Below, in pieces: positions 1-64,000 of a stretch of DNA of 64,000 nucleotides (the first letter of the stretch is position 1; each line of letters opens with the position of its first letter). Position numbers and translations under genes: made by a program. The notes beneath the pieces were generated by a model, which was not told where the DNA came from, made no database searches, and saw only the letters and a list, made by a program, of their open reading frames with translations. Origin of the DNA: a virus; the IMG/VR virus record IMGVR_UViG_3300020442_002701, positions 1 to 64,000 of that record, one strand, 5' to 3'.

Positions 1-1531
1 GCACGTCTTTTGTAAATGTTGTTTCTGTGCCAGTGGTTGCCGCATCTGTAATACCATATCCACCAAGTGTAGTAGGTTTTCCTGAAAGTGAACCAAACGC
101 ACCATCAAACGCATCAGTAATGCCATATCCTGCTAAGGTAGTTGGTTTGGCAGAAATATCTGCAAATTCTAAATTGTTAATTGTAACTGTATTAAAATCA
201 ATTGAAGTAGCACCAGTAAAGTCTACAATGCCATTTATACTTGTCGTTCCTGTGTTACCAATTGTGATAGCATTAGTTTGCGAAGTACCTATGTTTATAT
301 CACCATGTGTACCACTAGAACCATTACCTCCTACTATAGCAAGGTCACCACCATTGCTGTTTAGGCCAGTTGAATCTCCTCCTGATAATTCAAGTGTACT
401 ACCTTTAGTAGTTGCCGAAGTTTCATCAGTTGGTTGCAAATTTGTTGATTGTAAAGCACCGCCTGCTGTAAGTGCATCGGTAATACCATAACCTGCAAGT
501 GTAGTTGGTTTTCCTGTCAAACTTGCAAATGATTGTGCTGGTACGCTTGTTAAGAAATTTGTGCCAGTAATAGTGCTACCTGTAAAATCTACTGCTGTGT
601 TTTTTAAGTCTACTATTGTACATCCAGTAAAGTCCGGTATTCCTGTTAATACAGGTGAATTATATGATGCAGAGACAGTGATGTTGCCATTTATGTCACT
701 AGATGTGTCTATACCTGTACCACCTACAATTTGTATTGTATCACCCTTGTTTACCACTCTTTGTGTTGAATCGTCGCCTGTTATACTAAAATTAAAATGT
801 CCTGCTGACACCGTAGCTATTTCACTATTAACATATGCGGTTGTTGCAAATCCTGCTGTATTCAAATCAATAACAGTTTGTACTCTAGGATCAGTAAAGT
901 ATTTGTTAGTGGCTCCTTCTGATAGTTGGTCTGTGTTTTTTGCGGCAAGCCTTGTATCCCATCTTGTTTCAGTATAGTATAAATTTCCTGGTCCTTCTGG
1001 TAAATCGTCTGTTGTTTTACCATTAAAATATTTGTTTGTTGAACCTTCTGGTAAATCGTCTGCTGTGTTGTTGCCTAAGGTTATTTTTCCTGATACGCCA
1101 TCAACTAATATAGTGCTGTTATCTGCAAACACACTTCCTGTAACATCACCTATCATAGGACCAAATAGTGTACCTGTTGTTCCGTCCATCATTACTTTTG
1201 AATCATCAGCAAATACACTTCCAACTATATCTTTGGCTTGAACTACATTTCCTCTTACTACTAAATCACCTGTAGAAGAGCCGCTTAATCTAACTCCATT
1301 TATAAAAATAAAATCTGCTACATATAACTCTGACCAACGTTTTGTTGTTGAACCTAATGAAATGTTGTTATCTGTACCTGGAATTATATCAGTGCCAAAA
1401 TTTGTAGTATCTGTAAAGGTACCGCTGTAAAGTTCATCGAAGTTATCGTTCACTTTTGAAAAAGCTGTACGTAACGGATCACCATCACCTTTGTTTTGTG
1501 ACTTACCAATGTTTATTATTTTCTTTGCCAT
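1..1531 (-). CDS. tail-fibre-like virion protein, 3' end outside window
   Basis: About 510 codons are visible; the C-terminus lies beyond the left edge. The N-terminus (MAKKIINIGKSQNKGDGDPL, then FSKVNDNFDELY) matches the N-terminal block of the upstream 2909-residue gene, so both are probably attached to the virion by the same N-terminal domain. The body is low-complexity beta-type sequence with repeated LAGYGITDA-like motifs (KPTTLAGYGITDA), typical of phage tail fibres. The start ATG overlaps the stop of the upstream gene (TAATG), suggesting translational coupling. Role inferred: receptor-binding or distal fibre component. Confident it is a phage adhesion/structural protein; the exact fibre position is unknown. 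Confidence 0.8.
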   Translation of the reverse strand, partial: MAKKIINIGKSQNKGDGDPLRTAFSKVNDNFDELYSGTFTDTTNFGTDIIPGTDNNISLGSTTKRWSELYVADFIFINGVRLSGSSTGDLVVRGNVVQAKDIVGSVFADDSKVMMDGTTGTLFGPMIGDVTGSVFADNSTILVDGVSGKITLGNNTADDLPEGSTNKYFNGKTTDDLPEGPGNLYYTETRWDTRLAAKNTDQLSEGATNKYFTDPRVQTVIDLNTAGFATTAYVNSEIATVSAGHFNFSITGDDSTQRVVNKGDTIQIVGGTGIDTSSDINGNITVSASYNSPVLTGIPDFTGCTIVDLKNTAVDFTGSTITGTNFLTSVPAQSFASLTGKPTTLAGYGITDALTAGGALQSTNLQPTDETSATTKGSTLELSGGDSTGLNSNGGDLAIVGGNGSSGTHGDINIGTSQTNAITIGNTGTTSINGIVDFTGATSIDFNTVTINNLEFADISAKPTTLAGYGITDAFDGAFGSLSGKPTTLGGYGITDAATTGTETTFTKDV

Positions 1532-4500
1532 TATATTTTTCCTACGATAATTTCAATAGTTCCTTTACCACTATCTTCTTTGTTTTCTAGAGCTTTACCA
1601 ATTATTGTTCCTGGCTTAGGGGTATTGTTCACAACTGCATGTCCTGCGACACCACTTGCAACCAACATGTCACCTTTTTGCACAAGACCTATTACTTTAC
1701 AAGGTACGCGGCCTGTCATTGCAACATCAGTTGGATGTTTACCTTCTAATTCTGAATTCATTAAGTATGCAGGATTCGTTGATACAACTCCTGCTACTCT
1801 GTGATCGTCTTTAGTAGTAGTGACTGTAATTTCTTCTACTCCTCCTAATACAACAACTGTGCCTGCTTCATACGCTTCATCAGCCAAATATTTTTCAGCT
1901 AAGTCAGCGTACCTTGCTGTGGTAGCTGTACCTGAGAACGTAGTAGCATAAACAGTATTAAATTTAAGTGGAGTACCTCCTCCTTGACCTAAGTTAATAG
2001 TGTTGTCTGCGTTTGGTAAAATATTTGCATTAATCCTACCATTCATTGTTATAGTATCAGAAGCATCAGAACCTAATGTAGTGTTTCCTTCAACTGATAT
2101 TGAATTTGTAACTTTAGTCAAAGTGTTTGCAACTTGTACTCTTACTGCACCTCCAGTTATGACTTGAATTACATCAGCAGCCGCATCAGTAAAGCCTGTA
2201 CCTGCACCTAAACCAATACCAGTGCCTGTTGCATCTCTTTCTCCATTAGCTTCAATAAAATTACTGTAAATCCAATCACTTGCAATAAATGATTCGCCTG
2301 TGTAACTAGAACCTTGATGGAATATAGATTCAGTGCTGATGTTTGTTGCACCAACATCTAAGTTACCTGGTATTTTGACAACTGGAAATGTTACAGTCGG
2401 ACTAACACTACCGCCAACTGCTGTAAGTATTGTACCTTGTGCAGGTGTTTTAAATGTTAAAGTACCTGAGGATTCAGCTAAAATTTCATATGTAGCATCA
2501 CCACCAATTATATAACTGTTTGCTTGGATAGCACCTGAAGTTTTTCTTCTTGCTAAAGTATCTCCTGTTGATGCATCGGAAACAACTGTTACGCCGTAAT
2601 TGCCTGCACTTAATTTAATAAGAGCAGATCCAGGATAGCCTGTATCTGTAGAAATGATCGTATTAGTAAAGTCTGCATCTACTATACCACTACCAGCTGA
2701 TATAGCATCAGCAAATGATACTTCCTCAACTGTGCCAGTACCTGCTGTAGTTCTTCCTAAGACTGTACCTGTTGTAATATTTTGAAGTTCTGCAACTTTA
2801 ATACCACCATCTTTTACTCTCACAAAACCATCTACTGTTTCAAAATTTTCATCACTAAATTTAGCAAGCCCTAAATCAGCTTGTGTTTTAGTTGCTGAAC
2901 CAGACCATCCGTTTGTAGCATCGTCTTCATCAAATGTGTTTGCAGATTGCAAAGATAATTTACTTTGTACTATTGCTGCACTTGAATTAACATCTGCGTT
3001 TATAATTGCTCCTGGAGCAATTTGTAAATCAAATTCTGCATCGGTTGCTGTTCTTGTTGTATTGAGATTAATATCACTACTTGTTGCTTCAGATGCGTTA
3101 GCCCATTCGTCTGTTGGCGCTGTTAGAACAACTGCTGTAGCAGTTCCATTAGTTAGAGTATCGCTAACTGTAAAAGCTCCTGCTCCTACAGTATAGGTAA
3201 CAATAGTAACACTATAACTGTTACCGACACTACCTAATATTTGATCTGTTGTATTTTCTAAATCTACAATAGAACCGTTTATCGCGGCATTGCCATTAAC
3301 ATTAATTGTTTGTCCTATACTCCAAGTACCACCTGAAGTTGGTGTTATATAAATTCTTTTCTTACCTGTTGCTACAAGTAAATCATCTTTAGTTTGTGAG
3401 TTAGTTTCTACACTTCTAAGTTTCTTAACTTCATCAAACTCTCCAATTCTTGCATCTACATAATTTTTATTTGTTGCCGCTGTGCCATCAGTACCAGGAA
3501 GTGCTACACCAGTAATTTGATTTGTTCCCATAATCAATGAGCCTTCCATTGGAAACACACCATTTAATGGAACAAAACCTTGTCCAATTCTATTACCTGT
3601 TGGTGCTGCTTCAACTTGTGCTCCACCTTCAGTACTACCTAAGCGTCTGTTTACATATGCAACAACTGATTTTTCTGTTGGTACTGCACTAGCAGATGCA
3701 TCTGCCATTGAATCGTCTGCTGAGAATTCATTAATAGTAACACCTTTGGTAAATCCAAGTGCGTTAGCATTTGATAATCCAATCTCACCTGAGAAAGTAA
3801 TTAATCCTGTTGCTTGGTCAACGCTAAAGAATTTACCAACTCTAAAGAATCCAAATTGGTCAGTGCTTACAAAAAATACTCTACCTTTTCTTCTTTCCCA
3901 AACTTGTGCTTTAGAAGCTGTGTTATCTGTTGTGTAAAATTCTGCTAAACTGTTTTCAGCTTTACCTAAGATGATGTTTGGATAGTTTGAATCATTAAAT
4001 GATCCTGTACCAATCTGCGTAAAATCATGTCCTGTTGCTCTCACTAGTGAAATACTTACTGTGAGTTCTGCTGTAGAATCAGCATTGATTCCAAGTTTGA
4101 ATGATTCAGCTGTTGATGTTGACAATCCACTGTTTAAGCCAGTTCCTGAATATGACTTATTAATATTTGTGCCTGCTACATCTTGTATTGTAATATATGC
4201 AACTGTAGAATCACTTTCGTAATTTGTAATTTGATGTACTTTACCATTGTGTGTAAACAACATTCCTCCAGCATAACCGCCGTCGCCTGGTTGTAATCCT
4301 GCTATGTCTCTTGTTATCCTTGTTATGTCACTGGCTCTAGTAAGTTGTTTGATAGCAATTTTTGTATCACCTTGTGAACTACCATTGCCGCCTACAAGAT
4401 TAGTATCACCAGTTGATTCAATATCAAGAGTTTCAAATCCTGAGTCTAGTGTTGTGAAAATACTATTTGGACCAACTGCCTGAGCATAAGGATCTGTATT

Positions 4501-7500
4501 CTGGAAGTCAATACTTCTATATGTAACAGTATCACTTTCATCAAAGTTAATAGCTGTGTTTGGCCTTACGTTTAACTGGGTAGGGTCAGTAATACCGTTA
4601 AAGACATGTGATTTAACATTTCTAAATTTAACAAGTGTACCGTTTGGTATAGTTGCTTGTATCTTATCAAAAAAGTTATTTGCTTGAGCCGAGTCAACTG
4701 CAATGTTAAGTTTGTAAATTCTGTTACTTATATTTCCTATACCAAGTGTATTTGCAACTGCTACTACGTCAAAGGTTAGATCGGCTCCGCCACCATTTCC
4801 TATGTCAGCATCTGCGATTGTAATTGTTTCACCTGTTGCGTAATTTTGTCCGCCTCGGCTTATTGTAATTGAAGTTGCAGCACCAGTTCCATCAACTGTG
4901 ATATTAAAGGATGCACCACCGCCAGTAATAGTACCACCTGAAGTATATGCGCCATATGCAGTACCATCAACAGTAGTAGTAAGTGCCTCATCAGAGTACA
5001 AATCAAATTGTGTTTCACCTACATTTGAAGAAACTATTTTAGCATAGTATGGATTATTAGTAAGTTGTGTCATTCCACTTACACCAGCAATTACGATTCT
5101 AGCACCGTCTCTTAAATTATGTGGAGTTGTTGTTGTAATCCTTACAGGATTAGTTTGAGTAGCACCACTTATATTTTTCTGTGCTCCACCTGAACCTTGA
5201 ACATTTGAATATGTCCCTGCAGATCTAGATCCGTCTGCTCCACTTATATTTGAAACTGACTCAACACCTGTAACATGTACATCACCTATTTCGCCAAAGA
5301 TTTGGTCATTATCTGAGTCACTCATAGCTTCAACAGCATTAATTAGATAATCAAGTGTGCCTGTTGAACCACCATGTTCAATAGTAATATGCGAGTTAGG
5401 TAGAGGTGCTTGTGCTAGTTCTGTAACATATATTTCTGTATCATTTACTGCATTAGTAAAAGTGCTTGTAGTGACAGTTTTAGCAGGTTGCATTGTTCTG
5501 TCGCGAAGTGTAACTTGATCAGGTATTTCGTTTGGATCTGCACCTTCAGCTACCAATCCAAAGTTACCATATCCGTTAGAACAATTTAATGCTCTAATCT
5601 CCGAACCATTAAATGCATAAAAAGCAGCATGGTTATAGTAAGTAAATGTAGATACTTGCTCAGATACCGCACCGTTATTACAAACTAAACCATAACCTAA
5701 ATCGTTTATCTGTGTAAAGTTTTGTGCAAGTAAAGATCTATTTCCAGAAGTTTGTAGGAAAATATCTCTATAATATTTGCCATCACTAAACTGACTTTGG
5801 TCGTAACCCGTACCACCATTTGAATCAGCGTCTAAATAAATTTTACACCAACCATTACCGCTATCATAGTCTGAAATAGCATTTATTTGATATCTACGTC
5901 CCTCTACATAAAAAGGACATGGTAATAATGGAGGTCTTAAAAATAATCCTTCCCCTGGTAAACTTCGTATCCAAAGCGTAAAGTTATTAATCTTACCATT
6001 TTGTAATCCACCTAATGCTGCTCCTGGATCTATTTGTTCTGGTACATAAACAGGTAGGTTAGCAACGTATGCATCTAAGAACATACCTCCAGCAAAAGTT
6101 TTCTTGTTTTCACTTTTACTAAAACTTGAACATGCAAAAATATATGGTGACTTGGTTAAAATTTGTCCAGCTGGGTCAAGCACAGTCATAAATCCGCCGT
6201 GTCCTTGACAACTTACATTTGAAATAATAGTTCCGTCATTCATCAAGAATACATCCATCTGATTATTTCTTTTCGCTGGATTGTAATCATTATTGAAAGC
6301 GTATGTAACCCTACCAACTAAATTTGTAGCAATAGTACCTGTGCCTGATTCTGCAACCCCGCCTGTTAGCACTGGTGCTTGATATGTTGCTGAGCCAGTA
6401 TTTTGTAATATACTACCTGAAGGATAACTGCCTGTAAATAATTGATTAAGGAACACGCCTATTTGTGTTAATGAATCTCTAGTAATAGCTTCTTGTCCTA
6501 AAAATCCACCATCTGCATATTTGGCAACATAATAGTAATAGTATTCGCCTGCTGATTCAGTAACGAATTCTGCGCCACCTCTTGTGAAATCTTTTCTTAA
6601 TGCGTCTACAATTAATCCAACATCTCTTCTACATTTTTCTACCCCATGTACATAATTAACAAAATTTGTGTTAACAAAACTGATAGTGCTATTTTGTATG
6701 CTTAGTACTTGACTTGCATCTAATATAGCTGTTCTTGCAGCAGTAAATTGTGATTCTGCGTAGGTAAAGTTTGGAAGTGTTTCTGCCGGCAGTCCAGAAG
6801 TGCTATTAGCAGTTACAACATCTTCAACCACTTGTAACAAGCCGCTGTATTCTGCTTGTTCTGCTGTTGAGGATGCTTCAAGTGTTATATTTTGTGCAAC
6901 ATCTGATTGTAAGCTAGTAACAACATTATCTACTAAAACTTGTTCGCCTATAGTAGAAAGATAATTTAAAGCACCTGCTACTGCTGTCCTTTGAGCTGCA
7001 TTTGTTGTCCAAAGTTCTGTTGCACCGTCATAGTAACTTTGTGCTATTCTTCTAACGGCACTATTACCGCCATATTGTAAATCATAACTTGCCGCATCAA
7101 TAACTCTTCCAATTTCAAATTTTAATCTAGTAGCATCTAATGCCGCGCCTGAATGGTTTGTGTTTACCCATTCTGCAATTTCTGCTTGAAGAAATGTATT
7201 GTTTGCCTGTAATTGTTTTCTTGCTTTAGTTGCATCTGCATTGACGTCAGCACCTGTAGTTCCAACTGGATAATCGAATTCTAATGGGCCTGCGGCTGTA
7301 CCTGTGTTAACAGAACCATTTGTAATAATATCTATTATTTCAGTAATTGAATCATCTATCCTAGCAATACCTTGTGGCGTTAATTCAACAGCTGCAATAT
7401 TTCTAACAAGATATCCTACATATCTAATAGCACTGATTGTTGCTTCTTTATTTGCGGCTACCGCTGTAGCTTGTGGTGTTTGTTGATAATACAATCCTCT

Positions 7501-10260
7501 ATTGACAGCATTATAGTTTGTATTCAATGCCATATCATTGGCAATGTCATTTAAAATTAATTCTACTCTTGTACGCCAAGTTGGTTCATCGTAAGTAATG
7601 TTTGGTTTATTTGCATCTACCCATGCAATAACTTCTTCTTGGATAAATTTTTTGTTAAGCCTAATTATTTCTGCGGCTTTAGAGTAATTTCCTACATTAG
7701 TTATGCTTGGGCCTATAGATATAGGTCTGTCAGCATCTGTTAGATAATGATAACCAAAAAATCCTTGTTTTACGTTTGACTGATTGAAAAATGGTGTACC
7801 AGTATTTGCTGTACTTAATCCATCAAATTCAATGTCTCTGTATAGGTATGTGCTTGCCCAAGGTGATTGTGAAGCTCTATCTTTAGGCTTTATAATTACA
7901 CGTCTATAATCGTCACCTCTGACTGTAACATTTTCAGGAACTTTAATCGGATAGTCTTCTTCATAAACTCCTGATTCAATATGTACAGTTATTTGTTTAC
8001 TCTTACTTGTGTTTCCATATAGGATACTTTCACCAACTTCAAAATCTTTTGGAAAAAGTAATTGAACTTCTAATGTGTCGTTGTTTCCATTAGTAGCATC
8101 GTTAGAAGTAAGACTAACAATTTTTGCAACTGCTCCTGAAAGTTTTCCTGTAATAATTTTTCCTGGCAGTAAATCGTTATTAGTTGGAATACCTTGATCG
8201 ACAAAATTTTGTGCTCCGTTATTTAAAACAACTTTGTAGTTACTACCAAACACTTCATCTGAGCCAGAATCAATACCGTTTGTAATAATATTTGTAATTA
8301 AATCAAATTTTGCACCTATAGCAACTCTTGCTGTGGCATCACCGTCGCCTCCTACGTTTACCCATCTAGGAACTTCAGTTTGATATATAGGACCGACTTT
8401 ACCTGTTGTAAATGCTGAATAACCAGCGAGTGTACTGAAAGGTGTAGTTAATGCTTCATCTTGGAATAATTCAAAAGTTTGATCTGTTAATTTTTTAATA
8501 TAAGCTGTCTGACCATTTATCTGTGTCATACCGCCGGACACAACAAAAGTAACCTGATTTTTATCTACTAGGCCATGTGCTGTAGTTGTACCTACAACAG
8601 CTGGAGATGCAATACTGATACTTGATACTGTCTTTTCCTGGTAAAGATCTTGTTGTAGTAGTGCAGTTATAAGATCCTTTTTAAATGTAATAGAAGCAAG
8701 TGTTTGCGTCAATTGTGTAGTAATTGCCTTTCTTGCACTTGCAGTTGAATAGTATCTTTCCGCCGCGGCCCTTGTTAGAGTATTTGCATTTAATCCTCTG
8801 TTGATATCTAAAGCAATACTATCAAGAATAAGTTTACTATCTAGTTCACAACGTTCTATATCATAAACATGATTAGGAAAAGTAAATTTAATATATCCTG
8901 TCAGTTCTTTAATTATGAAATCTCTGTTATTTTCTATGATCCTTCTTGTTTGCTCATACACAGGTGCAACGACATCAGCTATTGTTACTTCAGCATCTTT
9001 ATCTCCGTTATCTCTTGTGATAATTTGTTTGTAAGGTGCTAAGTCAGCAGTAGCTGGCGCAGAGGCTCTAACTAGTTCTTGAGCTTTTTGCATTGCCGCT
9101 TTTATAGTTCTGTAGGCATATGTCCAACCTGTACCTTCTTTACCTTGTGGTACATTTTTCATTAGGTCATCACCAGAAGTAGCAACAAATAAATTTGTTG
9201 AGCTAGAATAAGCTGTATTATCTACATAAAATTTTGTTGCGGCTTGCAAATCTTCTTGACCATTAGGTGCACCACCGCCTGCTAATTCTCCAGGATGATC
9301 ATTTAAATAAAGTTCACCTGTCATTGTGTCGCCTTGTCTGCGAACAATGCTCTTACGTGGCATAGCAACGTTATTTAAAAAGTTACCTGCTAAGGTAGCG
9401 TCATATGTATTATCAACTAGGGTATGTGTATCTGCAGCATCAATCGTACCTGATACTGCCACCTTTGACGTATTAGCTATGTCTAAGTTTTGACTAGCGG
9501 CAGTAGTAGCATCAGTGTGCAACGTAAAATTATTTTCATCAACTCGTCTAATATAATAAACGGTGTTTGTTGTCAATCCTGATGGATCTGTATCTTCTGC
9601 ATTAAATTTATAAGCAGTACCGTTTATGCTAGAATCAAATCCATGATTCAACACTTCTACATTATTGTTTAGATATCTATTAATAGTCAAAGTATATTGA
9701 CTCACACTAGCTGGCTCATCATTAATTCTGACAGGAGAATTTCCAGTAGCATCATTTATTAGATATCTGCTATCTGCATAACCTTTATTAATTACAAGGT
9801 CATCGATTGTAATTGTATTATCACCATGGCTTGTTGCAAATTGTTGAGCCGCGGCGTCTGTGACTGACACATTAGCAATTGGTAGATTGTTTGCAAGCAA
9901 AGGACCACCTAGGGTAGGTGTCAAGTCATCTGACATTTCTGTAAATGCAGTTGAAATAATTAATTTACCAGCTACATTGTAACTGAATACAATAGTATCT
10001 TGTGCGCCTCCACCTAGGGCAGAGTTAGACGCAAGTGTAGCTAATTGTATTGCAGTACCTGCATCATTAACTAATGGAACTGTATTGGGTGTAAGTTCGT
10101 TTGGAGTATCTGCCAATGCGGTAAAATTAATTGTGCCGCCTTGACCAAAGACCGCATATAGTTCGGAAAAGTTTTCGTTAGTTTTACGAAACGATTCTCT
10201 AATACTATCGCCGGTGCCGTCGTTACCCTCTACACCAATGTTTACTTCTTGTCTAGCCAT
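1531..10260 (-). CDS. giant (2909 aa) virion adhesion / tail-fibre protein
   Basis: Single open frame of 2909 residues. The N-terminus (MARQEVNIGVEGNDGTGDSI, ESFRKTNENFSELY) is a block seen at the start of marine T4-like phage structural proteins. Residues about 434-510, 857-930, 1010-1080 and 1172-1245 carry four diverged copies of a helical module (pattern: N-x2-FI/FL...W/F-V...then I-x2-A/D...D...gG). The middle has glycine/aspartate-rich beta-type sequence. The C-terminal ~110 residues (DLAEKYLADEAYEAGTVVVL, then HRVAGVVSTNPAYLMN) look like a conserved fibre C-terminal domain. Most likely a long tail fibre or adhesin. Followed by a coupled TAATG start of a related gene. Confidence 0.85.
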   Translation of the reverse strand: MARQEVNIGVEGNDGTGDSIRESFRKTNENFSELYAVFGQGGTINFTALADTPNELTPNTVPLVNDAGTAIQLATLASNSALGGGAQDTIVFSYNVAGKLIISTAFTEMSDDLTPTLGGPLLANNLPIANVSVTDAAAQQFATSHGDNTITIDDLVINKGYADSRYLINDATGNSPVRINDEPASVSQYTLTINRYLNNNVEVLNHGFDSSINGTAYKFNAEDTDPSGLTTNTVYYIRRVDENNFTLHTDATTAASQNLDIANTSKVAVSGTIDAADTHTLVDNTYDATLAGNFLNNVAMPRKSIVRRQGDTMTGELYLNDHPGELAGGGAPNGQEDLQAATKFYVDNTAYSSSTNLFVATSGDDLMKNVPQGKEGTGWTYAYRTIKAAMQKAQELVRASAPATADLAPYKQIITRDNGDKDAEVTIADVVAPVYEQTRRIIENNRDFIIKELTGYIKFTFPNHVYDIERCELDSKLILDSIALDINRGLNANTLTRAAAERYYSTASARKAITTQLTQTLASITFKKDLITALLQQDLYQEKTVSSISIASPAVVGTTTAHGLVDKNQVTFVVSGGMTQINGQTAYIKKLTDQTFELFQDEALTTPFSTLAGYSAFTTGKVGPIYQTEVPRWVNVGGDGDATARVAIGAKFDLITNIITNGIDSGSDEVFGSNYKVVLNNGAQNFVDQGIPTNNDLLPGKIITGKLSGAVAKIVSLTSNDATNGNNDTLEVQLLFPKDFEVGESILYGNTSKSKQITVHIESGVYEEDYPIKVPENVTVRGDDYRRVIIKPKDRASQSPWASTYLYRDIEFDGLSTANTGTPFFNQSNVKQGFFGYHYLTDADRPISIGPSITNVGNYSKAAEIIRLNKKFIQEEVIAWVDANKPNITYDEPTWRTRVELILNDIANDMALNTNYNAVNRGLYYQQTPQATAVAANKEATISAIRYVGYLVRNIAAVELTPQGIARIDDSITEIIDIITNGSVNTGTAAGPLEFDYPVGTTGADVNADATKARKQLQANNTFLQAEIAEWVNTNHSGAALDATRLKFEIGRVIDAASYDLQYGGNSAVRRIAQSYYDGATELWTTNAAQRTAVAGALNYLSTIGEQVLVDNVVTSLQSDVAQNITLEASSTAEQAEYSGLLQVVEDVVTANSTSGLPAETLPNFTYAESQFTAARTAILDASQVLSIQNSTISFVNTNFVNYVHGVEKCRRDVGLIVDALRKDFTRGGAEFVTESAGEYYYYYVAKYADGGFLGQEAITRDSLTQIGVFLNQLFTGSYPSGSILQNTGSATYQAPVLTGGVAESGTGTIATNLVGRVTYAFNNDYNPAKRNNQMDVFLMNDGTIISNVSCQGHGGFMTVLDPAGQILTKSPYIFACSSFSKSENKKTFAGGMFLDAYVANLPVYVPEQIDPGAALGGLQNGKINNFTLWIRSLPGEGLFLRPPLLPCPFYVEGRRYQINAISDYDSGNGWCKIYLDADSNGGTGYDQSQFSDGKYYRDIFLQTSGNRSLLAQNFTQINDLGYGLVCNNGAVSEQVSTFTYYNHAAFYAFNGSEIRALNCSNGYGNFGLVAEGADPNEIPDQVTLRDRTMQPAKTVTTSTFTNAVNDTEIYVTELAQAPLPNSHITIEHGGSTGTLDYLINAVEAMSDSDNDQIFGEIGDVHVTGVESVSNISGADGSRSAGTYSNVQGSGGAQKNISGATQTNPVRITTTTPHNLRDGARIVIAGVSGMTQLTNNPYYAKIVSSNVGETQFDLYSDEALTTTVDGTAYGAYTSGGTITGGGASFNITVDGTGAATSITISRGGQNYATGETITIADADIGNGGGADLTFDVVAVANTLGIGNISNRIYKLNIAVDSAQANNFFDKIQATIPNGTLVKFRNVKSHVFNGITDPTQLNVRPNTAINFDESDTVTYRSIDFQNTDPYAQAVGPNSIFTTLDSGFETLDIESTGDTNLVGGNGSSQGDTKIAIKQLTRASDITRITRDIAGLQPGDGGYAGGMLFTHNGKVHQITNYESDSTVAYITIQDVAGTNINKSYSGTGLNSGLSTSTAESFKLGINADSTAELTVSISLVRATGHDFTQIGTGSFNDSNYPNIILGKAENSLAEFYTTDNTASKAQVWERRKGRVFFVSTDQFGFFRVGKFFSVDQATGLITFSGEIGLSNANALGFTKGVTINEFSADDSMADASASAVPTEKSVVAYVNRRLGSTEGGAQVEAAPTGNRIGQGFVPLNGVFPMEGSLIMGTNQITGVALPGTDGTAATNKNYVDARIGEFDEVKKLRSVETNSQTKDDLLVATGKKRIYITPTSGGTWSIGQTINVNGNAAINGSIVDLENTTDQILGSVGNSYSVTIVTYTVGAGAFTVSDTLTNGTATAVVLTAPTDEWANASEATSSDINLNTTRTATDAEFDLQIAPGAIINADVNSSAAIVQSKLSLQSANTFDEDDATNGWSGSATKTQADLGLAKFSDENFETVDGFVRVKDGGIKVAELQNITTGTVLGRTTAGTGTVEEVSFADAISAGSGIVDADFTNTIISTDTGYPGSALIKLSAGNYGVTVVSDASTGDTLARRKTSGAIQANSYIIGGDATYEILAESSGTLTFKTPAQGTILTAVGGSVSPTVTFPVVKIPGNLDVGATNISTESIFHQGSSYTGESFIASDWIYSNFIEANGERDATGTGIGLGAGTGFTDAAADVIQVITGGAVRVQVANTLTKVTNSISVEGNTTLGSDASDTITMNGRINANILPNADNTINLGQGGGTPLKFNTVYATTFSGTATTARYADLAEKYLADEAYEAGTVVVLGGVEEITVTTTKDDHRVAGVVSTNPAYLMNSELEGKHPTDVAMTGRVPCKVIGLVQKGDMLVASGVAGHAVVNNTPKPGTIIGKALENKEDSGKGTIEIIVGKI

Positions 10261-10273
10261 TTATTGTACTCCG

Positions 10274-10636
10274 TTATATTGCTGTTTCTGCAAGTTTATC
10301 CATATCAAAATTAACACTTACACCACACCCACATGATGATTTTGCGTTGGGATTTCGTACTTCAAAATTAGAACCTATTATTGTTTTTACGTAATCTATT
10401 TCTGTACCAAATAAGAACATCATACTTTCATTACCTATTACAAATTTTCCAGTACCTGCATCCATTGTAATATCTAGCGGTTTAATTTCATCTGCTGATT
10501 TTATTGTACCCCAATCATATTCAAAACCAGCACAGCCACCGCCTTTTAGGTTTAAACTAACGCCATAGCAGTCGTTTTCTTCACATATTGTATTAATTTG
10601 TTTTTTTGCTGATTCTGTAAGTGTACAAACGTTCAT
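10274..10636 (-). CDS. A-type iron-sulfur carrier (IscA/ErpA/SufA family)
   Basis: 120 residues, the normal size of A-type Fe-S carriers, which deliver clusters to apo-proteins. The three family cysteines are present: C35 in GGGCAGFEY and C102/C104 in SSCGCGVSVNF near the C-terminus. Preceded by a perfect late box TATAAATA at 10657-10664 and followed 13 bp later by the giant fibre gene, so it is probably expressed late. A second Fe-S protein (NifU-type) is encoded at 60098-60442. Possible partners in the window include Fe enzymes; which one it serves is unknown. Confidence 0.92.
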   Translation of the reverse strand: MNVCTLTESAKKQINTICEENDCYGVSLNLKGGGCAGFEYDWGTIKSADEIKPLDITMDAGTGKFVIGNESMMFLFGTEIDYVKTIIGSNFEVRNPNAKSSCGCGVSVNFDMDKLAETAI

Positions 10637-10656
10637 TTTGGTTCCTCGTTATATTG

Positions 10657-10664
10657 TATTTATA
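10657..10664 (-). promoter_or_regulatory. T4-type late promoter box TATAAATA
   Basis: Exact TATAAATA followed by C on the minus strand, about 21 bp before the ATG of the A-type carrier gene. This is the T4-like late promoter consensus; no -35 element is needed in that system. Confidence 0.7.
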
Positions 10665-10697
10665 AGTTTATTCTATAATCTTTATGTAAATATAATT

Positions 10698-10985
10698 ATG
10701 TATATTAGAGAATTTGAAGAAGAAACAAGGCATACTAGGCGTTCTAAATCTGGTAGAAAACATAGTTATAGGCGCAGTAAAACAATAGTAATACTGAGAT
10801 GCGATAATTGTGATGTAGAATTTAGTCGTGAGAGAGGAACTATGGATCCAAAACGGTTATCTAATAACTATTTCCACGTCTGTCATAAATGTGATGCTAA
10901 AACTTTTGCCCAAAAAAAGGGAGTAGAAAAGAAGCAGATGTGGAATTTATCTGCTTCTAGTGATATACCTATTGGTAAACTTTAG
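10698..10985 (+). CDS. small zinc-ribbon-like protein, unknown function
   Basis: 95 residues from the ATG at 10698 (MYIREFEEE...); a longer frame upstream overlaps the promoter region of the divergent gene and is less likely. Two CxxC knuckles are visible (CDNCD and CHKCD, about 26 residues apart), suggesting a zinc-binding domain, with a basic N-terminal stretch (RRSKSGRKHSYRRSK). One of few plus-strand genes here, and its end overlaps the convergent 55-residue membrane-protein gene by 4 bp. DNA or RNA binding is a guess. Confidence 0.7.
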   Translation: MYIREFEEETRHTRRSKSGRKHSYRRSKTIVILRCDNCDVEFSRERGTMDPKRLSNNYFHVCHKCDAKTFAQKKGVEKKQMWNLSASSDIPIGKL

Positions 10986-11149
10986 TCTTCTTTTTTGTAA
11001 ATTGTCCAGGCACCGTATGCTATTGCAATACCTGCGGCTATTTTAGCCAATGGAGATAAAAACAATACTAATAATCCCATAATAATTAGTACTGCACCGT
11101 CCCAGGAAGTTCGTTCTTTCTTCCTATCTTCTAACCATTTTTTAATCAT
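10982..11149 (-). CDS. small membrane protein (55 aa)
   Basis: ATG at 11149, stop TAA at 10982; begins MIKKWLEDRKKERTSWDG and continues into one long hydrophobic stretch (LIIMGLLVLFLSPLAKIAAG, then IAIAYGAW) before a charged KKED end. The start overlaps the stop of the upstream 96-residue gene by 8 bp, so it is probably translationally coupled. One or two membrane segments. No function recognised. Confidence 0.7.
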   Translation of the reverse strand: MIKKWLEDRKKERTSWDGAVLIIMGLLVLFLSPLAKIAAGIAIAYGAWTIYKKED

Positions 11150-11432
11150 TACTCACCCTCCTTGTATTTAGATTTGTAATAGCAGAGTCAAATCTACTAA
11201 TTTTACGTTCTATTACTGCAACTGATGTGCGTAATTTTCGTAATTGGTCATCTAAACTTTGTACATACTTATGAGTAGGAACTTGGTTTTCAAAACCGTC
11301 TTCACTCACCATAACTATATGATCAACACCCTGACCTTTGATTCCGCCTGTTACTCTATTAGGATTTTTACCCGATGGCTGTTTCGAGCTGTCTTTGCTC
11401 TGGTTGCCATACATCTTGCTCAAGTAATTCAT
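11142..11432 (-). CDS. hypothetical protein, C-terminal coiled coil
   Basis: 96 residues. The N-terminal half is polar and glycine-rich (MYGNQSKDSSKQPSG); the C-terminal half (YVQSLDDQLRKLRTSVAVIE...) has a heptad pattern. It overlaps the 3' end of uvsE by 65 bp in another frame and has its own late-type box CATAAATA at 11450-11457 inside uvsE, so it can be expressed separately. Downstream it overlaps the 55-residue membrane protein gene. Function unknown, probably virion-related given the late box. Confidence 0.65.
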   Translation of the reverse strand: MNYLSKMYGNQSKDSSKQPSGKNPNRVTGGIKGQGVDHIVMVSEDGFENQVPTHKYVQSLDDQLRKLRTSVAVIERKISRFDSAITNLNTRRVSND

Positions 11433-12456
11433 TTTGTTTTCCTTTGTAATATTTATGCAATTCGATACTGGCCAAATTTTTAAATTTGGATTCTACCATA
11501 ATGTCTGCATAGTCCAAAAAGGTTAATGCCCAGTCATTTACGGCACAATTCCACATCATATCACTATGGGCTCTCAGTTTTCCCTTCTTGTGCCCTTGCT
11601 CTTCCAGGGTGCGAAAGCATGGTCTAATTCCTTTACTATGTAGCGGGAGAATATCCTCTCTGCTAACACTATAATGAATAGCAGGACGCACACCACGCCA
11701 GCTATCAATAACACGTTTGAATCTATCATCTGTTGGTTCAATGTACTCTCCTCTTGTATGGCACCAATGATGGTGAATATCTAACACCAGAGCGAGATCC
11801 TTTCCAAGCTCAAGACTGTGTTCGATTCCCCATTTGTTTTCGTCGTTTTCGATTGTAATACAATTTCTTGCTTCCGGTGTGAGGCTCTTAAGTGCGTCCT
11901 TGATACCGGCTGGACCTTTGCGTCCTGATATGTGGACATTGCACTTGAAGTCCTGAAACTTTTTACCGTAGCCCATCCACCTAATGACGTCCGTGTGATA
12001 TTCAAATTCTTCTATGCTCCTCTTTACAATGTCAGGATTATCTGACGCAAGTACAGTAAACTGACCAGGATGCATAGACAACCTGACATCAAGTTCACGA
12101 GCCTTTGCGCCGACGTCAGCAAAGTGCCTTTCACAATATTGTCGTACATCAGGCTTCCGCCAGAAATAAGACCAAGTAGGCTCAGTATATACAGGTAAGA
12201 CGTCACTTCCCAACCTAACCATTCGTAATTCATTGTCTAATCCTCCTACGTACTCAATTAAGTTGTAATAACTTTTAATGTTGTGGACCATGATATCCCA
12301 CAAGCGTTCTTCTGCAACATCTCTAGTTTGCCTGTTTAGCCAGGCAACTGTAGTGCTACGAGTATTTAGTGGTCGCTGAATTTCTTCCAGTAATTTCTTC
12401 TTGATCGTCTGATCATCGTGCATAAACTTGCATGCAAAGCCAATACGTTTTATCAT
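11368..12456 (-). CDS. uvsE: UV damage endonuclease UvsE/UvdE
   Basis: 362 residues, TIM-barrel UV endonuclease family, which nicks DNA 5' to photolesions (pyrimidine dimers and others) without a glycosylase. Visible family features: N-terminal RIGFACKFM, the RLSMHPGQFTVL segment near residues 125-136, the LALVLDIHHHWCH metal-ligand segment, and HYSVSREDILPLHS. A DNA-repair enzyme suits a phage of sunlit water. Its own sigma70-type promoter lies at 12463-12491, 7 bp before the ATG. The last 65 bp overlap the next gene. Confidence 0.93.
   Translation of the reverse strand: MIKRIGFACKFMHDDQTIKKKLLEEIQRPLNTRSTTVAWLNRQTRDVAEERLWDIMVHNIKSYYNLIEYVGGLDNELRMVRLGSDVLPVYTEPTWSYFWRKPDVRQYCERHFADVGAKARELDVRLSMHPGQFTVLASDNPDIVKRSIEEFEYHTDVIRWMGYGKKFQDFKCNVHISGRKGPAGIKDALKSLTPEARNCITIENDENKWGIEHSLELGKDLALVLDIHHHWCHTRGEYIEPTDDRFKRVIDSWRGVRPAIHYSVSREDILPLHSKGIRPCFRTLEEQGHKKGKLRAHSDMMWNCAVNDWALTFLDYADIMVESKFKNLASIELHKYYKGKQNELLEQDVWQPEQRQLETAIG
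11450..11457 (-). promoter_or_regulatory. late-type box CATAAATA inside uvsE
   Basis: Seven of eight match to TATAAATA on the minus strand, 18 bp before the ATG of the 96-residue gene and within the uvsE coding sequence. Confidence 0.45.
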
Positions 12457-12462
12457 AGTAAT

Positions 12463-12491
12463 AATATAGCACCTTTTGTTATATAAGTCAA
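12463..12491 (-). promoter_or_regulatory. sigma70-type promoter of uvsE
   Basis: On the minus strand TTGACT (12486-12491), 17-nt spacer, TATATT (12463-12468), directly before uvsE. Likely an early promoter read by host RNA polymerase. Confidence 0.7.
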
Positions 12492-13003
12492 GTCAAACGT
12501 TCTCTCATTTTACGTCTACTCAAAACATTTTTATTGAAAGCATAATCACCTAATCCTTCATAGTATCCTTTCTTTTCAAGTATACGGCTACCATTATCCA
12601 AATCTGTAATTCTTTGTATCATTACCATAGTGTATAAATCACCAAATTGATTTAACAACCACTTATCTTGTTTTTTATAATTTAACAGACTATTAATAGC
12701 ATCACATCCACCCACAAGTTGGAGACCATTAATTATGTGTATATTTGTCAATGCGGCTACAATCACAATATCCTTTTCATCATTGAATTTTTCTAATTCT
12801 TCTGTAACCATTCCCCAAAAATTATCTAATGTGTAGTCTCTTACTTTAACAACTTTTGCTTTGTCATTTAGCCACGCCGCTTTCGCATAAGGACAATATT
12901 GAAATGAGTTGCCATTTTTAAAAGGTTGTGGATTCTTCTTGTCAATTACATCAATCCATTCACTTAGGTATGATTCTAATCTATCTAAAGGATTCATTTC
13001 CAA
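12488..13003 (-). CDS. conserved-looking hypothetical protein with CPYAKAAW motif
   Basis: 171 residues, not confidently recognised. A FQYCPYAKAAW motif near residue 35 recalls the CPFA-type motif of small phage and bacterial proteins of unknown function. Mixed alpha/beta composition, no membrane segment. Its start overlaps the upstream glycosyltransferase-like gene by 10 bp, so the two are likely co-translated. Function unknown. Confidence 0.6.
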   Translation of the reverse strand: MEMNPLDRLESYLSEWIDVIDKKNPQPFKNGNSFQYCPYAKAAWLNDKAKVVKVRDYTLDNFWGMVTEELEKFNDEKDIVIVAALTNIHIINGLQLVGGCDAINSLLNYKKQDKWLLNQFGDLYTMVMIQRITDLDNGSRILEKKGYYEGLGDYAFNKNVLSRRKMRERLT

Positions 13004-13830
13004 TTATTTACCACCCATGGATCTTTACAGTTATGAGGATTGGGATCTCCGTGAAATACAGCAATTAAACAATCAGGCGGCGGTTCAACATGTTCAATAT
13101 CTTTGAATACTCTGCTTCCTTTAGGTGCACCTGGAGCAAGTTCTTTTGATCTTCTGATTTCCCATTTCCAACTTCTTACCCAATTATCAGGAAAAAGTTT
13201 TGCAGGTAGTTGTGCTTTTATAGAAGCATCATAAAGCCAATCTTGATCTCCAAAAAATCTTGCTTGAACTCCTTTGTAATCTTTTGAATAATCTTGCCAT
13301 AACTTTGCAAGTTGTCCTTTTCTATATCTAATGACAGAACTATTATATTTTTTCCAATCAGGACGTAAATGGCGTGTAAAGTCTCGTATAATACACCAAT
13401 CATTAGGACTGTATATAAACATATTATCTATATTATTCGATATTACCACATCTAAATCTAGATATAAGATTGTTCCTTGTATAGGAAGTTGGTCGCTGAA
13501 AATATATGGCTTACACCACCAACCAGATAAAAACCTTGGCAATTCTATTATTTGAATATTTGGATTGATATCATTTGGGTTGTCAGTAAGGCAATGAAAT
13601 TTAAAAGGTAAGTTACAATATCTACTTACCATATTGTAAAGTGTGTTTACATAATCTGCTGAATATTTTGTCCCGTGTTTTACACATAAAAAATTGACAT
13701 CGTCTGACAATTTAGCAGGTTCAGATGTTATAATTGTACCAGATTTAGCAGCTCTTTTTTCTGCTTTTTGTTGAGCTTTGAGACGTCTGTATTCTTGTTT
13801 AGAATATTTTGACTTGTCTAGCTTTCCCAT
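12994..13830 (-). CDS. glycosyltransferase-like protein (DxD, GT8-like fold)
   Basis: 278 residues. After a basic N-terminal tail (KQEYRRLKAQQKAEKRAAK) comes a nucleotide-sugar-transferase-like domain: VNFLCVKHGTKY, FHCLTDNP, and a DxD motif ILYLDLDVV with D125 and D127, as in metal-dependent GT-A transferases such as GT8. GDQDWLYD and a late VFHGDPNPH segment also fit GT-A folds. It lies directly upstream-coupled to the CPYA gene and 2 bp after kdsA, suggesting a sugar or envelope modification module. Acceptor unknown. Confidence 0.75.
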   Translation of the reverse strand: MGKLDKSKYSKQEYRRLKAQQKAEKRAAKSGTIITSEPAKLSDDVNFLCVKHGTKYSADYVNTLYNMVSRYCNLPFKFHCLTDNPNDINPNIQIIELPRFLSGWWCKPYIFSDQLPIQGTILYLDLDVVISNNIDNMFIYSPNDWCIIRDFTRHLRPDWKKYNSSVIRYRKGQLAKLWQDYSKDYKGVQARFFGDQDWLYDASIKAQLPAKLFPDNWVRSWKWEIRRSKELAPGAPKGSRVFKDIEHVEPPPDCLIAVFHGDPNPHNCKDPWVVNNWK

Positions 13831-13832
13831 TG

Positions 13833-14609
13833 CTAGTCACCCAAAACATCTTTTATCTTGACAATACTTTCTACAACATTATAAAAATCTTTTAGGTATA
13901 ATGCATTTGGACCATCACTTGGGGCATTATCAGGGTCGGTATGTACTTCTAAGAAAAAGTTTCTAATACCTAAACCAGCACCTGCTCTACATAATCCAGG
14001 CACATAATCACGATTACCACCACTGCTTGTACCAAGCCCGCCAGGCTTTTGAACAGCATGTGTAGCGTCTAGCACAATAGGAACATTATAATTTTTTAAC
14101 ATGTAATCTAAACCGGTAAAGTCAACAACTAATGTGTTATAACCAAAACTGGTTCCTCTTTCGGTAATCCATACTTCTTTTGCACCTTCTGTCTTTGACA
14201 ACAAATTCTCGACATCCCAAGGTGCTAGGAATTGACCTTTTTTAATGTTAACAATCTTTCCTGTTTTACATGCTTCTCTAACTATGTCTGTTTGCCTACA
14301 TAAGAATGCAGGAATTTGTATTGCGTCTACAATGTTTTGTCTTTTCAGATGCTGTACTTCCATCACACTATGTACGTCAGTCAAGATTTTCAAATCATTT
14401 ACTGTATCTTTAAGTTTACGAAAAGCAGTCATTGTTACGCCCATGCCTAAACCTCTTTTACCTGTGATATTTGATCTGTTGGCTTTGTCGTAACTTGCTT
14501 TGAAATAATAATCTATACCAAATATGTCGCAAACTCTTTTGCACTCCTGTGCAATCTCTAAACTTTGCGGGAAAGATTCATGTTGGCAAGGACCTGCAAT
14601 AATTTTCAT
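13833..14609 (-). CDS. kdsA: 3-deoxy-D-manno-octulosonate 8-phosphate synthase
   Basis: 258 residues, near the usual ~280 for KdsA, which condenses arabinose 5-phosphate and PEP to KDO-8-phosphate for lipopolysaccharide. Family blocks are all visible: IAGPC at the N-terminus, FKASYDKANRSN, ILTDVHS, IQIPAFLCRQTDIV, VNIKKGQFLAPWD, ERGTSFGYN, DATHAVQKPGG, EVHTDPDNAPSDGPNA. The C-terminus is slightly short. Phage-encoded kdsA is an auxiliary metabolic gene; together with the neighbouring glycosyltransferase and the 15299-15904 protein it points to altering or sustaining surface sugars during infection (inference). Confidence 0.95.
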   Translation of the reverse strand: MKIIAGPCQHESFPQSLEIAQECKRVCDIFGIDYYFKASYDKANRSNITGKRGLGMGVTMTAFRKLKDTVNDLKILTDVHSVMEVQHLKRQNIVDAIQIPAFLCRQTDIVREACKTGKIVNIKKGQFLAPWDVENLLSKTEGAKEVWITERGTSFGYNTLVVDFTGLDYMLKNYNVPIVLDATHAVQKPGGLGTSSGGNRDYVPGLCRAGAGLGIRNFFLEVHTDPDNAPSDGPNALYLKDFYNVVESIVKIKDVLGD

Positions 14610-14858
14610 TTATCCATCGTCCTTTCTTGATCCCAAGTCAATCGCATCTTTTTTATATCCATCTTCTTCAAGTCTTCTTTTATTTTCTTCGTTAAACATT
14701 CCTGCGGCAATAAAAGACACAGCCGCAAGCATCGGTATTACATATACCATTTTGTCTGTCAAAAGTGCAGTTATGTAAGTTGGTATTAAAACTACAAGTG
14801 CTTTTATAAATCCTTCTTTAAGATTCTTGTTTTCTATAAATCGCACTATTGGCTCCAT
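14610..14858 (-). CDS. small membrane protein
   Basis: 82 residues from ATG 14858; an upstream in-frame TTG at 14873 is less likely. Two hydrophobic segments (GFIKALVVLIPTYITALL and VYVIPMLAAVSFIAAGMF) are followed by a charged cytoplasmic-type tail (NEENKRRLEEDGYKKD). It overlaps the end of the QueD-like gene by 41 bp and abuts kdsA. No function recognised. Confidence 0.6.
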   Translation of the reverse strand: MEPIVRFIENKNLKEGFIKALVVLIPTYITALLTDKMVYVIPMLAAVSFIAAGMFNEENKRRLEEDGYKKDAIDLGSRKDDG

Positions 14859-15273
14859 GTTCCATACATTCAACTTCTACAACAAAACATCTGTCGTTTG
14901 TTTTTTCTCTAATTAATTTGTCTGCAAAATTAAAAGCATGTTCTGCAAATTTTTCTGCACCTACTCCATCAAAGAAACGTATTTCACAAAGTCCTGCATC
15001 TTCTAAAACATGGAAATGATGTAGTTGAGGGTCGTTTTCATCTAAGCAAAGTTTATGATCAAAGTTATCTTCTAGCCAAGCCTTAAGTGGTTTCAATCCA
15101 CCAAAGTCAACAGCCCAATTTTTATCATCTAGTTTATTACATCCAAATGTAAATTTAAATCCTAGTGAATAACCATGTAGCAAACTACAATGAGAGTGAT
15201 CTGCATTCGGTTGCCTAAACACCGCACTCAGTCCAATGTTATGTCCGTAAGTTTTTGTACTAAAATAACTCAT
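14818..15273 (-). CDS. 6-pyruvoyl/6-carboxy-tetrahydropterin synthase-like (QueD family)
   Basis: 151 residues with the tetrahydropterin-synthase layout: HCSLLHGYSLGFKF (canonical C-x3-HGH region), WAVDFGGLKPLKAWL, FDHKLCLDENDP, GVGAEKFAEHAFNFADKL and EVECMEHGANSAIY. The catalytic Cys is kept. Two of the three usual zinc His are altered: the first (AAH) aligns with AVF, and HGH reads HGY; nearby His residues (ADHSHC) may substitute. The family feeds queuosine (preQ0) or pterin synthesis; no queC, queE or queF is seen in the window. A perfect sigma70 consensus promoter precedes it. Confidence 0.82.
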   Translation of the reverse strand: MSYFSTKTYGHNIGLSAVFRQPNADHSHCSLLHGYSLGFKFTFGCNKLDDKNWAVDFGGLKPLKAWLEDNFDHKLCLDENDPQLHHFHVLEDAGLCEIRFFDGVGAEKFAEHAFNFADKLIREKTNDRCFVVEVECMEHGANSAIYRKQES

Positions 15274-15298
15274 ATGTTCTCCATAGTATTATGATATA

Positions 15299-15904
15299 TT
15301 ACTTATTATATAATAAATTATCTAAGTTGTCAAGTGAAACATTTTGTTTTTTCCAAGTTTCTGGCAATTCCCAGTCTTTATTTTGGTAAATTACAAAATT
15401 TAATTTAGGAAACCATTCAAATACTTTTGATATTTGATGTATCCAATATCTAGGGTCAACTGCATTCTTATCTTTTGCATCATAGCTTTTTGTATCTTTG
15501 TAAATATTATTAACAGTTTTAGTTTTACTGTATAGATCAAAACCAATTAAATTAATAACATTATAATCATAATCTGTTTTACTTCTTTCTTCTGTAATCT
15601 TTGCTGATAATAAGACTGCATATGGACCACTACCCCAATGAAAGGGTTCATCCCATCTTTGTGTGCCTTGGTGTATTAAATCTGGCACATGCAATACACC
15701 TAAAGTTTTGTATGTGTCTAACCAATCTTTGCGAGTATAAATTTTTGTGTTATAACCGATTGCTTCCTCAACCATTCTACGATCAACACAAACTAAATGA
15801 TCAACTTGGTAGTCTCGAATAATTGCATTGCAACCTACTTTTGTGCCTTGAAGATTATTTACGTTTAGTTTTTGTCGACTTTCTCCGTTGCCTAACACCC
15901 ACAT
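15299..15904 (-). CDS. hypothetical protein, sialyltransferase/DUF115-like start
   Basis: 201 residues. It opens with MWVLGNGESR and continues with GTKVGCNAIIRDY and DHLVCVDRRMVEEA, a pattern like the nucleotide-sugar-binding N-terminus of GT42 sialyltransferase-like and DUF115 proteins (GNGPS...CN). WGSGPYAVLLSA and NVINLIGFDLYS fit a Rossmann-like fold. Given nearby kdsA and a GT-A protein, a sugar-transfer role is plausible but unproven. The last residues cover the consensus promoter of the next gene. Confidence 0.6.
   Translation of the reverse strand: MWVLGNGESRQKLNVNNLQGTKVGCNAIIRDYQVDHLVCVDRRMVEEAIGYNTKIYTRKDWLDTYKTLGVLHVPDLIHQGTQRWDEPFHWGSGPYAVLLSAKITEERSKTDYDYNVINLIGFDLYSKTKTVNNIYKDTKSYDAKDKNAVDPRYWIHQISKVFEWFPKLNFVIYQNKDWELPETWKKQNVSLDNLDNLLYNK
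15305..15333 (-). promoter_or_regulatory. perfect sigma70 consensus promoter before the QueD-like gene
   Basis: Minus strand TTGACA (15328-15333), 17-nt spacer, TATAAT (15305-15310), 32 bp before the ATG and embedded in the 3' end of the upstream gene. Confidence 0.8.
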
Positions 15905-16196
15905 ATTCTCTCTCGCCTCTAAGAAGTTCTTTTGTTTCTGCTAAATCCTTGGCTATTTTTGCATAGTTTGCTTCTACATTGGAAAGGTAATTAACTAGAT
16001 TAAACATTTGCCATACAGTCCATGTCCAGAATGCAACAGAAATTAAACCAAATGCAATTAATATACAATGTAATACACGATCTTCAGTTCCATCTATAAT
16101 GAAGTCTGAAATAATCAATGTAAAAAGTGCAAGGATAGGAAGTGATACTGATGCAGCTTGCCATACTTGTATTTGTTTTTTAAACTTTGGTATCAA
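15855..16196 (-). CDS. small membrane protein with coiled-coil basic tail
   Basis: 113 residues with two hydrophobic segments (about 14-34: ASVSLPILALFTLIIS; about 44-68: CILIAFGLISVAFWTWTVW), then a short coiled coil (LSNVEANYAKIAKDLAETK) and a basic C-terminus (RQRRKSTKTKRK). Overlaps the following gene by 50 bp. Unknown function; possibly a membrane-associated phage protein. Confidence 0.65.
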   Translation of the reverse strand: MIPKFKKQIQVWQAASVSLPILALFTLIISDFIIDGTEDRVLHCILIAFGLISVAFWTWTVWQMFNLVNYLSNVEANYAKIAKDLAETKELLRGEREYVGVRQRRKSTKTKRK

Positions 16197-16272
16197 GACA
16201 ACTTCCTTTCTTTTGCAAAATTACTTTGCCAAGTATTTACTATTTAACATGTATGGGGGGTTGGTTTACGAC

Positions 16273-17373
16273 CTAACTTGATATCTGACCGAATGTTTGC
16301 CATTCGCCCGGAGTTCCGCCTCTAATACATATCCAACCCACGTAGCTAGATGCTTGTGGATTGTCGTTCCAGATTATGTCGCCTTTAGCATAATTGCCTT
16401 GGGTAGGTATGCCGTCACCAACTTCGAATTTTTTACTTTGTATTCTTACTGGTCCTGCTGTTGTAAGAGCAACATCTTCTTCGTAGTTCTTTACTCCGAT
16501 ACCTAGTGTACCAATAATACTAACTTTATCATTAAGTTGTATATTGCCTTCTGCAGCAATTTGAATCCTTGTAGTATCATCAGTGACTATTTTTAAATTA
16601 GAGGTGCTCCATGTACCTACCTTAAATTCGCGATCATCTGCCGCAATAATAAATTCATGGTCCATAGATCCTATGCTTAAATCACCATTAGGTGCATCTA
16701 TGCCAATACCTAATCGCATAGAATCATTATCCCAGAACAAATATTCACCAACTGTTAAATTACCAGCAACCTTTAGCGATTGTAAAGTGCCTACTTTTCT
16801 AAGATTACTTTTAACTACTGCTGGACCTAACTCTGTTTCTGCTAGTACACTTGCATTGTTAATTTTATAATCTTTTCCGTTTTGTAAATCAATTGATTCT
16901 GAGCTGAAAAATCTATCTTCGCCCTCTCTAAACATTAGTTGGCGGGTAGGACCAGCGCCTGACCATATAAGCCCTTTATTATATGGTGGCTGATTGTTCT
17001 CGCCTTTAAATTCTAATGGAGTCGTTCTTTCAGTACGTGTATCTGATGTAAGTTCGTCTACATGAAGTTTACGAGCAGTTATCTCACCTTCTACTTTAAG
17101 ATTACCGTCAATATGTAAAGGATTACATATATTTTTTACAGAAATGGATTCAACAACAATTTTATCATTTTCTACTGTTAAAATTGGTTCACCAGCATAA
17201 GTTGCATTGTCTTTGATTCCTGTACTAGCAAAATTAGCTATTTTGCCACCATTTATCTTATTGCCACTTATGGATCTGTCTGTTATGTCTAAAGCAGGTG
17301 CAGGTGCATTTAAAATCTCTTGATTGATTGTATCGCCTAGATCTGCTAGTATCTTGTGTAACTTCTCGCTCAT
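16273..17373 (-). CDS. virion structural protein, fibre-like
   Basis: 366 residues of beta-rich fibre-like sequence: ISGNKINGGKIANF, LHIDGNLKVEGEITARKLHV, LKVAGNLTVGEYLFW, IGIDAPNGDLSIG, and a C-terminal block GDIIWNDNPQASSYVGWICI then GEWQTFGQISS, which resembles the terminal domain of marine phage neck or fibre proteins. The N-terminus (MSEKLHKILADLGDTI) is helical and may be the attachment part. Likely a tail-fibre or accessory virion protein; the position on the particle is unknown. Confidence 0.7.
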   Translation of the reverse strand: MSEKLHKILADLGDTINQEILNAPAPALDITDRSISGNKINGGKIANFASTGIKDNATYAGEPILTVENDKIVVESISVKNICNPLHIDGNLKVEGEITARKLHVDELTSDTRTERTTPLEFKGENNQPPYNKGLIWSGAGPTRQLMFREGEDRFFSSESIDLQNGKDYKINNASVLAETELGPAVVKSNLRKVGTLQSLKVAGNLTVGEYLFWDNDSMRLGIGIDAPNGDLSIGSMDHEFIIAADDREFKVGTWSTSNLKIVTDDTTRIQIAAEGNIQLNDKVSIIGTLGIGVKNYEEDVALTTAGPVRIQSKKFEVGDGIPTQGNYAKGDIIWNDNPQASSYVGWICIRGGTPGEWQTFGQISS

Positions 17374-17384
17374 GTAAGTATTTA

Positions 17385-18680
17385 TCAGTTTACTTTGAGA
17401 AGCAATGTATCTGGATTACACCTACCATTTAATTTTGTGTCTATGGTTTTGATATCATCTAAAAAAGTACGCAGTTTTACCTTCCCTGAAGACTTAAAAG
17501 TCTGTAGTTGTTCATCAGGTTTACGTAAAGTTTTTTGTATACTTTTTTCTTCATCAAAACCAATAATAGTAGTGCCTTTCACACTTAGTCCTGTGCCTTC
17601 ACGTTGTTGTCCTTGCGGATCAATATTTTTTGCTATGTACTTTCCTATTTTACGTGTTTTAATATTAAACACCCAAAGCTCGTTTGCTTTAACAATTTGG
17701 TCAGGCATGATACTGGCGATTTTATATTTGTCGTTTGTCTTACAATATTTTAATTTTTCTACAAGTTTTGTAGCACTTTTCGGTTTTGCCTTCCTAGGTT
17801 TACGTGTTGCTTTAGCACTATCAATAACAAAATCTAAAGCTAAGATTAAATTGTCTATTGCATCTGTATACTTTTTAATATCAGCTTTTTTGTAATGTCC
17901 GTACCCTTCTTTTAACTGGAGCCACATATCTTGTGTATGTTCGTCCATTTTCTTCAATTGCCCGCTCGTAGGATATCTTTCTAGTTCTTTAAAATCATCT
18001 AAAGCATTTTCGTAGAAAGTTTTTATTTTCCTTGCATGTGCCTGTGTAACATTTTTATTTTGAAAATGCTTTTTAAAATCAAACCCTTTTGGGTCGAAAG
18101 ACTTTGGGTCAACTAACCAACCTTCTAACCATTCTTCTAGTGCTTCTGATTGTGCATATGCTTGGTCACGTATACGTTCTTGTATACTAGGTTTATACAC
18201 ATTTTCTAATTTCTTTTCTTCTGCTTTCTTTTCTTTGACAATACCACTACCTTCACTGATTAATTCTTCAATATTTTTTCGCATCCATTCTGTTGAAGGA
18301 CGAATTCTACCCATAGTGCCAGCAAGTGTTTGCCAATAATCATCTTCTTTCTGATTAAAATCAGGACAGCCATCTGTTAACATTTTAGCACTGATACAAA
18401 GTGTATGTCCTATACGCCAATTAGGTAATGACTTGAGAGCTTTTATATCTGCTTTTGTGTATTCTTCGTTTGTAGACATCCAAGCATATAAGTGAGGATG
18501 TAATTCAACTGCTTTGAAATTAGTATAGTACCAATCTCTTGTCGCACTTTTAAATCTATGAAACTTCTCACCATCCCATTCTTCCCAGCCATCCCATTTA
18601 GGAGCCTGAGACTTATTTACTTTAGGGCGTGAATATCTAGTGGCTTTTTTCTTTTTAGTTTTAATTGATTTTAAACTCAT
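17385..18680 (-). CDS. hypothetical lysine-rich phage protein (431 aa)
   Basis: 431 residues, very lysine-rich, starting MSLKSIKTKKKKATRYSRPK. Residues ~25-110 (WEEWDGEKFHRF..., WYYTNFKAVELHPHLYAWM) form a globular domain; the centre is helical and basic; the C-terminal part contains a small beta region (ANELWVFNIKTRKIGKYIA, GTGLSVKGTTIIGFD). No known catalytic motif recognised. Driven by a sigma70-type promoter at 18712-18740, so probably early. Nucleic-acid binding is suggested only by composition. Confidence 0.65.
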   Translation of the reverse strand: MSLKSIKTKKKKATRYSRPKVNKSQAPKWDGWEEWDGEKFHRFKSATRDWYYTNFKAVELHPHLYAWMSTNEEYTKADIKALKSLPNWRIGHTLCISAKMLTDGCPDFNQKEDDYWQTLAGTMGRIRPSTEWMRKNIEELISEGSGIVKEKKAEEKKLENVYKPSIQERIRDQAYAQSEALEEWLEGWLVDPKSFDPKGFDFKKHFQNKNVTQAHARKIKTFYENALDDFKELERYPTSGQLKKMDEHTQDMWLQLKEGYGHYKKADIKKYTDAIDNLILALDFVIDSAKATRKPRKAKPKSATKLVEKLKYCKTNDKYKIASIMPDQIVKANELWVFNIKTRKIGKYIAKNIDPQGQQREGTGLSVKGTTIIGFDEEKSIQKTLRKPDEQLQTFKSSGKVKLRTFLDDIKTIDTKLNGRCNPDTLLLKVN

Positions 18681-18711
18681 GACTTGCTTTCTACTAAGAT
18701 GTTATATATTT

Positions 18712-18740
18712 ACTATATAGCCGTTAAATTGAAAAGTCAA
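18712..18740 (-). promoter_or_regulatory. sigma70-type promoter
   Basis: Minus strand TTGACT (18735-18740), 17-nt spacer, TATAGT (18712-18717), upstream of the 431-residue gene. Confidence 0.7.
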
Positions 18741-18752
18741 GTATTTTCGACT

Positions 18753-19136
18753 TTATTCGTGTTCGCCGCCAGGATCACCAGCTGGTAATTGAACTTTATG
18801 AGCTGTACCATTTTTATCTCTATAAATGGTATACATTCTTCCTCGGCCATGTGAATGGTATCCTTTTCTAAATTCAAACACAGACGGTTTATGTTCTGCT
18901 ATTTTAAATGTGCCTACAGTAATCACAACTGCGGCAACCAAAGCAACGTGTGCCAATGCACTAATACCAAATGCCATAACACTATCTGCAATCAAAATGG
19001 CAAATACTGCTGACCACATGAATGCAAGAACTTGCATTATCATATGCCTAACTTGTAGATCTGGAATATTCTTTAAAGGATTTACTTCTGCATCCATTAC
19101 ATGATTCCAACAATCATAAATCCATTTTCTCATCAT
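18753..19136 (-). CDS. membrane protein, unknown function
   Basis: 127 residues. The N-terminal amphipathic part (MMRKWIYDCWNHVMDAEVNP) is followed by two membrane segments (VLAFMWSAVFAILIADSVM and ALAHVALVAAVVITVGTF) and a soluble tail with basic/aromatic content (GYHSHGRGRMYTIYRDKNGT). No family recognised. Confidence 0.65.
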   Translation of the reverse strand: MMRKWIYDCWNHVMDAEVNPLKNIPDLQVRHMIMQVLAFMWSAVFAILIADSVMAFGISALAHVALVAAVVITVGTFKIAEHKPSVFEFRKGYHSHGRGRMYTIYRDKNGTAHKVQLPAGDPGGEHE

Positions 19137-19142
19137 ACTCTC

Positions 19143-19274
19143 CTAAGATACCTGTACTGCAATATAAATGCATAATGCAATAATAGTTAATTTACCATAA
19201 TCTAGATCTGCGGCTGTACCTTCTCCGTATTTCTTTTTAAATGCTTCTATTGTATTTTTCATTTTTTGCTCCAT
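19143..19274 (-). CDS. small protein with one membrane segment (43 aa)
   Basis: ATG at 19274 overlaps the stop of the preceding 25-residue ORF (TAATG); stop TAG at 19143. Begins MEQKMKNTIEAFKKKYGEG and ends in a hydrophobic helix (LTIIALCIYIAVQVS). Good coding signature for its size, tightly placed between neighbours. Confidence 0.55.
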   Translation of the reverse strand: MEQKMKNTIEAFKKKYGEGTAADLDYGKLTIIALCIYIAVQVS

Positions 19275-19351
19275 TAAAAATCTCCATCTATACCATTAAT
19301 TGTAAAAGTTTTACCTTTGTAACCTTCATCCATTTTTTCAATGTCTGTCAT
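19274..19351 (-). CDS. very small ORF (25 aa) after DNA ligase
   Basis: ATG at 19351 preceded by a strong ribosome-binding site (GGCGGAGAAAAA then ATG); encodes MTDIEKMDEGYKGKT... and stops with TAA fused to the next ATG. A longer in-frame extension up to 19474 overlaps the ligase gene and lacks such a site. Function unknown. Confidence 0.45.
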   Translation of the reverse strand: MTDIEKMDEGYKGKTFTINGIDGDF

Positions 19352-19379
19352 TTTTTCTCCGCCTTTACGTTCACGGGGA

Positions 19380-20717
19380 TTAAATTTTTTCTCCTGCTTC
19401 GAATCCTCTAAAGCATTTGAATCTTGGGAACCTGAGACTATACGTTTCAGAATCTTGAGACTGCGTTCTAGCATCTGCCCTTATTTCTACTAACTGACCA
19501 ATGAGACTATCACGTTCAGCCCAGTACTCATCACGTTGAGCATCAGTGAAGCCGCTCCCACAGTTAAGGCGATAATTGTATCCATCATCTTCTCCTTCTA
19601 CTATTACGGCACCTAGTCTACCTTCATTACGGCCTGTGCCTTCTTCAACCGCAACAACTTTCAAACTTACTTCAATAAATGGTTTGGCTTTTAACCAACT
19701 GTGTGTTCTTTTACACTCATATGGCGCATTAGGATCTTTTATCATAACCCCTTCATAACCACCGTCTACAGCCGCTTTATTTAAGCCTACAAACGTCTTT
19801 TGTCCCTCTTGGGTGTCTAAGTCTACCACTGTGTGATCTAAGACGTCTACGTGCTTTAAAATAGCTTTATTTTGTTCTACCCAATGTGATACTAATTCTG
19901 TTCTTTCAGACTGTGGTTTATCCCATTTACCTTTTTGGAATTCAGATAATGGACACAGATCAAATAAATGGAGAACTGCGTCTTTTGACTGCTTTCCATC
20001 TTTCCTATGTACTTGCTTCATTAGGTCCTGAAAGTTGGCACTCATTACTTCTCCATCTAACACAAGATCATATGGTGCTGGTGAAGTTTTAAGTACTTCT
20101 TCAATTTCCTCAATGATATGTCCAAAATTATGAAACTGTTTGCCATTACGGCTGAACATTTCAACTTTACTAAATTTTCCGTGACTAGTATCGCCTTGAA
20201 TAATAGTAATGACCCTTACACCATCTAACTTGACTTCTACTTGCTTTTTACCAATCATTTTCTTTTCGTGATTAGCACTATCATGTGCAAGTGGACAGGT
20301 AAAGATAGGAATACTATATTGTTGAAAGTTTTTTGCAACTTTGTTTACAGTTTTTTCACTCACTCCGCAACGTAAATCTTTAATTAAAATTCTTCTGTAA
20401 AATTTATTCCATTGATCCATAGTAGCAATATCTCTTGTAAGTAATATTGCATCTCTTGCATCATGACCAGTTAGCCATCTGTTATGTAACTTTTCTGCTA
20501 GTTCTTTAAATACTTCCCATTTAAGCCCTTGCCCGTCAACTTTTGAATCTGGAACTTGCTTTACGCCAAATGTGTATAGCGGGTCCAAAGCCATTTTAAC
20601 GCCCTCGAAAAATTCGTCAAGACCTTCTTGCATTGCGTCTTTAAGTATCGCTTCTTTCGCTAATCTTGAATTGTTAACCTCTAATTGATCTATGATATCT
20701 TGTGGTTGTGTTCTCAT
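19380..20717 (-). CDS. ATP-dependent DNA ligase
   Basis: 445 residues, T4 gp30-like size. Nucleotidyltransferase motifs are visible: motif I VEVKLDGVR with K163 as adenylation lysine, RNGKQFHNF (motif Ia/III region), DLVLDGEVM (motif III), GYEGVMIKDP (motif IV), and SWLKAKPF (motif V). The C-terminal OB-fold part follows (GRNEGRLGAVIVEG). It seals nicks during phage replication, recombination and repair. Own sigma70 promoter at 20751-20778. Confidence 0.95.
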   Translation of the reverse strand: MRTQPQDIIDQLEVNNSRLAKEAILKDAMQEGLDEFFEGVKMALDPLYTFGVKQVPDSKVDGQGLKWEVFKELAEKLHNRWLTGHDARDAILLTRDIATMDQWNKFYRRILIKDLRCGVSEKTVNKVAKNFQQYSIPIFTCPLAHDSANHEKKMIGKKQVEVKLDGVRVITIIQGDTSHGKFSKVEMFSRNGKQFHNFGHIIEEIEEVLKTSPAPYDLVLDGEVMSANFQDLMKQVHRKDGKQSKDAVLHLFDLCPLSEFQKGKWDKPQSERTELVSHWVEQNKAILKHVDVLDHTVVDLDTQEGQKTFVGLNKAAVDGGYEGVMIKDPNAPYECKRTHSWLKAKPFIEVSLKVVAVEEGTGRNEGRLGAVIVEGEDDGYNYRLNCGSGFTDAQRDEYWAERDSLIGQLVEIRADARTQSQDSETYSLRFPRFKCFRGFEAGEKI

Positions 20718-20750
20718 TTATGCCTCTTGTTTATGCCTAATTAATAACTT

Positions 20751-20778
20751 ATTATAACACAAAATACATAAAGGTCAA
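20751..20778 (-). promoter_or_regulatory. sigma70-type promoter of DNA ligase
   Basis: Minus strand TTGACC (20773-20778), 16-nt spacer, TATAAT (20751-20756); 33 bp before the ligase ATG. Confidence 0.72.
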
Positions 20779-20786
20779 CCTTTTTT

Positions 20787-21419
20787 TTAAATATTCGGAG
20801 AATCTTGTATTGGAGGAGGCGGAGCAGGATTTACACTTATATTGGTATTTATAGTTATCCTTGGTTCATCATTGTTGTTTTTTCCGGTCCTATGTCTAAT
20901 CCATCCTGGAAAAATTACAACATCTCCTGTTTGTACTTCAATAGGCCTCCAGCCATTAAAGCCAGCACTTCTACGTGTATTTTCCCAATGATAAAATAAC
21001 GGGTTTTCTATTTCTAAATTACCACTATCCTTAGGCACATCTAAATACAAAACCATTACCTGATCAACTCTGCTATGAGTATGGATATCTGTCCATGCTC
21101 CTTTAGGATGGTAATTTGCCCAACTTCTTTCTATTCCTCTTAAATTTGAGTCAGTGTATCCCCAGTGTTCCCAAATTTCATGACTAGGTAACTTAGCCCA
21201 TTCAAAAAAATCTTGTGCTTCTAGCCATGTATGAGGCATCTCTGTTGCACTTGATGAACTAGCACCACCATCTCTTTCAAGACCCGCATTTAATTGGTCG
21301 CTTGCATTTAAAAACTCTAATGTTTTACGGCGTAGATCTGTTAAATCTCCGGGATATTTTCCTATCCATAAAGGATTTGCAAATATGTCTGCGGTCTTCC
21401 AACTTTCAATTTCATCCAT
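20787..21419 (-). CDS. 2OG-Fe(II) oxygenase-like protein (2OG-FeII_Oxy_5 type)
   Basis: 210 residues with the double-stranded beta-helix signature: DIHTHSRVDQVMVLYLDVPK (metal His near H113/H115), GNLEIENPLFYHW, GDVVIFPGWIRHRTG (distal His 176) and a 2-oxoglutarate-binding Arg in EPRITINTNI. The C-terminus is proline-rich (NPAPPPPIQ). Adjacent to and coupled with a paralogue (21420-21995), the stop and start being contiguous. Substrate unknown; such proteins are abundant in marine T4-like phages. Confidence 0.85.
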   Translation of the reverse strand: MDEIESWKTADIFANPLWIGKYPGDLTDLRRKTLEFLNASDQLNAGLERDGGASSSSATEMPHTWLEAQDFFEWAKLPSHEIWEHWGYTDSNLRGIERSWANYHPKGAWTDIHTHSRVDQVMVLYLDVPKDSGNLEIENPLFYHWENTRRSAGFNGWRPIEVQTGDVVIFPGWIRHRTGKNNNDEPRITINTNISVNPAPPPPIQDSPNI

Positions 21420-21995
21420 TTATTTTTCCTTGTTTATAATTTGTACGTTTATTGTCATACTTATTCTTTCTTCATCGGAATCATTTATTTCTACTTTATG
21501 CATCATCCAACCTGGTATAATTATGACATCTGAAGTTTCAGCAGGAATAGTTTTCCAAAATTTTGTATCTGGATTATTTTGCCAATGATACATCATAGGA
21601 TTTAAAACTTGTAAATTACCAGTGTTTTTCTTTTTTTGTAAATAAAAGACAACGGTCATAACATCGTTAGGATGAGTATGTTCTAGTAAATAATCATTTT
21701 TTGAATTATAATTGATCCAACTTTTAAATCTTAAATCTTGATAAGGTTCTAATTTTAAATCCCAGTCTTGCCACACAGTCTGAAACCCTTTACTAAACCA
21801 TTGATTGAATTCATCTAACTCTGGCCAATCGTGCGGATAATCTTTTGTGTTGTATTTCTGTGTATGTCCAGCAAGTTTTTTTGTAGTTACATTTTTATCT
21901 GACTTGAAGTTGTCAGCCTTAGATAATATCTTATCTATTCGACCCGGAAATGTACCTTTCCAAACTGGATCTGGAAATATCTTTATAGAACGCAT
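21420..21995 (-). CDS. 2OG-Fe(II) oxygenase-like protein, paralogue of neighbour
   Basis: 191 residues, aligned along its length with the 20787-21419 product: LLEHTHPNDVMTVVFYLQ (metal-binding H-x-H), TGNLQVLNPMMYHWQ, DVIIIPGWMMHKVE (distal His) and EERISMTINVQI (Arg for 2-oxoglutarate). The shared NPxxYHW and PGWxxH motifs show tandem duplication followed by divergence. Substrate unknown. Confidence 0.85.
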   Translation of the reverse strand: MRSIKIFPDPVWKGTFPGRIDKILSKADNFKSDKNVTTKKLAGHTQKYNTKDYPHDWPELDEFNQWFSKGFQTVWQDWDLKLEPYQDLRFKSWINYNSKNDYLLEHTHPNDVMTVVFYLQKKKNTGNLQVLNPMMYHWQNNPDTKFWKTIPAETSDVIIIPGWMMHKVEINDSDEERISMTINVQIINKEK

Positions 21996-22021
21996 ATTGT
22001 ATTTAAGGTATAAGTATTAAC

Positions 22022-22186
22022 ATGGATGACAAACTGAATTATTACACACAACGTGAATGGGATAGAGTTGTTGGTATTGGCAAAGTGCCGCCAGAATATC
22101 AACATCCAGATGAAAAAGAATGGTCAGGGCAGGAGGATTCGAACCTCCGATCTCCTGCTCCCAAAGCAGGCGCTTTACCAGGCTAA
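22022..22186 (+). CDS. small plus-strand ORF running antisense into tRNA-Pro
   Basis: 54 codons from ATG 22022: the first ~34 residues (MDDKLNYYTQREWDRVV, KVPPEYQHPDEKEW) look like genuine protein sequence, but the last ~20 codons are the antisense of the tRNA-Pro gene (22121-22197), where the TAA lies. Either a short protein whose tail was replaced by the tRNA insertion, or an unexpressed remnant. No function recognised. Confidence 0.4.
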   Translation: MDDKLNYYTQREWDRVVGIGKVPPEYQHPDEKEWSGQEDSNLRSPAPKAGALPG

Positions 22187-22197
22187 GCTATGCCCTG
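22121..22197 (-). tRNA. tRNA-Pro(UGG)
   Basis: 77 nt with CCA encoded. Acceptor CAGGGCA/TGCCCTG, D arm, anticodon stem CCTGC/GCAGG with loop TTTGGGA (anticodon TGG), T arm GGAGG-TTCGAAT-CCTCC. C1 start is typical for proline tRNA. Last gene of the Trp-Ile-Pro operon. Confidence 0.95.
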
Positions 22198-22198
22198 T

Positions 22199-22292
22199 TG
22201 GTGGTCCCGGTGGGATTCGAACCCACATCGCTCTCTAATCTGGAGACTGTGCCGAGTATAAGCCGGGTGTTTTACCGTTAAACTACAGGACC
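22199..22292 (-). tRNA. tRNA with anticodon UAU (Ile, AUA) and expanded variable arm
   Basis: 94 nt, CCA encoded. Acceptor GGTCCTG/CGGGACC, D arm GTTTAACGGTAAAAC, T arm GTGGG-TTCGAAT-CCCAC. The anticodon stem has four pairs (CCGG/TCGG) plus a C-C mismatch, loop CTTATAC, giving UAU for AUA codons. The variable region is 24 nt and can form a small hairpin (TCTC/GAGA), unlike the 4-5 nt of normal tRNA-Ile. Identity rests on the anticodon and is less certain than for its neighbours. Confidence 0.75.
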
Positions 22293-22296
22293 ATTT

Positions 22297-22371
22297 TGGC
22301 ATAGGTGCAAGGAATCGAACCCTGTCTTTCAGATTTGGAGTCTGACGTGCAACCATTAACACTTCACCCAT
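22297..22371 (-). tRNA. tRNA-Trp(CCA)
   Basis: 75 nt, CCA encoded. Acceptor ATGGGTG/CACCTAT, anticodon stem TCAGA/TCTGA with loop CTCCAAA (anticodon CCA), T arm CAGGG-TTCGATT-CCTTG, discriminator G. Its 5' end begins directly at the U-tract of the upstream attenuator terminator. Confidence 0.93.
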
Positions 22372-22407
22372 AAAAAAAGCCCCTAAACAATTTCTTGCTA
22401 GGGGCTT
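22372..22407 (-). terminator. intrinsic terminator / attenuator before the tRNA operon
   Basis: On the minus strand a 9-bp stem AAGCCCCTA (22399-22407) with TAGGGGCTT (22377-22385), 13-nt loop, followed by a run of Ts ending at the first base of tRNA-Trp. The 5' arm can instead pair with AGGGGUUUG (22441-22449) inside the upstream leader ORF: that is 9 consecutive pairs with CAAGCCCCU (22400-22408), mutually exclusive with the terminator. Confidence 0.8.
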
Positions 22408-22434
22408 GTAAAAAAACTAACTATGAAAGTTAAG

Positions 22435-22500
22435 TCAAGACAAACCCCTCCCTATTATTATTGGGCACCAAAATATCGGCTGTGGTATATTCTTGTTCAT
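22435..22500 (-). CDS. 21-aa leader-peptide ORF rich in AUA codons
   Basis: ATG at 22500, with a strong ribosome-binding site AAGGAG 5 nt before it, stop TGA at 22435. Begins MNKNIPQPIFWC; of 20 codons after the start, five are AUA (three consecutive at 22453-22461), three are Pro and one is Trp. Exactly these codons are read by the three tRNAs encoded downstream of the terminator (Ile-UAU, Pro-UGG, Trp-CCA). Codons 18-20 (AGG GGU UUG) form the antiterminator strand. Best explained as a regulatory leader rather than a functional peptide. Confidence 0.6.
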   Translation of the reverse strand: MNKNIPQPIFWCPIIIGRGLS

Positions 22501-22519
22501 GTTAGCTCCTTAATTGTCT

Positions 22520-22636
22520 TTATAGTGTAACACATTTATTTATATGTGTCAACCGAGATCTTAATTTAAAGTTGATCTTTTTTTTATGGTGCTCTGAAAA
22601 CAAACGTTTGAAGCACCAGAGTGTGAAGTTGTCCAT
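22520..22636 (-). CDS. small basic peptide downstream of glutamine riboswitch (38 aa)
   Basis: ATG at 22636 after a GGGAG ribosome-binding site; begins MDNFTLWCFKRLFSEHHKKK and is strongly basic. It follows a Downstream-peptide-type glutamine riboswitch, the arrangement that motif is named for. In the leader, CACTT can pair with AAGTG around the GGGAG, which would be the expression platform. The 3' half of the ORF contains the sigma70 promoter of the next unit. By analogy with the basic glutamine-synthetase-inactivating factors controlled by this riboswitch class in cyanobacteria, a GS-modulating role is conceivable but speculative. Confidence 0.5.
   Translation of the reverse strand: MDNFTLWCFKRLFSEHHKKKINFKLRSRLTHINKCVTL
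22524..22552 (-). promoter_or_regulatory. sigma70-type promoter of leader ORF / tRNA operon
   Basis: Minus strand TTGACA (22547-22552), 17-nt spacer, TACACT (22524-22529), located 24 bp before the leader-peptide ATG. Confidence 0.7.
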
Positions 22637-22654
22637 AACACTTCTCCCTAACGG

Positions 22655-22710
22655 TTAAAGTGCGTTCCTTCGCTCAATGCTACTTCCGTCCTATGATAGG
22701 ATGAACGTAT
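22655..22710 (-). promoter_or_regulatory. glutamine riboswitch (Downstream-peptide / glnA motif)
   Basis: On the minus strand the aptamer reads ACGTTCATCC, hairpin around CCTATCATAGG, GACGGAAGTAG, then GCGAAGGAACGCAC. The P1 pairing ACGTTC (22703-22708) with GAACGC (22662-22667) and the conserved GACGGAAGUAG and GAAGGAACGC segments match the glutamine-binding Downstream-peptide RNA class known from cyanobacteria and marine phage sequences. It lies between tRNA-Asn and a small basic ORF, whose ribosome-binding site is enclosed in a CACTT/AAGTG stem. Confidence 0.85.
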
Positions 22711-22726
22711 TGTATTTATCAAAGTT

Positions 22727-22827
22727 TGGCTCTGGGGGAAGGACTCGAACCTTCACGCTAAATATATTGCAGTACATTCAGCACACGTTAAACAGACGTG
22801 CATGTCTACCAATTTCATCACCCCAGA
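22727..22827 (-). tRNA. tRNA-Asn(GUU) with very long variable-arm hairpin
   Basis: 101 nt, CCA encoded. Acceptor TCTGGGG/CCCCAGA with G discriminator (as in tRNA-Asn), anticodon stem CACGT/ACGTG with loop CTGTTTA (anticodon GTT), T arm GAAGG-TTCGAGT-CCTTC. Between anticodon stem and T arm lie 29 nt, of which 26 form a 10-bp hairpin (GCTGAATGTA paired to TATATTTAGC, two G-U pairs). Normal tRNA-Asn has about 5 nt there. It starts 6 bp after the stop of the aminoacyl-tRNA-synthetase-like gene. Confidence 0.85.
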
Positions 22828-22833
22828 TTAAAA

Positions 22834-23655
22834 CTACTTCTTATCTAAAGCGGCAATCATTCTAGTCATGCCTATGCCTCCGCCCACTCTTGGAAAGAAG
22901 TCAAATTCTAAAAACTTTTCAAGTTCTGCTTCTACTCTTTCTTTACCGAACAGTTCGAACAATAGTTTTGCATATGCACCGTCTGTGATTGTGTGGAATG
23001 TATCACGCATCATATCAACATCACAACTACGTTCTGCTGATCCTATTGTTTCCATACCGCCTAGTATCACATCAATTTTCTTACTTGTTGCTCCACCTTC
23101 GTATCTGCTCATATTCCAGAAAGGTGATGTCATCTCAGGGAAGTCTGTAATCATTGTGCTTCCAAAATTATTAAACATACTAATTTCATGTGATGCTTCC
23201 ATCTCTTGTGTAGGCTCCATTGCAAAATGTTCTTGCCATTCTGCATACGTTTTTTCTGTTGGTTTATCAAAGCCTAAGTGGTCACATAGTTCGTATTCCA
23301 TCTTTTTTAGATCGTTTATGTCACCTGGCATTTCAAATTCAAACATTGGAAATATAATATCATGTCTGCCTGGAATTGCATTAGGTTCTTGCCTGTAGGA
23401 AGTGGAGACACAAAAAAACCCCTTACTATCGGGGCTACTTAATAATTCATGTTCTAACCACATCTGGCCTGTCTGCGGCAACGGCCACACCTGGCCTGCG
23501 TAATTGTAAGTTGCTACATTGAATGGATCTTCACATGCGGCAAGTATGCTCAATCTGTTTTGAGTGTGTACTTCTTCAAAACCTTTATCCAAAAAAAATG
23601 ACCTTAAAAGGCCAACTGTTTTTGTAAATTTACTTGGGGATATTAACTGCGTCAT
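22834..23655 (-). CDS. class II aminoacyl-tRNA synthetase-like core (Asp/Asn/Lys subgroup)
   Basis: 273 residues. Contains a class II catalytic core only: motif 2-like STSYRQEPNAIPGRHDIIF then MFEFEMPGD, GSAERSCDVDMMRD, and motif 3-like FFPRVGGGIGMTRMIAAL (GxGxxR). The N-terminal OB anticodon-binding domain of AspRS/AsnRS/LysRS is missing (full enzymes are over 430 aa), as in AsnRS-related asparagine synthetase-like paralogues. The adjacent tRNA-Asn gene suggests a link to asparagine or tRNA-Asn, either amino acid activation or tRNA modification. Exact reaction unknown. Confidence 0.75.
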   Translation of the reverse strand: MTQLISPSKFTKTVGLLRSFFLDKGFEEVHTQNRLSILAACEDPFNVATYNYAGQVWPLPQTGQMWLEHELLSSPDSKGFFCVSTSYRQEPNAIPGRHDIIFPMFEFEMPGDINDLKKMEYELCDHLGFDKPTEKTYAEWQEHFAMEPTQEMEASHEISMFNNFGSTMITDFPEMTSPFWNMSRYEGGATSKKIDVILGGMETIGSAERSCDVDMMRDTFHTITDGAYAKLLFELFGKERVEAELEKFLEFDFFPRVGGGIGMTRMIAALDKK

Positions 23656-23744
23656 TTTCTTTTTTCCTTGTTGTAGTTAAGTCAAAAAAAATTTCAGTCA
23701 AAAAAAAATTTGACCTATTTTTCTTATCAGATTATTTATCTTCT

Positions 23745-23969
23745 TTAGAGATCTTTAGGAGGTACAATGAAACCATTGTCGTGTTTCATTTGATCAACCA
23801 TCTGCACATAAGATAGTTCTTCAATAAGTCTTTCGTACCAAATAATATCTCTTGGATCATGGGCTTTTGATTTGTCTTCTTGTAACTGATTTATTCTTAT
23901 CTTTATGTATTCCCTCGCCGATGCTGGTCGTCTCTTCCTTCTTTCCTGTGAGGTATTCATATAGTTCAT
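23745..23969 (-). CDS. hypothetical small basic protein
   Basis: 74 residues; RRKRRPASAREYIKIRINQL followed by an acidic/aromatic helix (RDIIWYERLIEELSYVQMV) looks like a genuine small helical protein. No clear ribosome-binding site precedes its first ATG, and its first 113 bp overlap the upstream ORF 23857-24075 in the +1 frame. It may be translated by coupling, or the two ORFs may be one frameshifted gene. Confidence 0.5.
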   Translation of the reverse strand: MNYMNTSQERRKRRPASAREYIKIRINQLQEDKSKAHDPRDIIWYERLIEELSYVQMVDQMKHDNGFIVPPKDL

Positions 23970-24075
23970 CCGTGGTAGTGTTAGAGTTAGGTTTAGAATT
24001 AATCCGAAGAATCTTTACTATTTTTGCTTTGCTTTTTTTTGGTGCGGCAATCAATTTTTGAAGCCATCTAAACAT
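23857..24075 (-). CDS. hypothetical small basic protein, overlapping next ORF
   Basis: 72 residues; MFRWLQKLIAAPKKSKAKIV then DELYEYLTGKKEET. It has a good ribosome-binding site (AAAGGAAAC before ATG). The last third (after GKKEE) overlaps the following ORF and looks less protein-like (HKDKNKSVTRRQIKSP), consistent with a join of the two frames near 23930. Confidence 0.5.
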   Translation of the reverse strand: MFRWLQKLIAAPKKSKAKIVKILRINSKPNSNTTTDELYEYLTGKKEETTSIGEGIHKDKNKSVTRRQIKSP

Positions 24076-24083
24076 AGTTTCCT

Positions 24084-24878
24084 TTAAGGTTTGATTATAT
24101 TGACATCATCAAACTGTATAACACTGGTTTCATTAATGCCTTTTGTAGTTAATACTCCTTTTACTTTTTTTACGTATGACGGTCTATATACACCAAATTT
24201 AATATACTGCTCGCCACATGGAGTAATATAACTAGCTGGCAGTTTATAATCAATGCCTAGAGATTTACTTTTAATTGTATATTGCATATAGTTCTCGTAA
24301 GCACTAGATGTCGTGATTGTAATATCATTCCAATTCCCAATTAGTTCTTTTTTATTTATAGGTAACCACGTTCTAGTCCATGCTCTTCTATCATTTTCTT
24401 TACGTGATTTAGTTACAACCCCAATCCTGCCGTTGTGTGTTTGCAACATCAATGTTGGATGCACATTTAACTGCCCGTGTATACTTGCACAATAAGAATT
24501 GTATGAATGTATTTGAAAAAATGTTTCTTTACGTCCATTGAAACCTTGTATCATTTTAAATTTAAAATTAATAACATGATCATCTCTGTTAAAATAATCG
24601 CTATGTAGTTCGTTGCGTTCACGAAAAAGAGCACCTCTTGCCGTAGGACGGTCATCGTCTCTTATACCAGGATTGCCACCTTTTAGAGTAAATTGAATTG
24701 CTTTATCACCATTATAGTTTACCCATTGAATATTTTGACCATGTAAGTAATCGTTGTTCCAATTATACATAGCAACACCCCAGTCATTATCTTTGTAACT
24801 ATTATCACCAATTCCTCCTGCATGTGCAGAGGCAATAGCAAAATATGAAACAATTACTGCTAGTGATATTTTTTTCAT
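24084..24878 (-). CDS. exported polysaccharide lyase-like protein
   Basis: 264 residues from ATG 24878, chosen because GGAG lies 6 nt before it; the ATG at 24902 would lie only ~10 bp from the -10 box. Signal peptide: MKKISLAVIVSYFAIASAHA. Mature part resembles the heparin/alginate-lyase-like jelly-roll family: GALFRERNELHS (conserved RxE), HVINFKFKMIQGF, FFQIHS, PTLMLQTHNG, WNDITITT, YIKFGVYRP. A phage enzyme exported by the host Sec system could act on host surface or capsular polysaccharide. A perfect sigma70 promoter suggests early expression. Substrate unknown. Confidence 0.75.
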   Translation of the reverse strand: MKKISLAVIVSYFAIASAHAGGIGDNSYKDNDWGVAMYNWNNDYLHGQNIQWVNYNGDKAIQFTLKGGNPGIRDDDRPTARGALFRERNELHSDYFNRDDHVINFKFKMIQGFNGRKETFFQIHSYNSYCASIHGQLNVHPTLMLQTHNGRIGVVTKSRKENDRRAWTRTWLPINKKELIGNWNDITITTSSAYENYMQYTIKSKSLGIDYKLPASYITPCGEQYIKFGVYRPSYVKKVKGVLTTKGINETSVIQFDDVNIIKP

Positions 24879-24911
24879 CTTATTCTCCAAATTAAATTTC
24901 ATAGTATATTA

Positions 24912-24940
24912 ATTATAGCAGAATATAATGTAGATGTCAA
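24912..24940 (-). promoter_or_regulatory. perfect sigma70 consensus promoter of the lyase gene
   Basis: Minus strand TTGACA (24935-24940), 17-nt spacer, TATAAT (24912-24917). Confidence 0.8.
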
Positions 24941-24942
24941 CC

Positions 24943-25134
24943 TTAATGAATGGTTGCGCCGTCTGTTTCTAAATCTAATCCAGCCCATTCTAATAGATTA
25001 ATTATTGGTTTTGGGCAATCTTCTTCTTCTGATCCTTCTGGAATGAAAATACCTTTTACTCTTCCGTCTTCGTCAAAAATAAGTGCCCAATCATTTTCTT
25101 CCATGAGTTCGTCTAATGCACCTTTTACTTTCAT
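24943..25134 (-). CDS. small acidic hypothetical protein
   Basis: 63 residues, strongly acidic (MKVKGALDELMEENDWALIF, EGSEEEDCPKP). Preceded by a GGAGAAG ribosome-binding site. No family recognised; it ends immediately upstream of the lyase promoter. Confidence 0.6.
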   Translation of the reverse strand: MKVKGALDELMEENDWALIFDEDGRVKGIFIPEGSEEEDCPKPIINLLEWAGLDLETDGATIH

Positions 25135-25190
25135 TTTCTTCTCCTAAAAGTAGATGTAGTATTCTAAGTGTAAACGTATTGTATTGATAT

Positions 25191-25268
25191 TTAGTAAATT
25201 TGCAATACTATAGAAGTAATTAATATTATTGCAATTAAAAGTATTAAAATTATATCTGTTCTGTTCAT
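25191..25268 (-). CDS. tiny hydrophobic ORF (25 aa)
   Basis: ATG at 25268, stop at 25191; MNRTDIILILLIAIILITS and on, essentially one membrane helix. Located 17 bp downstream of tRNA-Thr; no clear ribosome-binding site. Could be a small membrane peptide or chance. Confidence 0.35.
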   Translation of the reverse strand: MNRTDIILILLIAIILITSIVLQIY

Positions 25269-25284
25269 TTTGTTTTTAAAAAAA

Positions 25285-25360
25285 TGGAGCTGGTGATAGG
25301 ACTTGAACCTACAACCTGCTGATTACAAATCAGCTGCTCTACCAATTGAGCTACACCAGC
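25285..25360 (-). tRNA. tRNA-Thr(UGU)
   Basis: 76 nt with CCA encoded. Acceptor GCTGGTG/CACCAGC, D arm GCTCAATTGGTAGAGC, anticodon stem GCTGA/TCAGC with loop TTTGTAA (anticodon TGT), T arm GTAGG-TTCAAGT-CCTAT. Normal variable loop, unlike tRNA-Ile and tRNA-Asn in this genome. Confidence 0.96.
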
Positions 25361-25370
25361 ACGTTTTAAT

Positions 25371-25622
25371 TTATTCGATTTCTGATTCAGCTTCTATTTC
25401 TTTTGGTTTTTTTATTTCTTTTTGATATGATTGTATAATTAAATCACGAATTTCATTTACATCTATTGTTCCTGTATCTAACATGTTGATTGCTTCACCT
25501 ACATTTTTTGCTTGTTTGCTTTTTACTAAATGTGCCGCAATTGGAATAAGTTCTGGCCTTTGTAATCCTGTAATATTTAGAGTGTCTTCTAGGAAAACTG
25601 ATGCTTTAGATTTTGAAATCAT
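25371..25622 (-). CDS. hypothetical protein (83 aa)
   Basis: Helical, 83 residues (MISKSKASVFLEDTLNITGL ... KNVGEAINMLDTGTIDVNEI), with a charged C-terminus (KKPKEIEAESEIE). Its stop lies 10 bp before tRNA-Thr, so the tRNA is probably processed from the same transcript. Preceded by both a sigma70-type promoter and a late-like box. Confidence 0.6.
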   Translation of the reverse strand: MISKSKASVFLEDTLNITGLQRPELIPIAAHLVKSKQAKNVGEAINMLDTGTIDVNEIRDLIIQSYQKEIKKPKEIEAESEIE

Positions 25623-25638
25623 ATACTATCCTTTTTTA

Positions 25639-25681
25639 TATTTATTAAGTTTAGTATATTACAATTTTTTAAATCTGTCAA
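25639..25681 (-). promoter_or_regulatory. sigma70-type promoter plus late-like box
   Basis: Minus strand TTGACA (25676-25681), 17-nt spacer, TATACT (25653-25658); a late-like AATAAATA lies just downstream at 25639-25646, so the 83-residue gene and tRNA-Thr could be read at both stages. Confidence 0.65.
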
Positions 25682-25682
25682 C

Positions 25683-26216
25683 CTAATGTGATTCCAGAAT
25701 AGGCATTTTATAAGTTTGACAATTACTAATTATCATTGAAAACAGAGGGTCTGGTTTTTGTCTAGGACTAATATTATTTGCATCAACATACAGTTCTTGT
25801 ATTTTAAATGCATCTTGTTCTAATGCTCTTCTACATTCTATAGTTTCATATACACCGTTTGTTTTTTGTAAAAAATGCACTAGTTCATGAACAAGTATTA
25901 CTTCTTTGAATCTTTCTTTGACCATGTGTTTTGTAGGATTTTTTCCAATTACAATTACATTAGTTTCATCATTATAATATCCAGCAATGTTACATTCTTC
26001 AGGTACTACATCAAAAAGCACTTCACACATTTCCTGTTGAGTGGCAATTTCTACTGTCGGTAATTTATCTCCTTTGTATTTCAAATCAGTGTTATCTTCA
26101 ATAAACTCAATCATTTTCATCATGTTGCGATTAGAGTCAAATTTATTTGTAACTGCATATAATCCAACAATGCATGCTACAACCAATAAGCCAATAGTCA
26201 AAATTTTCTTTTCCAT
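25683..26216 (-). CDS. membrane-anchored zinc metalloprotease-like protein
   Basis: 177 residues. N-terminal signal anchor (KILTIGLLVVACIVGLYAVT) followed by an extracytoplasmic domain with the zincin motif HELVH in EVILVHELVHFLQKTNG, and a downstream Glu/Asp-rich helix (ECRRALEQDAFKIQELYV) that could supply the third ligand. Several Cys residues (CEVLF, CNIAG, CQTYK) could form disulfides. Function unknown; could act on envelope proteins. Confidence 0.75.
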   Translation of the reverse strand: MEKKILTIGLLVVACIVGLYAVTNKFDSNRNMMKMIEFIEDNTDLKYKGDKLPTVEIATQQEMCEVLFDVVPEECNIAGYYNDETNVIVIGKNPTKHMVKERFKEVILVHELVHFLQKTNGVYETIECRRALEQDAFKIQELYVDANNISPRQKPDPLFSMIISNCQTYKMPILESH

Positions 26217-26696
26217 TTATTCCTCTGGTATTGTTCCGACAATATGAATCCTATCGAATTGCGTCGGATTACAATTCATAGCCGTATGCTTATCATACGT
26301 GTTTACAATATATGGATGGCCATCTTGTGGCACATGTTGCATTGTTTTATTTTCAATTATAAAGCATTTTTCATTTGTTATAATTGCTAAATGCATTCTT
26401 AATTCTCTATCTCTATGCCAAGAGTAACATTGACCTGCTTGTAATTTTAGTACTCTAGTTCTATATAAATTATTTTCTAAAATGAACTTTGATATTTCTA
26501 GATTTTCATCTATTACAAGTTTGTTGTAAGTTTTATTGTGTTCTGGTTTAGATCTAAAAAGCTGAGTTTCTAATGGTTTGCCGTCTCTGGTTTGCAAGTA
26601 CATATGCTTGTCATTGAGCCAGCCGATGGTGTCTTGCAACTGTTGTATTTCGTTGCGAATTTTTTCTATATCGTAGTGTCGCTCAACTCTTTCCAC
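26217..26696 (-). CDS. aspartyl/asparaginyl beta-hydroxylase-like oxygenase
   Basis: 159 residues; cupin-like 2OG-Fe(II) fold: RVLKLQAGQCYSWHRDRELR gives the H-x-D metal pair, RMHLAIITNEKCFIIEN the core strands, and PYIVNTYDKHTAMN the distal His. This matches the compact Asp/Asn beta-hydroxylase type. Its stop is contiguous with the next start (metalloprotease-like gene). Target unknown. Confidence 0.7.
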   Translation of the reverse strand: MERVERHYDIEKIRNEIQQLQDTIGWLNDKHMYLQTRDGKPLETQLFRSKPEHNKTYNKLVIDENLEISKFILENNLYRTRVLKLQAGQCYSWHRDRELRMHLAIITNEKCFIIENKTMQHVPQDGHPYIVNTYDKHTAMNCNPTQFDRIHIVGTIPEE

Positions 26697-26697
26697 A

Positions 26698-27288
26698 CTA
26701 TGGCCTCTTCTCTATAATCTCATCTGCAAGGCCGTATGCAACTGCTTCTTCTGAACTCATAAAGAAATCTCTGTCCATATCTCTTTCAAAGTCTTCATAA
26801 GTTTTACCTGCGGTATTATGTTTTACATATAATTTTGTTAAATTGTCTTTAAAGTATTGTATTTCTTTGTACCTAATTTCAATATCACTTGCTTGACCTT
26901 GTGCTCCACCACTTGGTTGATGAATCATTGTTCTAGCATTTGGTAATAACTTACGACATCCAGGACTTCCTGCTTGTGCAAGAAATGATCCCATTGAACA
27001 TGCTTGTCCCATTACAATCGTATGTATTTTTGGTTTAATAAATTGCATTGTATCGTAAATAGCCATTCCAGAAGTTATTACTCCTCCTGGTGAATTAATA
27101 TAAAAATAGATATCTTTTTCTGCATTATCAGATTCTAAATATAATAATTGTGCTACAATTAGATTTGCAGTTTGATCTTCAACAGGACCGTTTAATAAAA
27201 CGATTCTTTCTTTTAACAATTTAGAATAGATATCATACGAACGTTCGCCGCGTGATTCTTGTTCAACAACCATTGGTATCAAAGGCAT
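26698..27288 (-). CDS. clpP: ATP-dependent Clp protease proteolytic subunit
   Basis: 196 residues, full ClpP length. Catalytic triad visible: Ser98 in [15 protein letters not shown], His123 in [16 protein letters not shown], Asp174 in MDRDFFMS. The [20 protein letters not shown] block is canonical. It forms a 14-mer chamber that needs a Clp ATPase, presumably the host's. The genome also encodes ClpS, tmRNA and Hsp20, which together form a protein-quality-control set. Its start overlaps the stop of the 75-residue gene by one base. Confidence 0.96.
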
Positions 27289-27515
27289 TATCTGCGTCCT
27301 TCCTTTATTGTGTGTTCAAGAGGTCCAGGAGTTGTAAACTCCATACCGTGTGCATTTCCAACATAAATTTTTCCATTGTATTTGAAATGTATTTTGTTAG
27401 TTGCTAGAAAAGCAAAGAAACTATCTTTATCTCTAAAATTATCTATTTCTGCTTCAACAACTTTATCATTGTGTGTGCAGGTAATTTTTACTTTATCTTC
27501 AAAAATAGTTTTCAT
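27288..27515 (-). CDS. hypothetical protein (75 aa)
   Basis: 75 residues with a beta-rich pattern ([36 protein letters not shown]). Overlaps the upstream GNAT-like gene by 4 bp (ATGA) and clpP by one base, so it is part of a coupled operon. Function unknown. Confidence 0.65.
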
Positions 27516-28009
27516 TGTGTTGTCTCTAATGGATATTCAAAGTTTTGTGTAGTATCATTTATGCTAATTTGTTTTGCACCGTTGCGAATATGAAAATGTG
27601 TTGCCATAGGAGTAAGAGGGGATAGAGTAACAACTCTATTGATACCTCTGCCTTTTACATATTCTAAAACTTTATTAATAATTTCTCTACCTGCTCCCCG
27701 TTTTCTTGACCAAACAGTATATGCGACAGCAATGTTTCCTTGTTGCCCATCTTGACACGCAACTTGACTCATATAATCCATTTCTCTCACAGTGATAGGA
27801 ACTTCATTTGTGAACGCAACACAAATGACACCTTCAATTTCATTTTCATATTTCAATCCATAAATTTTTCTGTTAGCAGAAAGTCTCCATTCAAGAGATA
27901 ATTCTGGTCTTACAGGATCTTCTGAAACATCAATATCATCTAGTTCCACAAGTTCGGTGCCCTTGACCCACTTATAGAAATTTTCTAATTTTTTTTTAAA
28001 TACTTGCAT
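27512..28009 (-). CDS. GNAT-type acetyltransferase-like protein
   Basis: 165 residues; central IEGVICVAFTNEVPITV, then NIAVAYTVWSRKRGAGREII (acetyl-CoA-binding loop, RxxGxG-like) and a late ATHFHIRNGAKQIS match the N-acetyltransferase fold. An N-terminal ~45-residue extension is present. Substrate unknown. Confidence 0.7.
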   Translation of the reverse strand: MQVFKKKLENFYKWVKGTELVELDDIDVSEDPVRPELSLEWRLSANRKIYGLKYENEIEGVICVAFTNEVPITVREMDYMSQVACQDGQQGNIAVAYTVWSRKRGAGREIINKVLEYVKGRGINRVVTLSPLTPMATHFHIRNGAKQISINDTTQNFEYPLETTQ

Positions 28010-28026
28010 CTTTAAAATATTTACCT

Positions 28027-28698
28027 CTATACTTTGTATAGTTTTGTGTAATTGAGTCTAGTTTCATTTACATCAAAACTTCTATTTTTTGTGTGATCTT
28101 TAACTTTAGCTTTAATTCGTTTTCTATCGCCAACGTTATACTCAAATTTATTCATAAAGCTAACTAAATCACCATTAAGGTCAGCTACATAATTATAGCT
28201 TTCCCATCTATCAGAGTAAAACTTGCTCAAAACTTTTATAACACCTTGGATAGGTTGTTTTAGTTCTCCAATGTGATTACTGTTTCTATATTCCATCCTA
28301 AGTAACTTTTTGAATTTTGATTCTTCTATTTCTCTTTCAACTAGTTTTGGAATAAATGCAAGTAAACCTAATTTAGCAAAAGGCACTTGGTCCATTTGTA
28401 ATACTGCAAATACATCTTTTTGGAAATCTGTCATGTCATTCCCTAGTAATTGCATTGTATATTTTCTAAAATGCTTTTGTGCAATTTCTACGCCTTCGTA
28501 GTCTTCTTCGTTAGCTTTGAAGTCAACAAAGTCAGGATCTTTGTATGGTCCGAAATGTTGTTTGACCATATCTTTATTTGAGTGTTCTGTTGGTTTGTCC
28601 TCTGAATATCTGCGAGTATCCTTTACGTATCCACCACGTAGTCTGAAAGCGGCAAAACTAATTGCAAGTGCATCTTGTAATGGAAAAGATTTAGTCAT
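28027..28698 (-). CDS. hypothetical phage protein (223 aa)
   Basis: 223 residues, basic, mostly helical: FPLQDALAISFAAFRLRGGY near the N-terminus and WESYNYVADLNGDLVSFMNK later. No catalytic motif recognised. The start overlaps the stop of the upstream 47-residue membrane protein by one base. Function unknown. Confidence 0.65.
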   Translation of the reverse strand: MTKSFPLQDALAISFAAFRLRGGYVKDTRRYSEDKPTEHSNKDMVKQHFGPYKDPDFVDFKANEEDYEGVEIAQKHFRKYTMQLLGNDMTDFQKDVFAVLQMDQVPFAKLGLLAFIPKLVEREIEESKFKKLLRMEYRNSNHIGELKQPIQGVIKVLSKFYSDRWESYNYVADLNGDLVSFMNKFEYNVGDRKRIKAKVKDHTKNRSFDVNETRLNYTKLYKV

Positions 28699-28841
28699 TA
28701 TACAAACCTATCTATAAGAGCAATTATAACTTGAAATGTACCGTATGCAAAAATACAAAAGATACAAAATTTTAGAAATTTGTTCATGCCATCATCGGAC
28801 ATGACTTCCCAATGTGGACGGGGATCTTTTTTACCAAACAT
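28698..28841 (-). CDS. small membrane protein (47 aa)
   Basis: Start taken at ATG 28841 (AGAGG ribosome-binding site before it); an ATG at 28880 lies within the promoter region. MFGKKDPRPHWEVMSDDGMN is followed by one hydrophobic helix (LKFCIFCIFAYGTFQVIIAL). Function unknown. Confidence 0.6.
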   Translation of the reverse strand: MFGKKDPRPHWEVMSDDGMNKFLKFCIFCIFAYGTFQVIIALIDRFV

Positions 28842-28870
28842 AACAACCTCTTTAAATTTATTATGTTTAT

Positions 28871-28898
28871 ATAATAACATCTTTTACAAAGATGTCAA
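28871..28898 (-). promoter_or_regulatory. sigma70-type promoter with palindromic spacer (possible operator)
   Basis: Minus strand TTGACA (28893-28898), 16-nt spacer, TATTAT (28871-28876). The spacer is almost entirely a perfect inverted repeat, ACATCTTT-TAC-AAAGATGT (28877-28895), a typical place for a repressor operator. Confidence 0.55.
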
Positions 28899-28901
28899 GT
28901 C

Positions 28902-28997
28902 TTATTTTGGAGGATTTTCCTTATCCCAGGATATGAACATAAAAGCTACAAATGCCAAACAAAATAATAAAAATATTAGTCCTGTCCACTCAATCAT
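28902..28997 (-). CDS. tiny membrane protein (31 aa)
   Basis: ATG at 28997 overlaps the TGA of the upstream zincin gene as ATGA; stop at 28902. MIEWTGLIFLLFCLAFVAF and on: one membrane helix, then SWDKENPPK. The coupling makes it likely real. Confidence 0.55.
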   Translation of the reverse strand: MIEWTGLIFLLFCLAFVAFMFISWDKENPPK

Positions 28998-29476
28998 ACT
29001 ATATCGTACTGAGCCCATTTCTTTTTGGAATGTCCGTTCTTTTCTGCCCAACGTACAAATAAGCCACATTCTCTTCCGTGAGCTTCAATTTCCCAAGGTT
29101 GATCCCAGTAATCTTTTACACACTTTTGACGAGGAGAAAGCCATTCACCTTTCCATCTACTTCCTTGTTTAGCAGATGGTTCGTACAGCTCATTTCTAGC
29201 AAATTGTTTTACATGAACCATTTCATGAGCTACTGTTTCTAGTAATCTACGTAATCTTTTATGTTTATTGATTTCTAACTCAAATTCTCTTGGATTTAGC
29301 CTATCATCTACAGGCCATGCATATCCATAATTATCGTCTTTCTTGAAGTCTTTGACGTGAATTTCAATATCAAGAGACTTCATTCTAGGCATAAGCATTT
29401 CACAGCAATATTCAGCCATGCTTTTAATGTACTTTTTTTGGCTTTTAGAGCCACCAATGACTTCGATATTGTTCAT
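28994..29476 (-). CDS. SprT-like zincin metalloprotein
   Basis: 160 residues. HEMVH motif in LLETVAHEMVHVKQFARNEL with a downstream WEIEAHGRECG that fits the third ligand, as in SprT/WLM-type zincins found in T4-like marine phages. N-terminal NNIEVIGGSKSQKKYIKSM. No membrane segment, unlike the 25683-26216 metalloprotease. Role unknown, possibly intracellular proteolysis. Confidence 0.78.
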   Translation of the reverse strand: MNNIEVIGGSKSQKKYIKSMAEYCCEMLMPRMKSLDIEIHVKDFKKDDNYGYAWPVDDRLNPREFELEINKHKRLRRLLETVAHEMVHVKQFARNELYEPSAKQGSRWKGEWLSPRQKCVKDYWDQPWEIEAHGRECGLFVRWAEKNGHSKKKWAQYDIV

Positions 29477-29508
29477 TTGTTGACCTTTTTGAGTTACTAT
29501 ATGTATAT

Positions 29509-29536
29509 ATTATAGCATCTCTAATCATTAAGTCAA
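29509..29536 (-). promoter_or_regulatory. sigma70-type promoter
   Basis: Minus strand TTGACT (29531-29536), 16-nt spacer, TATAAT (29509-29514), 33 bp before the SprT-like gene. Confidence 0.72.
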
Positions 29537-29539
29537 CAC

Positions 29540-29722
29540 TTAATCATCCACTTTTTCTATGATTATGGTACCTTGATCGCCGATTTTCACCTTTACCTTA
29601 TCACCCTCTTTCCAATTGTTTACCTTAAGTACCTCAGGTGGTATTTTCATGGTAGTATTACCATTTTTGTCTGTTTTAGTAAAGATCTCATCTTTTTTAA
29701 ATTGCCAAGTTTTTGTAGTCAT
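29540..29722 (-). CDS. AbrB/MazE-type swapped-hairpin DNA-binding protein
   Basis: 60 residues matching a single SpoVT-AbrB domain: FTKTDKNGNTTMKIPPEVLK followed by WKEGDKVKVKIGDQGTIIIE. Such proteins are dimeric transcription regulators or antitoxins; no adjacent toxin is seen, so a regulatory role is more likely. A promoter for the SprT-like gene lies right after its stop. Confidence 0.78.
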   Translation of the reverse strand: MTTKTWQFKKDEIFTKTDKNGNTTMKIPPEVLKVNNWKEGDKVKVKIGDQGTIIIEKVDD

Positions 29723-29777
29723 ATTGTATTCCTTTTGTATACATATTTAACAGGTTTATAATTCGATTAAATACTTT

Positions 29778-30203
29778 ATGGACGACTATTTTAATGCCTT
29801 TTACGAAATTGTAAAAGAGACCCAAGAATCTTCCGGTTATGTCTTGCCAGTAGATCTTGAATCATACATAGTTATGTTATTATCTCATAACATAGATAAA
29901 CCTGATTGGCTTCCAGAAAAGTCATTTGCAGAACTTTACATGAAATTAGATAGTCGACTTTCAGCAAAAGAGCTAGGTGATGCATGTTTATTTCTTACAG
30001 GAGTATTTCCTGCATATGCAACAAAGAAAGTTAGTAGAAAATATTATCAAAATATAGGATCCAGTTCTTATGAAGTCGTACATGAATTAATTCCAGGTAG
30101 TCTGTTTGGTCAACTATCGACACACTTTGTATTTTTGAGCGATTTTATTGAGTATACAATAAACAACTCAAAAGATGAAATATCAAGTATAAGAAATTTT
30201 TAA
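29778..30203 (+). CDS. hypothetical protein (141 aa), plus strand
   Basis: 141 residues, ordinary globular composition (MDDYFNAFYEIVKETQESSG, ELGDACLFLTGVFPAYATKK). Divergent from the AbrB-like gene and convergent with the small membrane protein gene at 30204-30368. An ATTAAATAC late-like sequence precedes it. No family recognised. Confidence 0.65.
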   Translation: MDDYFNAFYEIVKETQESSGYVLPVDLESYIVMLLSHNIDKPDWLPEKSFAELYMKLDSRLSAKELGDACLFLTGVFPAYATKKVSRKYYQNIGSSSYEVVHELIPGSLFGQLSTHFVFLSDFIEYTINNSKDEISSIRNF

Positions 30204-30368
30204 TTATACGTGTGGTTCGGTGTGTCCATGAATGTCTTCTATGTCGATTACATCCGTATGGCATCTATTGTGCATAACATTTTCTTTAATTAAAAAAGTA
30301 AATTTTACTATTACACCAAGAGACAATGCTAAAACCAATAGCATTGCTACTAAGCAAATATACATCAT
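30204..30368 (-). CDS. small membrane protein (54 aa)
   Basis: ATG at 30368, TAA at 30204, 12 bp after the oxygenase-like gene. MMYICLVAMLLVLALSLGVI is a membrane helix or signal sequence, followed by a His-rich tail (CHTDVIDIEDIHGHTEPHV) that could bind metal. Not recognised. Confidence 0.55.
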   Translation of the reverse strand: MMYICLVAMLLVLALSLGVIVKFTFLIKENVMHNRCHTDVIDIEDIHGHTEPHV

Positions 30369-30380
30369 GTTAATTTATTA

Positions 30381-30944
30381 TTATTGGTTTATAAATTCCA
30401 TGTCGGCGGCGACAATAAATCTATCTTCTTCTGATTGAACAACTCCAGGACGGTGCCATTGCTTACCAGGGTATATTAACCAATGGCCAACTTTAGCTTC
30501 TGCAAAATATCTTGTGCTAGGATCTGCTTCAGGACCTTCAGGAGCCATTTCTGTACCAGCTGTGACTGTGTCTACACCTTCTGGTAAATGCAAATAATAA
30601 ACTCCGCTTACAGTCAGTGTTTGATCACTCCTATGATGATGATGCCAAAGTTTATCTCTGTCCTCAGGAAATTTAAGTGAAGTCATATAACTCCAACTTT
30701 GAAGATTAGTAATTTTCACTTCTCTTTTACAATAAGCAAAACAAGACCAAATAAAACTCATACTAAGATTGGTCCAATCTTCAGTACCATATCTAAAGGG
30801 TGACATTACTTGATACTTAGGCAAATCAAATGAATATTTTTCTGCATCTACTTGTTTGCGAATATCGATGCACATTCTTAAACGTGCATCGTCCGTAATT
30901 AAATTTGTCCAATTATAATATTCGTCGTTAGTATTTCTATCCAT
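30381..30944 (-). CDS. 2OG-Fe(II) oxygenase-like protein
   Basis: 187 residues. DKLWHHHHRSDQTLTVSGVY then LHLPEG is the metal-binding strand pair of the 2OG-FeII_Oxy_5-like family; GHWLIYPGKQWHRPGVVQ holds the distal His and EEDRFIVAADMEF the 2-oxoglutarate Arg. Sigma70 promoter at 30951-30979 directly upstream. Substrate unknown. Confidence 0.75.
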   Translation of the reverse strand: MDRNTNDEYYNWTNLITDDARLRMCIDIRKQVDAEKYSFDLPKYQVMSPFRYGTEDWTNLSMSFIWSCFAYCKREVKITNLQSWSYMTSLKFPEDRDKLWHHHHRSDQTLTVSGVYYLHLPEGVDTVTAGTEMAPEGPEADPSTRYFAEAKVGHWLIYPGKQWHRPGVVQSEEDRFIVAADMEFINQ

Positions 30945-30950
30945 GCTAAT

Positions 30951-30979
30951 AATGTAACATCTTAATCAAACAATGTCAA
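30951..30979 (-). promoter_or_regulatory. sigma70-type promoter
   Basis: Minus strand TTGACA (30974-30979), 17-nt spacer, TACATT (30951-30956), 7 bp before the oxygenase-like gene. Confidence 0.65.
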
Positions 30980-30982
30980 GTA

Positions 30983-31516
30983 TTATTTTGTTGTAGCCAT
31001 GCCAGCTAATGGATTTTCAAGAGCTTTTTCGATCTTTTTATCTAACTTTTCTTCTAATGCTTCTATTTGTGCATCAACTTTTGTTAGCTTGTCGTCCCAA
31101 CGTTTATCTGTATTTGAAATTAGATCTCTAATTTCTTTTTCACTTTCACGTAGGGCTTCTCTAACTTCTCTATCAGCATCACGACTGCGTTTATCAATAA
31201 TTGCAATTTGGTCTGTCTGGTCACCTATTTCTACCCTTAGGTCTGTGCGAATATCCCTTGCTGTTCCTTGTGCGTCACTTACAAGTTCTTTCATTGCATC
31301 TACTTCTTTACGCATAACACTTACTTGTTCTTGAAATCCGCTCAAGTCTGGTGCTACATAAGTTTCAATTTTATCTCTCATGTTCATATAGTCTTTGTAA
31401 AATTCGAATCCACCATAAAGCCCTCCAGCAAGTGTTGTCAATGCAGTAATAAGGATAAGCATTTTTCCGCCTTTTAACTTTACACCAGCAAATTCAATTT
31501 CAGTTTTGTCAGTCAT
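30983..31516 (-). CDS. membrane-anchored coiled-coil protein
   Basis: 177 residues: short N-terminal part, a membrane segment (MLILITALTTLAGGLYGGFE) and a long heptad-patterned region (VSVMRKEVDAMKELVSDAQG ... VDAQIEALEEKLDKKIEKAL). Resembles membrane/coiled-coil accessory proteins of marine T4-like phages. Function unknown. Confidence 0.7.
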   Translation of the reverse strand: MTDKTEIEFAGVKLKGGKMLILITALTTLAGGLYGGFEFYKDYMNMRDKIETYVAPDLSGFQEQVSVMRKEVDAMKELVSDAQGTARDIRTDLRVEIGDQTDQIAIIDKRSRDADREVREALRESEKEIRDLISNTDKRWDDKLTKVDAQIEALEEKLDKKIEKALENPLAGMATTK

Positions 31517-31528
31517 TGTATTCCCTTC

Positions 31529-33460
31529 CTAGTTATATTGGAGATCTGTTAATTGTTCATGTAATTTATCTTGTGCAATATTAAATAATTTTGCATAAGG
31601 ATCTCTCAATTCTGCTGTATAAATTACAGGGTCTATATACCAGTCCTGCCTATCTGTTAAGTTAGGACTGTTCTTTGTTATATCAGCACCAATAATATTC
31701 ATTAATGCTAATTGTGTGCCTTGTGATGCCGCATCGTCTGATAACTTGCTTATTATCCGAGACACAATTCTAGTTGCTACTTCTTTTTTAACTTCTTCTT
31801 TATTTTTTGCAGATGCTTTTGCTTTTGGTTTTTCGCCTTGATCTTTTTTATCTGCTTTTGCAGTTTTTGTATCGTTACTAGATTCTTCTTGCTCATTTTC
31901 TGCAACTTCAGTTTTAGCTTCTGGTTCATTTGTTGATTCTACTTTTTCTGGTTTTGCCTCCGCTTGTTGCCTATCAGGTTTCATACCGCTTGGAGTAGTT
32001 TCTGCTTTGACTTCTTCTACTTGTGCTTCTACTTGTGCTTCAATTTGTGTTTCAACTTCTGCTACAACTTCAGTAGTAGCAGGCATCTCAACTTCAATTG
32101 GTTCAATAGATATTTCTGTAAGACCTGTATCTAAATTTGTTTCTGTTGTAACTTCAAACGTATCTATAGTTGATCCTGTATTATCAGTGACAGTGACTTC
32201 AAAAGATTCTATTTCAGTTCCGCCACCTATATCTTCTATGCTTGTGTCTACTTCTACTTCAACTATATCCATACCAATATCAGGTGTAGTTTCTTCTATA
32301 GGTGCTACAATAGTTGTTACAGTTGATATATCTTCGTTTGTAATTGTAGTAACTCTCTCAGTTGAACTAGACACAGCATAACTTCTAACTACATTATTTT
32401 GTGTGCTTATTATGGTATCTATTGTTTGACTAACAACAAAATCAATTGCAGTATATACTGTTTTAATAATAGCATTATCAAATTGAGGACCGTGCCTGCC
32501 ACTATAGTATCCTGCATCAATACCATATAATTCTAATGTTGCTAATGAGCTTGTATAACTATTACTTGGTACTGTTGAATTGAAGAAAAAATCTGTTGTA
32601 TTCCAACCAGTCCAAGATATGTTGTTAAACTGATGGGCAAAATTATGTAGTGTTGTGCCAGAGGAATCTTTGATAGTTAAAGTAATACTAAAGGAATCTT
32701 TACAATCACCATTTGTTGCACTACATAATGGTACTGTTGCATTAGAATTGTGCGACCATACTTGAGAACCATATCTGATCGTGTATCCTTGATTAACTTC
32801 TGCTTGAGTCATTTGATCAAATAAATCTACTGTTTGAGAAACAGTACCGCCGTTTGTGTTTTCATTACCTGTTTTTAGGCAATTTCCTCCATAAGGTCCG
32901 CAAGTATCTCCTACAGTAACATTACCAGTTGCTGTCCAGTCACTAGGATTACCTGTATTTTTTTCTTTTTCAAATCCAGGATTGCCTAAATAATTACTAG
33001 ACTCTGTGTTTGGTGTATGTGTCTCAGTAGTTGTATTAGTTGTAGTCGTAGTAGTAGTTGTAACAGGAGTTGTGGTATCTATAGTTTGTGTGGTAGTTGT
33101 TGTAACATCTTCTACTGTGGTTGTTGTGTGTGTATCCACAGTTGTTTGTTCTGATATACCTGCTCCTAAATCTTCAATAGTTGTTGTGGTATTAGTTATT
33201 TCTGTGTTTGTACTAACTGGGCTAGTCGTTGTGGTTGTAGTTGTATCTACAACAGATGATGTAGGAGAACCTACACTGGTTGAACTTGTAGAAGTTGATG
33301 TAGAAGTAGTATCTCCGTCTGCCGCCCTAGAAGGGAAGGATACAGATAGGTAACCCAAAAGCACAAGATGCAATAGTGCCCACGATAGCAATCCCAGCCC
33401 AAGGAATCTGGTTTTTGTCGCCTTCTTCTGCATAATCCAATTCAGCTTGCTCATAATCAT
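31529..33460 (-). CDS. exported Thr-rich (mucin-like) protein
   Basis: Up to 643 residues; in-frame starts at 33460, 33454 and 33433, the last giving the cleanest signal peptide (FLGLGLLSWALLHLVLLGYL, then AADG). Residues ~50-150 are dominated by Thr/Ser runs, like a mucin or linker. Then a compact domain starting NYLGNPGFEKEKNTGNPSDW with paired Cys, similar in layout to galactose-binding carbohydrate modules. The rest is acidic beta-repeat sequence, an Ala/Glu/Lys-rich helix and a C-terminal globular end. The 5' end overlaps the 61-residue gene by 134 bp. Probably outside the inner membrane or part of the virion; function unknown. Confidence 0.65.
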   Translation of the reverse strand: MIMSKLNWIMQKKATKTRFLGLGLLSWALLHLVLLGYLSVSFPSRAADGDTTSTSTSTSSTSVGSPTSSVVDTTTTTTTSPVSTNTEITNTTTTIEDLGAGISEQTTVDTHTTTTVEDVTTTTTQTIDTTTPVTTTTTTTTNTTTETHTPNTESSNYLGNPGFEKEKNTGNPSDWTATGNVTVGDTCGPYGGNCLKTGNENTNGGTVSQTVDLFDQMTQAEVNQGYTIRYGSQVWSHNSNATVPLCSATNGDCKDSFSITLTIKDSSGTTLHNFAHQFNNISWTGWNTTDFFFNSTVPSNSYTSSLATLELYGIDAGYYSGRHGPQFDNAIIKTVYTAIDFVVSQTIDTIISTQNNVVRSYAVSSSTERVTTITNEDISTVTTIVAPIEETTPDIGMDIVEVEVDTSIEDIGGGTEIESFEVTVTDNTGSTIDTFEVTTETNLDTGLTEISIEPIEVEMPATTEVVAEVETQIEAQVEAQVEEVKAETTPSGMKPDRQQAEAKPEKVESTNEPEAKTEVAENEQEESSNDTKTAKADKKDQGEKPKAKASAKNKEEVKKEVATRIVSRIISKLSDDAASQGTQLALMNIIGADITKNSPNLTDRQDWYIDPVIYTAELRDPYAKLFNIAQDKLHEQLTDLQYN

Positions 33461-33512
33461 CCATTAGGTGCTCGTAATAATCGTCATTTAGTCTGACTCC
33501 GTTTGACTCCAA
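33327..33512 (-). CDS. small membrane protein (61 aa)
   Basis: 61 residues: acidic tyrosine-rich N-terminus (DDYYEHLMDDYEQAELDYAE) and a hydrophobic C-terminus (WAGIAIVGTIASCAFGLPIC). Overlaps the previous gene's end by 25 bp and contains the start region of the Thr-rich protein in another frame. Both frames look coding. Confidence 0.5.
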   Translation of the reverse strand: MESNGVRLNDDYYEHLMDDYEQAELDYAEEGDKNQIPWAGIAIVGTIASCAFGLPICILPF

Positions 33513-34009
33513 TCGTCGTTCTTCAACTTTTTGGTCTTTTTTTTTGAAGAGTCCAAAAGTTGCGACCCTGATGGTATATCTTGTGGATTTTCATTCCAGG
33601 CTACTAACGCATCCTCACCTATTTTACCTCTGTATGGACAAGGTGTGCCTGCCATAATCATTGCATCAAAGACTCTTGCGTCTTGACAGAGAGCTGATAC
33701 TGCTGCGACTTTCATACCCATACCATATAATGACCTTGCAAGTTTTAATCTTTCACAATTTTCATCTGTGACTGTCATTCCACTTGCTATTCCTAGTATT
33801 TGTGTTTGAACGCCGGCACTGAACGCACTTTTACACACATCGCTGTTATTAACAACGACACTAGGTGCATTAGCAGTAGGCGGTGTTTTGTCCACTGTGA
33901 CAGTATTAGTGCCTGTTACAGTAGATGTAACTGTGTTTGTCTGAGCATATGCATCTGTTTGAGTGCCCAGTATTGTTATTAGTATAAAAAGTCCTAATAA
34001 TCTTATCAT
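33488..34009 (-). CDS. exported hypothetical protein
   Basis: 173 residues. Signal peptide MIRLLGLFILITILGTQTDA with cleavage after AYA; a Thr/Val repeat (TNTVTSTVTGTNTVTV) then a helical domain with four Cys (VCKSAF, ENCERLK, ALCQDA, TPCPYRG). Probably periplasmic. Its start overlaps the end of a decayed small ORF (ATGA). Confidence 0.65.
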   Translation of the reverse strand: MIRLLGLFILITILGTQTDAYAQTNTVTSTVTGTNTVTVDKTPPTANAPSVVVNNSDVCKSAFSAGVQTQILGIASGMTVTDENCERLKLARSLYGMGMKVAAVSALCQDARVFDAMIMAGTPCPYRGKIGEDALVAWNENPQDIPSGSQLLDSSKKKTKKLKNDDWSQTESD

Positions 34010-34109
34010 ATGTTTTTTGCCCTCTTTCCCTGTTTAGCCCATTCGGCTGCCCACTTAGAATTGGTATTTCTATGTGCTCGCTAGTTTCAATATTGTATAT
34101 GTTATATAT
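34006..34109 (-). pseudogene. decayed small ORF (~33 codons) lacking start codon and frame
   Basis: After a perfect late box and an AGGAG ribosome-binding site, the expected start position reads ATA instead of ATG. The frame runs YNIYNIETSEH and then continues in another frame as RNTNSKWAAEWAKQGKRA before a TGA overlapping the next ATG. Joining the two frames gives one sensible peptide, so this looks like a small gene with a lost start and a 1-2 bp indel, or a sequence error. Confidence 0.4.
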
Positions 34110-34128
34110 TACTCCTGGCTAACAATAT

Positions 34129-34136
34129 TATTTATA
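34129..34136 (-). promoter_or_regulatory. T4-type late promoter box TATAAATA
   Basis: Exact TATAAATA on the minus strand, 13 bp before an AGGAG site; drives the decayed small ORF and probably the exported proteins beyond it. Confidence 0.6.
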
Positions 34137-34171
34137 TCACAACCCCGTTTAAAATGTACTCGGTTTAACAT

Positions 34172-34219
34172 GGAAATTTGTAAATTTAAACCGTCAAATT
34201 TTTGTACCGTCAAATTTCC
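34172..34219. repeat. intergenic palindrome with internal direct repeats
   Basis: GGAAATTTG (34172-34180) and CAAATTTCC (34211-34219) are inverted repeats; inside, CCGTCAAATTT occurs twice (34191-34201 and 34207-34217). Lies in the divergent intergenic region 34137-34269, which otherwise holds no recognisable gene. Possibly a protein-binding site for divergent control. Confidence 0.45.
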
Positions 34220-34269
34220 AACACTTTTAGCATATCTTAATATGGCTTTTTAATATCTTTTATGTTAAG

Positions 34270-34277
34270 AATAAATA
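34270..34277 (+). promoter_or_regulatory. late-like box AATAAATA
   Basis: Seven of eight match to TATAAATA followed by C, 18 bp before the ATG of the MscS-like gene, with AGGAG between. Confidence 0.45.
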
Positions 34278-34295
34278 CAACGTTAGGAGTTTTAT

Positions 34296-34751
34296 ATGGA
34301 AGCATTTGATCAATTAGGCATGGATTTTGCTGATATGATTGGACCTTGGATAGCAATCCTTGTATCAATCTCTGCCGCATTTTGGTTTAAAGATTTCGCT
34401 ACTAACTTTATGCAAGGGCTTAAATTTAGATTCAATCCTGCTTGGAGTGAGGGAGACGAAGTTTTGCTTGAAGGAGAACAAGCACTAATTGTAAAAATAG
34501 GACTTAGAGAAACAGTATTTGGCACATATGGCACAAATGGATACACTTGGAGATATGTACCCAATGAGAGAATACAGTTTCTTAAATTAGAAAAAATTAT
34601 TAATAAAGATCTACACTTAGACTCAGATATAGAAAAAGGACGTCGGATACAAAGTTTAATTGATAGAGCCCAAGATGCTTACATTAAGCAAAACGAAGAA
34701 GGTATTGCTAGAAATAAAGAAGACATCGAAAACTTGAAAAAAGGAAATTAA
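34296..34751 (+). CDS. truncated MscS-like (mechanosensitive channel beta domain) protein
   Basis: 151 residues. One membrane helix (IGPWIAILVSISAAFWFKDF) followed by a segment like the MscS pore/beta domain: KFRFNPAWSEGDEVLLEGEQ, ALIVKIGLRETVFGTYG, YVPNERI (MscS: F-x2-GD-x-I...V-x2-I-x-LR-x-T...PN). Then a helical tail. Bacterial MscS is ~280 aa with three membrane helices, so this is a minimal version. Could alter host osmotic response, or use only the OB-like fold. Moderately sure of the similarity. Confidence 0.55.
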   Translation: MEAFDQLGMDFADMIGPWIAILVSISAAFWFKDFATNFMQGLKFRFNPAWSEGDEVLLEGEQALIVKIGLRETVFGTYGTNGYTWRYVPNERIQFLKLEKIINKDLHLDSDIEKGRRIQSLIDRAQDAYIKQNEEGIARNKEDIENLKKGN

Positions 34752-34877
34752 ATGTCACATTGTCAAAATTGTGGTCATGAAAAACATGACGGACCTTTAT
34801 ACAAAGAGTATAAGGACGGCGATAACAAGCCTATCATCATAGAAGTTTGTAAACAATATAGAAGTAAAGAAGATTAA
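34752..34877 (+). CDS. small Cys/His-rich protein (41 aa)
   Basis: ATG at 34752, immediately after the MscS-like stop; MSHCQNCGHEKHDGPLYKEY, then a VCKQY near the end. CxxC plus His and a third Cys suggest a small zinc-binding protein. Its TAA overlaps the convergent 564-residue gene by 4 bp. Confidence 0.6.
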   Translation: MSHCQNCGHEKHDGPLYKEYKDGDNKPIIIEVCKQYRSKED

Positions 34878-36568
34878 GCAGTCATATAGCCAGGAGTGGC
34901 TGTTTGTTGATCATCATTCCAACTGAAGCTACCAGCTGTAACATTTCCATTTTCCATTTGCTGTTTAAAGTCTTCTGCGTCTTTGATCATTGTGTAATCT
35001 AGTGTAGCAGTATTTAAAAGCATAATTTCTGTTATACCGTCTGCTAGATGATAACTTGCATATGCAATTTTTGTAAATGCTGGTGTAATTTTATCGAAGT
35101 CTATGGTTTTCCCATCACCTTTTCCGGATTCTTTTACAGCCGCCGCTATAAGTGCATCAGGATTAAATGGTTTATGATGTTTGTTGGCTGTGCCATCTGC
35201 ATAAGTTGCAGGTTTATTCAACTCATCATAGTTTTGTACTAAGCCTTTTTGATTTTGCGAACCGTCAATAGCATTTCTAAACAATTTAAAAGTTAAATCA
35301 AAATTACTGTAACGTAAAACTTCTTCGTTTAATTTCCTAAAACCGGTAGGGGACCAATTATATCTGCTTCCTTCTTTGGATGTTTTTTTAGCTTTATTAT
35401 AGTTAAATTCTTTACCGCTCCAGTCCTGTATAGGAATTTGTTTTACAGTACCATCTTTTTGACCTTGACCAATTGTTCTTGATTCATCGGCAGTTTGCAT
35501 AATAGCATTAATTCCTTCACTCCAGGCTTCCCAACCGGTGGTTGCTTTAGCAAACTTTTTACTGTTTAGTCTTCCACCCGTTTTAGCACTGGCTTTAACT
35601 TCAATTTCTCTTGTACCAATTTTCAGATCACCCTTTTTGCCTTTTTCAGCAGGGTTACCCATCATTGATAGTGCCATCTCACCTGGACCAATTGCACCTG
35701 ATGTAGTACCTGGTGAATAACTAAAAATATTTTCCTTAATAAAAGCATTGAAAACTTTTGCATACTGCCCATTTACAAATTGCTTTAGATTTCCTCTAGG
35801 AGTAGCAATTACCCTTGTCATGTTAAGAACTTTGCCGTCAACACATGCTTGTAAAAATTCTTTAATATCTGCTGGTTGCACATCATCATCTTCTTGCATA
35901 TCGATAATTTTGCCAAACAATGCTTGTTTAAGTGTTTTTGTAAATTTCTCTGCGTTTAATGCTTTCTTACGCATTGCGGCATTCATTTTCTCAGCATCTT
36001 CCTGTTGATAACCTTGAACTTTGTTACCTAGTGTTGTTAGGATACCTGTTACTTCTCTAATAAATTTTACAGCTTCGTCTCTCTGTGCAATAGCTGTATC
36101 TCTTTGTGCTCGAATGGTTTCAAATTTTGCAGTTACTTTATCTAATGATTTTCTAGCCCGTTCTAAAATATCATCTCTCTTTGCTGATTCACCTGCATCA
36201 TCAACCCGTATTGCAGCAAGTGCCTTATATTGTAGACGCATCTCTTCTAGTTCTTGTTCAAGCTCTTTATCATCTTGTTCAATAGATTTTAATGCTGGGT
36301 CGTTGTATGTACCCTCTTGGCCTTCACCTTCTTGCACAGGCGTATCTACTTTGCCTTTGAAATACTCTATTGCTTTTTTAAGTAATCCGTTGATTCTTTT
36401 AATATCATTTGTTAATGCAACTTTTTCTTGGCTTTTCTCATCAGGAATGAGAGGAACTGATTTTTTTATAGCATCAATGTCATGTAGAGCATGTTGTACT
36501 TCCAGGCCAGCATTTGCTGATTCAATCAATTTTCTATCTATTGAATTTTTAATGTCTACAAAACGCAT
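34874..36568 (-). CDS. phage protein with coiled coil and PD-(D/E)XK-like motif
   Basis: 564 residues. The N-terminal half is helical coiled coil (LEQELEEMRLQYKALAAIR; LDKVTAKFETIRAQRDTAIA). In the second half, GPGEMALSMMG then KGDLKIGTREIEVKASAKTG has the spacing of a PD-(D/E)XK nuclease core (D...E-x-K, E near the N side). The C-terminal domain (FSYSPGTTSG earlier, ITPAFTKIAYASYHLADGIT) is globular. The start MRFVDIKNSIDRKL resembles the N-terminal tags of virion/prohead proteins near 62-64 kb. Nuclease activity is inference. Confidence 0.55.
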   Translation of the reverse strand: MRFVDIKNSIDRKLIESANAGLEVQHALHDIDAIKKSVPLIPDEKSQEKVALTNDIKRINGLLKKAIEYFKGKVDTPVQEGEGQEGTYNDPALKSIEQDDKELEQELEEMRLQYKALAAIRVDDAGESAKRDDILERARKSLDKVTAKFETIRAQRDTAIAQRDEAVKFIREVTGILTTLGNKVQGYQQEDAEKMNAAMRKKALNAEKFTKTLKQALFGKIIDMQEDDDVQPADIKEFLQACVDGKVLNMTRVIATPRGNLKQFVNGQYAKVFNAFIKENIFSYSPGTTSGAIGPGEMALSMMGNPAEKGKKGDLKIGTREIEVKASAKTGGRLNSKKFAKATTGWEAWSEGINAIMQTADESRTIGQGQKDGTVKQIPIQDWSGKEFNYNKAKKTSKEGSRYNWSPTGFRKLNEEVLRYSNFDLTFKLFRNAIDGSQNQKGLVQNYDELNKPATYADGTANKHHKPFNPDALIAAAVKESGKGDGKTIDFDKITPAFTKIAYASYHLADGITEIMLLNTATLDYTMIKDAEDFKQQMENGNVTAGSFSWNDDQQTATPGYMTA

Positions 36569-36804
36569 TATGATATTTCCTTAGAAATACAGTAGATAGT
36601 TTTGACTGCATTTGATGTTGGATAGTAAGCCCTGCCAAATGCTTTAAGAGCTTCTAAATTTTCATCTACATGATCAAAACATTCTTGCTGTGTTTCGAAA
36701 TACAATGGTTTTCCATGTAATGTTTCTATCTCAACAGAATCATTCAAAGGTTTTGCTAGAGGATCACCCCACCACATGACTATTGCAATAATAAAAACTT
36801 CCAT
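36568..36804 (-). CDS. hypothetical protein (78 aa)
   Basis: 78 residues with a hydrophobic start (MEVFIIAIVMWWGDPLAKPL) that may be a signal or membrane segment, then a small domain (ETQQECFDHVDENLEALKAF). A similar layout (hydrophobic start, CxxF-type helix) occurs in the 46964-47209 product. One-base overlap with the next gene. Late promoter directly upstream. Confidence 0.6.
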   Translation of the reverse strand: MEVFIIAIVMWWGDPLAKPLNDSVEIETLHGKPLYFETQQECFDHVDENLEALKAFGRAYYPTSNAVKTIYCISKEIS

Positions 36805-36821
36805 AATATTTCCTTACAATG

Positions 36822-36829
36822 TATTTATA
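36822..36829 (-). promoter_or_regulatory. T4-type late promoter box TATAAATA
   Basis: Exact TATAAATA followed by C; the stop codon TAA of the bilin reductase gene lies inside it. Located 18 bp before the 78-residue gene. Confidence 0.65.
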
Positions 36830-37550
36830 CTATCTTAGGAAACAACATGTCTGTGCAGAAAGTCTCTACTTCCTGTTCATTTAAGCCTAGACTCTTCATT
36901 ACATTAGGTGTATGTGGATTCATTTGCTGATGTGTGCAATAATGATTATGGGCACCTGCAACTTCATCTCTACTACCCTCGCCGTCATATTGCGGCACTT
37001 CTTCAAAATATGCATGTAGGTTATGTAGTGCAATGCCAATTATAGCATCTGCTTCTTCTTCACTTTTAACATTGCCTGCGGCTAACATATTGTCTGAAAA
37101 TATAGCTTTAGCCCAGTCAGGTAATTCTCTTTTCTTTTCAGGAATAAAATCTGCAACAGATTCATTATATCCTTTTATCATGTCATGTTCTAAATCTGTA
37201 CTAGGACTAAAATCATGGAATGCTCCGGTAATTTTGTTTTTACCTGCAATTACATCAAAGCCATAGATAGGTGCATTGTTGTTTAGATTAGGAAAACAGC
37301 ACACATGCATCATCCATAATCCTTTGGTATTCCTTGCATCTACAACGTCAATATGACAACGACGAAGGCTATCATTACGCCATACACGATTAATCCAGGA
37401 ACCGTCTTCTTTATTAAATTGCGATAGTCCTGGCTCTTCAAATTCTTCTGCTTTGTCATCGAATATCCTTATAATTTCATCTTGTAGATCGATCAGCTTA
37501 TCCCATATCATACTAGACTTTGGTTCAGTTACATCTTTAATTATTGTCAT
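36825..37550 (-). CDS. pcyX: ferredoxin-dependent bilin reductase (PcyX-like)
   Basis: 241 residues, normal size for this family, which reduces biliverdin to open-chain bilins. Conserved segments: WMMHVCCFPNLNNNAPIYGF then DVIAGKNKITGAFHDFSPS, with D99 at the position of the central catalytic Asp; DWAKAIFSDNMLAAGN; C-terminal YCTHQQMNPHTPNVMKSLGL. Encoded in a run with heme oxygenase, which supplies biliverdin. PcyX is the phage bilin reductase subgroup linked to non-cyanobacterial hosts, whereas PebS is the cyanophage form; assignment to PcyX over PebS is by context and overall look. Confidence 0.8.
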   Translation of the reverse strand: MTIIKDVTEPKSSMIWDKLIDLQDEIIRIFDDKAEEFEEPGLSQFNKEDGSWINRVWRNDSLRRCHIDVVDARNTKGLWMMHVCCFPNLNNNAPIYGFDVIAGKNKITGAFHDFSPSTDLEHDMIKGYNESVADFIPEKKRELPDWAKAIFSDNMLAAGNVKSEEEADAIIGIALHNLHAYFEEVPQYDGEGSRDEVAGAHNHYCTHQQMNPHTPNVMKSLGLNEQEVETFCTDMLFPKIV

Positions 37551-38403
37551 TGCCTATTCCAAAAAAATCATGATAAAAATACTGAGTGCCTTCTCTCGGT
37601 ACTTTTGTTACAAACCTGCCTTTTACCACTACGCCACTTTCGCTACTTGTTTGTCCGTGATATTCACTACCATCAATATGATAGCAGTTGTCAACTGTAA
37701 TAATAGGCACCTCGGTTAGATATGACATCATGGTTAAATGTGCATGATGCCAATTATTAAACAAAGTTTCCATAAATTCTCCATTGCCTCTATATCCATT
37801 TGTGCAATGGACAAAAAGTTGTAAGTCTTCTCTACCACCCATAGCAAATTGTTGTTTTGCTTCCCAAGGTATTGCTTTGTGTCCACTCCAACCATGTCCC
37901 CACATGTCGTTACATACAAGTCCTACCACATTAAATTTATATGTGTTATCACCTAATTGCCAACATTGTACACCAGAAACGTTCGGGTCATTTTCTAAAT
38001 AACTCATATCAGATGGATTAACACAAAAGCTCTTATTTGTTCTACCTCTTAAGTTGCCTTGCTTATCGTAAAATCTTATTTGGTTACGACCAACTTCTCC
38101 AAATCTTTCTGTTTCTTTCCAAGCTGTTCCTAAGCATAAACCAACTTTGTCCTTAGCATAAGACTCAACTTGTTTAAGTCCTTCTACAAGTTTATCTGTA
38201 AACATGTTTTCGAAAGGATCAAATCCTGTACGTGCTAAGTCACCATGATCATAACCGCTTAATGCTCCTTCAGGAGTAACTAGAAAGTCGCACTTATTTT
38301 CAACTGCATAGTCAATAGCATGTTTAATTTGTTCTACATTACGTTCTACATCGGGAGTGCAAGGCATCTGTGCACCAGCGAATCTCAGTGGTACTTGCTT
38401 CAT
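37537..38403 (-). CDS. carbon-nitrogen hydrolase (nitrilase superfamily)
   Basis: 288 residues with the Glu-Lys-Cys triad of the family: E45 in LVTPEGALSGYDHG, K124 in RTNKSFCVNP, C164 in VGLVCNDMWGHG. The family hydrolyses amides or nitriles; an adjacent partner domain (NAD synthetase) is absent. It overlaps bilin reductase by 14 bp and the 2OG oxygenase by 4 bp, so it is tightly bound into the bilin operon. Substrate unknown; action on a tetrapyrrole-derived or nitrogen-storage amide is speculative. Confidence 0.83.
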   Translation of the reverse strand: MKQVPLRFAGAQMPCTPDVERNVEQIKHAIDYAVENKCDFLVTPEGALSGYDHGDLARTGFDPFENMFTDKLVEGLKQVESYAKDKVGLCLGTAWKETERFGEVGRNQIRFYDKQGNLRGRTNKSFCVNPSDMSYLENDPNVSGVQCWQLGDNTYKFNVVGLVCNDMWGHGWSGHKAIPWEAKQQFAMGGREDLQLFVHCTNGYRGNGEFMETLFNNWHHAHLTMMSYLTEVPIITVDNCYHIDGSEYHGQTSSESGVVVKGRFVTKVPREGTQYFYHDFFGIGNDNN

Positions 38404-39038
38404 TCAAAGTTTTCCAATTTGATATTTACCTTTGGTACTATAGGAAATTTTAATCCCGGAGCATGAAAAACATAGTTTGTAACTAACCTGTTTTCTGTTT
38501 TTTGTGGACATGTACCAGTGTGCATTATATTAGAAGGAAATATAACCGCTCTGCCTTTTTTAGGATGTACTTCTCCTATTATTTCTAAGTTTGCATGTGG
38601 ATCTTTGTCTAATGTTGATTTGTTAAAAAATCTTGTAGGACCATCACTGTCAATTATGTAATAAACCATGCTAGTCCATTCTGGAGCTCTATGATCTGCA
38701 TGTGGAGGATGATATTTGTCTTTATACCTTGGGTCCATCAAATTCATGTTTGTTTTAATCTTATTGATATCTGTTATTTTACAACCAGTATAAAGTTCTA
38801 AAAAGTATAAAACCATTCGTTGCACACCAAAAGTTTTAGGATTGTCTACTCCACCCCAATGTGATATATGACATAGCTGTGGACATTCTAATACTCTAGG
38901 ATCAAGATCATCAACCATATCTTCGGTGTTTCCAGATGTCTCCGATACATAGTTCCATTCCATATCATGATGATACATATTTGCTAATACATTTTCTAAT
39001 GCTTCTGGTATAAAATTTTCAATTACTGTATAACTCAA
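38400..39038 (-). CDS. prolyl-4-hydroxylase-like 2OG-Fe(II) oxygenase
   Basis: 212 residues. Complete metal and cosubstrate motif: H113-x-D115 in YHPPHADHRAPEW, distal H173 in VIFPSNIMHTGTCPQ, and R184 in ENRLVTNYVF for 2-oxoglutarate. SMVYYIIDSDGPTRFF is a typical core strand. Overlaps heme oxygenase by 20 bp and nitrilase by 4 bp, so it is part of the bilin operon. Substrate unknown. Confidence 0.82.
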   Translation of the reverse strand: MSYTVIENFIPEALENVLANMYHHDMEWNYVSETSGNTEDMVDDLDPRVLECPQLCHISHWGGVDNPKTFGVQRMVLYFLELYTGCKITDINKIKTNMNLMDPRYKDKYHPPHADHRAPEWTSMVYYIIDSDGPTRFFNKSTLDKDPHANLEIIGEVHPKKGRAVIFPSNIMHTGTCPQKTENRLVTNYVFHAPGLKFPIVPKVNIKLENFE

Positions 39039-39573
39039 TTCCTGTCTCCATTAATTCCTTAAACAAATTGGTTGCAGAAGTAAAAACATATTTTGCTTCT
39101 TCGGCCATTTCGTCGTTTGTTTTTTCCCTGATTGCATCTTTAAGTTTTTGTTTATCTGTGTCAAATTGATACATTGTGCCTGACCCAGGAACTTTTTTTG
39201 CAATCATTTGTCCGCCACTAAGGTCGCCCATATGTAAAACATATATATGTGCCATTAGTGCATTTCTATCATGCATAATATATTTCATATGCATAATATA
39301 ATCTTTTGTGCTTTGAGTTAATACTGGAGGTTCAACATGTTTCCAGAGTTCTAAGTAATCTTTTTCTATTTTATGTTTACGGCTTATATCAGGTAAGTCG
39401 TGCAATAAGCCATTTGCTCCTGCTAGAGCTTCTACTAAATCGTATTTTTTGTGTTGGTTCCAAAGGTATGTCGCATATAGTTCAGGATTAATTTTCCCAC
39501 TCATTAACACCTTTACAAATTCTTGTCTTTCAGCATCTTTATGGTGTTCCCATGTTAAGTCTTTAAGACTCAT
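39019..39573 (-). CDS. heme oxygenase
   Basis: 184 residues, HO-1-type alpha-helical enzyme that opens heme to biliverdin, CO and iron. The proximal His lies in LTWEHHKDAERQEF (H10/H11) and the distal helix in HMGDLSGGQMI (residues 115-123). MHDRNALMAHIYVLH is also typical. First gene of the bilin operon; its product is the substrate of the downstream PcyX-like reductase. Confidence 0.93.
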   Translation of the reverse strand: MSLKDLTWEHHKDAERQEFVKVLMSGKINPELYATYLWNQHKKYDLVEALAGANGLLHDLPDISRKHKIEKDYLELWKHVEPPVLTQSTKDYIMHMKYIMHDRNALMAHIYVLHMGDLSGGQMIAKKVPGSGTMYQFDTDKQKLKDAIREKTNDEMAEEAKYVFTSATNLFKELMETGIELYSN

Positions 39574-39590
39574 TGTATGCTCCTACGGTA

Positions 39591-39917
39591 TTATTCTTCT
39601 TCAACTTTGATTTGTAAAGGAAATCCTCTTTCGCGACTTGCGGTAGTTGCTTCAACTGCTTTTTGTTCTGCCACTTCATATGTATATATACCTACAGTAC
39701 CACTACCTTCTGTGTGAATCTGAATCATTATTTTTTCAGCTGATTCGGCTGAATGTTTGAAAATTCCTATAAGCACTTCAACGACCCATTCCATTGGAGT
39801 TGCATCGTCATTCATAAAAATTACTTTATACTTTAATGGTTCTGTAATTTTTTGATCGATTAATTCGTCAATCTTAACATCTAATTCTTGTGCAAATTCT
39901 ACATCGTTGTTCATCAT
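39591..39917 (-). CDS. clpS: Clp adaptor ClpS
   Basis: 108 residues with the full ClpS core: YKVIFMNDDATPMEWVVEVL, FKHSAESAEKIMIQIHTEGS, VGIYTYEVAEQKAVEATTAS. ClpS delivers N-degron substrates to ClpA(P) and restrains degradation of tmRNA-tagged proteins. The phage also encodes clpP (26698-27288) and tmRNA, so it may rebalance host ClpAP. An acidic N-terminal extension (~25 residues) precedes the core. A 23-bp perfect palindrome lies just upstream. Confidence 0.93.
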   Translation of the reverse strand: MMNNDVEFAQELDVKIDELIDQKITEPLKYKVIFMNDDATPMEWVVEVLIGIFKHSAESAEKIMIQIHTEGSGTVGIYTYEVAEQKAVEATTASRERGFPLQIKVEEE

Positions 39918-39930
39918 ATATCCTATCTGC

Positions 39931-39953
39931 TTAGGGGGTATTATACCCCCTAA
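39931..39953. repeat. 23-bp perfect palindrome between clpS and hsp20
   Basis: TTAGGGGGTAT-T-ATACCCCCTAA, 11-bp perfect arms, with TATAAT at its centre on the minus strand. No U-run follows, so it is not a standard terminator; more likely an operator, processing site or mRNA stem between the two genes. Confidence 0.6.
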
Positions 39954-39965
39954 ACATTTCCCGTG

Positions 39966-40424
39966 TTAGCCTTCGATAGTTGGACCTGCGTTGATCTCAA
40001 TTTTCTTAGGTTTCATCTCTTCAGGAACATTTCTTACTAGATGTACATTTAACATGCCATTTTCTAGTTTTGCTGATTTAACATCAACGTGTTCTGCAAG
40101 AGTGAACTCTCTAACAAAGTTTCTTCCTGCGATACCTCTGTGAAGATAGTTTACTTCATCGTCACCTTTTGGTGCTTTACCTTCAATTTTAAGAACATCT
40201 TTGTCCTTTTCAATTGTAAGTGCATCCATACCAAAACCAGCAACAGCGATTGAGATCATAAACTCATCGTCATTTAGTTTTGCTATATTATATGGTGGGT
40301 ATCCTCCAGAACCATTAGCAGGACTATTTTCAAACACTCTGTCCATTTCATCGAACAGTCTGTCAAATCCTATAAAGCTTCTGTGGAAAGTACCGGGTAG
40401 GTTTAGAGTTGTTAGTCTTGTCAT
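39966..40424 (-). CDS. small heat-shock protein (Hsp20 / alpha-crystallin family)
   Basis: 152 residues, IbpA-like. Alpha-crystallin domain: YNIAKLNDDEFMISIAVAGF, LKIEGKAP, LHRGIAGRNFVREFTLAEHV, ENGMLNVHLVRNVPE. It has the usual N-terminal FDRLFDEMDRVF and ends with EMKPKKIEI. Holds unfolded proteins; frequent in marine T4-like phages. Followed by clpS, suggesting a proteostasis unit. Confidence 0.94.
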   Translation of the reverse strand: MTRLTTLNLPGTFHRSFIGFDRLFDEMDRVFENSPANGSGGYPPYNIAKLNDDEFMISIAVAGFGMDALTIEKDKDVLKIEGKAPKGDDEVNYLHRGIAGRNFVREFTLAEHVDVKSAKLENGMLNVHLVRNVPEEMKPKKIEINAGPTIEG

Positions 40425-40448
40425 TTTTTTCTCCTTTATTAAGCAAGA

Positions 40449-40523
40449 TTAATATTTAGGACCCAAACATTTGGCATCCCAGTACAAAAAGAACTCTTCT
40501 TCTTGTACATAGTTATTTATCAT
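40449..40523 (-). CDS. very small ORF (24 aa)
   Basis: ATG at 40523, stop at 40449; MINNYVQEEEFFLYWDAKCL... The sequence looks protein-like and fills the gap between guaC and hsp20, but there is no good ribosome-binding site. Unknown. Confidence 0.3.
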   Translation of the reverse strand: MINNYVQEEEFFLYWDAKCLGPKY

Positions 40524-40551
40524 TATAAAACTGCATAATGATAAAATTCGA

Positions 40552-41604
40552 TCAATTTTGGTTAAATTGATTGAATACATTATTGACTTGGTTATTAACA
40601 CGTACAAATGTTGTGCATTTAGCCATATCTTTAAGCCTTTTAGCACCTATATACGTACATGCACTTCTAACCCCGCCTAAAATCTCAGTTAAGGTGTCTT
40701 TAACAGGTCCTCTGTGTGGTAAAGATACAACTTTACCTTCAGCACCTCTATATCCGTCTTTTCGTCTGCCATGCCTAGCCATTGCTTCATCTGAACTCAT
40801 GCCGTAAAATGTGACTTTCCCGTTTACAACATCTCCTTCTGATTCATCGTGTCCCGCTAACATTCCACCTAGCATGACAAAATGAGCGCCTGCTCCAAAT
40901 GCTTTTGCGACATCTCCTGGATACACACAACCACCATCTGCAATTACATGTCCACCAATACCATTTGCGGCATCAGCACATTCAATTACTCCTGAAAGTT
41001 GTGGTACACCAACACCTGTTTGTAATCTTGTAGTACATACAGATCCCGGCCCAATGCCTACTTTCACTATGTCTGCACCTCTGATAATTAATTCTTCTGT
41101 CATTTCTCCTGTAACAACATTACCAGCAATGATAGTTTTATCTGGATATTTGTTTCTTAGATCTTCTATAAAGTCCCCAAAGTTTTCATGATATGCATTT
41201 GCAACATCTACACATATGAATTTAATGTCTGGGTATGAAGCAAGAACTTGATTCATTGTGTTATAATCTTCTGCGTCTTTATCCCATATGTATCCAGTGC
41301 CTGTGCAAACACTAATATATTTTAATTTAATTCCGTTACCTACTGCTTCTTTCCAATCATCAAAAGTGTTGTGTTTGCCTATCACAGTTAACATTTTGTG
41401 ATCTTGTAGAACCTTCGCCATTGAAAATGTTCCAACGCCGTCCATATTGCTAGACATAATTGGTACACCTGTCCATTCTTGGCCACTGTTATGGAATTTA
41501 AATGTTCTAAGTAAATCTACGTCTCTACGGCTTTCTAATTTACTTCTTTTAGGTTTGAATAAAACGTCACTATAATCCAGCTTGATATCTTGTTCAATCC
41601 TCAT
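40552..41604 (-). CDS. guaC: GMP reductase
   Basis: 350 residues, matching GuaC along its length and lacking the CBS domains of IMP dehydrogenase. Key segments: [60 protein letters not shown] (catalytic Cys), [29 protein letters not shown]. Reduces GMP to IMP with NADPH, converting guanine into adenine nucleotides. This fits conversion of host GMP into precursors for AT-rich phage DNA, alongside NrdAB. Confidence 0.93.
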
Positions 41605-41607
41605 GTC

Positions 41608-41877
41608 CTAATATCCTTGTTCTGCTAAACGTTTTTTCATTGCACGTTCATGCCGTCTTTTTGCCGCGGCTTTATCACGTTTACGTTTTTCACTTGGCTT
41701 TACGTATTCTTGACGTTCTCTATACTCTTGTAACACACCAGACTCTTGTACCTTCTTTTTAAATTTACGTAGAGCTGCATTAACATCACCGTTACGTACT
41801 TCAACGTAAATGCCTTTGCCTTGTTGTGTTGGCTCTTTGTGCCAGTGTCTAGGTCGTCTGTTTCTGTAGTTCTGCAA
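41608..41877 (-). CDS. rpsU: ribosomal protein bS21
   Basis: 89 residues. The bS21 core is clear: GIYVEVRNGDVNAALRKFKK, QESGVLQEYRERQEYVKPSE, then a Lys/Arg-rich helix (RKRDKAAAKRRHERAMKKR). A 20-residue N-terminal extension precedes it. bS21 sits at the mRNA exit of the 30S subunit and influences initiation; phage copies are thought to bias ribosomes to phage mRNA. Overlaps the upstream gene by 29 bp. Confidence 0.93.
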   Translation of the reverse strand: MQNYRNRRPRHWHKEPTQQGKGIYVEVRNGDVNAALRKFKKKVQESGVLQEYRERQEYVKPSEKRKRDKAAAKRRHERAMKKRLAEQGY

Positions 41878-42304
41878 GTTTTGCTCCTATATGTTCAACC
41901 AAATAATCTAAATGGTATATTCTTTTATTACTTAACTTATTATAATACATATCTGGTGCTTTTGTCAACCAGAAAGTATTGGTATTGGCAATAATATATG
42001 ATGCCAAATCTCTTATAGTAGGTGGGCAATTATCTATATCCAAAATTACAAAATCGGCTACATGGACATGCCGTAGTAACCAATCATAATCATGTACATC
42101 CGTTTTTTCTAATTTGATATCTTCAACTTGTAAACGTTCTTTAGGTTCTTGTGTTTCGTAGATATATGTTGTAAAAGGGTCATCAAATTTCATTATAAGA
42201 TTTTGAAATTCGTCTTTTACATCTCTGCTTGGGTATACTAATAAAAAACTTACATTGTTTGTCAGCAATGTATCTGGTGGTGTAACGACCGTTAAATCAC
42301 TCAT
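41849..42304 (-). CDS. hypothetical phage protein (151 aa)
   Basis: 151 residues, alpha/beta pattern (VSFLLVYPSRDVKDEFQNLI; VHVADFVILDIDNCPPTIRD; HLDYLVEHIGAKLAEL) suggesting a receiver- or Rossmann-like fold. Overlaps both neighbours (8 and 29 bp). No function recognised. Confidence 0.65.
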   Translation of the reverse strand: MSDLTVVTPPDTLLTNNVSFLLVYPSRDVKDEFQNLIMKFDDPFTTYIYETQEPKERLQVEDIKLEKTDVHDYDWLLRHVHVADFVILDIDNCPPTIRDLASYIIANTNTFWLTKAPDMYYNKLSNKRIYHLDYLVEHIGAKLAELQKQTT

Positions 42305-44132
42305 TCTTATCTCTTATGTTTCTCCAATTAGTATCTTCAGTTTGTTCTTCGTTCTGTATATATCCGGAGTCAACGGTCGTTTGATCCGAATCTGAACTTA
42401 TATCATTAATAGGTGTTTGTACACTTTCGTTTTCAGGAAGTTTAAGAGCTTCTTCAACGGTAGCAGTTTCTGGCAAAGGCTCTAGTTCCGCTTGCATTTT
42501 TTCTGAGAAAGATTGTTCTTCTTCGTCTAAATACTTTTCCCAGGGAAATTCATCTATCTCGCCTAATAAGTATTTTTCCTTAAAACTTTTGATAGTCTTA
42601 TTAGGATTCATATCCTTCCATTTTCTTTTTGCTTCTGTCCATAAAGGATGTTTATCAAGTTCATCTATTTGTTCTTCAGTAAGTCTTACTTTTGGTTTGT
42701 GAACTTCTTTTTGCTGATATTCTTTTGCGATTTCTTTTGTTTCTTCCTTGATTTCATCGTCTATGTTTTTAATTTCTTCGTCAATCAGTTGATCTATGTC
42801 TGGCGTCTCTTCAACAACTCCTTTTTCAATTTCATTCTCATAAGTTTTATCTTCTTCTGGCGTAGGCTCAGGTGCGGAGTTTTCAACAATTTTTTTGGCT
42901 CTTGCTTTTTCATAATCTTCCCAGGCTGTATCTTTTTTTCCTGGCCTGGCAAATTGGAACGTATATTGGCTTGCAATTAAGAGTAAAACTGCAAGAGGAT
43001 CAAATACAAAAATAATTAGAATAATTACCCATCTTACGGCTTCTTCTAATAAATCTCTATCTGCTTCCTCACCATATATAAATTCCGCGATATATTTGAT
43101 AGGTCCTACTTCTGCTTCAAGTTTTCTATATTCTGCTTCTATAGTATACTTTTGTTCTGTAAGAGTATCAATTTCTGTGTTAGCATTTTTAATTTTTAGT
43201 AAATTTTCTTCAATAAGTTCTGTATTATTATCAGGAGTGATACTGCCTATTTCTGCACGTAATTTGTTTATTACTTTGTTAGAATCTGCAATTTCTTGCT
43301 CAGCTATTTTTCTAAGTCTTTTTATTTCTTCGTTAGCGGCTTTGATTATAGGGGATTCTTTTTCTTCTATTTGTGAAATAGTTTTAAGTATGCTTTCACG
43401 TTTAGCAATAAGTCCGTCTCTGTAATTTTCAACTTGCTTGGCTGTTCTACTTCCGTATGTACCATCTACCCTAGTACCAACAATACTTTGTAATCTACGT
43501 ATACTGTCGCTATCACGTCTGTTAAGTAAATCTGATAGTGTTTGCAGATCAGCATCTATATTAGATACTTGTGCTAGATAAGGTTCAATTTTCTTATCTT
43601 TTCTAACAATTTCTTGTTGTATTAGATTTTGTTGTTCTTTTACTAATGGTTGTATTCTATCGTAGGCAGTATCAATACGTTTTTGTTCTCTATCAATTTG
43701 GTCTTGTATTGTATCGTTTTTGTTAGCACCTTTGTTCTCAGCTAATTCAATTTTGTTTTCTGCTTTGTCAATGATAACTTTGTATCTGTTAATTTCTGTT
43801 TCAATTTGATTGATTTTTTCAACAGATTCTATACTTGCAGAAGTTTGTTCGATATGTGCTTTAGAAAGATAGCCAAAGATACCCATAGATGTTATAAACA
43901 TCAATACTGCAACCGCAGTTGCAAGGTAGTATTTTAACCACCATTTTGCTTGTGACCAATATTTGTGTAACCATACTGCGGTGACTAGTTTAGAAACTTC
44001 TAGTACACCTCCCATTATAATAATAGGAATAACTGCGGCGGCAAAAATAGCCGCCAATCCTGCAACAGAATAATAAATCGCGACCGCACTTATACATAGT
44101 GCAGTAAACATCACTAATAAACCAAATACCAT
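42297..44132 (-). CDS. large membrane protein with coiled coil and PG-binding-like motif
   Basis: 611 residues. Three hydrophobic N-terminal segments (residues ~3-90: LLVMFTALCISAVAIYYSVA; YYLATAVAVLMFITSMGIFG), a long periplasmic-type coiled coil (~95-350) with an embedded LQSIVGTRVDGTYGSRTAKQ motif resembling peptidoglycan-binding modules (DG-x-Y/F-G-x2-T), another membrane segment near 370-390 (WVIILIIFVFDPLAVLLLIA), then a long acidic cytoplasmic tail. Conserved-looking in marine T4-like phages; function unknown, possibly envelope remodelling. Confidence 0.7.
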   Translation of the reverse strand: MVFGLLVMFTALCISAVAIYYSVAGLAAIFAAAVIPIIIMGGVLEVSKLVTAVWLHKYWSQAKWWLKYYLATAVAVLMFITSMGIFGYLSKAHIEQTSASIESVEKINQIETEINRYKVIIDKAENKIELAENKGANKNDTIQDQIDREQKRIDTAYDRIQPLVKEQQNLIQQEIVRKDKKIEPYLAQVSNIDADLQTLSDLLNRRDSDSIRRLQSIVGTRVDGTYGSRTAKQVENYRDGLIAKRESILKTISQIEEKESPIIKAANEEIKRLRKIAEQEIADSNKVINKLRAEIGSITPDNNTELIEENLLKIKNANTEIDTLTEQKYTIEAEYRKLEAEVGPIKYIAEFIYGEEADRDLLEEAVRWVIILIIFVFDPLAVLLLIASQYTFQFARPGKKDTAWEDYEKARAKKIVENSAPEPTPEEDKTYENEIEKGVVEETPDIDQLIDEEIKNIDDEIKEETKEIAKEYQQKEVHKPKVRLTEEQIDELDKHPLWTEAKRKWKDMNPNKTIKSFKEKYLLGEIDEFPWEKYLDEEEQSFSEKMQAELEPLPETATVEEALKLPENESVQTPINDISSDSDQTTVDSGYIQNEEQTEDTNWRNIRDKNE

Positions 44133-44172
44133 ATATCCCCTCGTACCGTGCCCTTAAATCTTTTGTATGTTA

Positions 44173-44180
44173 TATTTATT
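44173..44180 (-). promoter_or_regulatory. late-like box AATAAATA
   Basis: Seven of eight match to TATAAATA on the minus strand, 40 bp before the 611-residue membrane protein gene and directly after the lipoprotein stop. Confidence 0.4.
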
Positions 44181-44618
44181 TTAATTTCGGAAGAACTTCC
44201 ATTGATTACCCTTCAAACAAGCTCTATCTGTGAAGTTCTTACTACTACCCTTATACCATATTGTACTCATAAGTGTAGTGCATGTGTTCGAATCAACACG
44301 GGCAACAAATACTTCACCGCTTGCATTTGTAGTATTACCGTACCATTTGCAACTTTGTCCTGGTGGTAATGTATCTAAAGCAAAGTAAACACACCTTTCG
44401 TGTCTTTGTCTATCTTCTGCAGGCACAGAATATGCACTATGCTTACCTAAATTAAACACAACAGAGTAAATAGATTCTGGTGAAGAGTAATTAGATGCCG
44501 TACTCATCTGCCCATAATATGGATTATGGGATTGACAAGCAGTAAGACTAATAACGATACCTACCGTCAACAGCCTGCCAGCTACCGTCCGGAAATTGGC
44601 AAAGAAATCCTTGTACAT
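44181..44618 (-). CDS. lipoprotein (first of three in tandem, by position)
   Basis: 145 residues from ATG 44618 (GAGGG upstream); an earlier in-frame start at 44684 would put extra residues before the signal. Signal and lipobox: LLTVGIVISLTAC. The mature domain has Cys pairs (RCVYFAL, SCKWYG, TCTTLM, ACLKGN) and ends WKFFRN. Overlaps the upstream lipoprotein gene by 71 bp. Outer- or inner-membrane lipoprotein of unknown role. Confidence 0.65.
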   Translation of the reverse strand: MYKDFFANFRTVAGRLLTVGIVISLTACQSHNPYYGQMSTASNYSSPESIYSVVFNLGKHSAYSVPAEDRQRHERCVYFALDTLPPGQSCKWYGNTTNASGEVFVARVDSNTCTTLMSTIWYKGSSKNFTDRACLKGNQWKFFRN

Positions 44619-44889
44619 TTTTTTGTGTCCCTCGTATATTTGCAACAGTTTGATAAGGACGACATTTTTTTGCAATTCCTGCATCTTTTACAAAATGTCG
44701 AACTTTGGGTTTATCTGAACATTCAACTACAGTATCGTTACTGACTACTTGATTGTTTTTGTCATAAACAATTTTTTCGTCAGTATAACAATATTGTGCA
44801 GTTTCAATAGGGGGTGTTGTTGATGAACACCCTCCTAAACTAATTATTAGTATGCTTGATAGCACTAACACGTTTCGCATTTCTATCAT
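44548..44889 (-). CDS. lipoprotein (second of three)
   Basis: Start set at ATG 44889, giving signal and lipobox MRNVLVLSSILIISLGGC; 113 residues. The mature part ends in GFLCQFPDGSWQAVDGRYRY, a pattern of phage/bacterial surface proteins with DGSW ending. Overlaps both neighbouring lipoprotein genes, suggesting tight co-translation. Function unknown. Confidence 0.65.
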   Translation of the reverse strand: MIEMRNVLVLSSILIISLGGCSSTTPPIETAQYCYTDEKIVYDKNNQVVSNDTVVECSDKPKVRHFVKDAGIAKKCRPYQTVANIRGTQKNVQGFLCQFPDGSWQAVDGRYRY

Positions 44890-45382
44890 CTTTCGCTTCT
44901 GCAAGAAGTTTATCAAAAACTTGTAATGGCATTTTGATTCGTACATATGTGTGTACTCTACCAGTAGATGCAAGTTCGTATGCATGTTTTTCAACTTCTA
45001 CGTGTTCTGTAATAGAAGTGTTCTTGGTTGAATGTTTCACAATAGTTTGTGTAACACGACTTTCAACACCATTATTACCTCTGATATCAACAGTTGTGTT
45101 AGAATTAACAACACCATTGATTCTTTCAGCAAAACCTTTTACTGCAAATGCATATGCCTGTGATTCTGATGCCTGTTCAAATTTGCTTTCACCCATACCG
45201 CAGGAATAAGCATAATCTGTTTTCCAGAACAACCAGCCTTCTGACCCAATCTGTTCACACTCTTGGTACCAGGTAGGATTTGCTTTGGTCTCTCTTACTT
45301 CTATTTCTTTCATAGTTGAGCAGGCTGTCATTGCTAACAATGCCGTCCCAATAGTAAGTGCCTTAGTAAATTTGCCTGTCAT
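44840..45382 (-). CDS. LPP20-like lipoprotein (third of three)
   Basis: 180 residues. Signal and lipobox LTIGTALLAMTAC. The mature domain (WYQECEQIG..., CGMGESKFEQASESQAYAFA, VKGFAERINGVV...) resembles the LPP20 family of outer-membrane lipoproteins, in which alternating helix and strand follow a GxSxSxxxA motif. Three lipoprotein genes in a row next to a cell-wall hydrolase suggest envelope modification or lysis functions. Confidence 0.7.
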   Translation of the reverse strand: MTGKFTKALTIGTALLAMTACSTMKEIEVRETKANPTWYQECEQIGSEGWLFWKTDYAYSCGMGESKFEQASESQAYAFAVKGFAERINGVVNSNTTVDIRGNNGVESRVTQTIVKHSTKNTSITEHVEVEKHAYELASTGRVHTYVRIKMPLQVFDKLLAEAKDDRNAKRVSAIKHTNN

Positions 45383-45394
45383 TTAAGCCTCCTC

Positions 45395-45559
45395 TTAATT
45401 AACAAACGGAGCGACAACTTTTTGAAACAATTCTGTAATCTGTTCTTGATTAGTTGCCAGTTGAATTTTAGCATCTGCCCAGGATTGGGTTTGATACTCT
45501 ACTGTCTTATCCCATTCTTGGATAAAGAACTCCTTAACGTTATTAAACGTATCTTCCAT
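45395..45559 (-). CDS. small helical protein (54 aa)
   Basis: ATG at 45559 after an AGGAGG-type site; MEDTFNNVKEFFIQEWDKTV, then QSWADAKIQLATNQEQITEL. Phasin-like amphipathic helix composition. Sigma70 promoter at 45598-45626 directly upstream; the AGGAGG of the next lipoprotein gene overlaps its end. Confidence 0.65.
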   Translation of the reverse strand: MEDTFNNVKEFFIQEWDKTVEYQTQSWADAKIQLATNQEQITELFQKVVAPFVN

Positions 45560-45597
45560 TATAGCCTCCTATGTTAGCCTTTTCTTCATTATGTCTT

Positions 45598-45626
45598 ATA
45601 ATAACTTCTTTCATAACACTTGTCAA
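45598..45626 (-). promoter_or_regulatory. sigma70-type promoter of the lipoprotein operon
   Basis: Minus strand TTGACA (45621-45626), 17-nt spacer, TATTAT (45598-45603). Confidence 0.65.
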
Positions 45627-45642
45627 GATGTTTTGGCAAAAT

Positions 45643-46431
45643 TTAATCCCACCTATAAAAAATGTGATCATCAATCTTTCCAATTAATCTCATTTGCTTT
45701 CGCCAAGTAGGAGCCACATAATCTGCATGATAATGTGTAGCACCTTCTATCATTCCAGCCCATTTGTTAAATGCCAAAATTTGGTATGCAATATCTTGAG
45801 CAACTTTCCATTTTATATTATCCTCATAATTAATGAGTTCATCTTTTTTACCATCACAATACCAACTAAATTGGCACTTGTTTCTAACAGGATAATATAC
45901 TCGTTCGTTTTCAGGAAGATCGGGATCTTGTTTGGTCTTCCAAGATTCTTTTACAGGACCTTCATAAATTACATCACAAACTTTTGCAGGATATCTTCTA
46001 TCTTGAACTCTGTTTAGTACAACTCTTGCGACAGCAATTTGCCCAGCAATACTTTGATTGTGAGATTCTCTATAGATGTTGAGAGTCATACAATATAATT
46101 CATCTGGATCAATCACTGGCGGTTGGTTTTCTTTGTCAACCGTCCCTGGCAAGTAAACTATTCTAGTTTTGACTACAGGTACTTCTTTGATTTCAAACTC
46201 TTTTACAATCTTGGGTACTTCAATTGTCTCTACTTCTTTTACAATTTTTGGAACTTCGATTTCTACAATCTTTTCTACTTCAACTATCTTTTCAACAATC
46301 TTTTCAACCTCTTGTATTTCGACTTTTACATTTGGTTTTCCTACATAGTAAAATGTTGCAAATCCTACTGTAAATCCAAATAGTATTGCTAATAAATATC
46401 TTGTCCGGGTTAATATTGCCATTGTACTCAT
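45643..46431 (-). CDS. membrane-anchored SleB-type cell-wall hydrolase
   Basis: 262 residues. N-terminal signal anchor (YLLAILFGFTVGFATFYYVG), a VEKIVEK/VPKIVKE repeat stalk (~35-90), then a Hydrolase_2 (SleB) domain: LYCMTLNIYRESHNQSIAGQ (catalytic Glu region), AVARVVLNRVQDRRYP, NKCQFSWYCDGK, GATHYHADYVAPTWRKQM, HIFYRWD. SleB enzymes cleave peptidoglycan; this is the best endolysin candidate in the window. Confidence 0.88.
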   Translation of the reverse strand: MSTMAILTRTRYLLAILFGFTVGFATFYYVGKPNVKVEIQEVEKIVEKIVEVEKIVEIEVPKIVKEVETIEVPKIVKEFEIKEVPVVKTRIVYLPGTVDKENQPPVIDPDELYCMTLNIYRESHNQSIAGQIAVARVVLNRVQDRRYPAKVCDVIYEGPVKESWKTKQDPDLPENERVYYPVRNKCQFSWYCDGKKDELINYEDNIKWKVAQDIAYQILAFNKWAGMIEGATHYHADYVAPTWRKQMRLIGKIDDHIFYRWD

Positions 46432-46886
46432 CCTCTTCGCATTGTGGCAATCTCAGTTGCCTGTTTCGAACCTGTCTTATCGTCATCGTCAGCAAACACA
46501 GGAACCATGTTGGACTTATGCATAGTTGCAATGCCTACAAGTTTTCTTTCACCTGTATATTGTAATGCTTCTTTTTTTGTACAAGGAGCAAAAGACATAT
46601 CGCTATTAAGACTTGGAACATCTTTTTCTTCTCTGCGGTAGTTACCTGATTCGTGCCACGGAGTTCTTATTGCGACTGGTTTGCTTTTGGGCTTATAGTT
46701 ACCTTGACAGTAATCTATATATTCTTGCAAATTCATAATGAGATTTGGACACTTGAGACGTTTCATCTCCTTGTTGTGTTTTCTCATTTGTTCTTCATAT
46801 TTTGCAATTTTGCCTAACGTAAGTTTTGCCTTTTTTGCCTTTTTTGTATTGAGAGAAGTCATACCTCTCACTAAATGCATAGTCAT
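46428..46886 (-). CDS. hypothetical phage protein (152 aa)
   Basis: 152 residues, basic: KKAKKAKLTLGKIAKYEEQM then KPVAIRTPWHESGNYRREEK and DVPSLNSDMSFAPCTKKEAL. Looks like a conserved marine T4-like phage protein of unknown function. Sigma70 promoter upstream; 4-bp overlap with the hydrolase gene. Confidence 0.65.
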   Translation of the reverse strand: MTMHLVRGMTSLNTKKAKKAKLTLGKIAKYEEQMRKHNKEMKRLKCPNLIMNLQEYIDYCQGNYKPKSKPVAIRTPWHESGNYRREEKDVPSLNSDMSFAPCTKKEALQYTGERKLVGIATMHKSNMVPVFADDDDKTGSKQATEIATMRRG

Positions 46887-46919
46887 ATTATTGCCTTAAA
46901 TTTTGTTTCAATTACTAAC

Positions 46920-46948
46920 ATGATACTATACATTTAGCGAGAAGTCAA
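46920..46948 (-). promoter_or_regulatory. sigma70-type promoter
   Basis: Minus strand TTGACT (46943-46948), 17-nt spacer, TATCAT (46920-46925). Confidence 0.6.
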
Positions 46949-46963
46949 GAACTTTTTTACCAA

Positions 46964-47209
46964 TTATGTCGCTATATGTTGTCTTGCACAACTTACACTA
47001 TTTAATTCGACTCGATAACCATCTTTAAGCATATCTTGTAGTGTGTCAACACCACGACTTCTTATGATAGAAGACCAATTGTCCAAAAACTGTTGGCATT
47101 CTAATTCTGTTTCAAAATGTTTACTGTAAACATTTACAATTTCGTCTCTTGAGATTCCTTCAGGAGTCACAATACTCAAATTAAAGAGTAGCATAAAAAC
47201 TTTTGTCAT
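46964..47209 (-). CDS. hypothetical small protein (81 aa)
   Basis: 81 residues with a hydrophobic N-terminus (MTKVFMLLFNLSIVTPEG) and a compact helical body (FETELECQQFLDNWSSIIRS). Similar in layout to the 78-residue protein at 36568-36804. Function unknown; own sigma70 promoter. Confidence 0.6.
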   Translation of the reverse strand: MTKVFMLLFNLSIVTPEGISRDEIVNVYSKHFETELECQQFLDNWSSIIRSRGVDTLQDMLKDGYRVELNSVSCARQHIAT

Positions 47210-47243
47210 TTGTCCTTTCCAGTATTTTGTTACAACTCTTTCG

Positions 47244-47272
47244 AGTATACACTAGAAAGTATAATCTGTCAA
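47244..47272 (-). promoter_or_regulatory. sigma70-type promoter
   Basis: Minus strand TTGACA (47267-47272), 17-nt spacer, TATACT (47244-47249). Confidence 0.7.
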
Positions 47273-47279
47273 CCTGTTT

Positions 47280-47705
47280 TTATTCAGGTAACTTTACAGT
47301 ACCTGCTTCTAAAAGTATCTTTCTATTTTCTTCGTGTGCGGCTTGAACTTGTTCTTTGTTTTCAGCATTGTATTGTACTGCCATATGATTGTCTAGCAAT
47401 GCAGATGTCAGTGGTTTGCCATTTACATGGATGTCTCCAAGTATACGTCCAAATTTACCTTTTGAATCGTATGATGCTGTGTGTAATTCGATTGTGCCTT
47501 CTTGACTTACAAAATTTGACACAAACTCTTTTGCGGCTAAACCAAATGCTTTTTCAACTAAATCTCTTGTTCTTGATTCTGGTGTATCAACGCCAACAAG
47601 TCGAACTCTTTCGTCTTTCAACCATACACCAAACCCTAGATCGATGTCAACATCAACTGTATCACCGTCAACAACCTTTACAATTTTAGCTCTATAATCG
47701 TACAT
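47280..47705 (-). CDS. thermonuclease (SNase family)
   Basis: 141 residues. Staphylococcal-nuclease fold: AKIVKVVDGDTVDVDIDLGF (Asp metal ligands), RVRLVGVDTPESRTRD (Arg and Asp catalytic region), KFGRILGDIHVNGKPL (second catalytic Arg). No signal peptide, so it acts inside the cell, perhaps on host DNA or RNA. Late-type box upstream at 47735. Confidence 0.92.
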   Translation of the reverse strand: MYDYRAKIVKVVDGDTVDVDIDLGFGVWLKDERVRLVGVDTPESRTRDLVEKAFGLAAKEFVSNFVSQEGTIELHTASYDSKGKFGRILGDIHVNGKPLTSALLDNHMAVQYNAENKEQVQAAHEENRKILLEAGTVKLPE

Positions 47706-47734
47706 AACTTTCTCCTAAAGTGATAATATACGTA

Positions 47735-47749
47735 TATTTATGATAAATA
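47735..47749. promoter_or_regulatory. divergent late-like boxes between SNase and speD
   Basis: CATAAATA on the minus strand (47735-47742) and GATAAATA on the plus strand (47742-47749) share a base. The minus box is 30 bp from the SNase ATG; the plus box is only 10 bp from the speD ATG, so the latter is doubtful. Confidence 0.35.
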
Positions 47750-47759
47750 ATTTCAATTT

Positions 47760-48128
47760 ATGAAACACAAACATTTAGTTATCAGATCAGAGGTTAACAA
47801 ACCCATTGTTAATAAAACAAAGGCCCGTAAGTTTTTACGTAGTCTCATAAAAAAAATTGCTATGAAAGAATTATATGGTCCAGTTGCATGTTATTGTAAA
47901 ATGGAGGGCAACAGAGGTATAACTAGTTTTGCAATAATTGAAACTAGCCATGTAGCAATGCATATTTGGGACGAACCTACACCTGCTCTTGTACAATTAG
48001 ATGTATATAGTTGTAGCAATTTTGATCCAAAAACAATCTTCGATCATTTACAAATAATGCAACCTGCAAAAATTGATTATAAATTTCTTGATAGAGAAAA
48101 TGAATTTATAGAAGTAATCAAAGGTTGA
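47760..48128 (+). CDS. speD: S-adenosylmethionine decarboxylase proenzyme
   Basis: 122 residues, class 1b bacterial-type AdoMetDC, which self-cleaves to form a pyruvoyl group and makes decarboxylated AdoMet for spermidine. Core: TSFAIIETSHVAMHIWDEPT (cleavage Ser63, conserved S-H-x3-H-x-W) and VQLDVYSCSNFDP with Cys85. The residue before the cleavage Ser is Thr rather than the usual Glu, which sits one place further up. Polyamines neutralise packaged DNA. The 3' end contains the tmRNA promoter. Confidence 0.85.
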   Translation: MKHKHLVIRSEVNKPIVNKTKARKFLRSLIKKIAMKELYGPVACYCKMEGNRGITSFAIIETSHVAMHIWDEPTPALVQLDVYSCSNFDPKTIFDHLQIMQPAKIDYKFLDRENEFIEVIKG

Positions 48129-48153
48129 CTTTTCATACAAAAGAGTATATAAA
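48125..48153 (+). promoter_or_regulatory. sigma70-type promoter of tmRNA
   Basis: Plus strand TTGACT (48125-48130), 17-nt spacer, TATAAA (48148-48153), overlapping the speD stop. Confidence 0.65.
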
Positions 48154-48159
48154 TATATT

Positions 48160-48435
48160 GCAACGTTGAAACAAACTCAACGGCATACAGGACCCGGGGG
48201 CAGTACCCGGCAGCTCCACCAAAATACTTTTAAGACGAGAGTCTTTTTGCGGGGCTGAACTAGGATCGACTGGTGGTTACTAGGTTTAGTGGAGTTGTCC
48301 GGATCTAAGCTCGGTTAACGCGAAGAACTTTATAATTGCAAACGACAATTATGCGCCAGAAATGGCATTAGCGGCCTAATTTAGGCACGTGGGGGTTGGC
48401 AACTTACCTAGCAACAGAAAAGTTGTTCGTTTAAT
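48160..48435 (+). ncRNA. ssrA: two-piece (circularly permuted) tmRNA
   Basis: The acceptor piece comes first: T-arm CCGGG-GGCAGTA-CCCGG, acceptor strand CAGCTCC, A, CCA ending at 48221. After a ~29-nt intervening segment the coding piece starts at 48251 with GGGGCTG, complementary to CAGCTCC. The tag frame starts at GCA (48338) and reads ANDNYAPEMALAA, TAA at 48377-48379, an alphaproteobacterial-type tag. Pairing segments and a GTTGGCAAC hairpin follow; the exact 3' end (~48435) is estimated. It rescues stalled ribosomes and tags the product for Clp proteolysis. Confidence 0.88.
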
Positions 48436-48441
48436 TTTCCA

Positions 48442-48449
48442 TATAAATA
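48442..48449 (+). promoter_or_regulatory. T4-type late promoter box TATAAATA
   Basis: Exact TATAAATA on the plus strand, 24 bp before the ATG of the Rieske-oxygenase-like gene, with AAGGAG between. Confidence 0.7.
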
Positions 48450-48473
48450 AAATACAGGCAAAGGAGATTCAAC

Positions 48474-49562
48474 ATGCCGGCTAGAAATCATAAAAACTGG
48501 TTGAAGAAACCAAAGAATGTAGAATACGTTGATAGTAGAATTTATTCTGACTATGACATTTATGAAGAAGAAGTAAAAAATATTTTTGCAAAAGTTTGGA
48601 TACCAATGTGTCACATCAGTGAAATGAGAAACAAAGGTGATTTCCGTACAACTAAGATTGCAGACAAAAGAGTCATCGCAGTAAACATAGACGGAAAAAA
48701 TGTTCAAGCATATTATAACACAAATGATATAGACATACGCAAGCCATCTGGGACATTTACTTGGGACTTTGCAACAACTGAAAAGCCTTTGCATTGTGAA
48801 GTAAAACACGGAGGCATGGTTTGGGTTACATTAGATCCTAATCCTACAATGGATGTTGAGCAATGGACTTGTGGAGCATTTGATTGTATTGCTGACGCAA
48901 TCGACACAGAAGAACTTGATATATTCCATTACCACAAAGCTGTCATTCCAACAAACTATAAACTATGGCACGACACCAACAGTGAATTCTATCATGACTT
49001 CATGCATTACTTTAACAGAGTTACTGGTTTCAATGATGAATATTTTGCACGTAAAAATGTACCGTTTGATAATGGACATGTAAATGTTAGTTCATTTACA
49101 GTGAACTATACAGAGTACGATAAAGAAGGAGACAGAGGCGAACTAAGTTTTCCTAATCTTCCACCTAACCAATGGTACATGGTAGATTTGTTTCCAGGTT
49201 TTAATTTTAACCTAAGAGGTAGTGCTTACAGATCAGATAGTGTAACACCATTAGGACCTAATAGTGTACTAATCGAATTTAGAGGATATGGATTGCTGAA
49301 AGATACTCCAGAAGAAAGAGCAGAACGTATCAGACATCACAATACTATTTGGGGACCTTTCGGTCGTAATCTACACGAAGACTTGTTAGGAGTTACAGGC
49401 CAAGGTACTAGTATGGTTCCAGGCAGTGAGCCTAGAACTATTTTACATGGTAGACATGAGAACAGCACAATTCATGATGAAGTTGGCATGCGTCATTACT
49501 ATGCTGAGTGGGGAAGATACTTAGATCTCAATCCAAGTGATCCATTTAAACAAGCGGCATAA
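48474..49562 (+). CDS. Rieske oxygenase alpha-subunit-like protein lacking cluster ligands
   Basis: 362 residues. N-terminal DSRIYSDYDIYEEEVKNIFA then VWIPMCHISEMRNKGDF matches ring-hydroxylating oxygenase alpha subunits, but the CxH...CxxH cluster segment is replaced by a short loop (AYYNTNDIDIRKPSGTFTWD). The catalytic domain keeps likely iron ligands: the two His in NSEFYHDFMHYF and Asp in NLHEDLLGVTGQG. So a mononuclear-iron fold without a Rieske centre, either non-oxygenase or using another electron source. Late promoter upstream. Confidence 0.75.
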   Translation: MPARNHKNWLKKPKNVEYVDSRIYSDYDIYEEEVKNIFAKVWIPMCHISEMRNKGDFRTTKIADKRVIAVNIDGKNVQAYYNTNDIDIRKPSGTFTWDFATTEKPLHCEVKHGGMVWVTLDPNPTMDVEQWTCGAFDCIADAIDTEELDIFHYHKAVIPTNYKLWHDTNSEFYHDFMHYFNRVTGFNDEYFARKNVPFDNGHVNVSSFTVNYTEYDKEGDRGELSFPNLPPNQWYMVDLFPGFNFNLRGSAYRSDSVTPLGPNSVLIEFRGYGLLKDTPEERAERIRHHNTIWGPFGRNLHEDLLGVTGQGTSMVPGSEPRTILHGRHENSTIHDEVGMRHYYAEWGRYLDLNPSDPFKQAA

Positions 49563-49571
49563 GTATGTTTA

Positions 49572-50213
49572 ATGATAAAGTATTGTGAACCATTATCTGA
49601 TGATAAACTGAATGAATTGAAAGAAATTTATAACAGTCAACCAAAACAAGAATCAGATGGATATAAAATGGCTAGTTTAGAACCTGCCCTAGCTGTTTTA
49701 CGAGACTATGTAAGTAATCAATTAGGACATAATTACTGGAAATGTAACCAAGGTAATTTCTTTGAAGCATATCATCCTTATAGAATACATGCCGACACAT
49801 CGGCAGATGAACACAATCATCAAACTATCGTATTTCCGTTAGATTGGTCATATAATGATGATGCTCAATTGAGTGATAATGCTTTATATATTTTTAAGCA
49901 ACGATGGCCTTATGAAGCAACTAATTTTAGATATGGATCTAAAAAACATGTTGGGTATAGATTTAATACAGATACTAGAGATTACAGTAAAGTGGAAAAC
50001 TTAGAACCTGATAATTATATAGATAAGGCTACTGCTGATGATTGCGATCATCTTAACTACAAACATTTTACAGGATTATCTGTTGAAGCCAAATTACAAT
50101 GGAAACCTGGACATCCACTAACATTTCCAAGGACTGCTTTGCATTGTTCTAATAATTGGAAAAGATTGGGTATAAAAACAAAATTAGGATTAAGTCTTTT
50201 TACCTGTATTTGA
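49572..50213 (+). CDS. 2OG-Fe(II) oxygenase-like protein
   Basis: 213 residues. FFEAYHPYRIHADTSADEHN gives H-x-D, HNHQTIVFPLDWS a core strand, and TFPRTALHCSNNWKRLGIKT the distal His; LGLSLFTCI closes the sheet. Pattern of compact 2OG oxygenases. Starts 9 bp after the Rieske-like gene, so co-transcribed. Its end overlaps the convergent gene by 24 bp. Confidence 0.65.
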   Translation: MIKYCEPLSDDKLNELKEIYNSQPKQESDGYKMASLEPALAVLRDYVSNQLGHNYWKCNQGNFFEAYHPYRIHADTSADEHNHQTIVFPLDWSYNDDAQLSDNALYIFKQRWPYEATNFRYGSKKHVGYRFNTDTRDYSKVENLEPDNYIDKATADDCDHLNYKHFTGLSVEAKLQWKPGHPLTFPRTALHCSNNWKRLGIKTKLGLSLFTCI

Positions 50214-50849
50214 TTCGTCTTTAGTTTTGTATTGCCACTCGTCTGTATGACCGACAGACCATTTAGGGGTATTTTCTACTGTATAATTTTGAGTGCAAAC
50301 CTTAAAGTCAGGCATTTTTCTATCTGGATGCACTAGACTTTGATCTGTAAAAATAATTCTATTGTTTGGTTGTGCTGCAAATTGTCCGTTGTCTAATTTT
50401 ATTATATTGAAAGACTTATGTTCAGGATCATGTTCACTAAAATTACTATCTATTATACTTTTATCTCTATGGGCGTTGTCTATTGTAAATAAGTATTCGC
50501 CCTTGTGCATTTTTTTATCTTTGCCAAAAAATTCACAGTCAGCTAACATTGATTTTTTTGTGACTGTTATATCATAATCAAAGCAGTCCCAGATTTGTAA
50601 TACGTCTAATGGTAATTGATTATCTTTATCATAATCTTCTTTCCAAACAAATGCTGATATCGGAAGTTTATCAAACAATGCTCCGTAATCTGTCAACAAA
50701 GTTTCAAAATATAAAGCCTTACCCATCGTGCTCTTAACACTTATCCAAACACCTGGTGTAAGCTCACCATGTCCTTTTTCTAGGTCATACAGATACTCTT
50801 TCTTAACGTACACTGGAATTATCGGAGTGTTATGAACTAAAAATGCCAT
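50190..50849 (-). CDS. hypothetical phage protein (219 aa)
   Basis: 219 residues: MAFLVHNTPIIPVYVKKEYL, GVWISVKSTMGKALYFETLL, LPLDVLQIWDCFDYDITVTK, MHKGEYLFTIDNAH. Compact beta-rich protein, conserved-looking in marine T4-like phages but without recognised function. Converges with the oxygenase-like gene. Confidence 0.65.
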   Translation of the reverse strand: MAFLVHNTPIIPVYVKKEYLYDLEKGHGELTPGVWISVKSTMGKALYFETLLTDYGALFDKLPISAFVWKEDYDKDNQLPLDVLQIWDCFDYDITVTKKSMLADCEFFGKDKKMHKGEYLFTIDNAHRDKSIIDSNFSEHDPEHKSFNIIKLDNGQFAAQPNNRIIFTDQSLVHPDRKMPDFKVCTQNYTVENTPKWSVGHTDEWQYKTKDESNTGKKT

Positions 50850-50850
50850 T

Positions 50851-51408
50851 CTATTTTAATCTTTGATTTATGCTTTCCCAATTAATTATTTTCATTATGC
50901 CTGTAATATATTTCTTTTTTGCATCTTTTGCCGGCACGTAATCCATAAAAGAATGCTCCCACATATCTATTGGCATTAGAATATCTGTTTTGTATGATTG
51001 ATTTGGTGTTGTTTTAATAGAACCATTTTTAGAAAGATACACCCAACCCGACCCTTGAAGTCCCATTGCTGAAGACAGCATCTCTTCTTTGAAGGTTTTG
51101 TAATCTGAAAATTTATCTTCTATAAGATCTTTTATTTCTCCTACAGGTGCAGTTGACCCACCTGGCTTTTGTAATTGACTCCACCATAAATTGTGTAACA
51201 TTGCGCCACCATAGTTAAAATTAGGATCTCCTTCTTTTTTATTATACCTATCTACATAGCCTCTAGATAAAACATTATAATGATATTCTACGTTATCTTT
51301 AGAAAGTATAGGTGACAAATCACTTGTTGAATAAGGCAATTTATCTAATGATACCTTTTCTTCTTTTGCTTCAAATAAATCTAAATATTTGCGTATATCA
51401 TTGGTCAT
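50851..51408 (-). CDS. Fe/Mn superoxide dismutase
   Basis: 185 residues from ATG 51408, chosen because it forms an ATGA overlap with the stop of the upstream gene; a longer start at 51435 is possible. SOD segments: LPYSTSDLSPILSKDNVEYH (first His), GGAMLHNLWWSQL (second His), LQGSGWVYLS, ILMPIDMWEHSFMDYVPAKD (Asp and His ligands). Removes superoxide. Iron versus manganese cannot be told with confidence. Confidence 0.87.
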   Translation of the reverse strand: MTNDIRKYLDLFEAKEEKVSLDKLPYSTSDLSPILSKDNVEYHYNVLSRGYVDRYNKKEGDPNFNYGGAMLHNLWWSQLQKPGGSTAPVGEIKDLIEDKFSDYKTFKEEMLSSAMGLQGSGWVYLSKNGSIKTTPNQSYKTDILMPIDMWEHSFMDYVPAKDAKKKYITGIMKIINWESINQRLK

Positions 51409-51596
51409 ACTGTATTTATATTCCGCTTTGCCCATTCTTCTTCAAAGCCTTCTTCATACATTGCTGATTCCTCATTGTACCAACGTCTTTTGAAATATCC
51501 GTTGTAGCAATCTAACGCAGTTTCAGGAGTAACATTTATATGTCCCTTTACACTATAAAACATTTTATATGCTTCTTTAAGTGTAGGTTTGTCCAT
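51405..51596 (-). CDS. hypothetical small protein (63 aa)
   Basis: 63 residues (MDKPTLKEAYKMFYSVKGHI ... GYFKRRWYNEESAMYEEGF), acidic/aromatic. Stop overlaps the SOD start (ATGA). Function unknown. Confidence 0.6.
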   Translation of the reverse strand: MDKPTLKEAYKMFYSVKGHINVTPETALDCYNGYFKRRWYNEESAMYEEGFEEEWAKRNINTV

Positions 51597-51608
51597 ATTA
51601 TAACTCCA

Positions 51609-51836
51609 TTAGCCGCTTACGTAAGGCGAACCGTCTTTGAATTTAGAAAAAAAGTTTTTTTGATGATATATTCTACCTAGTAGTTCTTGTATTTCTTGCA
51701 TTTCAGCTTTTAATTGTGGAGATGTTTCACCTTGAGCTATTGCTATTCCTCTACGTCCTGCTTTAGCTCTCAATGCAATTTCAATTATTTCTATGTCCCT
51801 TATACTAAGTTCGAATTTTGTGTTAGGTTTTGGCAC
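51609..51836 (-). CDS. hypothetical small protein (75 aa)
   Basis: 75 residues, helical (DIEIIEIALRAKAGRRGIAI; LKAEMQEIQELLGRIYHQKN). Start coincides by one base with the dadA-like stop. Function unknown. Confidence 0.62.
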   Translation of the reverse strand: MPKPNTKFELSIRDIEIIEIALRAKAGRRGIAIAQGETSPQLKAEMQEIQELLGRIYHQKNFFSKFKDGSPYVSG

Positions 51837-52999
51837 TATAACTTTTCCTTAATTTGTCCTACAATATCTTTTGCTGTATATGCACTTAATGTCCAACCTA
51901 AATGTCCATGGCCTGTATTATAAAACACCCTACTTTGATTTGAACTTTGTTTTACTATCGGCATCATGTTAGGAGTCATAGGTCTCAATCCTGCCCAAGG
52001 CGTAATCGTTTCTGTATTTATACCTGGAAAAATTCTTTCACTCCATTCAATTAAAGGCTTAATTCTATTCTGAATTATATCTGTGTTGTATCCATTGAAT
52101 TCTGCGGTCCCTGCTACTCTTAGTCTATCTTCACCTAATCTGGCTGTAACTATTTTTGCTTCGTCATCCAGCATACTTGTCCAAGGAGCAACAATGGGGT
52201 TATGTATAGTAATTGAGTATCCTTTTACAGGATAGATATCTAAAGTATCTCCTATGCTTTTTGCAAGTTGTCTAGAACCAATACCTGCACAAATCACAAT
52301 AGGCCCTCTAAAGTCGTTAATTTCTTTAATATTTTTTATGTTACGTTGTTCATACCTTACTTTATATTTTTCTTGCAATACTTTTGTAAGGCGTACACAA
52401 AATTTATGTATATCTCCAGTGTAGTCTGTGTTGTTAAACATACCGCCTAACAATTTAGGTGGAGGAACAAGAGCAGGTTCTATTTTTAAACATTCCTCTG
52501 CAGATACTTCCCAACGTTCTAAACCAGCTCTTAAATAGATTTCATTTACCCGCCTTGCATTTTCAAATTCTTTCTCATCTGTATAAATGTGTAATATACC
52601 TTTTTCTACTTTATCAAAACGAATATCTTCTTCAAAGGCAATTTCTTTATATAATTTATGAGCTTGTAATGCCATTACACAAGTGTCATGTGTGCAAGAG
52701 TCACCATTAGGTATAGCTTTTATAAATTTATAAAGCCAACTATATTTTTCTAAGTTAGGGAAAGGATTAACTTTGAGAGGAGCATCTGCTCGAGCTAACC
52801 ATTTAATTGCTTTCGCAAGACTACGCCAACTATTCCAAACTTCAGCATTAGATGCACTAAGTTGACCTCCGTTGGCGTAGGAGGTCGCCATTGCGGGGTA
52901 ACGACGTTGGTCATATATTTTTACGTCATATCCCGCTTTAGCTAGATTGTATGCAGTCGTGATACCGGTGATGCCGGCGCCTACAACTGCCGCCCGCAT
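51836..52999 (-). CDS. dadA: D-amino acid dehydrogenase-like FAD oxidoreductase
   Basis: 387 residues; DadA is ~430. FAD-binding GxGxxG: AVVGAGITGITTAYNLAKAG; TSYANGGQLSASNAEVW is the characteristic SxANGGQ segment; PVKGYSITIHNPIVAPWT; TPWAGLRPMTPNMMPIV; YNTGHGHLGWTLSAYTA. DadA oxidises D-amino acids (e.g. D-alanine from peptidoglycan) to keto acids, passing electrons to the membrane. As a phage gene it could recycle D-amino acids or feed host respiration (inference). Confidence 0.85.
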   Translation of the reverse strand: MRAAVVGAGITGITTAYNLAKAGYDVKIYDQRRYPAMATSYANGGQLSASNAEVWNSWRSLAKAIKWLARADAPLKVNPFPNLEKYSWLYKFIKAIPNGDSCTHDTCVMALQAHKLYKEIAFEEDIRFDKVEKGILHIYTDEKEFENARRVNEIYLRAGLERWEVSAEECLKIEPALVPPPKLLGGMFNNTDYTGDIHKFCVRLTKVLQEKYKVRYEQRNIKNIKEINDFRGPIVICAGIGSRQLAKSIGDTLDIYPVKGYSITIHNPIVAPWTSMLDDEAKIVTARLGEDRLRVAGTAEFNGYNTDIIQNRIKPLIEWSERIFPGINTETITPWAGLRPMTPNMMPIVKQSSNQSRVFYNTGHGHLGWTLSAYTAKDIVGQIKEKL

Positions 53000-53176
53000 T
53001 TACATTGCGTTCTTTTTTTCTTGAATTTCTTTTCTGCGTTCTTTGGTAAGTTTACCTAGATCGCCTAGAGCTTTTCTTGCTCTAGCTGCTGCGGCTTTTA
53101 CACCTTTATCTTCAAATGTTTCTGCCTCAGCAAGATAGTTATTAAATGCTTGGACAATATTTTCATGTGTACTCAT
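53000..53176 (-). CDS. histone H1-like small basic protein (58 aa)
   Basis: ATG at 53176, stop TAA at 53000 directly before the dadA ATG. MSTHENIVQAFNNYLAEAET then FEDKGVKAAAARARKALGDL and KLTKERRKEIQEKKNAM: Ala/Lys/Arg-rich helix resembling histone-H1-like (Hc1-type) DNA-binding proteins of marine phages. Possibly DNA compaction. Confidence 0.7.
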   Translation of the reverse strand: MSTHENIVQAFNNYLAEAETFEDKGVKAAAARARKALGDLGKLTKERRKEIQEKKNAM

Positions 53177-53194
53177 ACTTTCCTCCGTAATAAG

Positions 53195-53509
53195 TTAGTT
53201 TGTTGTAACACTTGGTTGTGGTGGCATTGCTAAACCTGTTGTGGTTGCAATGTATTGACTAGCCATTTGCTTTTCAGTTTTAGTTGCACATAAGATATTT
53301 GATGCATTAAACTGAATCTTTGCTAATGGTTCAATTGTAAACATAAAAGGAGCCAATGCTAAACCTTTTTCTGACATCGTTAACATCAAAGGCTTTGTAA
53401 CAATATATTTGTCATCATTGACTTCGTCTATCTTTGCAACGACTTCTTCTCCTGACGCAAGTTTAAAACTTACTACGTCACCTTTAGATATTGTTTTTTC
53501 TATTAACAT
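53195..53509 (-). CDS. hypothetical protein with LSm-like beta pattern
   Basis: 104 residues: KGDVVSFKLASGEEVVAKID, DKYIVTKPLMLTMSEKGLAL, APFMFTIEPLAKIQFN. The pattern of strands with SGEEVVAKI resembles Sm-like folds. Conserved-looking in marine T4-like phages; function unknown. Two bp before glutaredoxin. Confidence 0.62.
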   Translation of the reverse strand: MLIEKTISKGDVVSFKLASGEEVVAKIDEVNDDKYIVTKPLMLTMSEKGLALAPFMFTIEPLAKIQFNASNILCATKTEKQMASQYIATTTGLAMPPQPSVTTN

Positions 53510-53511
53510 TT

Positions 53512-53772
53512 TTATCCTAGTGAATGTCCGGTTCCATTAAAACCTGTGTTCTCTATATACTTAATTAGCTCTGTATAGCCGCCTATGACCTGATTATTGA
53601 TTACAATCTGTGGCATAGTACGGGCATTTGGACAAATTTCCAAAAGTTCTTCTCTCGTTATGTCCGTTCCTAATTTTTTTGCCTCATACTGAATACCCAT
53701 TCTGTCCAAAGTTGCCTTGGCCATATCACAATACCCACAAAGGTCTTTGGTATATACAGTTACTGACATCAC
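53512..53772 (-). CDS. glutaredoxin
   Basis: 86 residues, glutaredoxin fold: VTVYTKDLCGYCDMAKATLD (active site CGYC, unusual versus CPYC), MPQIVINNQVIGGYTELIKY. Overlaps nrdB by 4 bp, so it most likely reduces the phage ribonucleotide reductase. Confidence 0.93.
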   Translation of the reverse strand: MMSVTVYTKDLCGYCDMAKATLDRMGIQYEAKKLGTDITREELLEICPNARTMPQIVINNQVIGGYTELIKYIENTGFNGTGHSLG

Positions 53773-54872
53773 AGTTTAAATCCTTTCAATACATCGTTAT
53801 CAACATCTTGTTTGATTCCGCCAATGATATAAGATTCAACTTCTGTCTCTTGAGGTGCAACCTGCAAACCTGAACTTGAAAGCCAATGTTGTGTCCAAGG
53901 AAGAGGATTTGTATTCACAGGCTGATCAAATATGGTCTTCATGCCTAATGCTTTCAATCTACGATTAGCAATGTATTCTACGTACTGATGAAGAAGTGTG
54001 TCGTTTAATCCAATCATAGAACCATCTTTGAACAAATACTTTGCCCATGCTTTTTCTTCTTCAACGCAAGTGCGCCACATATCATAAACTTCATCTTCAC
54101 ATTCTTCTGCAATTCTAACCATTTCTTTATCATCTTTGCCTTGCTTCCAATTTTTTAGAATGTGTGTGCTTAGTGCAAGGTGTTGTGCTTCATCTCTAGC
54201 AATTAAGGAAATTATTTTTGCCGAGCCTTCCATGAGCTTTAATTCTCCAAATGCAAATGTACATGCAAATGATACATAAAAACGTAACCCTTCTAAAATG
54301 TTTACATTCTGCATTGCAAGATATAATTTCTTTTTAACATCTCGCATACTGCCTTTTTTATTATATGTCCAACCATCAGCAGCTTCAGTAAAAGCATCGT
54401 AATTCTTTGTTACTGAAATTGCTCTCTTAATAATTTCTTTGTCATCTAAAATGGTATCAAATACTTCAGCTGGATCTGGATAAACATTTTTCATAATATG
54501 TGTATACGATCTGCTATGAATAGTTTCAAAAAAGTCCCATGTAACAATACAACCTTCAAGTTCAGGTAACGATACGTGAGGCAAAAATGCTAGACATGGT
54601 CCTCTACCTTGCACACTATCTAATAATGTTTGATATTTTAGATTGCTTGTAAATATATGCTTTTGTTCTGGTCTGAAATTTTGAAAGTCTGTTCTATCTT
54701 TTTGTAAACTTACTTCTTCAGGTCTCCAAAAATAACCCAACATAGTTTGATTTAATTTGTCAAACACAGGAAATTTGAATACATCATATCTCTGTGTGTT
54801 TTGATCTGCACCAAAAAACATATTTTGCTTGGTGAAGTCTACTTTATCCTTGTTAAAAACAGTCTTTGCCAT
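53769..54872 (-). CDS. nrdB: ribonucleoside-diphosphate reductase beta subunit
   Basis: 367 residues, class Ia small subunit that holds the diiron centre and the tyrosyl radical. WDFFETIHSRSYTHIMKNVY contains Fe ligands Glu and His and the radical Tyr as in E. coli; LIARDEAQHLALSTH gives the later Glu/His ligands. Acts with NrdA (next gene upstream in transcription) and glutaredoxin to make dNTPs. Own sigma70-type promoter at 54904-54932. Confidence 0.96.
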   Translation of the reverse strand: MAKTVFNKDKVDFTKQNMFFGADQNTQRYDVFKFPVFDKLNQTMLGYFWRPEEVSLQKDRTDFQNFRPEQKHIFTSNLKYQTLLDSVQGRGPCLAFLPHVSLPELEGCIVTWDFFETIHSRSYTHIMKNVYPDPAEVFDTILDDKEIIKRAISVTKNYDAFTEAADGWTYNKKGSMRDVKKKLYLAMQNVNILEGLRFYVSFACTFAFGELKLMEGSAKIISLIARDEAQHLALSTHILKNWKQGKDDKEMVRIAEECEDEVYDMWRTCVEEEKAWAKYLFKDGSMIGLNDTLLHQYVEYIANRRLKALGMKTIFDQPVNTNPLPWTQHWLSSSGLQVAPQETEVESYIIGGIKQDVDNDVLKGFKL

Positions 54873-54903
54873 CTCTCTTATTCCTTCCTACGAAACTTTA
54901 TTT

Positions 54904-54932
54904 ATTTTATTACATAATTATACAAAAGTCAA
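54904..54932 (-). promoter_or_regulatory. sigma70-type promoter of nrdB
   Basis: Minus strand TTGACT (54927-54932), 17-nt spacer, TAAAAT (54904-54909), between nrdA stop and nrdB. Confidence 0.65.
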
Positions 54933-54933
54933 C

Positions 54934-57255
54934 CTAAATAGTACATGCTTCGCAATCTTCTTCATCAGCTGTGGCTTCGACTGTTTCAGGTGTTTCATCA
55001 TGCCATCCTAATGAATGTTTTGGTTCTTCATACTCTATATCATCGTCAGTTTTATAATCATATGTATTCTGATAATAACTTGTTTTCCAACCTAATTTAT
55101 AGGTTGTAAGTAAATCTTTTAACATCACACTCATAGGTACTTCATTATTTTCAAAGTGTGTTGGATTATATGACCAATTGCCTGAAATAGCTTGGTCAAA
55201 GAATTTTTGCATCACTGCAACAGTATTAATATATCCGTCATTGTTAGGCATATCCCATAACAATGTGTAATAATTTTTTAACGCACTATACTGCGGAACA
55301 ATCTGTTTAAGAGGCCCTTTTTTGGATTTCTTAACGGACAAATAACCTCTTGGTGGTTCGATTCCGTTTGTGGCGTTTGACACAACAGAACTGCTCTCCG
55401 ATGGCATCTGTGCGGACAACGTACTGTGCCGTAACCCGTGATCTCTAATGTCCTTACGAAGAGAAGCCCAATCATAGTGTAGTTTTTCCTTTACTATATC
55501 ATCTAGTTCTTTTTTGTAAGTATCTATTGGTAAGATGCCTTCTGAATATTTAGTACGATTAAAATAGTCACATGCTCCTCTTTCTTTTGCAAGTTCATTA
55601 CTTGCCTTTAGCAAGTAAAATTGAAATGCTTCTGAAAGTTGATGTGTTAATTTCCATGCTTCTTTGTCGCTGTATTTTGCTTTATGTTTTGCAAGGTAAT
55701 GTGCAAGGCCAATGTAACCTATACCTAAACTTCTTCTTGCTTTTGTTGATTTCTCAGCCGCATCAATCGGATATCTTTGGTAATCAATAATTTCTTCCAA
55801 AGAACGTACTGCTAAATCGCATAAGTCTTCTAAATCTTCTAAATCTTTAAGTAATCCTACATTAATTGCAGATAAAATACAAAGTGCAATTTCTCCTTCA
55901 CTATCGTCTATGTGTTCCAACGGCTTAGTGGGTAATGTAATCTCTTGGCACAAGTTGCTCATATAAACTTTGTCTTTGAATGAACTGTGACTATTACAAT
56001 GATCAACATTCATTATATAAATGCGGCCTGTTTCTGCACGTTCCTTAATTAATGCTGAAAACAAATCCATTGCTGGTATAGTTTTCTTTCTTATCGAATA
56101 AGCCCTTTCATATTTTTCATAAAGTTCTTGAAATTCTGCAGGGTCTCCAAAGTATGCATCATATAAGTCTGGTACATCATGCGGCGAGAAAAGAGTTATA
56201 TCTTGATTAGATAACAACCTTTCATACATTGTTTTATTAAGTTGAATTGAATAATCTAATTTTCTTACACGATTATCTTCTGTACCTTTATTATTTTTTA
56301 AAACTAAAATATCTTCGATTTCATAATGCCATATAGGGAAGTGGGTAGTTGCACTACCGCCACGTACTCCGTTTTGTGTACAACATCTTACAGTCGCTTC
56401 GAATTTTTTCAGAAACGGAATGATACCAGTGTGTGCTACTTCCCCGCCCCTAATCTTTGAGTTGACTGCTCTGATTCTGCCAGCATTAATGCCAATGCCT
56501 GCCCTTTGTGCAGTATAACGGCCAATGGCCATATCACTAGCAAAGATACTGTCCAAAGTGTCATTAGAATCAACCAGAACACAACTCGCAAACTGACGAA
56601 CAGGGGTCCTGACTCCAGCCATGACAGGCGTTGGGATATTAATTTTAAAAAGTGAAGTCGCATCGTAATATCTCCTTACGTAATACATTCGATCTTCTTT
56701 AGGATAATTTGCAAATAGTGTAGCGGCTATCATCATATACATATATTGAGGAGTTTCAAATAGTTCTTCACTGCTACGATCTTGGCAAAGATATTTGTCC
56801 ACCACTTGTCTTAAACCTGCATATGTAAAATTTTCATCTCTTTCATGTCTGATGTAAGAGTTAAGTTTTTCTAATTCGTCTGCTGTATACTTTTTCTTAA
56901 TTTCCGGATCATATACTCCACGTTCAATATTTAGATCTATAAGTTCAGATAATGGAAGAGTTGTAAAATCACCAAAAACTTCTTTGTAGATGTTGTAAGC
57001 TAATAGTCTTGCCGCGGCGTATTGATAGTTTACAGAATCTAATGTAATTAAATCGTTTGCACTTCTAATTAACACTTCCTGTATCTCTGTGGTACTCATT
57101 CCATCATAGAATTGTAAATTTGCGTTCATTTCAATTTGTGAACTACTTACACCCGCTAAACCTTTACATGCATGTTCCACAACTACGTGGATTTTATCTA
57201 TATTTAAATTCTCTTTGCTTCCATCTCGTTTAACGATCATAGTACCGTTTGACAT
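54934..57255 (-). CDS. nrdA: ribonucleoside-diphosphate reductase alpha subunit
   Basis: 773 residues from ATG 57255, which has GAGG 9 nt upstream; the ATG at 57273 has no such site. An ATP-cone at the N-terminus (MIVKRDGSKENLNIDKIHVV) provides allosteric control. Active-site residues: FASCVLVDS (reducible Cys), MSNLCQEITLP (thiyl Cys and Glu), ALCILSAINVG (partner Cys), WKTSYYQNTYD (radical-path Tyr pair), C-terminal EDCEACTI redox pair. Reduces NDPs to dNDPs. Confidence 0.96.
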   Translation of the reverse strand: MSNGTMIVKRDGSKENLNIDKIHVVVEHACKGLAGVSSSQIEMNANLQFYDGMSTTEIQEVLIRSANDLITLDSVNYQYAAARLLAYNIYKEVFGDFTTLPLSELIDLNIERGVYDPEIKKKYTADELEKLNSYIRHERDENFTYAGLRQVVDKYLCQDRSSEELFETPQYMYMMIAATLFANYPKEDRMYYVRRYYDATSLFKINIPTPVMAGVRTPVRQFASCVLVDSNDTLDSIFASDMAIGRYTAQRAGIGINAGRIRAVNSKIRGGEVAHTGIIPFLKKFEATVRCCTQNGVRGGSATTHFPIWHYEIEDILVLKNNKGTEDNRVRKLDYSIQLNKTMYERLLSNQDITLFSPHDVPDLYDAYFGDPAEFQELYEKYERAYSIRKKTIPAMDLFSALIKERAETGRIYIMNVDHCNSHSSFKDKVYMSNLCQEITLPTKPLEHIDDSEGEIALCILSAINVGLLKDLEDLEDLCDLAVRSLEEIIDYQRYPIDAAEKSTKARRSLGIGYIGLAHYLAKHKAKYSDKEAWKLTHQLSEAFQFYLLKASNELAKERGACDYFNRTKYSEGILPIDTYKKELDDIVKEKLHYDWASLRKDIRDHGLRHSTLSAQMPSESSSVVSNATNGIEPPRGYLSVKKSKKGPLKQIVPQYSALKNYYTLLWDMPNNDGYINTVAVMQKFFDQAISGNWSYNPTHFENNEVPMSVMLKDLLTTYKLGWKTSYYQNTYDYKTDDDIEYEEPKHSLGWHDETPETVEATADEEDCEACTI

Positions 57256-57289
57256 ATTATTTTTCCTCTTCATATATTATTAACTGTGA

Positions 57290-57297
57290 TATTTATT
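57290..57297 (-). promoter_or_regulatory. late-like box AATAAATA before nrdA
   Basis: Seven of eight match to TATAAATA on the minus strand, 34 bp before the nrdA ATG and overlapping the stop of the next gene upstream. Confidence 0.35.
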
Positions 57298-57718
57298 ATT
57301 GTAGCTCCGGCATCAAATAATTTTTTTCTATTATTACACTTTCTGGTAATTCATCAACATGTACATAATTATCATCTAATCCAATTATGCTTTTGTCTAT
57401 TGAAAGTAGATACAACCTAGTGTTGCTTTCTATGTCTCTCGCTATAATTATCTCAAATTTACTATCCTTAAAACTTTCTGTTAACTGTAAAGTATAGCAC
57501 ATTCCAAGAACTTTGCAGAATATGCAATATTGGTTTTCATGTAATAACTCCCAAGGTCCAGGCCAAGTCTTGTTATTAAATGGATCTGTATGTATGCTTA
57601 CTGTTGGTGCTAACCTGTAGAATTGAACAACATCATTTATTGGTTTAGGTGAATCTTCTAGTGTTTCCCTAAATTCACGCCACTTAGATAGTCTTCCTTC
57701 ATAATTAAGGTTAAACAT
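57296..57718 (-). CDS. hypothetical phage protein (140 aa)
   Basis: 140 residues: FNLNYEGRLSKWREFRETLE, WPGPWELLHENQYCIFCKVL, ESNTRLYLLSIDKSIIGLDD. Conserved-looking in marine T4-like phages; the PWELLHENQYC motif is distinctive but without known function. Confidence 0.65.
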   Translation of the reverse strand: MFNLNYEGRLSKWREFRETLEDSPKPINDVVQFYRLAPTVSIHTDPFNNKTWPGPWELLHENQYCIFCKVLGMCYTLQLTESFKDSKFEIIIARDIESNTRLYLLSIDKSIIGLDDNYVHVDELPESVIIEKNYLMPELQ

Positions 57719-57731
57719 TTATCCACATGCG

Positions 57732-59387
57732 TTAAGTTTGAAAGTTCGTGACTTTGAAAGTCATTTTGGTTTGATCATCAGTTGGCATTGTGCTTGTGTA
57801 ATTTATGTTAATAGTGTCGCTTACTGCATCTCCATCTTCATCTGTTTTTGTTACGTTAAACTTTATTGCCTCTAGATAAGTTTCATTTCCTGTAAAATGA
57901 TACTCATCGTTAAATTCTATGTCACCGTCTGTGCTATTTACAGTAATATTTAATGTGCCGCTTCTAGTTGAAGAATAATTATTACTTGCCAACATGTAAT
58001 CTATTTGAAATTTTTGATGTTTATATTGCGGAAGTCTAATTGCTTTTACGTTTGTGCCTCTACCAATGGTTATTACATGAGATTCTTTCCAGGACCACAC
58101 TCCAGAATTTTCTACTTCTGGCCAATAAACCTTTCCTGTCATGTTCTCTGCTGTGTAAGATAATTCTTTTGTTCTTGCGAAGTGATCATCTGTACTTGAA
58201 TTACCATCTTCTACAAATTTAATGATTGCTGAGTTAGGATTGCCATCTGAAGAACCGTCATTGGCTACTAATTTAAAACAATTATTAGAACTTGTATTGT
58301 ATTTGCCTTTATGGACCCATATGCCGTGATAGTTAATATTTGTAAAATTAGAATGTAAGATAGAATTATTAACAGGGCCTGTAGACTGTCCTGTTGACGG
58401 AGCGCCTAAGACCATATCTATGCCAAACACAATTCCATAACCTAAGCTATCAAATTTACAACGTGTCCATATGTTATTGTTAATATCATAATTACTCATC
58501 ACACCGTAGGCAAAACCATGCACTTCAACTTGAGAAAAAACGTTTCCTGTTGATTCTACCGATCCGCTCAAACTATTAATTACAATACCAATATCACTAG
58601 CATAATCTGTTGGTATAGTATTGCCTGATTGCCAAGGTCCTACAATTTTAATATCTCGAAAAGTACTGTCTTTACAAGATTGTAATACAAGTCCTTGACT
58701 GCTTGCTTGTGTTGTTTCTAGAGTCAAACCTTCTAGTCTAATATTTCTTGCTTGGTTAATTAAAGACGAACCACTATCGTCACCTCTTGCTGATTTTCCT
58801 GACGTACCTGCAATCAATTGATTTTCAGTTTTAAATATGTCACCAGTAGTTGTCTTTTTAATAATAGTTTTATCAGCCCCTGCTCCTACAATCGTTGTGT
58901 AAGGAGGTATATAAACTGTGTTGTTTAAACTGTATACACCAGGTTCTAAATGTAAAACAACTCTGCTTTGGCTTGTGCCTAAAGAAGATGAATTCAAATA
59001 AAGCTGATCTATTGCATTTTGTAATTTTACTGTAGCATCTGCACCTTCTATGCCAGTTAACCCAAATGCTCTAGCTGATACTCGATCATCAAGTCTTTCT
59101 TGTAAAGTTCTTCTTACAGGATTAGTTGCTGAGTCTCCGGTTACAACATATGGATCATTAACACGATATGCATATGTGTCTATTAAAGTAAAAAGATTAT
59201 CATGTTCAGTTAAAATTTTAGTATTGCCAACTCTAGGTGCACCTTCAGATACGGCACCGTTACCAACATAAAGTTCTTGTGTATCAATAGCCCAACCTAG
59301 TTCTCCACTAGATAATTGTGGTAGTCCAGAACCTTGGTTCTTTTGACCTCTTCTAATTTGTATTTTTGATATTTGTACGACTGCCAC
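57732..59387 (-). CDS. tail spike-like protein with right-handed beta-helix
   Basis: 551 residues starting at a GTG (59387) with AAGGAG ahead. N-terminus IQIRRGQKNQGSGLPQLSSG, ELGWAIDTQELYVGNG matches the N-terminal domain of phage tropism/adhesion proteins (Mtd-type). Residues ~120-430 are parallel beta-helix: VVLHLEPGVYSLNNTVYIPP, GAGADKTIIKK, NIRLEGLTLETTQASSQGLV, NSILHSNFTNINYHGIWVH. The C-terminal part is a beta-type domain. Pectate-lyase-like spikes bind or cut host polysaccharide. Confidence 0.85.
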   Translation of the reverse strand: MAVVQISKIQIRRGQKNQGSGLPQLSSGELGWAIDTQELYVGNGAVSEGAPRVGNTKILTEHDNLFTLIDTYAYRVNDPYVVTGDSATNPVRRTLQERLDDRVSARAFGLTGIEGADATVKLQNAIDQLYLNSSSLGTSQSRVVLHLEPGVYSLNNTVYIPPYTTIVGAGADKTIIKKTTTGDIFKTENQLIAGTSGKSARGDDSGSSLINQARNIRLEGLTLETTQASSQGLVLQSCKDSTFRDIKIVGPWQSGNTIPTDYASDIGIVINSLSGSVESTGNVFSQVEVHGFAYGVMSNYDINNNIWTRCKFDSLGYGIVFGIDMVLGAPSTGQSTGPVNNSILHSNFTNINYHGIWVHKGKYNTSSNNCFKLVANDGSSDGNPNSAIIKFVEDGNSSTDDHFARTKELSYTAENMTGKVYWPEVENSGVWSWKESHVITIGRGTNVKAIRLPQYKHQKFQIDYMLASNNYSSTRSGTLNITVNSTDGDIEFNDEYHFTGNETYLEAIKFNVTKTDEDGDAVSDTININYTSTMPTDDQTKMTFKVTNFQT

Positions 59388-59408
59388 TGAGTTCTCCTTA
59401 ATTTAATA

Positions 59409-59416
59409 TATTTATG
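59409..59416 (-). promoter_or_regulatory. late-like box CATAAATA before the spike gene
   Basis: Seven of eight match on the minus strand, 22 bp before the GTG start and overlapping the stop codon of the exonuclease gene. Confidence 0.45.
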
Positions 59417-60098
59417 CGAACTTGTCGTAATACTCATAAACCCTGTCCCACCATTTAGACTCCCATTCAGCAAAGTCGTTGGGCCATAAGTCAAATTGTT
59501 GGTATTGTAGGTCTCTACTACACATGAATATATGACCTTCTTTTATGTCTGTGCCATATAATTCATTGTGTGCTAATGCATATGCAGTTAATTGCAAATA
59601 ATAGTCGTCTACCCATTCTTTTTTCTTAGGTTTATTTGTTTGTTTAAAGTCCATAATTGCCGGTACATCATCATATGTTCCAACTAAATCTGTTGTTCCT
59701 GCATATATTTTAGGGTGATATAACTGTACTTCACTGCCCCAAATTTCAGTCACATGACTATCCAAAACATTCTCTCTAATTTGAGATGCCATTTTATGAG
59801 CCTGTTGTGCATAAGGATTACTTCCTGGTGTCGGCCAGTTAGGCCAATCAGCAATATAGTCCTCTAGATACTTGTGCATACGTGTACCAACACCTGATGC
59901 TTCGGTAGTAATTTCTTTAGCTTTTATTTCGCCTACACGTTTACGCCATGCAATTAGATGTGTTTTATCTTTTGTAGCATCTAAAATAGTTGTTACACTT
60001 GCGACAGCATTACCATCAGGACATGCATATAAGCGTCTGCCCTCCACACTTTTCTTTTTGATTTCTTTGTAATCGTACTTCTCTGTAATTAAAGTCAT
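59412..60098 (-). CDS. PD-(D/E)XK exonuclease-like protein
   Basis: 228 residues. RecB/Cas4-like nuclease: VGTRMHKYLEDYIADW, GSEVQLYHPKIYAGTTDLVG (metal Glu and Asp), PAIMDFKQTNKPKKKEW (D-x-K), DDYYLQLTAYALAHNELYG (QxxxY motif). Probably digests DNA during recombination or degrades host DNA. Overlaps the NifU-like gene by one base. Confidence 0.85.
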   Translation of the reverse strand: MTLITEKYDYKEIKKKSVEGRRLYACPDGNAVASVTTILDATKDKTHLIAWRKRVGEIKAKEITTEASGVGTRMHKYLEDYIADWPNWPTPGSNPYAQQAHKMASQIRENVLDSHVTEIWGSEVQLYHPKIYAGTTDLVGTYDDVPAIMDFKQTNKPKKKEWVDDYYLQLTAYALAHNELYGTDIKEGHIFMCSRDLQYQQFDLWPNDFAEWESKWWDRVYEYYDKFA

Positions 60099-60442
60099 TA
60101 TGATTGTTCTTCATCTTTTTTAATCTGTGCTTCCCTGTCATAGTAATTCATTTCACTATAGTGCGGGCTTGTATAATATGGCGATACAGTTGAATTTGGA
60201 TCATCTTCAGCAGTGATTGTATGGACTTCTGGTACATAATGTTTGACCATATTCTCAACACCCATTTTTAATGTTATTGTGCTACTTGCACAACCACTAC
60301 ATGCTCCGCCAAGAATAAGTTTTAAATGTCCGTCATCATAATCTACAAAATCAATTACACCACCGTGACCAGCTACAGCAGGTTTAATATTCTCTTCTAT
60401 TAAATGTTTGATTTGCTCGATGATTTCTTCGTTTGAACGCAT
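60098..60442 (-). CDS. NifU C-terminal-like Fe-S scaffold
   Basis: 114 residues: EIIEQIKHLIEENIKPAVAG, HGGVIDFVDYDDGHLKLILG, GACSGCASSTITLKMGVENM with the CxxC that binds a [4Fe-4S] cluster, as in NifU/NfuA C-terminal domains. An acidic tail of ~35 residues is extra. Complements the A-type carrier at 10274-10636. Own sigma70 promoter. Confidence 0.92.
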   Translation of the reverse strand: MRSNEEIIEQIKHLIEENIKPAVAGHGGVIDFVDYDDGHLKLILGGACSGCASSTITLKMGVENMVKHYVPEVHTITAEDDPNSTVSPYYTSPHYSEMNYYDREAQIKKDEEQS

Positions 60443-60461
60443 TTTATTTCCTTATTCCGTT

Positions 60462-60490
60462 ATTGTACGATATAAGATAACAAAAGTCAA
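60462..60490 (-). promoter_or_regulatory. sigma70-type promoter of the NifU-like gene
   Basis: Minus strand TTGACT (60485-60490), 17-nt spacer, TACAAT (60462-60467), 19 bp before the ATG. Confidence 0.7.
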
Positions 60491-60498
60491 GTTCTATT

Positions 60499-60915
60499 TT
60501 ATAATTTGGCGCCAACGTCCGTAGCTGACTTAGCCATTTGTGAAACTGTCTTGTCGCCTTGATCAGTATCAGCTTGGTTGGTTCCTTTTGCAGGCTTCTT
60601 AGTTTTTGGTTCAATACCTTTTTCACTAAAGTTTGCTGTCATAGTCTTGACCCTAGGATCTGTATCGTATGCAGCCTTAAATGTACCATAATCAAACATT
60701 TCTCCGCCAATATTCTGCATCAACTTGTTAATGTCTAATACTTTAGCACCTGGATGACTTTTTGCTATTTCATCTCTAGCCGCTTTATCTGGTTTTTCAA
60801 ATGGAAGATATACTGATGTGCCGCTTGAATCAGCACTACCAATTATTGTTCTTAATAACTGTACTAATTTTGAGGGTTGGCCGTCTTCACCGGCCTCTAG
60901 AACTTTTTTTTTGAA
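60499..60915 (-). CDS. C-terminal part made by -1 frameshift from the 376-residue gene
   Basis: This frame is open from the slippery region to TAA at 60499 but has no ATG, GTG or TTG until a TTG at 60723 deep inside. The translated part (VLEAGEDGQPSKLVQLLRTI, SADSSGTSVYLPFEKPDKAA, SHPGAKVLDINKLMQNIGGE) is clearly protein-like. It joins the upstream frame if ribosomes shift -1 at A-AAA-AAG (60903-60909), giving a 509-residue product. Alternatively the 9-base A run lost one base (natural or sequencing). Confidence 0.65.
   Translation of the reverse strand, partial: FKKKVLEAGEDGQPSKLVQLLRTIIGSADSSGTSVYLPFEKPDKAARDEIAKSHPGAKVLDINKLMQNIGGEMFDYGTFKAAYDTDPRVKTMTANFSEKGIEPKTKKPAKGTNQADTDQGDKTVSQMAKSATDVGAKL
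60879..60909 (-). promoter_or_regulatory. -1 programmed frameshift signal (slippery site + stem-loop)
   Basis: Minus strand: slippery heptamer A-AAA-AAG (60903-60909), 7-nt spacer holding the zero-frame stop TAG, then a GC-only 5-bp stem-loop GGCCG-GTGAAGA-CGGCC (60879-60895). Composition and spacing match bacterial/phage -1 frameshift cassettes. Confidence 0.6.
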
Positions 60916-62027
60916 CCAGCCAAAATCTGTCCAAGCCGTCTTGACATTTCAATTGATTCTCGTTTAGCTCTGCCTGCTTCTTCTTCTCCACCTACGCCTG
61001 CTTCTGCGGCAGCAAATTCATCATCTTGATCTACTGTCGGTTCCATTTCAGTATCTACTGCTGGAGCGTCTGGATCTGGCTCTGCACCCATTTCGGCTTC
61101 TGGTGCTTCACCTTCTCCTGTGAGCATGCCAACACCTTGTGTTAGTGCGGCTCTTGTTGTTTCCATTGCGGCATACATAGATTCAAGTGCAGGTTTGACT
61201 GTTTGCACAAATGCATCTGATTGCTGTACACCCATTTCATCGCGGATAGCATCTGCTAATTCTAGCATTGATTCAGTTTGCATTTCTGCTGTGTCTTCCA
61301 TCCAACTGGTTACTCTATCTACCATGTCTTTTGAAGCCATAACTAATTCTGCTTCGTCTTCCTTGCCTTCTTTTACTTTTTTCTTTTTAGCAATAGCTTG
61401 TTGCAATCCTTTTGGTAATTTTTTCTGTTTTGCTGATAGACCTTTTGAACCATCTTTTTTATCATCGCCACCTTTTTCTTTCTTATCTTGTGCGGCTTTT
61501 GTCATAGGTTCTGTTTCGTTTCCATCGTTGTCGATATCAGCAAAGTCTGGCTTTGCACCTTCGTCCATTTTTTTATCTCTAATGCATCTTTTACCATCCG
61601 AAGATAGAGTATATCCATTTGGACATTTTCCATCTTTTGGCACTGGTGAAATACCTTCGTTAGTTTTCTTGCCACCTTGTGATGGAGATGATGTAGCATG
61701 TGATCCTTTTTTCTGCATTTTTTTAGAATCCTTATCAGCTTCTTTTTCATCATCCTTACTGAATTCTGCAATGTTCTCTCTTTCAGATATTTCAGCATTT
61801 AAAATATCAAGCATTAGTTTTGATTTTTGATATTTGTCATTCTTATGTACATCATCGAAACTTTCTGTAGTTTCAATAGAGGAAAGCTGTGTTCTTAGTT
61901 TGTTACGGGCATCATCTAGTTGCTCGTTAGTATAGTTTTGAACGTTAAGTTTCTTTCCAAATCTCTTAGCCAAAGTTTCATTTAAACTTTCAACTGTTAT
62001 CGGCTTTGTTATTTCTTTCAAATTCAT
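60897..62027 (-). CDS. virion/prohead-type phage protein, zero-frame product (376 aa)
   Basis: 376 residues. N-terminal tag MNLKEITKPITVESLNETLA is shared in style with the next four genes. The middle is highly charged (KEADKDSKKMQKKG, GKKTNEGISPVPK), a DIDNDGNETEP motif may bind calcium, and the C-terminal half is helical then acidic (AAAEAGVGGEEEAGRAKRES). Composition resembles T4-type prohead scaffold/internal proteins. Frameshifting near the 3' end would extend it to ~509 residues. Confidence 0.7.
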   Translation of the reverse strand: MNLKEITKPITVESLNETLAKRFGKKLNVQNYTNEQLDDARNKLRTQLSSIETTESFDDVHKNDKYQKSKLMLDILNAEISERENIAEFSKDDEKEADKDSKKMQKKGSHATSSPSQGGKKTNEGISPVPKDGKCPNGYTLSSDGKRCIRDKKMDEGAKPDFADIDNDGNETEPMTKAAQDKKEKGGDDKKDGSKGLSAKQKKLPKGLQQAIAKKKKVKEGKEDEAELVMASKDMVDRVTSWMEDTAEMQTESMLELADAIRDEMGVQQSDAFVQTVKPALESMYAAMETTRAALTQGVGMLTGEGEAPEAEMGAEPDPDAPAVDTEMEPTVDQDDEFAAAEAGVGGEEEAGRAKRESIEMSRRLGQILAGSKKKF

Positions 62028-62063
62028 AGTAACTTTCCTTAATGGACTTATATTATTTACATT

Positions 62064-62071
62064 TATTTATC
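62064..62071 (-). promoter_or_regulatory. late-like box GATAAATA
   Basis: Seven of eight match to TATAAATA on the minus strand, 36 bp before the 376-residue gene. Confidence 0.4.
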
Positions 62072-62501
62072 TAAAGATATGTGATTCCAGTGCTTGAGTG
62101 GCATTCTCTACCTTATATTTTGCTATATCGTAACGGTCATACGTACATGCACGTTTTAATTCATCACTAGTGTTCTTTATAGTATGTGAATAAAATATAC
62201 AATCTATATAGTTTTTTTGTAATAATTGGTCTAATTTGATAATTTCATGATGATCAGTATTGTCATTTTTGGCTAATTTTTTAGCTAATGCAATGGCTGC
62301 AGTTTGGGAAAAGCATTGGTGTATAATTTTATTTGTGCTACAGTCAATAATAATATACGCACTTTTTTTCTTGCGTATGGCATATCCGCCAATACGGATG
62401 CTGTTGCCTTTTTTATAAGGAAAATCAGCAATGTCTATACTTCTGTTTATTAAATCAGAAAGTTCTTCTATTATTTGATTATTACTAGGTACCTTCCCCA
62501 T
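62067..62501 (-). CDS. hypothetical phage protein (144 aa)
   Basis: 144 residues, alpha/beta (IRIGGYAIRKKKSAYIIIDC; FSQTAAIALAKKLAK; DELKRACTYDRYDIAKYKVE). Start overlaps the upstream gene by 17 bp. Likely part of the structural gene cluster; function unknown. Confidence 0.62.
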   Translation of the reverse strand: MGKVPSNNQIIEELSDLINRSIDIADFPYKKGNSIRIGGYAIRKKKSAYIIIDCSTNKIIHQCFSQTAAIALAKKLAKNDNTDHHEIIKLDQLLQKNYIDCIFYSHTIKNTSDELKRACTYDRYDIAKYKVENATQALESHIFR

Positions 62502-62688
62502 TTTTAACCACCATTACAGTTGAGCCCATTTTAAATTTACTTACCAGACTTTTTCGAACTAATTGTTCTATAATGACTTGCTGTCTTTCTGTAAATCCTT
62601 CATATGGACTTGCTTTATCTATTTCGTTCAAAACTGCTTGTTCTTCGTTCGTTGTATAAGTGTTTTGAAGTAAATCTGAAATTTTCAT
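62485..62688 (-). CDS. hypothetical phage protein (67 aa)
   Basis: 67 residues starting MKISDLLQNTYTTNEEQAVL, a variant of the N-terminal tag, then ERQQVIIEQLVRKSLVSKFK. Start touches the stop of the upstream gene by one base. Function unknown. Confidence 0.6.
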   Translation of the reverse strand: MKISDLLQNTYTTNEEQAVLNEIDKASPYEGFTERQQVIIEQLVRKSLVSKFKMGSTVMVVKNGEGT

Positions 62689-63032
62689 TATACTGTACCA
62701 GTGGTCCCTGTTGTGCCCTGGGGTTCTTTTTGTTTATTCATAGAATCCTTTTTCATTTTTTCAGCCGCTTTGGCTTGCTGATCCATTGTGGTCTTCAGCT
62801 TGTTAGGATCTTTTAATAAATTTTGATCAGCAGGTGTTTGGCCCGGCTCTAAAGCCTTGCCCGGCTCTGCTATTCCTATGTTGCCGTCTTTATCTTTAAA
62901 GACTGTGCCAGTGGATTTATTTCCTTGGTCTGTATCTATATCTGAAACAGAACCATCTGGCATTACTGCTTGTGCAATAGTTTTAGTTTGTATGGTAGGC
63001 ATTACATTTTCTGTTATTTCTTTTATTTTCAT
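62688..63032 (-). CDS. hypothetical virion-associated protein (114 aa)
   Basis: 114 residues: tag MKIKEITENVMPTIQTKTIA, then a polar, low-complexity body (SDIDTDQGNKSTGTVFKDKD, AEPGKALEPGQTPADQNLLK) ending in GTTGTTGTV. Intrinsically disordered look, as for internal or scaffold proteins. One-base overlaps on both sides. Confidence 0.6.
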   Translation of the reverse strand: MKIKEITENVMPTIQTKTIAQAVMPDGSVSDIDTDQGNKSTGTVFKDKDGNIGIAEPGKALEPGQTPADQNLLKDPNKLKTTMDQQAKAAEKMKKDSMNKQKEPQGTTGTTGTV

Positions 63033-63487
63033 TATATTCTACCTCCACGTCTTTTGTTTGTTGGTCGGTTAATAACTTGTAAGCGACGAGATCTAACATT
63101 TTGTGCTCTTGTTTTAATACCAGTCATTTTAACTTTCCCTTGTTTAGAAGCTTTTGTTTTTTTCAGTGTTTGTCCTTTAGAAACATCAAGTGGTTTATTG
63201 CAAGATGCCGGTGAAGCCATTACTCTTCCTTTACGTACTCCGCTTGTGCATCTATACTTCCTCACTTGCTTGCCGCCTTGTCTAGACCAAACTAACCCTT
63301 CTTTCATATTTTCGTTATAATATTTTAAAAACTCTTCATGCCTTTTATGCATTGCCGCAATGTCAGGATTTTTTAGATATAACTTTAACCAACCCTTAAA
63401 TTCAGGACTGTCTTTTAACTCCTTTTCACTTTTGAAGATATCAAATATGCCTTCATTGGTGTTTTCTGTTATTTGTCTAAGTAACAA
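63032..63487 (-). CDS. basic virion-associated protein, copy 1 of tandem pair
   Basis: 151 residues: tag MLLRQITENTNEGIFDIF, a helical part, then EGLVWSRQGGKQVRKYRCTS, GVRKGRVMASPASCNKPLDV and a very basic tail. The EGLxWxRxG...RKYRCxxGVRxGR block is repeated in the next gene, so the two are tandem paralogues. The Lys/Arg-rich tail suggests DNA contact, as for internal virion proteins. Confidence 0.65.
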   Translation of the reverse strand: MLLRQITENTNEGIFDIFKSEKELKDSPEFKGWLKLYLKNPDIAAMHKRHEEFLKYYNENMKEGLVWSRQGGKQVRKYRCTSGVRKGRVMASPASCNKPLDVSKGQTLKKTKASKQGKVKMTGIKTRAQNVRSRRLQVINRPTNKRRGGRI

Positions 63488-63784
63488 TTACTTTCTCCTA
63501 CGAGTTGACTTATTCATAGCCTGAACTCTTCTACTTGCGGGATTGGTTCTTTTTGTCCTTTTTGTTTTCCTAATAAGCCTTTTACCTAAACGTGCTTTCA
63601 TACGTTTGATATTTGCTCTCTTTTTAGGATCAATCCTAGCATAACATTGTCCTGGAACTGAAACTATACGGCCATGCCTGACACCGCCCACGCATCTATA
63701 TTTGCGGACTACGTCTTTACCTTTTCTAGCCCAGGTAAGACCTTCATCGATTTCGTCGTTAGATGTGATCTCTCTTAGTAGCAT
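63488..63784 (-). CDS. basic virion-associated protein, copy 2 of tandem pair
   Basis: 98 residues: tag MLLREITSNDEIDEG, then LTWARKGKDVVRKYRCVGGV, RHGRIVSVPGQC and a strongly basic tail (KRMKARLGKRLIRKTKRTKR). Paralogue of the 63032-63487 product without its central helical part. Function unknown. Confidence 0.65.
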   Translation of the reverse strand: MLLREITSNDEIDEGLTWARKGKDVVRKYRCVGGVRHGRIVSVPGQCYARIDPKKRANIKRMKARLGKRLIRKTKRTKRTNPASRRVQAMNKSTRRRK

Positions 63785-63835
63785 GTACTTATTTATTAAT
63801 TTTTTGGAGTGTATATTGTATCTTGGAGGGGACTA

Positions 63836-64000
63836 TTAGCTTGGAAAGTTATTTATTACAACTATAATTGTAGATAATAACCCTGTAATAATAGTCGCTG
63901 TTGCACCAAACATCACCTTAATCATTGTTTTATTACCGTGTGTAATATCATGATGAATGTGTTCAACTTTCTCTTCGATCTTAGTCAAACGATTATCAAG
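63836..64000 (-). CDS. small coiled-coil/membrane protein, 5' end outside window (holin/XhlA-like)
   Basis: 54 codons visible up to the window edge. LDNRLTKIEEKVEHIHHDIT (heptad helix) is followed by one membrane segment (MFGATATIITGLLSTIIVVI) and NNFPS. Coiled-coil-then-helix is the layout of XhlA/holin-like phage proteins. The start lies to the right of the window. Confidence 0.55.
   Translation of the reverse strand, partial: LDNRLTKIEEKVEHIHHDITHGNKTMIKVMFGATATIITGLLSTIIVVINNFPS

Follow-up and report, generated by a model that had tools for sequence, protein, structure and literature searches.

Transcription of a phage tRNA operon found in 64,000 nucleotides of viral DNA (the window, part of a 69-kb virus record) is very probably controlled, to judge from its sequence, by a ribosome-mediated attenuator of the trp/his type. 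The case is built from the parts of the module, their conservation, compensatory changes in its helices and the matching of leader codons to operon tRNAs, all read from the DNA, and ribosome stalling, terminator read-through and the nature of the inducing signal are deduced from these. Should the attenuator act as its sequence implies, marine phages would produce tRNAs when needed, in answer to a shortage of those very tRNAs, and these would be the first tRNA genes known to us to be attenuated through a leader peptide by codons that their own products read. A preliminary description of this DNA had already proposed such an attenuator, and the proposal gains support from 71 loci in which the leader ORF, the antiterminator and the terminator are conserved and the leader codons track the tRNAs encoded downstream. 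The same description had made its proposal depend on conservation of the ORF and of the pairings in relatives; both are conserved.

The window virus is T4-like and marine in kind. Its NrdB shares about 66% identity with the NrdB of T4-like cyanophages and of Pelagibacter phage HTVC008M, its ligase and one tail protein are likewise phage-like, and no close relative was found among isolated phages. The attenuator and its operon lie on the minus strand (Table 1). The promoter, ribosome-binding site and 21-codon ORF of the preliminary description are all located where it had placed them, and its count of five AUA, three Pro and one Trp codons, 9 of 20 in all, is correct. The three tRNA genes follow immediately downstream, in the order Trp, Ile, Pro, and the intrinsic terminator with its U-tract lies between leader and tRNAs, as described, with a stem that is conserved in relatives. 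Under the window's own codon usage, the probability of at least nine of 20 codons for these three tRNAs is 7e-6, a post hoc value that is unconvincing alone, and that of at least five AUA codons is 8e-5, likewise post hoc. A generic promoter scan of the window returns promoter-like sites at the shuffled level, not significant, and a generic terminator scan of the window does not list the attenuator's terminator, which was probably missed owing to the shape of its loop or stem. What goes beyond chance is the conservation in 71 related loci, not the outcome of these generic scans. The window also encodes a tRNA-Thr (25285), directly behind a protein gene and without an attenuator.

Table 1. Coordinates of the attenuator and of the tRNA operon in the window
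Feature	Position	Strand	Basis
Predicted promoter: -35 TTGACA (22552-22547), 17-nt spacer, -10 TACACT (22529-22524)	22524..22552	-	sequence
Shine-Dalgarno AGGAG of leader ORF	22506..22510	-	sequence
Leader ORF MNKNIPQPIFWCPIIIGRGLS, 21 codons, ATG 22500, stop TGA 22437-22435	22435..22500	-	in-frame leader with Trp in 71/71 loci
Earlier AUA and Pro codons of the leader	22488-22474	-	
Invariant putative sensor codon UGG (Trp), codon 11	22468..22470	-	in-frame UGG in 71/71 leaders
Other putative sensor codons UGC CCA AUA AUA AUA (Cys, Pro, Ile)	22453..22467	-	AUA tracks tRNA-Ile(UAU)/tRNA(CAU) in relatives
G element AGGGGUUUG (= AGGGGTTTG, 22449-22441), region 2	22441..22449	-	antiterminator partner of 22408-22400
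Region 2', UCUUGA + UUUCAUAGUUAG	22417..22440	-	complements leader start 22505-22491 (protector helix 1:2); fold and covariation
Terminator 5' arm CAAGCCCCU (= CAAGCCCCT, 22408-22400), region 3	22400..22408	-	alternative partner of G element
Intrinsic terminator, regions 3:4, 7-U tract 22378-22372 touching tRNA-Trp	22372..22407	-	sequence; stem conserved with compensatory changes
tRNA-Trp(CCA), first operon gene	22297..22371	-	ARAGORN, Rfam RF00005
tRNA-Ile(UAU), class II body, long variable arm	22199..22292	-	ARAGORN, Rfam
tRNA-Pro(UGG), third in operon	22121..22197	-	ARAGORN, Rfam

Relatives were sought as a module of promoter, leader ORF of 15–24 codons, terminator and tRNA-Trp. In IMG/VR, 27 loci matched a 23-nt tRNA-Trp pattern, and ten of these share the architecture with a differing peptide, MSQTNTTYITCWPPSGGMS or near it. 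The set was enlarged via a terminator search, the GGGG...CCCC pattern and the adjoining ligase gene; loci scored as lacking the module, in the main terminators unrelated to it, reverse-strand readings or contig ends, were either discarded or inspected singly. The result is a set of 72 distinct IMG/VR attenuators, the window included, with a readable leader in 71, the remaining one (L148) having lost its leader at a contig end. All of the relatives are uncultured viral contigs. These metagenomic loci are of shared ancestry and contig ends can cut their operons; clearly cut operons were left out of the association tests. An exact search with the core of the window leader gave no match, and neither the 21-residue peptide (tblastn) nor the leader (blastn) has a real match among isolated phages. 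The attenuator pattern matched once in 84,980 bacterial and archaeal genomes, at a site in GC-rich DNA without a tRNA (L219) that is judged a chance match and rejected as a true attenuator, so the module looks virus-specific. Three related phages (L005, L009 and L038) carry tRNA-Trp immediately 3' of a promoter, without leader or terminator, and provide natural attenuator-free comparisons.

An ORF of 15–24 codons is present in all 71 readable leaders, with promoter-like sequence 5' of it in 64 of 70 loci and a Shine-Dalgarno-like motif in 64 of 70. The lengths from start codon to GGGG differ mostly by multiples of three. Every leader contains an in-frame UGG, at codon 10–13 and 12–22 nt 5' of the GGGG element, and the minimal spacing of 12–13 nt fits a ribosome footprint. 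The first tRNA past the terminator is tRNA-Trp in all loci where it can be read; the exceptions in the ARAGORN calls are one gene that is visible but uncalled (L059) and two contigs that end inside tRNA-Trp (L110, L153). The U-tract abuts this gene, the gap being 0 nt in 33 of the 48 loci measured, which leaves no space for a second promoter, and the tRNA would therefore be made only via read-through. The emphasis of the preliminary description on AUA holds insofar as this codon tracks tRNA-Ile(UAU) and tRNA(CAU), but the invariant putative sensor is the Trp codon, to which AUA and others appear to be added where the operon has a matching tRNA.

Three helices, a terminator, an antiterminator and a protector, are supported across the 71 loci. 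At all 71 loci, the minimum-energy fold of RNA that still lacks the 3' arm of the terminator joins GGGG to the CCCC arm, in agreement with the earlier claim that the G element can pair with the terminator 5' arm and so remove it; when a ribosome is placed at the stop codon, the terminator forms in all 71 folds. The antiterminator fold has a mean z of -3.7 against shuffles (window, -2.6). Once the RNA is full-length, the terminator is favoured energetically at every one of the 71 loci, and antitermination would thus be kinetic, with the choice made during transcription. Covariation, named in the preliminary description as a check on both alternative stems, is seen in the terminator, where one position is paired in 65/71 loci, with the compensatory pairs U-A (30) and C-G (35), and further pairs occur. 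For the antiterminator the expectation holds only in part: GGGG:CCCC is invariant and the pairs outside it covary partially, since CCCC must serve two helices. GGGG is conserved even 3' of the stop codon (L043, L044) and in a shifted frame (L060, L062, L063, L129), and is therefore kept as RNA, not as peptide. At three loci (L156, L192, L211) a different hairpin stands between the two arms, GACGU/ACGUU or GACAU/AUGUC (paired by eye) rather than ACUUU/AAAGU.

The protector helix, formed between the start-codon region of the leader and the complementary stop-codon region, is a refinement to the preliminary description. Position 10 of the stop region follows the first base of the start codon without exception, the pair being A-U in the 55 AUG leaders and G-C in the 16 GUG leaders, and a base in the codon-2 region is matched to a base of TTRAC as C-G (54), U-A (16) or U-G (1). 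Swapping stop regions between loci weakens the start:stop duplex in 200 of 200 trials. The GUG leaders span two peptide families (VLRT..QQ and VIKTN), so that the change between AUG and GUG likely took place more than once, recombination being possible. With this third helix, the module has the complete set of helices of a trp-type attenuator.

The match between leader codons and operon tRNAs was assessed by counting codons 10–31 nt 5' of the GGGG element. Of 108 operon tRNAs other than tRNA-Trp, 91 have a cognate codon in the leader, compared with a mean of 58.6 and a maximum of 73 in 20,000 permutations, or a mean of 62.9 and a maximum of 77 when permutation is confined to start-codon classes; because the loci are related, the permutation P values are optimistic and a matched-pair test is fairer. 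The signal survives dropping Pro, then Cys, then Ile. Among nearest relatives that differ in a tRNA, Cys gives 10 concordant and 0 discordant pairs, Ile(UAU) 6 and 0, Ile(UAU) or CAU 15 and 0, Pro 7 and 1, and Ser 5 and 1. Synonymous codons follow the same rule: the sensing-zone Ile codons of operons with tRNA-Ile(UAU) or tRNA(CAU) comprise 44 AUA and no AUU or AUC, versus 6 AUA and 40 AUU or AUC among the 46 in operons lacking both. Individual loci, picked post hoc from a set that the permutation and matched-pair tests take in full, illustrate the pattern. The leader R-W-C-P-E precedes tRNAs for Trp, Pro, Cys, Glu and Arg (L190), Y-W-Y-P-P precedes Trp, Tyr and Pro (L166), and I-I-C-W-P-S precedes Trp, Pro, Cys, Ser and Ile (L218); in L115, Gly replaces Cys in leader and operon alike. 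Neighbouring loci pair SII-GGT-W with tRNA-Gly (L115/L147) versus SII-TGT-W with tRNA-Cys (L218), and CPSQ with tRNA-Ser (L204) versus CPPQ without it (L111). Many leaders contain Cys or Pro codons though the matching tRNA is not nearby, and tRNA-Arg(GCG), tRNA-Lys and tRNA-Ala have no leader-codon match.

AUA occurs in the leaders of all eight operons with a tRNA(CAU) (for example L060, L115, L198, L209, L214 and L217), which suggests that these 'Met' tRNAs are lysidine-type tRNA-Ile2. All eight distinct tRNA-Ile(UAU) genes observed (that of the window and those of L006, L046, L109, L115, L170, L213 and L218) are class II, 91–94 nt long, with CAGATTA or CGGATTA capping a long variable arm, and such a body is unusual for an isoleucine tRNA.

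In the mechanism that these features suggest, a ribosome would translate the short leader close behind RNA polymerase, meeting codons that always include Trp, together with codons for further tRNAs of the operon (Ile-AUA, Cys, Pro, Ser or Tyr, for example). With charged tRNAs plentiful, the ribosome would reach the stop codon and cover GGGG, the CCCC arm would be free to form the terminator, and the tRNA genes would be off. With a charged tRNA scarce, the ribosome would wait at its codon, GGGG would be exposed and pair with CAAGCCCC to form the antiterminator, and polymerase would read through into tRNA-Trp and the downstream tRNAs. In the absence of translation, pairing of the start region with the stop region would occupy the base of the G element, with termination as the default. 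The distance from UGG to GGGG is about that at which a ribosome halted on the Trp codon would no longer cover the element. In the window, the second and third AUA of the triplet lie within about 10 nt of GGGG, so that by footprint geometry only stalls at Trp, Cys, Pro, the first AUA of the run and earlier codons should leave it free.

The inducing signal may be amino-acid shortage or loss of host tRNAs, the sequence being compatible with both. A more specific proposal, entertained tentatively and at slightly less than an even chance, is a codon-resolved sensor of tRNA supply, in which the leader lists the codons of the operon tRNAs and loss of any host isoacceptor, for example through an anticodon-nuclease defence or host shut-off, would induce the replacement set. 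If this is true, the purpose of the phage tRNAs, the tRNA(CAU) genes as readers of Ile-AUA and the class II tRNA-Ile(UAU) among them, could be read from the leader.

Sensing of Trp alone, by a trp-like attenuator for tRNA-Trp in which the other codon matches are hitch-hiking or due to chance, would account for UGG being the sole invariant codon and tRNA-Trp the first gene wherever readable, and about ten loci with tRNA-Trp as their only nearby tRNA still have Cys and Pro codons. This reading is unlikely, because the choice of AUA or AUU switches with the presence of tRNA-Ile or tRNA(CAU) and codon and tRNA change together in the nearest-neighbour pairs described above. Less probable still is a nascent-peptide arrest around W-P-P, TnaC-like or of the poly-proline kind, by which free tryptophan or EF-P status would be sensed rather than tRNA charging. 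A P or CP after W is frequent in these leaders, and a slowing effect of WPP is plausible; the residues near W nevertheless vary widely (WPP, WPS, WCP, WYPP, WCSP, WPL, WCL) and several leaders have no PP. Only W is invariant in these peptides, no conserved nascent peptide of the TnaC kind being found in them, and arrest does not predict the observed dependence of codon identity, even among synonyms, on the tRNAs of the operon.

That the structure is simply the terminator of a short unrelated gene, the tRNAs arising from leaky, unregulated read-through, would be compatible with the window feature taken alone and with generic promoter and terminator scans at shuffle level. It is scarcely credible in the face of the conserved alternative pairings, the perfect start/stop covariation and the codon-tRNA matching in 71 loci. 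Assignment of the leader to a T-box, an Rfam amino-acid leader or a known riboswitch was likewise considered and rejected, with no Rfam support; no T-box match was obtained in the window, the permissive threshold included.

Ribosome-mediated attenuation is classical for biosynthetic operons such as trp, his, ilv and pheA (PMC1183508). The phage module shares with these attenuators a leader ORF with regulatory codons, an intrinsic terminator, an antiterminator, a 1:2 helix that would form without translation and a presumed race between ribosome and polymerase. The elements that characterise the trp/his type are all present in its sequence, from the leader ORF with its ribosome-binding site and cognate codons to the terminator, the antiterminator and the 1:2 protector helix. 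Unlike the biosynthetic attenuators, the phage module regulates tRNA genes rather than enzymes, and its leaders offer a mixed codon menu that changes with the set of tRNA genes downstream; the invariant Trp codon usually has one or two codons of each kind about it. Attenuators of the pheST type exert leader-peptide control over tRNA synthetase genes. Leader peptides of hisS likewise place some synthetase genes under such control (PMC2965389). In both the phage and the pheST/hisS cases, the regulated product charges or supplies the tRNA that reads the regulatory codon; in the phage module this product is the tRNA itself, several together, and in a virus. T-box riboswitches, too, sense tRNA charging to control terminator read-through, as is proposed here, but they have no leader ORF, whereas the phage module would sense by translation.

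For more than 50 years it has been a matter of debate what phages gain from their tRNA genes (PMC10264068). Phage tRNA clusters are reported to replace host tRNAs cleaved by defence systems (PMC10264068, PMC11555353). The tRNAs of the present operons may similarly supplement specific scarce host tRNAs; unlike those clusters as described, the attenuator would tie supply to shortage. A text search of PMC10264068 returned nothing on operons, promoters, leaders or attenuation. A literature search that took in few subscription papers gave no description of such control for a tRNA operon or a cluster of phage tRNA genes, in keeping with the preliminary description, which knew of none; an earlier report is possible. 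As far as found, feedback of leader codons on tRNA genes is previously undescribed. If it works, the attenuator would allow constant codon supplementation to be tested directly against conditional rescue of a depleted tRNA pool, and the role of odd phage tRNAs could be read off its leader codons.

Several other structured RNAs occur in and around these loci. A structured RNA of 65–80 nt lies between terminator and tRNA-Trp in L075, L106, L120, L138, L199, L203, L210, L213 and others; its closing stem ACTACACTA/TAGTGTAGT shows compensatory changes, CTGCAA/TTGCAG may form a pseudoknot, and it has no Rfam match at the gathering threshold. In the window, a glutamine riboswitch (RF01739; 22659-22709, minus strand) lies just 5' of the attenuator promoter and is taken as a separate unit, which precedes the attenuator's own promoter; in L016 and L028, riboswitch-like sequence is found 5' of a short ORF beginning MN(Y/H)KDFE. 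In L138, a manA RNA (RF01745; 13813-14017) is directly 5' of the attenuator, where a recognisable promoter is absent. The window further carries a phage-borne permuted tmRNA of alphaproteobacterial type (48128-48470, plus strand; tag ANDNYAPEMALAA). A class II tRNA-like gene at 22730-22827 (minus strand), uncalled by ARAGORN and scoring 44.7 bits with the Rfam tRNA model, has the anticodon loop CTGTTTA and a Leu-like body, and adjoins an aminoacyl-tRNA-synthetase-like gene (22834-23655) that is annotated 'tRNA ligase' in P-SSM2 and P-SSM7.
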